Shown here: positions 1 to 26,389 of the stretch, in pieces
Position numbering within the stretch: the stretch's first letter is position 1
Layout of the letters: each line of letters opens with the position of its first letter
Origin: a virus
Strand: one strand, 5' to 3'
DNA: 26,389 nucleotides
Virus record (IMG/VR): IMGVR_UViG_3300020438_000233
Coordinates: 1 to 26,389 of that record
Notes under the pieces: model-generated
Told to the model about the DNA's origin: nothing
Seen by the model: only the letters and a program-made list of their open reading frames with translations
Database searches by the model: none
Program-made: the position numbers and the translations under genes

Positions 1-162
1 CTTGATGAATTTTTTCCACCTTGCGTAATTACGATATGTGGTGTCAATACACGTGCGAAAAGATTTTTCACCGTCATTAAAAAATAAATAATACATTGTT
101 CCGCCAAATCTTGACGGACGTTCTTTTTTGTTTTTGTAAACCATTTTTTTATTCTGATCCAT
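1..162 (-). CDS. Unknown small phage protein, cut by window edge
   Basis: An open frame starts at ATG 162 and stays open for 54 codons to base 1, so the C-terminus lies outside the window. It begins 11 bases after the methyltransferase stop and is probably in the same transcript. The start context is AT-rich, as for its neighbours; a second ATG at 144 is an alternative start. The visible part is basic and aromatic, with a stretch reading RFGGTMYYLFFNDGEKSFRT, which looks like a short beta-sheet. I recall similar short proteins near DNA-modification genes in Bacteroidetes phages but cannot verify this. No function is proposed. Confidence 0.7.
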   Translation of the reverse strand, partial: MDQNKKMVYKNKKERPSRFGGTMYYLFFNDGEKSFRTCIDTTYRNYARWKKFIK

Positions 163-173
163 ATTTAAAATTT

Positions 174-809
174 TTAATTAAACCATTTGATTTGTGGATT
201 TCCTTTAAATCCTTTTTGCCATATAAACCACGCATATGCAACCGCCGACGATTTAATTGCGTAAAAATCACCATTTTTTCCACACTTAATTCGTGAACTT
301 GAAACATAAATGAAACGTGGCGGTGCAACACGAAACAATTGTTTTCGCGCCTTGCCTTCTAAAAATTGCAATTTCAAAAACATTGCAACCCATTTGCCGT
401 CCGGAATGATGTCCAAACTTTTTTGAACAAATTCTTTTGCATATTTATATGGCGGATTTGTAATAATACAACCGTCCCATTTTTGATTTGTTGGACATAA
501 AAAATCCTTAACGTCACCATAACCGCGATCAACAATGTCGGACGAATAAACGTCCACGCGAAACAAATCTTTCATTCGTTTTGACAAATGTCCTTCACCA
601 CACGCGCATTCCCAAATGTTTTTCCAAATTGAAATTCCGGTTGATTTGTCAATTGACGGATTAAATAATTCGTCCTCAAATAATATGTCAACGGCATATG
701 GATCGGTTGCATAATAATCGTGTGTTTGTCTTTCGTCTTTTGAATGACTTGACGCGCCTAATGTGGAAAACGTTGATTGTTCATTTCCCGTCCAATTTTT
801 ATTTGCCAT
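174..809 (-). CDS. SAM-dependent DNA methyltransferase, probable N6-adenine type
   Basis: A 211-residue protein. ATG 809 is preferred over the upstream in-frame TTG at 815. The SAM-binding motif I is seen as ECACGEGHLS (residues 67-76), followed by a strand with an acidic residue (SSDIV, 89-93). The catalytic motif IV is NPPY (118-121), the form typical of N6-adenine and N4-cytosine enzymes; a YYATDP stretch at 32-37 resembles the N-terminal SAM-contact region. No separate target recognition domain is evident, so it is a compact phage enzyme. It probably methylates phage DNA against host restriction, or with the neighbouring genes contributes to modification. No restriction partner is seen. 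The specificity cannot be read from the sequence. It follows a 48-residue frame that overlaps its start by 11 bases. Confidence 0.88.
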   Translation of the reverse strand: MANKNWTGNEQSTFSTLGASSHSKDERQTHDYYATDPYAVDILFEDELFNPSIDKSTGISIWKNIWECACGEGHLSKRMKDLFRVDVYSSDIVDRGYGDVKDFLCPTNQKWDGCIITNPPYKYAKEFVQKSLDIIPDGKWVAMFLKLQFLEGKARKQLFRVAPPRFIYVSSSRIKCGKNGDFYAIKSSAVAYAWFIWQKGFKGNPQIKWFN

Positions 810-945
810 TGTCAATTGATATTGTGATTATGTCATTCCATTTATCCAATGTGTGAATGCACGTCAATCCGGTTGATAATTTAATTGTGTCAACCACTTC
901 AAATCGGTTGAACATATTGATGATGATTTTAAATAATTTTTTCAT
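799..945 (-). CDS. Small unknown protein overlapping the methyltransferase start
   Basis: A 48-codon frame from ATG 945 to TAA 799. It is the only sizeable minus-strand frame in the space between the 97-residue gene and the methyltransferase. The N-terminus is basic and hydrophobic (MKKLFKIIINMFNRFEVV), possibly an amphipathic helix; the rest has no recognisable motif. Its end overlaps the methyltransferase ATG by 11 bases, an arrangement that suggests translational coupling. An A-rich stretch precedes the ATG and a hairpin at 958-986 lies 13 bases upstream. It could also be a leader peptide or a chance frame. Confidence 0.5.
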   Translation of the reverse strand: MKKLFKIIINMFNRFEVVDTIKLSTGLTCIHTLDKWNDIITISIDNGK

Positions 946-957
946 TTTGTTTTTTTT

Positions 958-986
958 AATGGGACGGGAATTCCACCCGTCCCGTT
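958..986. repeat. Strong hairpin, copy 1 of a two-copy element
   Basis: Perfect 8-base arms GGGACGGG/CCCGTCCC (961-968 and 976-983) around the 7-base loop AATTCCA, extended by AAT/GTT with one G-U pair when read as plus-strand RNA. It starts 7 bases after the stop of the 97-residue gene. On the minus strand it is followed by an A run, not a T run, so it is not a canonical intrinsic terminator in the direction of transcription. It may stop or stabilise the transcript, or regulate the next gene. A related hairpin with the same loop pattern (AATTTCA) is at 26362-26386. Confidence 0.75.
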
Positions 987-992
987 ATCAAT

Positions 993-1286
993 TTATTTTG
1001 TTGTCGCTAATACAAATGATCCACACGCGTTGTAAACTTCAACACCAATTAATGTTTCGTTTTCATAATGTGTGAAATAATCACGTCCACCATTAACCAA
1101 CCACGCACCATTTATTCCATATGTGTTGTTAATACAATGATCCGTTTGTTCAACTTTTTCAAATCCATTATTAAAAGTTTCACACCCGTCAATCATTCCA
1201 TTGAATGCGGACTTAACGTTAATGAATAAATTGTTTTCTTTGATTAATTTGTTGAATGTTCTTTTTGTTGCTTTTGAATTTGACAT
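993..1286 (-). CDS. Unknown 97-residue phage protein
   Basis: The frame could begin upstream at 1352, but that would run through the promoter. ATG 1286 follows an AT-rich leader like those of the other genes and is preferred. The product is 97 residues, with a basic N-terminus (MSNSKATKRTFNKLIKENN) and a C-terminal half rich in Gly, Asn and aromatic residues, suggesting a small alpha/beta fold. No catalytic motif is recognised. It is the first gene behind the best promoter in the window and is followed at once by a strong hairpin, so it may be expressed at a time or level different from the late genes. It is probably an early or accessory function, but that is inference. Confidence 0.75.
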   Translation of the reverse strand: MSNSKATKRTFNKLIKENNLFINVKSAFNGMIDGCETFNNGFEKVEQTDHCINNTYGINGAWLVNGGRDYFTHYENETLIGVEVYNACGSFVLATTK

Positions 1287-1338
1287 TTTAATTTTGGTTT
1301 TTTCGGTTTTGTTATGGCTTCGTGCCTTAACTATGGTG

Positions 1339-1369
1339 TAAAAGTAAAACAAATTTTCATTCCGTGCAA
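1339..1369 (-). promoter_or_regulatory. Bacteroidetes-type promoter
   Basis: On the minus strand TTG (1367-1369) is followed after exactly 20 bases by TACTTTTA (1339-1346). The consensus for the primary sigma factor of Bacteroidetes is TTG-N19-21-TAnnTTTG, so only the last base of the -7 box differs. Transcription would start near 1331-1334, giving a leader of roughly 45-50 bases to ATG 1286. It sits in the 138-base space after the metallophosphoesterase gene and would separate the modification-type genes from the late genes. Confidence 0.6.
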
Positions 1370-1424
1370 CTTATTTTCAATAAATATGCAAAAAAATTTG
1401 ATTTATCTGATATAAAAAAGTTTT

Positions 1425-2663
1425 TTATTTAACGATATTGTGTTGAAATTGGCAAATTAAACCCTCGTTTTCGTCCCAAATAAACCCCTCACACGATTGA
1501 TTTGCGCCTTTATAACCTTTTGTATTGTGCCACGCGTCCGTTCCGGACAATGATCGCATATATCGGACAACGATTCCTTTGTGTTCTTGCGTGGACATAT
1601 ATTTAATTTCTTTTTTGTGATGTAAATGACCAATGTGGATTTCACGGAATTGTGTTGACGCCCACAATTTTGGAACTTCCGTTGCTACTAATAACGGCAA
1701 ATCCGCAACTTTTTCATTATTTCCGTGCGTGTAACTAATTAAACAATTCCCGAATTTATAATGTTTCCGTGGTGTTGGATTATTATTGACATTGACGTTT
1801 TTATTGTTATGATACCAACATTCCAAAACGTCACCAACATAAAAAGACCTTTCCCAATCGTGATTTCCTTGAACCACAACAACGTCAACCGGTGCAATCG
1901 CGGACAATAAATCAATTCCGTCAATTAATAATTTTCGTCCCGCACGAAATGTTTTTTGCCACCGCACGTCCTCGTCTTGTGGTGTTCCCGCCGTTGTTTG
2001 ATTATTCAAATTGTCCGAATTAAAAAAATCCGATCCAATGGGAAATAAAATCTTTTTGATGTCATAACCTTCCGCACGTGCTAAAATACCGGAAATGGCA
2101 CTTAAAAACCGTTTACGCGCAATTTTCGTGTCGTAATTGTCCCCCGTTTCCAAACCCCAACATAATTTTCCGAAATGTAGATCAAAAATTGTGATTTCCA
2201 ACATTTGTCCTTGTGGAATATGGTCATATGAAATTAATGGATATTTTGGCGAAAATTCTTTGACGTCTTTAATTAATTGTTCCCGAATTTTTTTTAATTC
2301 AAAAACGTCTTTGTTTTTTTTCAACCACGCTTTTATTTGAAATAAAGGTTCAACAACAATTTGTCCGTCAACCGTTGATCCAACTTCCCATTTATTGACA
2401 ACATATCGGTCAATTTCCCAAACGTCCAAATCAATTTGACAATGTTCAATTAAATCGTCAATGGTTTTAATTCTGTTTGATTTTTTTGACGTTATGGTTG
2501 CACCCTTTTTTGTTTCGTCAAACGTGGTTTCATTAACACCGTTTTGAATTGCGTTTTCTAAATAATGTTTTTGAATGTGTTTTGGAAATCTTTGAAATGC
2601 CGTCACCAATGGTTGCATTTCTTTGTCAAAATATGGACGAAAAATTTTTTTATCCTTCACCAC
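1425..2663 (-). CDS. Calcineurin-like metallophosphoesterase
   Basis: A protein of about 412 residues with the full metallophosphoesterase signature: DLH (161-163), GSDFFNSD (210-217, in place of the usual GDxxD), GNHD (266-269), THG (312-314) and GHLHH (345-349). These residues bind two metal ions. The family includes nucleases such as SbcD/Mre11 and phosphatases; the substrate cannot be told here. Residues about 65-115 form an N-terminal accessory region (VDLDVWE-like, VNKWEVG) that I associate with phage phosphoesterases. The start is unusual: no nearby ATG exists, and GTG 2663 or GTG 2660 (GTGA overlap with the spanin stop) are the likely starts, implying coupling; ATG 2615 is an alternative. 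It is the last gene of the lysis-end transcript. Confidence 0.88.
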   Translation of the reverse strand: MVKDKKIFRPYFDKEMQPLVTAFQRFPKHIQKHYLENAIQNGVNETTFDETKKGATITSKKSNRIKTIDDLIEHCQIDLDVWEIDRYVVNKWEVGSTVDGQIVVEPLFQIKAWLKKNKDVFELKKIREQLIKDVKEFSPKYPLISYDHIPQGQMLEITIFDLHFGKLCWGLETGDNYDTKIARKRFLSAISGILARAEGYDIKKILFPIGSDFFNSDNLNNQTTAGTPQDEDVRWQKTFRAGRKLLIDGIDLLSAIAPVDVVVVQGNHDWERSFYVGDVLECWYHNNKNVNVNNNPTPRKHYKFGNCLISYTHGNNEKVADLPLLVATEVPKLWASTQFREIHIGHLHHKKEIKYMSTQEHKGIVVRYMRSLSGTDAWHNTKGYKGANQSCEGFIWDENEGLICQFQHNIVK

Positions 2664-3196
2664 AAATAACGTTTAATCAATTTCCGTGTAAACAAACCAC
2701 CAATAATTGCAATTAATATAATCCAAAACCAATCCTTTGCCTTTTGGATAATCGGTGTTTCTTTGATAACTATTTTTTCAACCGGAATTTCACGGTCAAT
2801 ATAAATTGTGTCCTCTATACATTCACCGGAAATATAAACCAATGAATCTTTGCGAACATATTTGATTTTAATTCTTTCTTTTTCAATAATGATTGTGTCG
2901 TTAAAATTCACCGGTGTGAAAACAAATGATGTGTCAACCTCAACGTGTGGAACTCTTATTGTGTCCAATATCTTTAATGTGTCCGGTGTTTGAATTAATT
3001 CCGGAAACTTACGTGTCAAAACAATAATTTTTTCCTCGGCTTTGGCTTTTCTGCATTCGTATCGTTTAACCGGTGATTTTAACGCACAACAACCGGAAAA
3101 AAGGAAAACCAATAATAAATAAAATAGTATGTTATTCTTTACACTTACCACATTCGTTTTTGTTACAACTACCCGACGGACGTTTGGTTTCGCCAT
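2657..3196 (-). CDS. Candidate unimolecular spanin (lipoprotein with C-terminal membrane anchor)
   Basis: A 179-residue protein with a basic N-terminus, a hydrophobic stretch (residues 23-34) and a lipobox-like FLFSGC whose Cys is residue 36, followed by a second Cys. The middle (about 75-150) is rich in Ile/Val/Thr alternating with charged residues, so likely beta-strands. Residues 156-170 (WFWIILIAIIGGLFT) form a C-terminal transmembrane segment ending in a basic tail. This layout, outer-membrane lipid anchor plus inner-membrane segment in one chain, is that of u-spanins such as T1 gp11, which fuse inner and outer membranes in the last step of lysis. It directly follows endolysin and holin genes. 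It overlaps the holin gene by 65 bases from ATG 3196; GTG 3151 is an alternative start that keeps the signal peptide. Confidence 0.7.
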   Translation of the reverse strand: MAKPNVRRVVVTKTNVVSVKNNILFYLLLVFLFSGCCALKSPVKRYECRKAKAEEKIIVLTRKFPELIQTPDTLKILDTIRVPHVEVDTSFVFTPVNFNDTIIIEKERIKIKYVRKDSLVYISGECIEDTIYIDREIPVEKIVIKETPIIQKAKDWFWIILIAIIGGLFTRKLIKRYLW

Positions 3197-3428
3197 ATAT
3201 GTAACCGATCACAAATGGTGATAATGCCACAAAATATGCGGAAAAATCTGCCATATTATGACCACCCTTGATTCCCATATAACCGAAAACAAACCACGCA
3301 ATCGTGATAATCATTGTCATTAATGCGCGTTTTGACTTAAACACGCCAAAAAAAGAATTGATTAAATCAATTATATTGTTTATGAATTGGAAAAAACCCA
3401 ATGTTATTTTCACTAATATATTTTTCAT
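3132..3428 (-). CDS. Holin-like membrane protein with Cys-rich tail
   Basis: A 98-residue protein. Residues 3-30 are hydrophobic and amphipathic; two clear transmembrane segments follow at about 35-53 (RALMTMIITIAWFVFGYMG) and 62-79 (FSAYFVALSPFVIGYIYG). The C-terminus is hydrophilic with three Cys (88, 93, 96), an odd feature that could bind metal or form disulfides. Size, membrane pattern and position between the amidase (11-base gap) and the candidate spanin fit a holin that permeabilises the inner membrane and sets lysis time. Another short membrane protein at 4096-4287 is a competing holin candidate, so the two could be holin and antiholin or pinholin. No sequence-specific family is claimed. 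Confidence 0.7.
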   Translation of the reverse strand: MKNILVKITLGFFQFINNIIDLINSFFGVFKSKRALMTMIITIAWFVFGYMGIKGGHNMADFSAYFVALSPFVIGYIYGETKRPSGSCNKNECGKCKE

Positions 3429-3439
3429 TTTTTTAATTT

Positions 3440-3928
3440 TTATTTATAATAAACGTTTTTCATTGGCAATCCAATTTCACAACAAAAATTTGGAACGTCA
3501 AAAGATGGACACGCCTTGTTTGAAAACTGATTATGTCCCGCGATTAATATGTTCTTGTGTCTTAAAATTTCGTGTTTGATATAGATTGTCAACGTTTCTT
3601 TTTGTTCTTTTGTCAATGTGTTTTTTGGTTTCTTTGGATTCTTTTGCATTCCACCAATATAACACACGTGTTTTGCATATTGATTCATTCCACGGACACC
3701 CCACGTCATTTCCGCGTGTTCAATTTTATCGTCATATGGATTTGTTCCGTCTGCGAAATGCATATTGTGTAAATCACCGTCAATCGTTATGATGTCCGAA
3801 TAACCCACACGCGACCACCCGCGTCCGGTTTTTCCCATATGCCATTTCTTGATTGTTTCCGGTCTAATATCAACACCTTCATATGTTGCGGAACAATGAA
3901 TTATCAAATGTGTGTAATCCTTTGACAT
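3440..3928 (-). CDS. Endolysin: N-acetylmuramoyl-L-alanine amidase (T7 lysozyme type)
   Basis: A 162-residue amidase of the Amidase_2/PGRP fold. The three zinc ligands are visible: His11 in LIIHCSAT, His132 in AGHNQF and Cys140 in KACPSFDV. Tyr43 (VGYSD) and Lys138 occupy the positions of the catalytic Tyr and Lys of T7 lysozyme. It cleaves the bond between muramic acid and L-Ala in peptidoglycan. It has no signal peptide and no cell-wall binding domain, so it needs a holin to reach the wall, and a short single-domain form is usual for Gram-negative hosts. ATG 3928 follows the 44-residue gene by 46 bases; the holin-like gene follows 11 bases after the stop. Confidence 0.93.
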   Translation of the reverse strand: MSKDYTHLIIHCSATYEGVDIRPETIKKWHMGKTGRGWSRVGYSDIITIDGDLHNMHFADGTNPYDDKIEHAEMTWGVRGMNQYAKHVCYIGGMQKNPKKPKNTLTKEQKETLTIYIKHEILRHKNILIAGHNQFSNKACPSFDVPNFCCEIGLPMKNVYYK

Positions 3929-3974
3929 TTGACAAAATTAAATATGTGTTTTGACTTATTGTCGCAATTAATGG

Positions 3975-4109
3975 TTAACGACCTTGACCGCGATATTTCT
4001 TTTTGTAGTTTTTGGACGTCTTTGATTTTGACGTTTTTGATTTTGCGTGGACACCTTTGCGATTAACTTTTGGTTTTGTTATATGGGAAAACGTGTTATT
4101 TTTTGCCAT
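3975..4109 (-). CDS. Very basic 44-residue phage protein
   Basis: A short gene from ATG 4109 to TAA 3975. The product starts MAKNNTFSHITKPKVNRKG and continues with a Lys/Ser/Thr repeat (KSKTSKSKTSKNYKKKYRG) to a Gly-Gln-Gly-Arg end. It holds about 17 Lys/Arg and no acidic residue, so it should bind nucleic acid or another polyanion. The start lies inside the end of the 63-residue gene (14-base overlap), suggesting coupling, and the endolysin gene follows. I recall near-identical KGVHAKSKTSK...KNYKKKY proteins beside structural genes in Bacteroidetes phages, but no function is known to me. The repetition of KSKTS could also suggest a virion or DNA-condensing role; that is inference. Confidence 0.8.
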   Translation of the reverse strand: MAKNNTFSHITKPKVNRKGVHAKSKTSKSKTSKNYKKKYRGQGR

Positions 4110-4287
4110 TATTATTCCATTCTTTTAATTCTTTAATCACTTTAATTGATGTCCAAATAATTGCAACGGCATATGATAATAATTTTAATGCAATTTCCAC
4201 GTCTGAAACCGAAACGCCAATTGCAATTGCGTTAATTGTCAACGTTTGTGGACATATTTTTTCGCATAATGCAATGACTTTTTCCAT
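4096..4287 (-). CDS. Small membrane protein, possible holin or antiholin
   Basis: ATG 4287 follows the fiber-like gene stop by 4 bases and is preceded by the favoured AAAATT context, so it is chosen over the upstream ATG at 4326. The product is 63 residues: a short N-terminal helix with two Cys (8 and 12), a hydrophobic stretch (17-26), a clear membrane segment at about 31-50 (IALKLLSYAVAIIWTSI), then a charged tail (KELKEWNNNGKK). Position just upstream of the lysis genes and the small size suggest a lysis-timing membrane protein, but it could serve another membrane role. Confidence 0.7.
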   Translation of the reverse strand: MEKVIALCEKICPQTLTINAIAIGVSVSDVEIALKLLSYAVAIIWTSIKVIKELKEWNNNGKK

Positions 4288-4291
4288 AATT

Positions 4292-5026
4292 TTATGATTT
4301 TTTTGCTTCGTCACCACCTTTGCCACTAAACGTTTGCGGTGATAATGTTGAACAAAATTCTTTTAAACTGATATATGACGCTTGTGTTACTGATGAACGT
4401 GCAATTTCGTAATCCTCACAACCCGAACCCAAAATTATTTTCAACGCGGTTATCGGATTTGATGTCACGGGAAATAAAACTTTCCAAAACCCATACATAT
4501 AACAAACACCCGTTTTTTCTGCACACGAACCACATTCACGCGGTTGTGTTCCCAATGAATTAATTGATTGCGTTATAATTTGACCGGTGTCACCTTCAAC
4601 CGCACACCACACGTCACCAATTTGTGCGTCTGTCAAACCACCTTTTGTCGTATATGCCACACCAATTTCCAATTCATATGATGTTCCAACAACACCCGAA
4701 CAATTTGCCAAATTCAATGTTGCTTGATATGGAATGCGACCAAATTGAATTCCATTCCCAAAATAACCCATATCAATTTTTTTCATTAAACCACACGATT
4801 CACCCGACGCCGTTGAATTGATTGTTACCGCACCCGTTCCCCCACTCGGTGAAATGGTGATATTTGATCCCGCGACAATTTGTGTCACACCACCCGCCGT
4901 TGCCGTCGCCCATTCTAAATTTCCGGACGCGTTTTTGGTTAATTGTGTTGAATTGGACGCGGTTGAAAATCCTTTTGGATAATGCAATTGTGAATCGCTT
5001 AAATCTTTGTGTAAATTAGACGCCAT
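4292..5026 (-). CDS. Fiber-like virion protein with tail-fiber N-terminal motif
   Basis: A 244-residue protein. Residues 46-71 read GVTQIVAGSNITISPSGGTG and onward to AVTINS, a beta-rich motif I know from phage tail fibers and spikes. The N-terminus (SQLHYPKGFSTASNSTQLT) resembles the attachment region of flavophage fiber proteins. The remainder is beta-rich and Cys-rich: nine Cys including ECGSCAEKTGVC, which is striking for a virion protein and may form disulfides or bind metal. It sits after portal and connector genes and before the lysis genes. A role in receptor binding or as a head/neck appendage is plausible; which is uncertain. Confidence 0.65.
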   Translation of the reverse strand: MASNLHKDLSDSQLHYPKGFSTASNSTQLTKNASGNLEWATATAGGVTQIVAGSNITISPSGGTGAVTINSTASGESCGLMKKIDMGYFGNGIQFGRIPYQATLNLANCSGVVGTSYELEIGVAYTTKGGLTDAQIGDVWCAVEGDTGQIITQSINSLGTQPRECGSCAEKTGVCYMYGFWKVLFPVTSNPITALKIILGSGCEDYEIARSSVTQASYISLKEFCSTLSPQTFSGKGGDEAKKS

Positions 5027-5028
5027 AA

Positions 5029-5196
5029 TTATTTCTTTTTGTTTGTTTGTTTTTTGTCTTTATTATCCCATTGTGAAACACACACCGCAATTCGTTGTGT
5101 TAAATTCGGAAATTCGTCATTCATAACGTCGTTTTCAATACAACGTGAAACGAATCCGTCTTTTGTTTCCTCTTTATTTGGTGTTGGCAATGGCAT
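5029..5196 (-). CDS. Small conserved-type phage protein (SRC...FP...QR.AVC..QW motif)
   Basis: A short gene from ATG 5196 to TAA 5029, 55 residues, fitted between the connector gene (2-base gap) and the fiber-like gene (2-base gap). The sequence MPLPTPNKEETKDGFVSRCI followed by EFPNLTQRIAVCVSQW matches a pattern I know from many phages, where a similar segment is found as a small protein near portal and protease genes or at the N-terminus of prohead proteases. The conserved Cys, Phe-Pro, Gln-Arg and Cys...Trp positions suggest a small helical domain. The C-terminus is a Lys-rich tail. The molecular role is unknown to me; head assembly or maturation is the likely setting. Confidence 0.85.
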   Translation of the reverse strand: MPLPTPNKEETKDGFVSRCIENDVMNDEFPNLTQRIAVCVSQWDNKDKKQTNKKK

Positions 5197-5198
5197 AT

Positions 5199-5741
5199 TT
5201 AATAAATTATCATTCCGTGTTGTTTACTGACTAAATTTTGTGATCCGTTACACGTCCCGTCCACGTCGTTTTTATATTTCGGAAAATCCGTTGGATTGTC
5301 TTTTAAAAATTTCACCATTTGTTCCAACACAACATTTCCACGACGATATGTGTCTTGTTTATAAACGTTCAATTCTTTTGGTGTCACCACTTTTGAAAAA
5401 TCCGGAATTGCCGAAACTATTCCCGACGACGTTGAATTGTCTTGAATTTCGTTTATGACTTCAAATCTAACAAACCACGCAAAACAAGGTTTTAACCATT
5501 GTGACATAAAATCGTCCTCGGCGGTTGTTGGTGTTCCCGTTGAACCGGTGTTGTATAATTCTTTTAAATGCAAATAAAAATCGTCACCCAATGGCAATTT
5601 CAAATGTGCTAATTCTGACATTTGAATTAAATTCCTTGAAATCAATGTTGGATCGGTGTTTTGATTTGTGAATGCCAATGAAATCACTTCACCCGCCGTC
5701 ATTAACGGATCATATCCTAAATAATTATTTTTTACCGCCAT
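5199..5741 (-). CDS. Probable head-tail connector (adaptor) protein
   Basis: A 180-residue protein one base after the portal stop. The helix-rich middle, with LPLGDDFYLHLKELYNTG (residues about 49-66) and WLKPCFAWFVRFEVINEI (about 82-99), resembles a protein family found next to the portal in Bacteroidetes phages (I associate it with DUF6712). Such proteins attach to the portal ring and link head and tail. The N-terminus (YLGYDPLMTAGEVISLAF) is also typical of virion adaptors. The assignment rests on position and pattern memory; no catalytic residues are expected. Confidence 0.6.
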   Translation of the reverse strand: MAVKNNYLGYDPLMTAGEVISLAFTNQNTDPTLISRNLIQMSELAHLKLPLGDDFYLHLKELYNTGSTGTPTTAEDDFMSQWLKPCFAWFVRFEVINEIQDNSTSSGIVSAIPDFSKVVTPKELNVYKQDTYRRGNVVLEQMVKFLKDNPTDFPKYKNDVDGTCNGSQNLVSKQHGMIIY

Positions 5742-5742
5742 A

Positions 5743-6987
5743 TTAAATTGTTTTTTTATTCGTTATCATTGAATCCCCGTTTTCCGTTGCTTCATATCCT
5801 AACAATTCACGTTGTTCGTTTATTGTCAAAACTTGATTTGGAATAATATCGGAAACCATTGAAACCGGTGGTTCATATATAATTTGAAAATCGTCAATAT
5901 GCAAAGGTGTCAATTCTTTTATTATTAATGTGATCTTGTTAAATAATAATTCCTCAACGTCTTTAATGATTGTTCCCATAACCATTTCCCACGCCACACG
6001 GATTTCATTTCCGGTGTTGGTTAGTTTTCCCGCACTTACAATTCCGGACATTGCCGGTTGCCAACGGTGTGCGGTGATTATGTTTTGTGACGTCAATTTT
6101 TGTAAATCCATAAATGAACCGTCCGAATTGTCCGATAATACGGTGACATTTGCCGGTGACGTGTCACCATTTTTAACCAAAAACAAAATCTTTGAATTGT
6201 TGCCTTTGCCCGTCCATTTTTGTTGTGCGTCCTTAACCAATTTTTCCGCTTCGGCTTCACCCATATCACCATTAATTTCAACGATTGCACTTGGTGTGAA
6301 ATTATTTTTGAATTTGGAATGATTATATGTTTGTAATTCCCAATCAATTTGCAACCAACCTTCCAATGCGCCAACAAAATCCGGCAATCCGTAATAATTA
6401 AACGTTGGTTCGTAATCTTTGAAATGAATGATTGATGTGTTTTTTTCAAAACGTGGATATGTTGGAACAATAACGGTGTCTTGTTTTGTTGTTCCATATT
6501 TCGCCCAATCCGAATGAATATAAATGTGTTGTTGATCTTTTGAAACACGACATTTGGTTGCGTCTATGTGAAACAAATTAATTCCACCTTCATATTTAAC
6601 AATTTGCAAATATGCGTTTCCAAACGAATAATAATCGTCCATTAAACGTCCATAAACTTCACGCATTGATTCACCTTCCGAATTCACGTCATTGATAAAT
6701 CTTTGAACCCCTTCGTCCTCGGAATGGAATTGTTTTCCAATACTCAATATCTTTTTTTGCCCTAAAATCGCACGGTGTGTTGGCGATTGTCTTTTGATTT
6801 CTGCAAGATATTGTGGAAATAAATTATCGTCACCAAACGGAATGAATGGTGTGCGGATAGTTTTTAAATTAACATTTTCGCGAATCTTTGGATTCACACC
6901 AACATTGAAAACGTCAAATTTAGTAAACCCAATTTTTTTCGCAACTTGATTAATCGTTTGCGTTGTCGTTTTCTTTTTCCGTGTCAT
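5743..6987 (-). CDS. Portal protein
   Basis: A 414-residue portal. The N-terminal basic lead is followed by a clip/wing-type region with FGDDNLFPQYLAEIKRQSPT, the central YYSFGNAYLQIVK, and ISGIVSAGKL with NTGNEIRVAWEMVMGTII in the stem-helix part. The C-terminal VLTINEQRELLGYEAT is a hallmark of HK97/SPP1-type phage portals. Portal proteins form the dodecameric ring at one capsid vertex through which DNA is pumped by terminase. ATG 6987 overlaps the 73-residue gene by 38 bases. Unusually it lies downstream of the capsid gene and about 15.5 kb from the terminase. Confidence 0.92.
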   Translation of the reverse strand: MTRKKKTTTQTINQVAKKIGFTKFDVFNVGVNPKIRENVNLKTIRTPFIPFGDDNLFPQYLAEIKRQSPTHRAILGQKKILSIGKQFHSEDEGVQRFINDVNSEGESMREVYGRLMDDYYSFGNAYLQIVKYEGGINLFHIDATKCRVSKDQQHIYIHSDWAKYGTTKQDTVIVPTYPRFEKNTSIIHFKDYEPTFNYYGLPDFVGALEGWLQIDWELQTYNHSKFKNNFTPSAIVEINGDMGEAEAEKLVKDAQQKWTGKGNNSKILFLVKNGDTSPANVTVLSDNSDGSFMDLQKLTSQNIITAHRWQPAMSGIVSAGKLTNTGNEIRVAWEMVMGTIIKDVEELLFNKITLIIKELTPLHIDDFQIIYEPPVSMVSDIIPNQVLTINEQRELLGYEATENGDSMITNKKTI

Positions 6988-7171
6988 TTACAATTGTTTT
7001 TTTGGTTGTTTTTTTACTGTCTTTTATTTCACTAATGAACCAACAACCGTCCTTGTGTAATGACTTCAATAATCCTTGGTTGTCAATCACGCTTTGTGTT
7101 TCATACTTTTGACCACCATAACGAAATGACGTTGAATTTGCGACTTTTTTTAATAATTTATATTTTGCCAT
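6950..7171 (-). CDS. Small unknown protein before the portal
   Basis: A 73-residue protein from ATG 7171, the first gene after the terminator at 7206-7243. The N-terminal part (MAKYKLLKKVANSTSFRYGG) looks like a small SH3-like or beta-barrel module: short strands, a Gly-Gly turn and the later GCWFISEI. The C-terminus is a low-complexity charged tail of Lys/Thr then Asp/Asn/Glu. Its end overlaps the portal gene by 38 bases, suggesting coupled translation. I recall similar small proteins directly before the portal in flavophages but know no function. Confidence 0.7.
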   Translation of the reverse strand: MAKYKLLKKVANSTSFRYGGQKYETQSVIDNQGLLKSLHKDGCWFISEIKDSKKTTKKTIVNDTEKENDNAND

Positions 7172-7205
7172 AATGAAATTTTTTTTACTAAAATACTAAT
7201 TTTTT

Positions 7206-7243
7206 AAACAAAAATTGGGGACACCCTTAATGAATGTCCCCAA
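7206..7243 (-). terminator. Intrinsic terminator after the capsid/tail tube genes
   Basis: Perfect 9-base arms TTGGGGACA (7215-7223) and TGTCCCCAA (7235-7243) with an 11-base loop. On the minus strand the stem is followed directly by TTTTTGTTT (7206-7214). The position, 67 bases after the stop of the 188-residue gene and 35 bases before the next ATG, fits a terminator that ends the protease-capsid transcript, or attenuates it before the portal operon. Confidence 0.8.
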
Positions 7244-7309
7244 CTCAATGTTAATAACCGATTCCGCGTGAAACGGTCATTTTAAAACAAACTAATATGA
7301 ACGTTCGGA

Positions 7310-7876
7310 TTAAACCGGTATGTTCGCAATTGTGTTGTCCCATTCACGTGGATATTCACCTTGTTGCGTTGTCAACGTGATCGCCGTTCCATTTGCGTCT
7401 TGCAATGCAACACCCGTTGTTTGTTCACCCGTTGTGAATTCCATATATGCCGTTTCCTCAAAAATTTGATCCCAACCTAAAACGAACTTATATGTAACTG
7501 ACGGATCTGCACAATCGTCCGCGTATGTTTCCACAATCGCCGTGATTCCACAACTCGTAACCAATTCCATTAAATCCGCATTCACTTCGCACGTTACCTT
7601 TGGAATGTAGAATTCCAAACTAATTTCAATCATTGTTGAACCGTTTTCACGTGTTGCACTTGCCGTGAATCCCGCCGTTCCTCTTTCAAATTCCCATTTG
7701 TAAAAAACGTCTGTTCCCGGTGTTGCCATTGTCACGTCGTCATATGCGTGTTGACAACCCGTCCCCGGAATTGAAAACGACGCAATTTGATCGGTGTTCG
7801 CTAAATATATTGATTTTAAACCGCCACGTCTGTTTCTGTCGCAACAAACGACCGTATGTCCTGATGTAATTGCCAT
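7310..7876 (-). CDS. Probable tail tube (major tail) protein
   Basis: A 188-residue beta-rich protein directly after the major capsid gene. The N-terminus CCDRNRRGGLKSIYLANTDQI resembles the start of tail tube proteins of Bacteroidetes siphophages, and the C-terminal region (TTGVALQDANGTAITLTTQQ, then GEYPREW) matches their G...ALGD..GY.LT.. pattern. It would form the hexameric rings of the tail around the tape measure. It also contains at least seven Cys (for example 11, 12, 41), unusual for a tube protein. A capsid decoration protein is the main alternative. It is far from the other tail genes, which weakens the call. Confidence 0.55.
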   Translation of the reverse strand: MAITSGHTVVCCDRNRRGGLKSIYLANTDQIASFSIPGTGCQHAYDDVTMATPGTDVFYKWEFERGTAGFTASATRENGSTMIEISLEFYIPKVTCEVNADLMELVTSCGITAIVETYADDCADPSVTYKFVLGWDQIFEETAYMEFTTGEQTTGVALQDANGTAITLTTQQGEYPREWDNTIANIPV

Positions 7877-7897
7877 ATCTTATTCTTTTTTAATTTA

Positions 7898-8875
7898 TTA
7901 ATAACCTATTTGAACCAATGAATCGTGTAAAAACTGAACGCCCAATTTAAAGTATGCTCTAACATATACTTTTTCCGTTAGATCGTCGTAAAACATTTTC
8001 ATTTCGCCTTCCATATCGTTTGTGTCCGTTCCAACTGCAAGATTTTGTTTTGCTACATAACACGCACGAACGTCGTCCGTCGCACCAACTTGTGTCGTTG
8101 CAACTGACCAATCATACATTGGAATAACCTCAACACCTCTAAAATAGATTTTAATTGATCCGTCAACTAATTGTGAAAATCCTTCCGCATTTCCTAAATC
8201 CTCAATTGATGTTAAATAATCGTCGTAAATTTCTCTTGAAACATAAAACGCTTTGTCCCTATTGTCAACACCTTGCAATGCACTTGGTGAACTCGCCCAC
8301 ATTGAACGTAATGCCGTTAAACCGTCACCCGTTGCAAATGCACCCGAATTTGGAATTGTAACTTTGTTACCGTCAACAACCGTGTCCGCAATTAACAATT
8401 TCCACCAACCGTCGGTTGAATTGTAACAACTTGCTTTGTCACCCGCTTCACTTGTATCACCCCACCACGCTAATCTAACAACGTCTTTTGATATTCCGTT
8501 TCTTACATTTTGTAATATCGTGTCCATTAACGCCGTTCCTTCTAAATTGAAAACGTTGATTCCACTTCTAAATGATTCCTCTAAATACGTCCCAAAAAAT
8601 TCTTTTTGACATTGTGATACGGCAACTCTCATTCGTCCCGCCGTTATTACTTTGTCATTTACATTGAATTCACCCGAATCACTATCCGAACAATCTGTGT
8701 ATTTTTTAACGATACACGATAATGCGTCCGCCGTGTATAGGTTCATAACGTGTTTAACGTTTGGTATCACTCTAAATTGCATTAAATCCGAATCCCTAAA
8801 AATCGGCTCTAAAAACAATTCATTAAAATTCGCACCCGAATATGTTGCCGTAATGTTGTCTTTTGCTACACTCAT
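7898..8875 (-). CDS. Major capsid protein (HK97 fold, inferred)
   Basis: A 325-residue protein right after the protease-scaffold gene. Its length and features fit HK97-fold capsid proteins of Bacteroidetes phages: an N-arm with GANFNELFLEPIFRDSDL (14-31), an A-domain region with KAFYVSREIYDDYLTSIE (208-225), FRGVEVIPM (245-253), and the C-terminal EKVYVRAYFKLGVQF (301-315). There is no long N-terminal delta domain, consistent with scaffolding being supplied by the upstream coiled coil. The leader holds AAAGGAATAAATTATG, the strongest Shine-Dalgarno-like site I noticed in the window, as expected for the most abundant virion protein. Confidence 0.8.
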   Translation of the reverse strand: MSVAKDNITATYSGANFNELFLEPIFRDSDLMQFRVIPNVKHVMNLYTADALSCIVKKYTDCSDSDSGEFNVNDKVITAGRMRVAVSQCQKEFFGTYLEESFRSGINVFNLEGTALMDTILQNVRNGISKDVVRLAWWGDTSEAGDKASCYNSTDGWWKLLIADTVVDGNKVTIPNSGAFATGDGLTALRSMWASSPSALQGVDNRDKAFYVSREIYDDYLTSIEDLGNAEGFSQLVDGSIKIYFRGVEVIPMYDWSVATTQVGATDDVRACYVAKQNLAVGTDTNDMEGEMKMFYDDLTEKVYVRAYFKLGVQFLHDSLVQIGY

Positions 8876-8911
8876 AATTTATTCCTTTTTTTTATTAATT
8901 ACTTTTTTTTA

Positions 8912-9352
8912 TTATGCTATTCTTTGAATTGACTTCACCATTGCATTAAAGAAAGCAAGGTTTGGATCAACTGTTTTTTCTGAACCAATTTTTGTTTCCT
9001 CGTTTGCAATAACGTCGGTTTTTGTCGCTTTTAATTTTGCGATTTCGTCCGACTTATTTTGGATTTCCGCATTTGCTTGTTCCAATTCCTTTGACTTGTT
9101 TTCAATTTCGTCCTCTTTCATTCCCAATTGAACTTCAATTTCGTGAACCGCTTTTTCTAAATTGTCAACTTTGTCTTTCATTTCCTCATATGTTTTCGCC
9201 CAATCCGTTTCCTCGGCAACACTTTCGTCGTGTCCTTCCTCGTGTTCGTTTGTAACACCTAACATTGATTTGATTTTTCCAATTAAACTTGCGTCATTCG
9301 TTGGATTGTCATTGTTGTTTTCAACAACTTCATTTTGCGTATTTTCCGCCAT
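8912..9352 (-). CDS. Possible separate scaffold protein from an internal start
   Basis: ATG 9352 lies in frame inside the protease gene at Met207, exactly at the border between the protease domain and the coiled-coil region. The 20 bases before it on the minus strand are AT-rich and end TTTAGTTATGGCGG, like the true gene starts around it. Translation from here would give a 146-residue acidic, coiled-coil protein with no protease domain. In lambda, Nu3 is made in the same way inside gene C. The arrangement is inferred from sequence only. Confidence 0.45.
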   Translation of the reverse strand: MAENTQNEVVENNNDNPTNDASLIGKIKSMLGVTNEHEEGHDESVAEETDWAKTYEEMKDKVDNLEKAVHEIEVQLGMKEDEIENKSKELEQANAEIQNKSDEIAKLKATKTDVIANEETKIGSEKTVDPNLAFFNAMVKSIQRIA

Positions 9353-9970
9353 AACTAAATTATTTTTATGATTAATTACTGAATTGATTTTATCGTTTGT
9401 GATATTTGTGAAATTTGAAATATCGTAATTGTTTTTTATTGCAATTGGTTGTGTGATCCCGTTTATCAATCCCAATTCCAACGATTCTTTTGAATTAAAC
9501 CACGATTCCACGTCCATAAGATTAACATAATGTTCCGCGTCGTGTTTTGATTTACTTGCATATATTCCCGCGATTTCGTCACGGATTTTGTCCAATATGG
9601 TTGCCGTTTTTCTTAATTCATTCGCGTCACCACCGGACATTGCAAATGGATTGTGGATCATTAATAATGAATTTTCCGCCATTTCAATTGAATCACCCGC
9701 CATTGCGATAACCGACGAAATTGACGCGCAAATGCCCTCAACTTTTGTCGTTACTTTGTGTGCGTGATTTTTTAATGCATTGTAAATGGCAAGACCGTCA
9801 AAAACCGAACCGCCCAATGAATTAATATGAACGTTTATGTCTTTGTCTTTGATTTCTTTTAATTCGTCAATGAACGATTTGGCATTAACGTCATAACCAC
9901 CAACTTCCGAATAAATATAAACGTCGGCGGTGTCTTTTGCTTTGTTCTGAATATCAAACCATTTTCCCAT
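8912..9970 (-). CDS. Prohead protease (ClpP/S14 type) fused to scaffold
   Basis: A 352-residue protein. Residues 1-175 are a ClpP-like serine protease: nucleophile Ser83 in GICASISSVIAMAG, His106 in LLMIHNPF, and a probable acid Asp153 in LMDVESWF; the HINSLGGSVFDGLAIYNAL stretch (48-66) is the usual oligomer/oxyanion region. Residues about 180-210 are a linker, and 250-335 form a long charged coiled coil (KDKVDNLEKAVHEIEVQL onward) typical of a scaffold. The protein would shape the prohead, then remove scaffold by proteolysis. It opens the transcript after the terminator at 10019-10046, and the capsid gene follows 36 bases later. Confidence 0.9.
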   Translation of the reverse strand: MGKWFDIQNKAKDTADVYIYSEVGGYDVNAKSFIDELKEIKDKDINVHINSLGGSVFDGLAIYNALKNHAHKVTTKVEGICASISSVIAMAGDSIEMAENSLLMIHNPFAMSGGDANELRKTATILDKIRDEIAGIYASKSKHDAEHYVNLMDVESWFNSKESLELGLINGITQPIAIKNNYDISNFTNITNDKINSVINHKNNLVMAENTQNEVVENNNDNPTNDASLIGKIKSMLGVTNEHEEGHDESVAEETDWAKTYEEMKDKVDNLEKAVHEIEVQLGMKEDEIENKSKELEQANAEIQNKSDEIAKLKATKTDVIANEETKIGSEKTVDPNLAFFNAMVKSIQRIA

Positions 9971-10018
9971 TGGACAAAAATAAAAAACGTAAAAATTTAT
10001 TTTATGAAATTATTGGAA

Positions 10019-10046
10019 TAAAAAAACACCAATGAAAATCGGTGTT
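10019..10046 (-). terminator. Intrinsic terminator after the tail block
   Basis: On the minus strand AACACCGA (10039-10046) pairs with TTGGTGTT (10025-10032), eight pairs including one G-U, with the 6-base loop TTTTCA, and is followed by a run of T (10020-10024). The stem begins two bases after the stop of the 131-residue gene, so it is well placed to end the long tail transcript before the head genes. Confidence 0.72.
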
Positions 10047-10048
10047 AA

Positions 10049-10444
10049 TTAATAATCGGTCAAAACTGATTTCTTTTTTTCTTTGCGTTTCAATTTGTTT
10101 TGTTCTTTGACCTTTATTTTATATTCACCCAATATCGTTTCATTCTTTGTGAATTTTGGACGGTATTTATAAACGATCCCTTGAATTTGTCGGTCACTCA
10201 AATCATATTTAATTGATAAATCCATAAATGTGTGCGTCACGTGACCTTTGTTTTCACGCAACATAATATCAAAATCGTGAATGATTAAATAATTCCGGAC
10301 ACGTGTTGGTTCACACAAACCGTTTTCAACCAAATGATAAACAACGTCTTTTGGTGTGGCGAATTCACCGAACCTTGTTTGAACTTCATTCCAAACGATT
10401 TCAATGAAATCAATAACAAACGTTATTTTATTTGGTTTCGCCAT
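10049..10444 (-). CDS. Unknown protein with a possible HTH
   Basis: A 131-residue protein, Lys-rich at the C-terminus (KVKEQNKLKRKEKKKS). Residues 72-95 (TFMDLSIKYDLSDRQIQGIV onward) look like a helix-turn-helix, with YDLSDRQIQ as the turn and recognition helix. The first half is helical and predicts a compact domain. It may bind DNA or act in virion assembly; it is the last gene before a terminator and overlaps the 106-residue gene by 22 bases. Position between tape measure and prohead protease does not by itself identify it. It is not the small terminase, which is found at 23703-24104. Confidence 0.7.
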   Translation of the reverse strand: MAKPNKITFVIDFIEIVWNEVQTRFGEFATPKDVVYHLVENGLCEPTRVRNYLIIHDFDIMLRENKGHVTHTFMDLSIKYDLSDRQIQGIVYKYRPKFTKNETILGEYKIKVKEQNKLKRKEKKKSVLTDY

Positions 10445-10743
10445 ACATTATTTATTTGATTCATATATGAAACCATTTTTTGTGCGCAACCACCACAACC
10501 AAATAAATTGTTTGACGCCGTTCCGTCAACGTATTTCCTAAAATACACTAATAATTCACGACCAACCGATTCATTAACCGACCACCGACCACGTGCGTCA
10601 CGACTTCGCGCGAACAATTTCATAATTCTTTGGATTTCTTTTTTATCGTCCGGCGCGTTATCTTGAATGCGCTTTGCGATTTCAATGTGTTTGTTTGTTC
10701 CCATTTTATCAAAAATCGTTTTTTTTGTGATTGGAATTGTCAT
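10423..10743 (-). CDS. Unknown small protein with C-terminal CGGC motif
   Basis: A 106-residue mostly helical protein. The middle holds a basic segment (KLFARSRDARGRWSVNES) and the C-terminal part has FGCGGCAQKMVSYM, a CxxC motif that could bind metal or be redox active. A similar CxxC-near-the-end layout occurs in small proteins beside flavophage tape measure genes in my recollection, without a known role. It follows the zinc-ribbon-like gene by 36 bases and overlaps the next gene by 22 bases, so the three small genes after the tape measure form one translational group. ATG 10743 has an AT-rich context; ATG 10704 (MGTNKH) is an alternative. Confidence 0.7.
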   Translation of the reverse strand: MTIPITKKTIFDKMGTNKHIEIAKRIQDNAPDDKKEIQRIMKLFARSRDARGRWSVNESVGRELLVYFRKYVDGTASNNLFGCGGCAQKMVSYMNQINNVWRNQIK

Positions 10744-10779
10744 TAAATATAGTTTTTTTTCAACATATCAATGTTTATT

Positions 10780-10965
10780 TCACCATTTATTTATCGGACA
10801 TTTTCCGTCAAATTCTTTGGTGACACTTGTTTTTGCACTTAATAAACATTTACAAAGTGAACACGAATCACGATTAAACAACCATAAAAACTTGTTTGAT
10901 CGGTGTTCGCAATCACGACAAATTTTTAATCTTTTTTTCTTTGTTTCTGCATTAACTGTAAACAT
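10780..10965 (-). CDS. Zinc-ribbon-like small protein
   Basis: A 61-residue basic protein with six Cys: ICRDCEHR (Cys16, Cys19, with His21), SCSLCKC (Cys35, 38, 40) and KCPINKW (Cys56). The CxxCxH...CxxCxC...CP..xW pattern is that of a small treble-clef or rubredoxin-like zinc site found in many phage late regions. It starts 20 bases after the tape measure stop. The role could be structural in the tail tip or a nucleic acid contact; no catalytic function is expected. Confidence 0.78.
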   Translation of the reverse strand: MFTVNAETKKKRLKICRDCEHRSNKFLWLFNRDSCSLCKCLLSAKTSVTKEFDGKCPINKW

Positions 10966-10985
10966 ATATTTTATAAATATAATAA

Positions 10986-13900
10986 TTAAAAACTAATTCT
11001 TGATTCAATGTTTTTGACGCTTTTTTGTGAATTCGTCACGTCCGCTTCAACCAACAACACTTGTTGATTGTTTATTTCACCAATTAATGTTTCCGCCAAT
11101 GTTGATTCGGTTGATAACGTATCGGTTTCCATAACAATTCCACCGTCCGCGAACTTTCGTCCACCACCGGCAACATTCATTTGTGATAATATAGGTTTGA
11201 ACATTTGTGTTGAACGTTTATTAATAACCGCTTCGCCACCCTCTAATTCGGCAACACGTCCACCAACCGCAAATTTTTCACCACCTTGTGCGTGTGATTT
11301 TCCAACAACCATTCCGCCTTTTGCAAAAAACGAATCGTCCATTATTCCACCCAATTCCGCCGTCGGTGGTGCTTGTGCGTTAATTGTTGCGATCTGAATT
11401 CCGGTCATTGCTATTGTTCCCGCAATCATAATTCCTTTAATTATTGCGTCCGCAATTGCGTTTCCGGTTGCCGTTGCACTCAATATGTTCATTATGGCTT
11501 GTGCGCCACCAATGATTGCTTGTGTCTTTGCCAACGCTTTGTCTTTTTTCCATTGCTCAATTTTCAACTTTAACATTTCGTCGTCGTGCTTTTTTTCAAT
11601 GGCTTCAATCTTTGTCGCCCGTTCCTCGTCGGTCATAATTTCATATTCCGCCGTTTCCTCAAATGCTTTTATTTCTTGATCTTTTTCTGTTTGAATTCCT
11701 TGCAATTTGGTGTTCAATTGTTCTTGTTGCAATTGATTAAATGCGTCCAATGTTGATGACACGGAATCCAATGTGACGTTTATTCCGTCAATTAATTGTT
11801 CACCCGTTAATGGTTCGCCATTTTCCGGATCGTGTCCAAATACCGCACTTTGCAAAAATCCTTTGTTGTCGCCACCCATATTGGACAATTGATTTTGAAA
11901 CTTTGCAATGTTATCTTGTAAAGTGTTAATTTTGTCAATTGTATCTTTTGACGTGTCGCCGGTTGCTTGTGCCACTAATAATGCGGATTTCAATTCCGCT
12001 TGTGCAACTTTCAATGACATTTGAATTCGTTCTTTTCCGACCTTTGCGTTTGCTTTGCTTAAATCGTCCAAAACTTTTTCTTGCAATTTCAACCCGTCAA
12101 CAATTTTGTCATTATCTGCAATTTGTTGGTCAATTGTTTTTCCTTGATCGTCAACAACCACATTATATTCTTTTGCAACCTTCACCAATGTTCCTTCAAC
12201 GTCCGCCAAATCTTTTTTAGATTTTTTTAAATTATTTGTTGCGGTTTCAATTGCTTCGCTTGATTCCAAATTAATTTGTTTAATTCGTTCCTCTTTTTGT
12301 TCCTCGGACATTTTTTCCGCTTCTGCGCTATTCAAAAACGCTTGTTTCTTTTGTTCACGTGTAACGATTAAATTCTTTAATTCACGTTCTTGGTTTGCCA
12401 CTTCATTTTTAAAATCACGCATTAAATTAACGGATTCTGTTGACGCGCTTGAAAACGATCGTGTTGATATGGTTAATCCGTCCAACGCTTCAACACGTTC
12501 GTCAAATGAATCTTTAATTTGTCGTTCCAAATCTGTCATTTCCGTGTTTAAAACGATATTTTCTTTCGTCAATTCACCTTCACGTTGTGCGTTTTGAATC
12601 ATTACGTCACTTCTTGCATTCATTGATAACATTGAATCCTCGGCATTTGTTTTTTCGGTTTCCAAATTGTGAACCATTTCCACCCCCTCTTTTTTCAATT
12701 GCAACGTTAATGCGTGTGAATTTCCTAAACGGTCACCCGTGGCAATGTTGACGTCACTTTGGATATCATTGAATTTTGTTAAATCGTCCGTGTATGTTTG
12801 CGTATCGGTGGACAATTGTGGCAAAATCAATTTCGTGTCGTCCAACGCGTCGTTGGTGTCGTGGATTCCGTCCAACACTTCACGATTATTATTTTTTAAT
12901 CGGTTTCCGTCCTCAATTAATGTCGCGGTGTTTCGGACGCCTTTATTCGCACGTTCTATTTCACCCAATGTCAATTCCGAATTCACTTTTGTCAATTCTT
13001 TGTTGTTGTCTTTTAATTGTGACGACAATTCCAATTGACGTTGAATTAATAATTCAATTTCTTTTTCACTTGCTTGAATAATAATCCGTTCTTTTATGGC
13101 ATTAACCAAACCTTGATATGAATTTTCAACTTGTTCAATAATTTCTTTTTCGGATAATAGATTGGAAATGTTTGTTCCCGCTAATTTGTTAAAATTTTCC
13201 AATGCTTTTTCACGATCTTTTTGTGCAATGTTCGTGTTCTTTATTGTTTCAACCAATTGTTTTGCCTTTGCGATTTCCTCGTTTTGTGATTGAACAAATT
13301 TCTTTTTGGAATCCGTGATGTCTTTTTGCAATTGTTCTTGACGTGTCAATTCTTTGTTTTCCTCCTCCATTGCCTTGGTTAATTCGTCCGTTGAATCGGT
13401 TGCGTCGTCCGTTCCAAATATCCAATCGGACAATGCAACAATTCCAAATGTCAAACCACTAACCAACAAACCAATTGGATTCAATTTAATTGCTTTGTTG
13501 AATGCTTTCATTGATATTGTTCCGCCTTTTATTGAAATTCCAAAACCTTTCATTGCGGTTTTTGAAAATCCTAATGCCGTTGTAAATCCAACTTGTTGAA
13601 TTCTCATTGCCAACATTACGGTTTTATATGCACCCAATGGAATTAAAATATATTGAATGTTTTCAATTAATTTAGTTAAACCGGTGAATAATAATCCAAC
13701 ACCGTCCACCAACAATCGCAACGCCGGTTCAACACTTTCAACCATTTCAATCACAAATCCCGACATTGATGATGTGGTTGCGTCAATTGATCCTTTTAAT
13801 GAATCCCGCATTTCTTTTGCGAATGTGGACAACGAACCCTTTGAATCTTTTAATTTTGAATTCAATGCGTCAATCTTTGACGAACCGTCCAATAATGACG

Positions 13901-15101
13901 CGAATGCCGTAACCGAACGTTGATCCGTTAATTCTAACATTTCCGTCACATTGATTCCGTCCGCTTGTAATTGTTGTAATGCCGGAATTAAATCGTCAAC
14001 GCTTGTAACTGAATCGCCCAATGCTTTTGCCAATGGTGACGACGCGTCCGCCATTTTCAAAAATATATTTCTCAACGACGTTCCAATAACACTTGCGTCC
14101 AAACTTTTGTCCGCCAAAACACCCATTAATGACGTTACGTCCTCTAATGAAAAACCAACCGTGTTCGCAACCGCACCCACTTTTGGAAATGCCGTTGTGA
14201 ATTTTGTCATATCTAATGCGGAATTAGAAAACGCCGTTGATAAAACGTCGGTCACACGTGCGGTTTCGGACGCGTCCAAATTAAACGAATTCAAAATTCC
14301 ACCAATTGTTTCACCCGCCGTTGCCAAATCCGTATCAAACACAAACGCCAAATCCAATGCGGACGCCGTCATATTTTCAATTTCCGTTGGATCAAAACCT
14401 AATTTTGCCAATTCAACTTGTAATCCGGCAACCTCACCCGCCGTGAAACTTGTTGTTCGTCCCAACTCTTTTGCGCTTTCGGTCAACATATCCATTTCCT
14501 CGGCGGACGCACCCGAAATAACACCAACTTGTTTAATTTGAAATTGGAAATCCGTAAATTCTTGAATTCCACGTTGGAATGTTTTGAAAACTAAAATTGC
14601 ACCCGTCACCGCCGTTGCAACCGCACCGAATGATGTTTTTAATCCACTTAATGCCGAACCATAATTTCCGACATTTCTTTGTTGACGTCCCATTTGCGCG
14701 TCCATTTCCTTCAATTGATCGGTGTTCTTTTTCATTTGTCCCGATAATTCTTGAAACTTTTTTTTGTTTGCGCCCAATGGATCACCCAATTTTCGCAATT
14801 CTTGTGACAATTTTGCGTTTTGTTTAACCAACGAATCGTATGATTTGGAATTATCGCCCAACGCTTTTGCATTTTTCACCAATTCCGTTTTGGATTTCGT
14901 CATTTCACCGCGTAATCCTTTTAATTTCGTTTCCGCCGTTACAACTTTGGCATTAAATTGATCTTGTGTTTGTCCCGCTTGAACACCTTCTTTTTTTAAA
15001 TCTTTTAATTCTTGTGCGGTTTGGTCAATCGCGGATTTCAATTTAACCATTGAATCCGTTCCTTTAACCTCTATATTTAAAATCGTGTCTAATGTTGCCA
15101 T
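10986..15101 (-). CDS. Tail tape measure protein
   Basis: A 1371-residue protein, the longest in the window. Residues 1-140 are coiled coil; about 185-420 match the TP901-type tape measure core (QIKQVGVISGASAEEMDML, ELGRTTSFTAGEVAGLQVEL, TAFPKVGAVANTVGFSLEDV). Hydrophobic segments occur at about 158-176, 470-505, 545-568 and near 1210-1240. Long coiled coils fill 570-1170. The C-terminus has a Gly-rich, beta-type region with GKSHAQGGEKFAVGGRVAEL then EGGEAVIN (about 1268-1292). Tape measures fix tail length; at about 0.15 nm per residue this one would give a tail near 200 nm (an estimate). It starts 12 bases after the 1169-residue gene. Confidence 0.95.
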   Translation of the reverse strand: MATLDTILNIEVKGTDSMVKLKSAIDQTAQELKDLKKEGVQAGQTQDQFNAKVVTAETKLKGLRGEMTKSKTELVKNAKALGDNSKSYDSLVKQNAKLSQELRKLGDPLGANKKKFQELSGQMKKNTDQLKEMDAQMGRQQRNVGNYGSALSGLKTSFGAVATAVTGAILVFKTFQRGIQEFTDFQFQIKQVGVISGASAEEMDMLTESAKELGRTTSFTAGEVAGLQVELAKLGFDPTEIENMTASALDLAFVFDTDLATAGETIGGILNSFNLDASETARVTDVLSTAFSNSALDMTKFTTAFPKVGAVANTVGFSLEDVTSLMGVLADKSLDASVIGTSLRNIFLKMADASSPLAKALGDSVTSVDDLIPALQQLQADGINVTEMLELTDQRSVTAFASLLDGSSKIDALNSKLKDSKGSLSTFAKEMRDSLKGSIDATTSSMSGFVIEMVESVEPALRLLVDGVGLLFTGLTKLIENIQYILIPLGAYKTVMLAMRIQQVGFTTALGFSKTAMKGFGISIKGGTISMKAFNKAIKLNPIGLLVSGLTFGIVALSDWIFGTDDATDSTDELTKAMEEENKELTRQEQLQKDITDSKKKFVQSQNEEIAKAKQLVETIKNTNIAQKDREKALENFNKLAGTNISNLLSEKEIIEQVENSYQGLVNAIKERIIIQASEKEIELLIQRQLELSSQLKDNNKELTKVNSELTLGEIERANKGVRNTATLIEDGNRLKNNNREVLDGIHDTNDALDDTKLILPQLSTDTQTYTDDLTKFNDIQSDVNIATGDRLGNSHALTLQLKKEGVEMVHNLETEKTNAEDSMLSMNARSDVMIQNAQREGELTKENIVLNTEMTDLERQIKDSFDERVEALDGLTISTRSFSSASTESVNLMRDFKNEVANQERELKNLIVTREQKKQAFLNSAEAEKMSEEQKEERIKQINLESSEAIETATNNLKKSKKDLADVEGTLVKVAKEYNVVVDDQGKTIDQQIADNDKIVDGLKLQEKVLDDLSKANAKVGKERIQMSLKVAQAELKSALLVAQATGDTSKDTIDKINTLQDNIAKFQNQLSNMGGDNKGFLQSAVFGHDPENGEPLTGEQLIDGINVTLDSVSSTLDAFNQLQQEQLNTKLQGIQTEKDQEIKAFEETAEYEIMTDEERATKIEAIEKKHDDEMLKLKIEQWKKDKALAKTQAIIGGAQAIMNILSATATGNAIADAIIKGIMIAGTIAMTGIQIATINAQAPPTAELGGIMDDSFFAKGGMVVGKSHAQGGEKFAVGGRVAELEGGEAVINKRSTQMFKPILSQMNVAGGGRKFADGGIVMETDTLSTESTLAETLIGEINNQQVLLVEADVTNSQKSVKNIESRISF

Positions 15102-15113
15102 AATTGTATTTTA

Positions 15114-18100
15114 TTAAATAATGTCCTCGTTTCCTTTAACAACACGCGTGTAATAATGTGTTGTTTGTCTTTTTAATTTTGATGTTTGCGGAATTCCCGT
15201 CATAACTTCTTTTAATTCACCGGTTGTTGTGTCCTCGTAATAAACCACACCGCCACCGCCTTCCATAAAAATTCCATTGTTTGTCACACACATTGCCGTT
15301 TTTCCATTTTGTGTGAATTCAATTGGACGATTTGACGCCGGATTATTTTTGTTCCCAATAACAATTTGTCCTTTGTGATATACTTCCAATCCGTCACCAA
15401 TTGCCGTTCCACCATTGTTGACCACTTTATTGTTTCCACCAATTGACAATCCGTTTCCTAAATTACCCGTCACCGGAACACGTTGACCACCGGCGAAATA
15501 ATTTTTTCCACCCGTGAAACCTTTTGTTGGATTGTCCGAATTAAACGGAATGTTTTGCGGTAGATATGACGTTGTTTTAATTGGCGTTTCATTTCCCACC
15601 GGATATTCTGAAAAAATCCCCAAATCATTATTAATATATTTGATTGGAATTTTTGTTGTTCCATTTGGTGCAATTGGAATTGGTGTGTAATCGGAAAACG
15701 TTGGTGTCAAATTAATTCCAAAACCTTCATTGATCCCGTTGAATTTAGATTTTAATGGTTGAACATTGTGATATTCAAACAATTCAACCTTTGTCAAAAC
15801 ATTCTTTGAACCTTTATAATCTTGAATTTTATTTAAAATCCAATATGTGTCCGATTGTTCGGAACGGATAAAGATTAATTTTTGATAATCTAAATTTGCA
15901 ATGTCATATGGTGACAATTTAAAATATGCACTTTTAATTTTTGGACGATCCAATAATGTCAATATGTTAAATTCCCAAAACATTTCATATAATCCACTTG
16001 TTTGTGCATATGGTGGATTTGTTGGAACTGCATTAATATCGGAATTCTCAAAATACAATGACGGCGAATCATATGTGAAACCACCAAATGCAAACGAACC
16101 ACCAATTGTTCCGTCTTGATCGCAATAAACACCGCCAAATGGATAGTATTGTTTTAATTGATATGGTGATGTATTTCCGGAATAACCCCATTTCCAACGG
16201 TTTGAATTTGTTCCGCCGTCAATCTGATTTAATGGTTGTAATCCATACCACACCAAAATTCGCGGTGTCCATTCTGTTAATTTATCCGGCAAATCATTTG
16301 GATTCGTCACCGACCATATCGCGGTATATTCACCGTGAATCACCGGAATGAATGGTTGTTTATATGCACCCAAATTTGTTGAAATTGTTTTATCATAAAA
16401 CATATATGTTGGCGCATAAAAATCCGAACCAATTTTTTGGTCGTCGTCCTCGTATAGATCACCCAAATTCATTGCGTGTGTTCCTAATTCACACGTTTGG
16501 TTTTTCAACATATTTCGTTCCTCAACAAATCCGTCGTCGCCGTCATTCTCATATGTGAAACAAAGATTTCGTTTTAATGCGTCATAAATATATTTGTTGT
16601 TTTCGTTTTCGGATTTATCCAATTTGTCCGTCCAATCAATTGCATTTGCCGGTGTGTCAAAAAATCCGTTTCGCGGTTCACAATAAACCGTTTTTGAATT
16701 TTCATCTGATTGCCACATTAAATTGAACATTCCCGTTAATCCATTAACATAATCCAATTGTGAAATATCACACGGCAATAAATTTGACAAATTAAATGAA
16801 CCGTTTTCAATTGTTGTTGCCGTTAATCCACCATAAAATTTCGCATTTTTGACACGATATTGCATTTGTGTTAATGCTAACACGTCACCGGCAATTGACC
16901 AATTCGTTTCCTCGTATTGCCAAAATTCTGCGGTCACCTCGGTATAAATCCAAACACGATCGTTTTGATGTTCAACCGCAACTTGAACACCGGAAAATTC
17001 TAATTCCCATTCATAATTTCCACTTGACGACGGTTGCATTTGTCCGCCCGTTCCTTGTGTCCACATTCCCGACGGTGGTGTTGGATTTTGATTTGCACCC
17101 GCATATAATCGTTTTGAATCAACAACAATTGCGTGTGTTGTGTCGGTGTCATATTTATAATGCATTAAAAACATATTCGCAACCAACCTTTGTCCATTAT
17201 AAAATCCTTCATAATCCCACGAATTCGGTGCATTATTATTTCCACTAAATAAACCGTTTCCGTCACCACCCGCGCCCGTTCCTTCAAAATATCCACCACC
17301 CCAAATTGAAACGGTGTCCCCGTATTGTGAAACGGGATCATTCAATGCATAATCATTGTTCATTTCAACGACCGCTTTGCCACCGAATTCAAACACACCC
17401 AAAAAATTTGTTTGGAATGCGTCGCAATTGAATGGAATGTTTTGTGTTGTTGTTGAACCGTTTGGAATATCACAAGGAACACAAGAATAATCACCACCCA
17501 CAATAACCGCTTGACCGGTGCAAATGGAATTGTCAATGCCCGGACTACGACCACCCATTGTGTATGATGTTGAATAAATGTCCCACCACCAACCCGAAAA
17601 ACAAGGAATGTTGGTGTTTTGTCCCGCAATAATGTTTGACGGTGTTTGAACGTCAACCATAACCATTGGAACGTTTTGATTTGTGATTAATCCGGACGGA
17701 TCATTGACCATATTCATATTTTGCAAACCACCGTGAAATGTGTTCCCAACCACACCCGCGCAACTGTTTGGCGTTCCACTTGTGTTTTGATAATTGATTG
17801 GAATTTTCCACGCCGTCACGTCGCCTTGTTCATATTCAAATGCGAAATCGTCCAATGTTGCAACGGTGTTTGTAATATCACCTTTTGGAATTAATGACGT
17901 TAATCGTCTGAACCAATCCGTTTCAAAAAAGTTTGAAACCAAATTATAACCTTGTTGTGCAAAGATTAATTTCAAAACGTTGTATAAATAAAACGCCGGT
18001 TGCATATCGTGTGTTGAAACAAAATTTCCCTCAACCCATTTTCCCGTATTTACTAACGGATAAACCACGTGTGTTTGTGTTGGTTGTCCGCCTTGTGTTA

Positions 18101-18623
18101 ATGTTTCACCCGCCAATCCAAATTGCCACGTTAATTCAATTGCGTCACGATTGTAATTAATAACTTCCGGCGCATTCGGAAATAAATCACCGGCGGAAAA
18201 ATCAATGTCACACAAATTCAATTCGGACATACGATTAACCCACCGATAATTGTCACCAAAAACATTGCATTCATAAGATTGTGGAATGCCTTTATATGTT
18301 GTTCCCTTTATTTGAAACTTACCCGCCAACACCAACAATCCGTCAATAAAAATTCGCGCGTCTTGATCCTCAATATATTGGAATGAATTATAAAGTGAAT
18401 CGGAATATAAATTTTTTAAAATCCGATTATTATTTTTTGTTGCCGGAATTTTGAATGTTTTTGAAAACGAACCTTTTGACGATTGCGGATCTTGAACGTC
18501 TTTGATTGAATAAGTTAATGCCAACGGAAAATCCGTTGCGCTTTCAATTTCTAATTCACCCGTCACATTCATTGTTCCGGTGTCCACAATTTGAAAAACT
18601 ATATTTGGAATGTATTGCGCCAT
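15114..18623 (-). CDS. Large tail/baseplate protein with C-terminal YadA-like beta-roll
   Basis: An 1169-residue protein just before the tape measure. The N-terminal 170 residues, with KGSFSKTFKIPATKNNNRIL (about 50-69) and an LVLAGKFQIKG strand, resemble the first domain of the large tail-tip proteins of Bacteroidetes siphophages. The middle is Asn/Gly/Tyr/Trp-rich and beta-predicted, including YSCVPC. Residues about 1053-1092 (GNGLSIGGNNKVVNNGGTAI then GDGLEVYHKGQIVIG) form a repeated short-strand pattern like the YadA head beta-roll of trimeric adhesins. It is probably the tail hub or receptor-binding tip. Next gene starts after a 12-base gap; the 464-residue gene precedes it by 9 bases. 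Confidence 0.7.
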   Translation of the reverse strand: MAQYIPNIVFQIVDTGTMNVTGELEIESATDFPLALTYSIKDVQDPQSSKGSFSKTFKIPATKNNNRILKNLYSDSLYNSFQYIEDQDARIFIDGLLVLAGKFQIKGTTYKGIPQSYECNVFGDNYRWVNRMSELNLCDIDFSAGDLFPNAPEVINYNRDAIELTWQFGLAGETLTQGGQPTQTHVVYPLVNTGKWVEGNFVSTHDMQPAFYLYNVLKLIFAQQGYNLVSNFFETDWFRRLTSLIPKGDITNTVATLDDFAFEYEQGDVTAWKIPINYQNTSGTPNSCAGVVGNTFHGGLQNMNMVNDPSGLITNQNVPMVMVDVQTPSNIIAGQNTNIPCFSGWWWDIYSTSYTMGGRSPGIDNSICTGQAVIVGGDYSCVPCDIPNGSTTTQNIPFNCDAFQTNFLGVFEFGGKAVVEMNNDYALNDPVSQYGDTVSIWGGGYFEGTGAGGDGNGLFSGNNNAPNSWDYEGFYNGQRLVANMFLMHYKYDTDTTHAIVVDSKRLYAGANQNPTPPSGMWTQGTGGQMQPSSSGNYEWELEFSGVQVAVEHQNDRVWIYTEVTAEFWQYEETNWSIAGDVLALTQMQYRVKNAKFYGGLTATTIENGSFNLSNLLPCDISQLDYVNGLTGMFNLMWQSDENSKTVYCEPRNGFFDTPANAIDWTDKLDKSENENNKYIYDALKRNLCFTYENDGDDGFVEERNMLKNQTCELGTHAMNLGDLYEDDDQKIGSDFYAPTYMFYDKTISTNLGAYKQPFIPVIHGEYTAIWSVTNPNDLPDKLTEWTPRILVWYGLQPLNQIDGGTNSNRWKWGYSGNTSPYQLKQYYPFGGVYCDQDGTIGGSFAFGGFTYDSPSLYFENSDINAVPTNPPYAQTSGLYEMFWEFNILTLLDRPKIKSAYFKLSPYDIANLDYQKLIFIRSEQSDTYWILNKIQDYKGSKNVLTKVELFEYHNVQPLKSKFNGINEGFGINLTPTFSDYTPIPIAPNGTTKIPIKYINNDLGIFSEYPVGNETPIKTTSYLPQNIPFNSDNPTKGFTGGKNYFAGGQRVPVTGNLGNGLSIGGNNKVVNNGGTAIGDGLEVYHKGQIVIGNKNNPASNRPIEFTQNGKTAMCVTNNGIFMEGGGGVVYYEDTTTGELKEVMTGIPQTSKLKRQTTHYYTRVVKGNEDII

Positions 18624-18632
18624 AACTTGTTT

Positions 18633-20027
18633 TTAATATCTTGGATTTCTTTGGTTAATTGAACGTTCAAATGTGAATTTCATTTTCACCATATTGTTTG
18701 TTGTTCTCCACTTTTCAATCGTTGCACCTTTTATTTTAATTGGATTGAAATAATATGGTTGTTCACGCGCCCTTTCTGATTGATCCGGATCGGCAATTTG
18801 TAAATATGAATCATTATTGTCACGCAAATAAACGTCAACCGACGAAAACATTTCCGCGAAATGATCGGCGAATTTTCTTTTCATTGGTTGTGTTGTTACT
18901 GTAAAAACTTCAATGTTTTCATTCGCCCAATTTTGTTCACCAAATGACATTTGATTTGCCCACTTTGTGTAACCTTGTGATTTCTGAAAATCTGAAAATT
19001 TGTTTTTAACCTTCACTTGATATGCACCCGTTGATGAAACAAGATCATAACCGCCCAACATATTTTTAAACGCAAAACGCAAATATCCTTTTCCAACACA
19101 CGTTCGGTCAACTTTAAATTTCCAATCAATTGCGCTTGTTCCATATGTGCAAGGTGCGGAATTGTTTGTGCAACATAACATTCGGACGCGATAATTAACG
19201 ACATTGATAAAATCCGCACCCTCTGATCCGTTTGGTGTTAATCCGTCAATCACGTCACGCATTCCAATCATTCCCGTTTGCATTGCACGGTTAGTGTTTA
19301 CGGGAACGGTGTGGTTGTTGAAATTTGTGTTATACCCTTCGTCATATGTTGAAATTTGGAATTGATAACCTTGTGGATTTGCCGGTGGACTATACCACGC
19401 AACCATAAATGATTCCGTTGGTCTTATGTTTACATTGTATGACATTCTTGATCCTACGCCTTCAATCGGATAATTCGTCAAATAATGTTTCCCATTCTCA
19501 TATTGATTATAGTTTAACATATAGTATTTGAAAATTGTATTATTCAAACCATTGTTTGAAACCAATGAACCCAACCATTTTCGTGGTGGACAACCTTCGT
19601 GAATATAAAAATAATTTGAATAATATGGTGTTGGATCAATTTCAACCAATCCTTGCGAATTAATGAATTCACGTTGGAACATAACACGAACTTTCCACGT
19701 TGCAATGTCGTCCCAAACTCGGATTGTGTTCACCATTCCACCCGACCAATTTCCAATCGTCATTCCCGGCATATCCGCCAATGTGTATTTTGTCAACGTG
19801 TTAAAAATTTCACTTGAATCAAAATAAAAATAATCCGGAAAATCTAAATTTGGTGCTAATCTATATTCACCACCAATTTGAACGTCCGTCCCGCCGGTGT
19901 CCTCATAATAACATTTTGCGATTATGTTTGTTGTGTCGGCAACCGTGTCAACAACGGTGATTGTCAACGGGACTAATGTTGAACATAATTTGTTTGATTG
20001 CGGTTGATTTGTTACTGTTGTTGGCAT
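18633..20027 (-). CDS. Tail/baseplate structural protein
   Basis: A 464-residue beta-rich protein between the neck genes and the large tail protein. The C-terminal third has LRFAFKNMLGGYDLVSSTGA followed by FSDFQKSQGYTKWANQMSFG, a pattern I know from tail-tip proteins next to the large tail protein in flavophages. The earlier part contains Trp/Tyr-rich strands and a Cys cluster (MLCCTNNSAPC). No enzyme motif is seen. It may be a distal tail component or a fiber base. Its start ATG 20027 follows the gp10-like gene by 4 bases, in one run of tightly packed genes. Confidence 0.6.
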   Translation of the reverse strand: MPTTVTNQPQSNKLCSTLVPLTITVVDTVADTTNIIAKCYYEDTGGTDVQIGGEYRLAPNLDFPDYFYFDSSEIFNTLTKYTLADMPGMTIGNWSGGMVNTIRVWDDIATWKVRVMFQREFINSQGLVEIDPTPYYSNYFYIHEGCPPRKWLGSLVSNNGLNNTIFKYYMLNYNQYENGKHYLTNYPIEGVGSRMSYNVNIRPTESFMVAWYSPPANPQGYQFQISTYDEGYNTNFNNHTVPVNTNRAMQTGMIGMRDVIDGLTPNGSEGADFINVVNYRVRMLCCTNNSAPCTYGTSAIDWKFKVDRTCVGKGYLRFAFKNMLGGYDLVSSTGAYQVKVKNKFSDFQKSQGYTKWANQMSFGEQNWANENIEVFTVTTQPMKRKFADHFAEMFSSVDVYLRDNNDSYLQIADPDQSERAREQPYYFNPIKIKGATIEKWRTTNNMVKMKFTFERSINQRNPRY

Positions 20028-20031
20028 AATT

Positions 20032-20556
20032 TTATATTGTTATTAATATGTTTTCCGGCAACGCGTTCGCCACTATTCGTTGAACTTCTGATTGATAAAT
20101 GGTTGCCAATTTATTCACTTCTTTGTCAATTTGGATTTTAGATTTTGAAACAAATCCCAATTTATTTTTATCCATTGGATTTCCCAAACCTTCACCACCT
20201 TTTGCCGTTTGTTTTCTTGCTATTGCAAACGCAATTCCACGAACAACGTCATTGTCACTTGCGATTCCTTTTATTTTAATCCAATTCATTAATCCTTCAA
20301 TGTATTTGGAATTTCCCGCACCCGTGCGAACACTTGCGTCATATGGAATGTTTGCACCCGTCACACCATATTCAACATATCGCCAATAATAATCACCTTT
20401 GATTTTTAAGACAAAATTAAATTCGCCTTGTGGCAATAAATCGTGTGTCAATGAATTTATCAAACGACCGGACGCATTTCGTTGCAATGCGATTAATTTC
20501 AATCCCAATATCACATTGATTTCGTGTCCAATACTGTTTGCAAATTCTAAATTCAT
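20032..20556 (-). CDS. HK97 gp10-like neck/tail-completion protein
   Basis: A 174-residue protein matching the pattern of the HK97 gp10 family: N-terminal helix, ASGRLINSLTHDL (28-40), the beta hairpin DYYWRYVEYGVTGANIP (about 55-71), then KYIEGLMNWIKIKGI (84-98) and VRGIAFAIARKQTAKGG. These proteins sit at the head-tail joint or tail end and help in joining. The basic C-terminal half could form helices that pack in a ring. The neighbours upstream are a probable tail terminator and tail chaperone genes. Function by family, not by unique residues. Confidence 0.72.
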   Translation of the reverse strand: MNLEFANSIGHEINVILGLKLIALQRNASGRLINSLTHDLLPQGEFNFVLKIKGDYYWRYVEYGVTGANIPYDASVRTGAGNSKYIEGLMNWIKIKGIASDNDVVRGIAFAIARKQTAKGGEGLGNPMDKNKLGFVSKSKIQIDKEVNKLATIYQSEVQRIVANALPENILITI

Positions 20557-20559
20557 AAT

Positions 20560-21030
20560 TTATATTTCTTTACAATAACGATAAAAGTTAAAACCAAACG
20601 TCACTTTCAACGCTAACAAACGGTCGTTTGACGCTTCTTTTAATCTTGTGATCTGAATTGGTGACTTCATAATAAAATCGTGTCCTTGTGCTTCATAATA
20701 ATACCACCATTGATAAAACCAATTTAAAATTTGATCCTCAATCGTGTCCCAAAATTCCAAAATCGCTTGATTGTCGGTGATGTTATATTGTGACGGCAAT
20801 ATGTTGTAAACTGTAAACGTCCAATTTGTGTCATTGGATAATGTGTTTTTATTCCACGCGTCCGTTTGTATTGTGACTTGTGGTGTGTTCATAACCATTA
20901 ACGGCAAATTCTTATTGTGTATGTTGTCAACTTCTTGTGGATTTCCAAAATAGAATGAACCACCGGTTGATCCCAACCACGTTGCGGTCATATTGTCCAC
21001 GATTTTATTTGTCTTTACATTTTGCGCCAT
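20560..21030 (-). CDS. Probable tail terminator/completion protein
   Basis: A 156-residue alpha/beta protein. LPLMVMNTPQVTIQT, NWTFTVYNILP and the C-terminal ALKVTFGFNFYRYC form alternating beta strands, while AILEFWDTIEDQILNWFYQW is an amphipathic helix, a fold pattern like gpU-type tail terminators. It lies between the chaperone frames and the gp10-like protein, spaced by 3 and 7 bases. The exceptional Trp/Tyr content (LNWFYQWWYYYEAQ) is notable. Alternative: another minor virion protein. No known catalytic motif. Confidence 0.5.
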   Translation of the reverse strand: MAQNVKTNKIVDNMTATWLGSTGGSFYFGNPQEVDNIHNKNLPLMVMNTPQVTIQTDAWNKNTLSNDTNWTFTVYNILPSQYNITDNQAILEFWDTIEDQILNWFYQWWYYYEAQGHDFIMKSPIQITRLKEASNDRLLALKVTFGFNFYRYCKEI

Positions 21031-21037
21031 AATTTAT

Positions 21038-21343
21038 TTATCTTTTATTGTTTCGTCTTGCGTTTGCTTTCATTTTTTGTTCCTCGTCCATTGATGTTCG
21101 CACCGCGTCATTATATTCATTGTTTGCACTTTTCCAACTCAAATAAGTTAACACAACATATAAATTTGTGTTCCTTACTGAATCAATTGCATTGTCCGGA
21201 TTTTTAGTAAACAAACCCGTTTTTGCAACGTCATATAATGTGTTTAACCACCCGTATGGTTTCATAATTTCCCAATGTTTTGTTGCGTGTCTGTTTTCAA
21301 TTCGGTTTCCGTCTTTGAATATGTTTGGAAATTTTGATTGCAT
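21038..21343 (-). CDS. Probable tail assembly chaperone, second frame (GT T-domain)
   Basis: The frame is open from well before ATG 21343, overlapping the 232-residue gene. It contains KHWEIMKPYGWLNTLYDVAK and NTNLYVVLTYLSWKSANNEY, a helical pattern like the second domain of tail assembly chaperones. From ATG 21343 it encodes 101 residues. It can also be entered by a -1 shift at the T10 run (21362-21371), which would give a fusion of about 307 residues with the upstream protein. Lambda gpG/gpGT is the model, where only a few percent of ribosomes shift. ATG 21343 (CATATGC context) would permit separate translation; both routes are possible. In other siphophages the pair is directly before the tape measure, but here four genes lie between. 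Confidence 0.65.
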   Translation of the reverse strand: MQSKFPNIFKDGNRIENRHATKHWEIMKPYGWLNTLYDVAKTGLFTKNPDNAIDSVRNTNLYVVLTYLSWKSANNEYNDAVRTSMDEEQKMKANARRNNKR

Positions 21344-21960
21344 ATGTTTATTTGTTTGGTCAAAAAAAAAACGAATTTCCACACAATGTCCATTGTTAAT
21401 TCTTGAAACATTTTTGTTTTCTTTTGAATTAATTGTTCGTCATAAACTTCATTTTTTTCACGACACAAAATTGCCATTTGTTCACCAATCACCGACATTT
21501 TTTTTGCGTCTTGTTTTTGTGCAACCATATCCAATTGCGCCGTTTCAATATAATCGCCAAACGTGTTTGTTTCCATATTGATAAATGGAAAAACATATTC
21601 TTTGTTTTTATATCTAAAGGAAAACGCTTCGTCCAAATCCGTATATTCGCCCGTTGAATTATTTAAAAAATTCGTCATTAACGTGATCGTTTCATTCATT
21701 TGTTTAATATCGGTTTGATTAACCACTTGTTCGGACAATCCGGTTAATTGTGAAAACACTTTGCGATTCGTTCGGACATTGTGCAATTCTCGTTCCTTGT
21801 CCAACACTTCCAACGCGTCTTTGTTAATTGGTTGTTCGTCCGGTTCAACGAATTCATTTCCAATAATCACGGCGTAAACCTTCGCGTAATCTTTTAATTT
21901 TATTTCCTTCCATTGTTCCGGAAGGTGACAATTATGTTCGCCAACTTTTAAATTAATCAT
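21262..21960 (-). CDS. Probable tail assembly chaperone, first frame (G-like)
   Basis: A 232-residue protein starting MINLKVGEHNCHLPEQWKEI, a form (short strand, then LP..W.EI) I know from tail assembly chaperone genes of phages of this type. A second recognisable segment is YVFPFINMETNTFGDYIETA. The last 32 residues beyond the slippery run are specific to the unshifted product. The gene overlaps the preceding one by 8 bases and the following -1 frame by 121 bases. It would bind the tape measure C-terminal region or tail tube subunits during tail assembly and is not expected in the virion. Alternatively it is another conserved phage protein and the overlap is accidental. Confidence 0.65.
   Translation of the reverse strand: MINLKVGEHNCHLPEQWKEIKLKDYAKVYAVIIGNEFVEPDEQPINKDALEVLDKERELHNVRTNRKVFSQLTGLSEQVVNQTDIKQMNETITLMTNFLNNSTGEYTDLDEAFSFRYKNKEYVFPFINMETNTFGDYIETAQLDMVAQKQDAKKMSVIGEQMAILCREKNEVYDEQLIQKKTKMFQELTMDIVWKFVFFLTKQINICNQNFQTYSKTETELKTDTQQNIGKL
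21362..21371 (-). other. Ten-T slippery run for -1 frameshift
   Basis: On the minus strand the run reads TCG-TTTTTTTTTT-GACC. In the upstream frame the codons are GTT TTT TTT TTG; sliding back one base gives TTT in the A site and continues into the downstream frame as TTT GAC CAA. The frames are exactly in -1 relation (codon boundaries at 21369 and 21370). T-runs of this kind are known slippery sites for tail chaperone frameshifting. The same run could cause transcriptional slippage instead. Confidence 0.65.
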
Positions 21961-22384
21961 TTGTTTGTTTTTTTATTATTGTTTTCTTTTTTAACATTTC
22001 ACCCTTTTCAATTAAAAATTTTCGTTTGGTCAACATTGATTCCAAATCATTAATGGTGTCGTGGATCATTTCAAATAATTCCTCGGTTTCGTCATTAATA
22101 TAATCCTCGTTTTCTTTGTCTTTAATTGCCGACGCAAAACCAATTCCGGCAAATAACAAATAATTCGGAAACATAAACACCCATTCGGATTCCGCGATTT
22201 TATATTGTTCCAATTCTTTGCCAATGTTATTGTGCAACGTTTGTGCGTTTTTAATAACCGGTTTGAAATTGGAAAAACTTTGATAATGTTCATTATCCGT
22301 AATCCTATAAATAAAACCCTCAATTTCTTTTGTAAAGATTTCCAAAATCTTTTCGTGTTCTTTATTTATTGACTTCAATTCCAT
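21953..22384 (-). CDS. Unknown helical protein between terminase and tail genes
   Basis: A 143-residue protein from ATG 22384 (an in-frame TTG at 22393 is less likely). It is strongly helical and charged, with coiled-coil-like ends: MELKSINKEHEKILEIFTKE at the start and a C-terminal Lys-rich tail. The central ESEWVFMFPNYLLFAGIGFA is hydrophobic and could be membrane-associated or the core of a helical bundle. It overlaps the chaperone-like gene by 8 bases and follows the large terminase by 48 bases. I do not recognise the family. Confidence 0.65.
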   Translation of the reverse strand: MELKSINKEHEKILEIFTKEIEGFIYRITDNEHYQSFSNFKPVIKNAQTLHNNIGKELEQYKIAESEWVFMFPNYLLFAGIGFASAIKDKENEDYINDETEELFEMIHDTINDLESMLTKRKFLIEKGEMLKKKTIIKKQTND

Positions 22385-22432
22385 ATTTTGCAAAACTAAA
22401 AAATTCTTTTATTAACGTGTCGCAATTTTAAG

Positions 22433-23746
22433 TTATCCAAAATAAACGATCCGTTGTTTGTTTAATTCAAAATAAAAACGCATAATTAATGCGTCCGCAA
22501 TATCCGGTGAATGTCCCAATAATTGTTTGATTTTATCCTTTGGTGTGATTTCCAATTTATTGTCTTTGTCAACATTGTGTTGTTTCACCATTTCAAATTC
22601 CATAATGATTTTATTTTTTAATTCATTATCATTTGTTTTAATAAACACTTCACCATTCATAACCATTTGCGCGAACCGATAATAACATTGTGTTTTCAAA
22701 TTACGAAAATTCTCATTGTCCATTGCTTTTGAATTATTGACAAACGATTTGCATTTTAGCATATCAACAAAACCACCACCAACACCGTCCGAATCCGCGA
22801 TAATATGTGATCGTTGAACATTGTTTTCGTTGGCAATCTTTTTGACATACTCAACCAATTCGTCAATTGTGTTTTTATCAAATGTTTTAATCATTTCACA
22901 ACGCCAACCATTCCATAAACATATCACCGATTTGTCCCGTCCATATCGTGCAACGTCAACGGAAATAAATTTTTGATTTGTTGTTGGAACGTGTTCATTG
23001 GTGAATAAATCATTCAATGCGTCAATTGAAAATAATTGTGAATCGTCGTCGCTATATTCCCAATCACCAAATAATAATCTTTTTTGATTTAATACGTCCA
23101 AACGTTTTAATTGTTCAATGTAATGTTTTGAAATGTTTGGATTGTCCGTGACTAATGATTGAATAAACTTGTGATTGTTTGGCAATTCATTTTGTTTATA
23201 TGGCTTGTAAAATTGCGAATAAATCCAACCCTTTGACGGATTGCAAGTCAACAATGTCTTTGGAATTAAATTGTGTTTATCTAAATTGAAACGCATTCGT
23301 GATTGAATCACATTATATGCCATTGGTGTGATCTCGGTTGATTCGTCAATAAACGCACCGGTTATTTCCATTGAACCCAATGAATCAAAATTTGGATCAC
23401 TTGGATAATGAAATAAATCTTTTAATAAAATTTCGGATTTGCTTTGGTGAATTGTAATCACCGATTTTGTTTCGTTATATGTGAAATCAACATTTGCGTT
23501 TAATCCTTGCATTGCGCAAACTTCAAACAATGATTTTAATGTTGTTTCTTTTAAATTTTTTAATCGTGATCGTGCAATGACATAACGTGTGTTTGGATAT
23601 TTCAAACATTGTTTTAAAACCCAATAACACCCCAATAAAGATTTGCCACCACCCGCGCCACCACCATATAATATGACGTTGGTTGTGTCGTCCTCTAAAA
23701 AATCAATCGCCGTCGTTTGTTTTATTGATAATTCCATTTTCCGCAT
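22433..23746 (-). CDS. terL: Terminase large subunit (TerL)
   Basis: A 437-residue protein from ATG 23746; ATG 23737 is an alternative and the upstream TTG at 23761 is unlikely. The ATPase domain has Walker A GGGAGGGKS (28-36), Walker B with AFIDES (131-136), and the coupling segment TLLTCNPSKGW (164-174). The nuclease domain has acidic residues in ISVDVARYGRDKS (D264), IIADSDGVGGG (D318, D320) and SPDIADAL (D418), the RNase H-like fold that cuts concatemeric DNA. It packages DNA into the prohead through the portal. The gene overlaps the small terminase by 44 bases. Packaging type (cos or pac) cannot be told from this sequence. Confidence 0.95.
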   Translation of the reverse strand: MRKMELSIKQTTAIDFLEDDTTNVILYGGGAGGGKSLLGCYWVLKQCLKYPNTRYVIARSRLKNLKETTLKSLFEVCAMQGLNANVDFTYNETKSVITIHQSKSEILLKDLFHYPSDPNFDSLGSMEITGAFIDESTEITPMAYNVIQSRMRFNLDKHNLIPKTLLTCNPSKGWIYSQFYKPYKQNELPNNHKFIQSLVTDNPNISKHYIEQLKRLDVLNQKRLLFGDWEYSDDDSQLFSIDALNDLFTNEHVPTTNQKFISVDVARYGRDKSVICLWNGWRCEMIKTFDKNTIDELVEYVKKIANENNVQRSHIIADSDGVGGGFVDMLKCKSFVNNSKAMDNENFRNLKTQCYYRFAQMVMNGEVFIKTNDNELKNKIIMEFEMVKQHNVDKDNKLEITPKDKIKQLLGHSPDIADALIMRFYFELNKQRIVYFG

Positions 23747-24104
23747 ATGTTTTGGTTTCAATCCAATTAATTGGTTTCCCGTCCATACCGGTCAATTCTT
23801 GACGTTCAACATAACCACGTGATTTTCCTTTTGTTTTTAAATAAAATAAAATACACGGAACGTTCCCGTCTTTTATTTGTTTCCATAATTCGGATTCACA
23901 AATGTCAATTGCAACCTCGGTGATGTCGTCAACCGATTTCGCAAATTGTTCGTCGTCTTGATAATAACGATAAAACGTGGATCGTGAACATTTACCGAAA
24001 TGACACGCCAACGTGACGTTTCCCATATTTTGTTCCAAATGTTTTAATAACGTGTCCTTTGTTATTGATGTGCGTTTTTGTTCCTTTTTTTTAGATTGTC
24101 CCAT
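23703..24104 (-). CDS. terS: Terminase small subunit (TerS)
   Basis: A 133-residue protein just before and overlapping terL. Residues about 16-47 form a helix-turn-helix (TLLKHLEQNMGNVTLACHFG then CSRSTFYRYYQDD) that recognises the packaging start. Residues 55-95 form the oligomerisation helices, including ELWKQIKDGNVPCILFYLKT, followed by the hallmark GKSRGYVERQELTGMDGKPI. The ring of TerS loads TerL on DNA. The N-terminus is Lys-rich, which may contact DNA. ATG 24104 is 11 bases after the 49-residue gene stop. Confidence 0.88.
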   Translation of the reverse strand: MGQSKKKEQKRTSITKDTLLKHLEQNMGNVTLACHFGKCSRSTFYRYYQDDEQFAKSVDDITEVAIDICESELWKQIKDGNVPCILFYLKTKGKSRGYVERQELTGMDGKPINWIETKTYAENGIINKTNDGD

Positions 24105-24115
24105 TTTGTTTCATT

Positions 24116-24265
24116 TTAACCATACATTAACCAAACATTGTTTGTTGCGATCATATAATGTTTTTCATTAATAATGTGGAAATCAAAAAACCGTTTCAAA
24201 TCTGAATTAATCATTTTGTGATAATAAGATTCTTTGACTTCTTTCACAACCTTATGTTTTGCCAT
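24116..24265 (-). CDS. 49-residue unknown protein before TerS
   Basis: A short frame from ATG 24265 to TAA 24116, 49 residues (MAKHKVVKEVKESYYHKMIN then SDLKRFFDFHIINEKHYMI and a Trp/Tyr end). It is basic and looks helical. It lies between the ribbon-helix-helix-like gene and terS with 54 and 11 bases of space, uses the preferred AATTATGGC start context and ends with TAA. A TATTTTTG box just upstream could be a promoter -7 element but no -33 is found. No function is proposed. Confidence 0.7.
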   Translation of the reverse strand: MAKHKVVKEVKESYYHKMINSDLKRFFDFHIINEKHYMIATNNVWLMYG

Positions 24266-24319
24266 AATTACAAAAATATAAAATTATTTCATTTATTTTT
24301 CACACAATGAAGGAAATTT

Positions 24320-24628
24320 TTATTCCTCACCTTTAATGTCCCACCCTTCGTGATTATAACCCCCCAATGACGCAATTGGAACATTAAGACATTCAACCAT
24401 TGCAAATTCAAAAACCTTTGATTTGTTTTCATATCCTAACACCTCACCCCAATTTTCACATAATTGTTCCCACATTTCAAATGTTTCTTTTGACACTTTT
24501 AATGTTATTACTTTGTCAAATTTTTCCGGCTTGTTTAATTCGCTTTTGTCTTGATCCAAATAATCATTTAATGATTCATATTTTTTGAAATTATCCTTTG
24601 GCGCATATTTATCAAATTCGTGTTTCAT
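24320..24628 (-). CDS. Ribbon-helix-helix-like protein, possible regulator
   Basis: A 102-residue acidic protein from ATG 24628; the upstream ATG 24676 lies inside the terminator stem and is rejected. Residues 38-80 read KVITLKVSKETFEMWEQLCE followed by a loop and NKSKVFEFAMVECLNVP, a strand-helix-helix pattern like Arc/MetJ-type DNA-binding proteins, which bind operators as dimers. It is the first gene after a strong terminator and before packaging genes, a plausible position for a regulator of late transcription. A role with terminase is an alternative. The DNA target is unknown. Confidence 0.6.
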   Translation of the reverse strand: MKHEFDKYAPKDNFKKYESLNDYLDQDKSELNKPEKFDKVITLKVSKETFEMWEQLCENWGEVLGYENKSKVFEFAMVECLNVPIASLGGYNHEGWDIKGEE

Positions 24629-24643
24629 ATATAATTGTTTTAT

Positions 24644-24678
24644 AAAAAAAGAATGGGACACAACCACGCGTCCCATTC
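24644..24678 (-). terminator. Intrinsic terminator before the packaging genes
   Basis: Perfect 9-base arms GAATGGGAC and GTCCCATTC (24651-24659 and 24670-24678) with a 10-base loop, followed on the minus strand by seven T (24644-24650) and TATAAAAC. It sits 108 bases after the stop of the 91-residue gene and 16 bases before ATG 24628, so it also could hinder ribosome entry when the RNA forms the stem. It separates the early-type group from the packaging genes. Confidence 0.82.
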
Positions 24679-24786
24679 ACCGAAAAAACCAATGCACGAA
24701 AACAAACGGAAAACGTGCAAAGGAATAATTGAATTACAAAAATACGTTTGTTTATTTAATATGTTTATGAAATTAAAAGAATTAAA

Positions 24787-25062
24787 TTATTTTTTGTTTT
24801 TCTTTTGCTCAACGATATTTTCCGCCGTCTTTTTCAATTCGTCCCCAATTTTGGGAATTGTCCGTTTAAATAATTCATTCAATCGTTCTTGACGTGTCAT
24901 TTCTATTTCAAACAATGTCAAACCGATATTGTCCGAACCGTGTTTTTGTTCAAACGTGTTAATCATATTGCGACACGCGTCCAACATATCTTGTGTTCGT
25001 GATCCCCAAATAACCTTCATAATGTGCAACATTTCGTCGCGCGGTGATAATTTATTTTCCAT
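24787..25062 (-). CDS. Unknown 91-residue helical protein
   Basis: ATG 25062 (MENKLSPRDEMLHIMKVIWG) overlaps the preceding gene by 11 bases and is preferred to an in-frame start at 25110 that would lie deep in the neighbour. The product is helical, with DMLDACRNMINTFEQKHG and a Lys-rich end (EQKKNKK). No recognised motif. It is the last gene before the terminator at 24644-24678; the 108-base gap holds only a TATTTTTG box at 24737-24744. Confidence 0.7.
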   Translation of the reverse strand: MENKLSPRDEMLHIMKVIWGSRTQDMLDACRNMINTFEQKHGSDNIGLTLFEIEMTRQERLNELFKRTIPKIGDELKKTAENIVEQKKNKK

Positions 25063-25468
25063 TCTTTTTTGTTTTATGTTTATATTCAATTTGTTTTTTG
25101 TCTTGTTCAATAATAAATGTTTCGTCGTCCAAACTTGTTGTGTGTTGAAACTTTGTGTCCATTAATAAATTCACAACGCGTTCCAATGTTTCGGAATTAT
25201 ATGTTTTTTCACCCATATCAACCAAATCCATTAATTCAAACACTTGTTGATTTTGATGTTCAATGATTTCTTTTCTTAATAACTCAATCAATTTTTTTGC
25301 GTCGTGATCTGATGTCACCAACAACCATTGATGAAATGCGGTTGGTTCGGCAATAATAAACGAACAATGTTCCAAACACGCACGGCATTCGTCGGTGTTG
25401 TCATATACGTTTGCACCACAACAATTTGATAATATATTTTTCCGATATTCCGGTTGTGTTAATTCCAT
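25052..25468 (-). CDS. Small Cys-cluster protein, possible zinc binding
   Basis: A 138-residue protein with an N-terminal cluster SNCCGANVYDNTDECRACLE ending in HC: Cys16, 17, 28, 31 and 35 with His34, a CC...CxxC...HC pattern like the CCGA zinc ribbons seen in many phage proteins. The remainder is helical (KKLIELLRKEIIEHQNQQ; ETLERVVNLLMDTKFQ) with a Lys-rich end. It probably binds zinc; the function is unknown. It follows the 139-residue gene by 3 bases, so the genes from 26340 to 24787 look like one operon. Confidence 0.72.
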   Translation of the reverse strand: MELTQPEYRKNILSNCCGANVYDNTDECRACLEHCSFIIAEPTAFHQWLLVTSDHDAKKLIELLRKEIIEHQNQQVFELMDLVDMGEKTYNSETLERVVNLLMDTKFQHTTSLDDETFIIEQDKKQIEYKHKTKKNGK

Positions 25469-25471
25469 AAT

Positions 25472-25891
25472 TTAAAAGAATATAGTTATTTTTTTTTCGT
25501 CAAAATCAACGTCCACACTTTCAATGCAAAACATATCACGTGATTCATATGCATTTTTTGGAAAGTGTTCGGTGTCAATTTCAAAATCTTTGATGTCTTT
25601 TGTTAAATCAAATTCAATTTCGTCCGTTTCGTCACTTAATGAATCACCAACATAATGTTCAACCGTTGTTTCCAATTCAACCTTTGTTCCATACGCACCA
25701 AACGATTTGACACCCCACGATCGCATTTCAATGTAAAATTGCCAATGAATTCTCATATATGGAATGACTTGTTCAATTTCTTGATCTTGCCATTTTGATT
25801 TGTTTTGTCTTAAAAATTTTTCAATTCCCAATAAATTAATATCCAAATTTGGATTATCTGATGTGCTTGTTATAAAATCCGTCGTGTTCAT
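25472..25891 (-). CDS. Acidic unknown protein
   Basis: A 139-residue protein whose C-terminal half is strongly acidic (DSLSDETDEIEFDLTKDIKD then VDVDFDEKKI). By my count it has about 30 acidic and 14 basic residues, so a net charge near -16. The first half has KWQDQEIEQVIPYMRIHWQF, amphipathic and aromatic. It starts at ATG 25891 in a 4-base ATGA overlap with the preceding gene. The charge and the partner gene suggest a DNA-mimic or other inhibitor of host functions, but no known family is recognised. Confidence 0.72.
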   Translation of the reverse strand: MNTTDFITSTSDNPNLDINLLGIEKFLRQNKSKWQDQEIEQVIPYMRIHWQFYIEMRSWGVKSFGAYGTKVELETTVEHYVGDSLSDETDEIEFDLTKDIKDFEIDTEHFPKNAYESRDMFCIESVDVDFDEKKITIFF

Positions 25892-26340
25892 TTTAATATC
25901 GTTTTAAAATAATTTTTTATTTCCCATTTCCATTCAACCATTAAACGCCATATGCGTTGATTTAATGGACGTTTGTAAATCTTTGAACCCTTTGCATTGA
26001 TTTCGCTTGAAACGTGTTCAATCAATTCGTCGTGTCCATATTCTGCAATGTAATCGTCCCAATCCATTTTTGAATAAACTTGATAAACGGATTCCGTTGC
26101 ATAATCCCATTCGTCACGAAATGTTTCCAAATCGCGTGTGTCTTGAAATGATTCAAAATTTGACGTGTCAATAACCATTTCAATGTCGTCGTGAAAATCA
26201 TTCCATAATGCAACAATGATGTTGTCGGAATCGTCATAATAAATCCACCACTTTTTGTGATCTTGAATTGTTATGTCCTCGCATTCAATTGTCCAACTTG
26301 TGTCCAAAATTGAATTATATGTTTCGTTAATTATTCCCAT
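25888..26340 (-). CDS. Acidic, Trp/Tyr-rich unknown protein
   Basis: A 150-residue protein, first gene of the group. Residues 16-115 are rich in Asp/Glu and aromatics (CEDITIQDHKKWWIYYDDSD; KMDWDDYIAEYGHDELIEHV), while the last 30 residues are basic (KGSKIYKRPLNQRIWRLMVE). Such a charge split is unusual. The acidic part resembles DNA-mimic proteins such as ArdA or Ocr only in composition, not in a motif I can defend. Stop TGA overlaps the next ATG (ATGA). A hairpin at 26362-26386 lies 22 bases upstream of the ATG. Confidence 0.72.
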   Translation of the reverse strand: MGIINETYNSILDTSWTIECEDITIQDHKKWWIYYDDSDNIIVALWNDFHDDIEMVIDTSNFESFQDTRDLETFRDEWDYATESVYQVYSKMDWDDYIAEYGHDELIEHVSSEINAKGSKIYKRPLNQRIWRLMVEWKWEIKNYFKTILK

Positions 26341-26361
26341 TGGTTTTTTTCGGTTTTAAAT

Positions 26362-26386
26362 AACGGCGGGAATTTCACCCACCATT
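26362..26386. repeat. Hairpin, copy 2 of a two-copy element
   Basis: Read as minus-strand RNA, AAUGGUGGG pairs with CCCGCCGUU (two G-U pairs) around the 7-base loop UGAAAUU. The loop and the adjacent GGG/CCC are nearly identical to those of the hairpin at 958-986 in the same orientation. The hairpin sits 22 bases before the first gene of this group. No T run follows it in the transcription direction. Confidence 0.6.
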
Positions 26387-26389
26387 TTA

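Follow-up and report, generated by a model that had tools for sequence, protein, structure and literature searches.

A probable frameshift gene pair in the window

The window that we analysed, a 26.4-kb IMG/VR record, contains two overlapping minus-strand reading frames, G and T, that probably form the G/G-T frameshift gene of a Bacteroidota siphophage, tail-chaperone-like in character, with ribosomal slippage as the somewhat likelier cause of the shift. Judged from its conservation in relatives, the frameshift itself is almost certainly used. G, the upstream 0-frame ORF (21262..21960, minus strand), begins with ATG and encodes 232 aa, the product expected without a shift. The T frame is in the -1 frame relative to G; its ORF, counted from a GTG at 21382, spans 21038-21382 on the minus strand (114 aa) and overlaps G by 121 nt, and the frame is open 175 nt upstream of the G stop. 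The slip site, a run of ten T within the overlap (21362..21371, minus strand), is read in G as GTT TTT TTT TTG and contains both T_TTT_TTT and T_TTT_TTG in phase. Past the run lies a stretch of 100 nt (21262..21361, minus strand) in which both frames are open and which holds 33 codons of G.

According to our model, most translation would give the 232-aa G, while a minority would slip backwards by a single base at the T run and continue in T (21038..21364, minus strand; 108 aa plus stop, beginning F-D-Q). The product would comprise 199 + 108 = 307 residues and pass through V-F-F-F-D-Q, with T as a C-terminal domain of G. We infer that this G-T fusion is made in the cell. The sequence-only reading had proposed the same pair, and every one of its coordinates for G, the T frame and the T run was right. 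The ORF positions bear out the exact -1 relation and the 121-base overlap that it described, the ten-T run lies inside the overlap in the codon phase that it gave, the T frame is open well before its first ATG (21341..21343, minus strand), and frame arithmetic returns its lengths of about 307 residues with a shift and 232 without.

The run is the only coding-strand T run of at least eight in the window, where 18 others have length 6 and five have length 7. When all genes were recoded synonymously using their own codon usage, 0.3 runs of at least nine T were expected per window. By itself, the rarity of T10 is only suggestive of function. Conservation in relatives is the stronger evidence, and it is conservation that decides the matter.

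The run and the -1 relation in close relatives

Searches with G alone, using direct tblastn and pattern searches, found no relative in named phages or in IMG/VR. A terminase search returned 18 related contigs, and these contigs, together with loci found with a T profile, provided 31 distinct slip sites, which we call family 1. T is in the -1 frame of G at all 31 loci, and the site reads NNT TTT TTT TTG, with nine or ten T, at every one. Ahead of the two Phe codons stands GTT, ATT, CTT, GCT or AGT; in this codon the first and second positions vary, and the third is T throughout the 31 loci. T is better conserved than G, with 61-78% identity to the window compared to 50-56% for G. The sequence-only reading had named related phages as the place to see whether the run and the -1 relation are kept; both are, here and in the remote family described below.

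For the T10 clade, we measured position-specific diversity on an alignment free of gaps. Upstream of the run, diversity is highest at the third position of G codons (0.42, versus 0.21 at the second position). The run itself is invariant. Downstream, diversity is highest at the third position of T codons (0.39-0.44), with the first position of T codons equally variable over the first 27 nt. Since the phase of diversity switches from G to T around the run, T is predicted to be translated from about the run on. As read from these alignments, the -1 relation and the site are conserved and T is coding from the run onwards.

A second, remote family and single-frame homologues

Modelled with AlphaFold2 (pLDDT 74.7), G matched unnamed viral models, including that of gp38 of Nonlabens phage P12024S. 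Close to its end, gp38 has a T9 run, and the phage also carries a T-like -1 frame that is not annotated. At this locus (23136-23827), the -1 extension follows the T9 run at 23578, and the annotated gp39 (23663-23830) corresponds to only the end of the T domain; as a stand-alone gene, gp39 is probably a misannotation. Pairwise hhalign comparisons of family 1 with this second family gave E values of 2.6e-10 for G, 6.9e-8 for T and 1.8e-13 for the joined profiles, which supports homology of both parts at the level of sequence profiles. The gp38 search found 63 family-2 loci and a search with its T profile more than 347. The second family spans P12024S, a Galbibacter prophage and hundreds of contigs.

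Among the 78 distinct family-2 loci from the T-profile search, T is in the -1 frame of G in all 78. The run is T9 in 69, T10 in seven, T8 in one and broken in one. The T8 locus (L178:2981-3030) reads GGT TTT TTT TAC and has an intact pair; the broken one (L166:237-290) reads AAT TTT ATA TAC and has seemingly lost the run. Six loci come from cellular genomes, all of Bacteroidota and all with T9: a Galbibacter pacificus isolate, Dysgonomonas, Winogradskyella, Flavobacterium and two Bacteroidetes MAGs.

Phages of Flavobacterium psychrophilum have the homologue in a single frame. In Flavobacterium phages 2A and FPSV-D15 it is a 293-aa protein, matched with weaker profile E values (1.3e-4 and 2.5e-5, respectively), and this protein, as far as the profiles reach, is the fusion as such. 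In Flavobacterium phage 6H (L062:10352-10927), indels relative to 2A and FPSV-D15 break the 293-aa frame, likely through sequencing errors or a real disruption. Because of these indels, we left the apparent frame changes of 6H out of the evidence.

These comparisons bear on two ways in which the pair could be something other than a frameshift gene. One is that T is an independent protein, begun at GTG 21382 or ATG 21343, with the frameshift unused. The T frame of the window does hold a GTG and an ATG, but neither start is conserved. In relatives, the first T-frame ATG is found at differing places, near or after the G stop and often past conserved T residues, so independent initiation is unlikely; ATG 21343, which the sequence-only reading had put forward as the start that an independent T would use, is thereby disfavoured. 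A separately initiated T would also leave the keeping of the run and of the -1 relation unneeded, and we regard this explanation as very improbable. The other is an assembly error in a homopolymer, the gene being truly one continuous frame. Long homopolymers are error-prone, and the homologues in 2A and FPSV-D15 are indeed in one frame, but the same length and frame relation recur across many samples in more than 100 contigs, and also in two phages and one bacterial genome obtained from isolates. Such an error is scarcely credible.

Possible dual coding past the slip site

The 0 frame continues past the slip site for 31-33 codons in the T10 clade. At 76 of the 78 family-2 loci it continues for 40-82 codons, which is nearly the whole T domain (the long dual-coded region is present in L066-L124, L128-L207 and L209-L213). 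Synonymous recoding of T rarely left the 0 frame open so far in family 2 (P <=0.012 in 18 of 21 tested), compared with P values of 0.4-1 in the T10 clade and values down to 0.007-0.02 for some of the T9 clade. This pattern suggests selection on both frames in family 2, a contrast with most of the window's family. For the window's own family, we dropped the idea of a special constraint on the 0-frame tail, as the composition of the T protein mostly explains its openness.

Gene order and the identity of the pair

Two genes upstream of G, on the same strand, is the gene for the terminase large subunit (22433..23761; PHROG 2, E 1.4e-33; Pfam Terminase_6N). The tape measure gene (10986..15101, minus strand; PHROG 1533, E 1.8e-62) is located downstream of T beyond four genes: 20560..21030 (minus strand), which follows T directly and has no assigned function; 20032..20556 (minus strand), which is at the Neck1/tail-completion position of P12024S, a correspondence of position only; 18633-20027; and 15114-18623. 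The order terminase, u21953, G, T, n20560, n20032, n18633 was found in nearly all family-1 contigs that are long enough, with u21953 missed in a few. The n20560 homologue is duplicated in two contigs (L003:8740-9800 and L004:7894-8954), and in two others (L006:3028-3915 and L007:6304-7191) the matches to window 20560-21030 are split by about 420 nt.

The Galbibacter prophage contains, in order, terminase, G/T, a 149-aa gene, a homologue of P12024S gp42, two genes and the tape measure gene, followed by a protease, a capsid-region gene and a homologue of P12024S gp03. Exactly four genes thus separate the pair from the tape measure gene, as they do in the window. In P12024S, where gp42 matches Neck1 (PHROG 5, E 4e-4) and gp49 has a match to a tape measure profile, the series starts alike and more genes are inserted ahead of the tape measure gene. 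The distance between the pair and the tape measure gene is therefore a rule of the lineage and no peculiarity of the window. The sequence-only reading had counted four genes correctly; its remark that such a distance is not usual does not hold for this group, where it is the normal order. Cellulophaga phi10:1 and Flavobacterium 11b were set aside as comparisons, as they have the terminase in common yet differ in module order. The gene after the capsid gene (window 7310-7876) reads like a tail tube protein and gave no match in PHROG or Pfam. This tube candidate is far from the G/T pair, and its position is occupied by gp03 in P12024S and by 17389-17898 in Galbibacter (PHROG 19091).

We consider it likely that G and G-T function as a tail chaperone, since a conserved -1 G/G-T pair is found upstream of the tape measure gene of a long-tailed phage and there is weak fold similarity. 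By analogy with lambda gpG/gpGT, G would coat the tape measure and T would recruit the tail tube protein. The sequence-only reading had called the pair a tail assembly chaperone in the lambda layout. The conserved -1 pair, the run and the fusion are as it proposed, and no named chaperone family was matched in Pfam, PHROGs or PDB sequences by single-sequence or member-wise scans. A PDB fold search with the G model returned nothing. Its BFVD fold matches were mostly unnamed, with the best named chaperone a weak one (A0A8S5V8Z8, E 0.086), and the AlphaFold2 model of T was poor (pLDDT 50.8).

That the frameshift pair is real and serves another purpose, such as a head-tail or neck assembly factor, is in our view unlikely, although several features fit it: the pair comes directly after the terminase genes and ahead of the Neck1-like gene, it is not between the tube and tape measure genes, and its fold similarity to named chaperones is weak. 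Against it, long-tailed phages have a recognised chaperone signature in just such a conserved -1 G/G-T pair ahead of the tape measure gene, and the neighbours are tail or neck genes.

Ribosome or RNA polymerase

T_TTT_TTT is in phase at 31 of 31 family-1 loci and at nearly all family-2 loci, and an in-phase heptamer of this kind is what tandem -1 slippage needs. The most likely mechanism would be tandem tRNA slippage on U_UUU_UUU (and U_UUU_UUG) in the absence of strong stimulators; RNA polymerase may slip on that run too, as a contributor or even as the dominant source. We found no conserved downstream hairpin or pseudoknot (mean z -0.2 to -0.5 over 31 sequences), an Rfam search was empty, and no Shine-Dalgarno-like element upstream of the site was common to the clades. 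GGGAG precedes the site in the T9 clade only, where GAG makes up 36% of Glu codons; we dropped TGGGAG as a candidate Shine-Dalgarno element, as it is present in one clade only. Low-level slip sites like that of lambda can work without a stimulator.

Given that no stimulator is conserved and that these genomes otherwise avoid long A runs, polymerase slippage competes seriously with ribosomal slippage as the main source of the shift. Polymerase would slip on T9 or T10 to produce mRNAs that have gained one U or lost two, and ordinary translation would then give G-T, so that the ribosome need not slip. Seven T would suffice for the heptamer, yet the run has nine or ten at 31 of 31 family-1 loci, 76 of 78 family-2 loci and six of six loci in cellular genomes. 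Where the first codon contributes one T (GCT, AGT, GGT), a TTG codon follows the run of Phe codons and nine T are kept; the T8 locus departs from this. In coding sequence of all loci with long ORFs, with the slip site excluded, A runs of at least nine are about four-fold depleted (8 versus 30.8 expected), whereas A8 runs are not (38 versus 38.5); T runs of seven or more number 17 versus about 39 expected, and the slippery phase is not favoured among them. Across bacterial genomes, avoidance of such runs most often sets in at a length of nine, and a T9 whose length is conserved in homologues is taken as likely purposeful slippage (Baranov et al., PMC1088944). On the other side, the residues V/I/L-F-F-Y/L and an in-phase heptamer would alone yield nine or ten T, the T8 locus keeps an intact pair, and the avoidance of long runs may equally reflect replication slippage. 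Because the tail-chaperone frameshifts described in a review (PMC5009743) are ribosomal, we favour ribosomal slippage as somewhat more likely; an efficiency of 6-7% has been obtained experimentally for a tail-chaperone frameshift (PMC3711429). Polymerase as the main agent is a distinct, if lesser, possibility. With about the same probability, this widespread Bacteroidota phage lineage might set its G:G-T proportion at transcription by polymerase slippage, with family-2 DNA coding in two frames for nearly all of T and for an alternative G C-terminus of 40-82 codons. In a literature search that most subscription journals lay outside, tail chaperones and transcriptional slippage were joined only in general recoding papers.

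Discussion

Together, the two families appear to represent a large unannotated group of Bacteroidota phages in which a -1 slip on a T9 or T10 run leads to a short and a long form of one protein, probably the forms of a tail-building chaperone. The ratio of G to G-T is critical for lambda tail assembly. If polymerase makes the shift here, tail assembly would be controlled at transcription. With the isolated phage P12024S and the Galbibacter prophage, the family offers an experimentally simple case for telling ribosomal from polymerase slippage by predictions that differ and can be measured directly, in a phylum where recoding has been little studied. For hundreds of genes labelled 'hypothetical', PHROG 32199 among them, the comparison also provides a likely function, and it reveals that the annotated second ORFs of these pairs are cut short or missing.

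The closest model for the pair is lambda gpG/gpGT (Xu, Hendrix and Duda; summarised in PMC5009743). As in that system, a short G and a low-level -1 fusion G-T would be made from a slip late in G, ahead of the tape measure gene, and the arrangement is conserved across relatives. Unlike lambda-type pairs, the one described here has a T9 or T10 run as its slip site and no sequence match to them, lies next to the terminase and four genes from the tape measure gene, not after the tube gene, has a T better conserved than G, and carries a long 0-frame tail, of 31-33 codons for the T10 clade and 40-82 for most family-2 loci. Programmed transcriptional slippage, known from Shigella spa13, Thermus dnaX, the A11 run of Citrobacter tssM1 and IS elements (PMC5009743, PMC1088944, PMC4256274), has in common with it a homopolymer of at least nine, a length kept among homologues, no stimulators and a longer shifted product. 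It differs in that ours is a phage gene of tail-chaperone layout, with a run that includes an in-phase ribosomal heptamer as well.

Phages 2A and FPSV-D15 (Duneviridae) encode their 293-aa hypothetical protein, profile-similar to G-T, upstream of the tape measure gene as well, but in one continuous frame for which a slip is unneeded. P12024S gp38 (PHROG 32199, no assigned function) with its -1 partner differs from the window in a run that ends in TAT rather than TTG, in a T annotated in part (gp39) and in very low identity; it is alike in G and T that are homologous by profile, in its T9 run and in the same gene order after the terminase.
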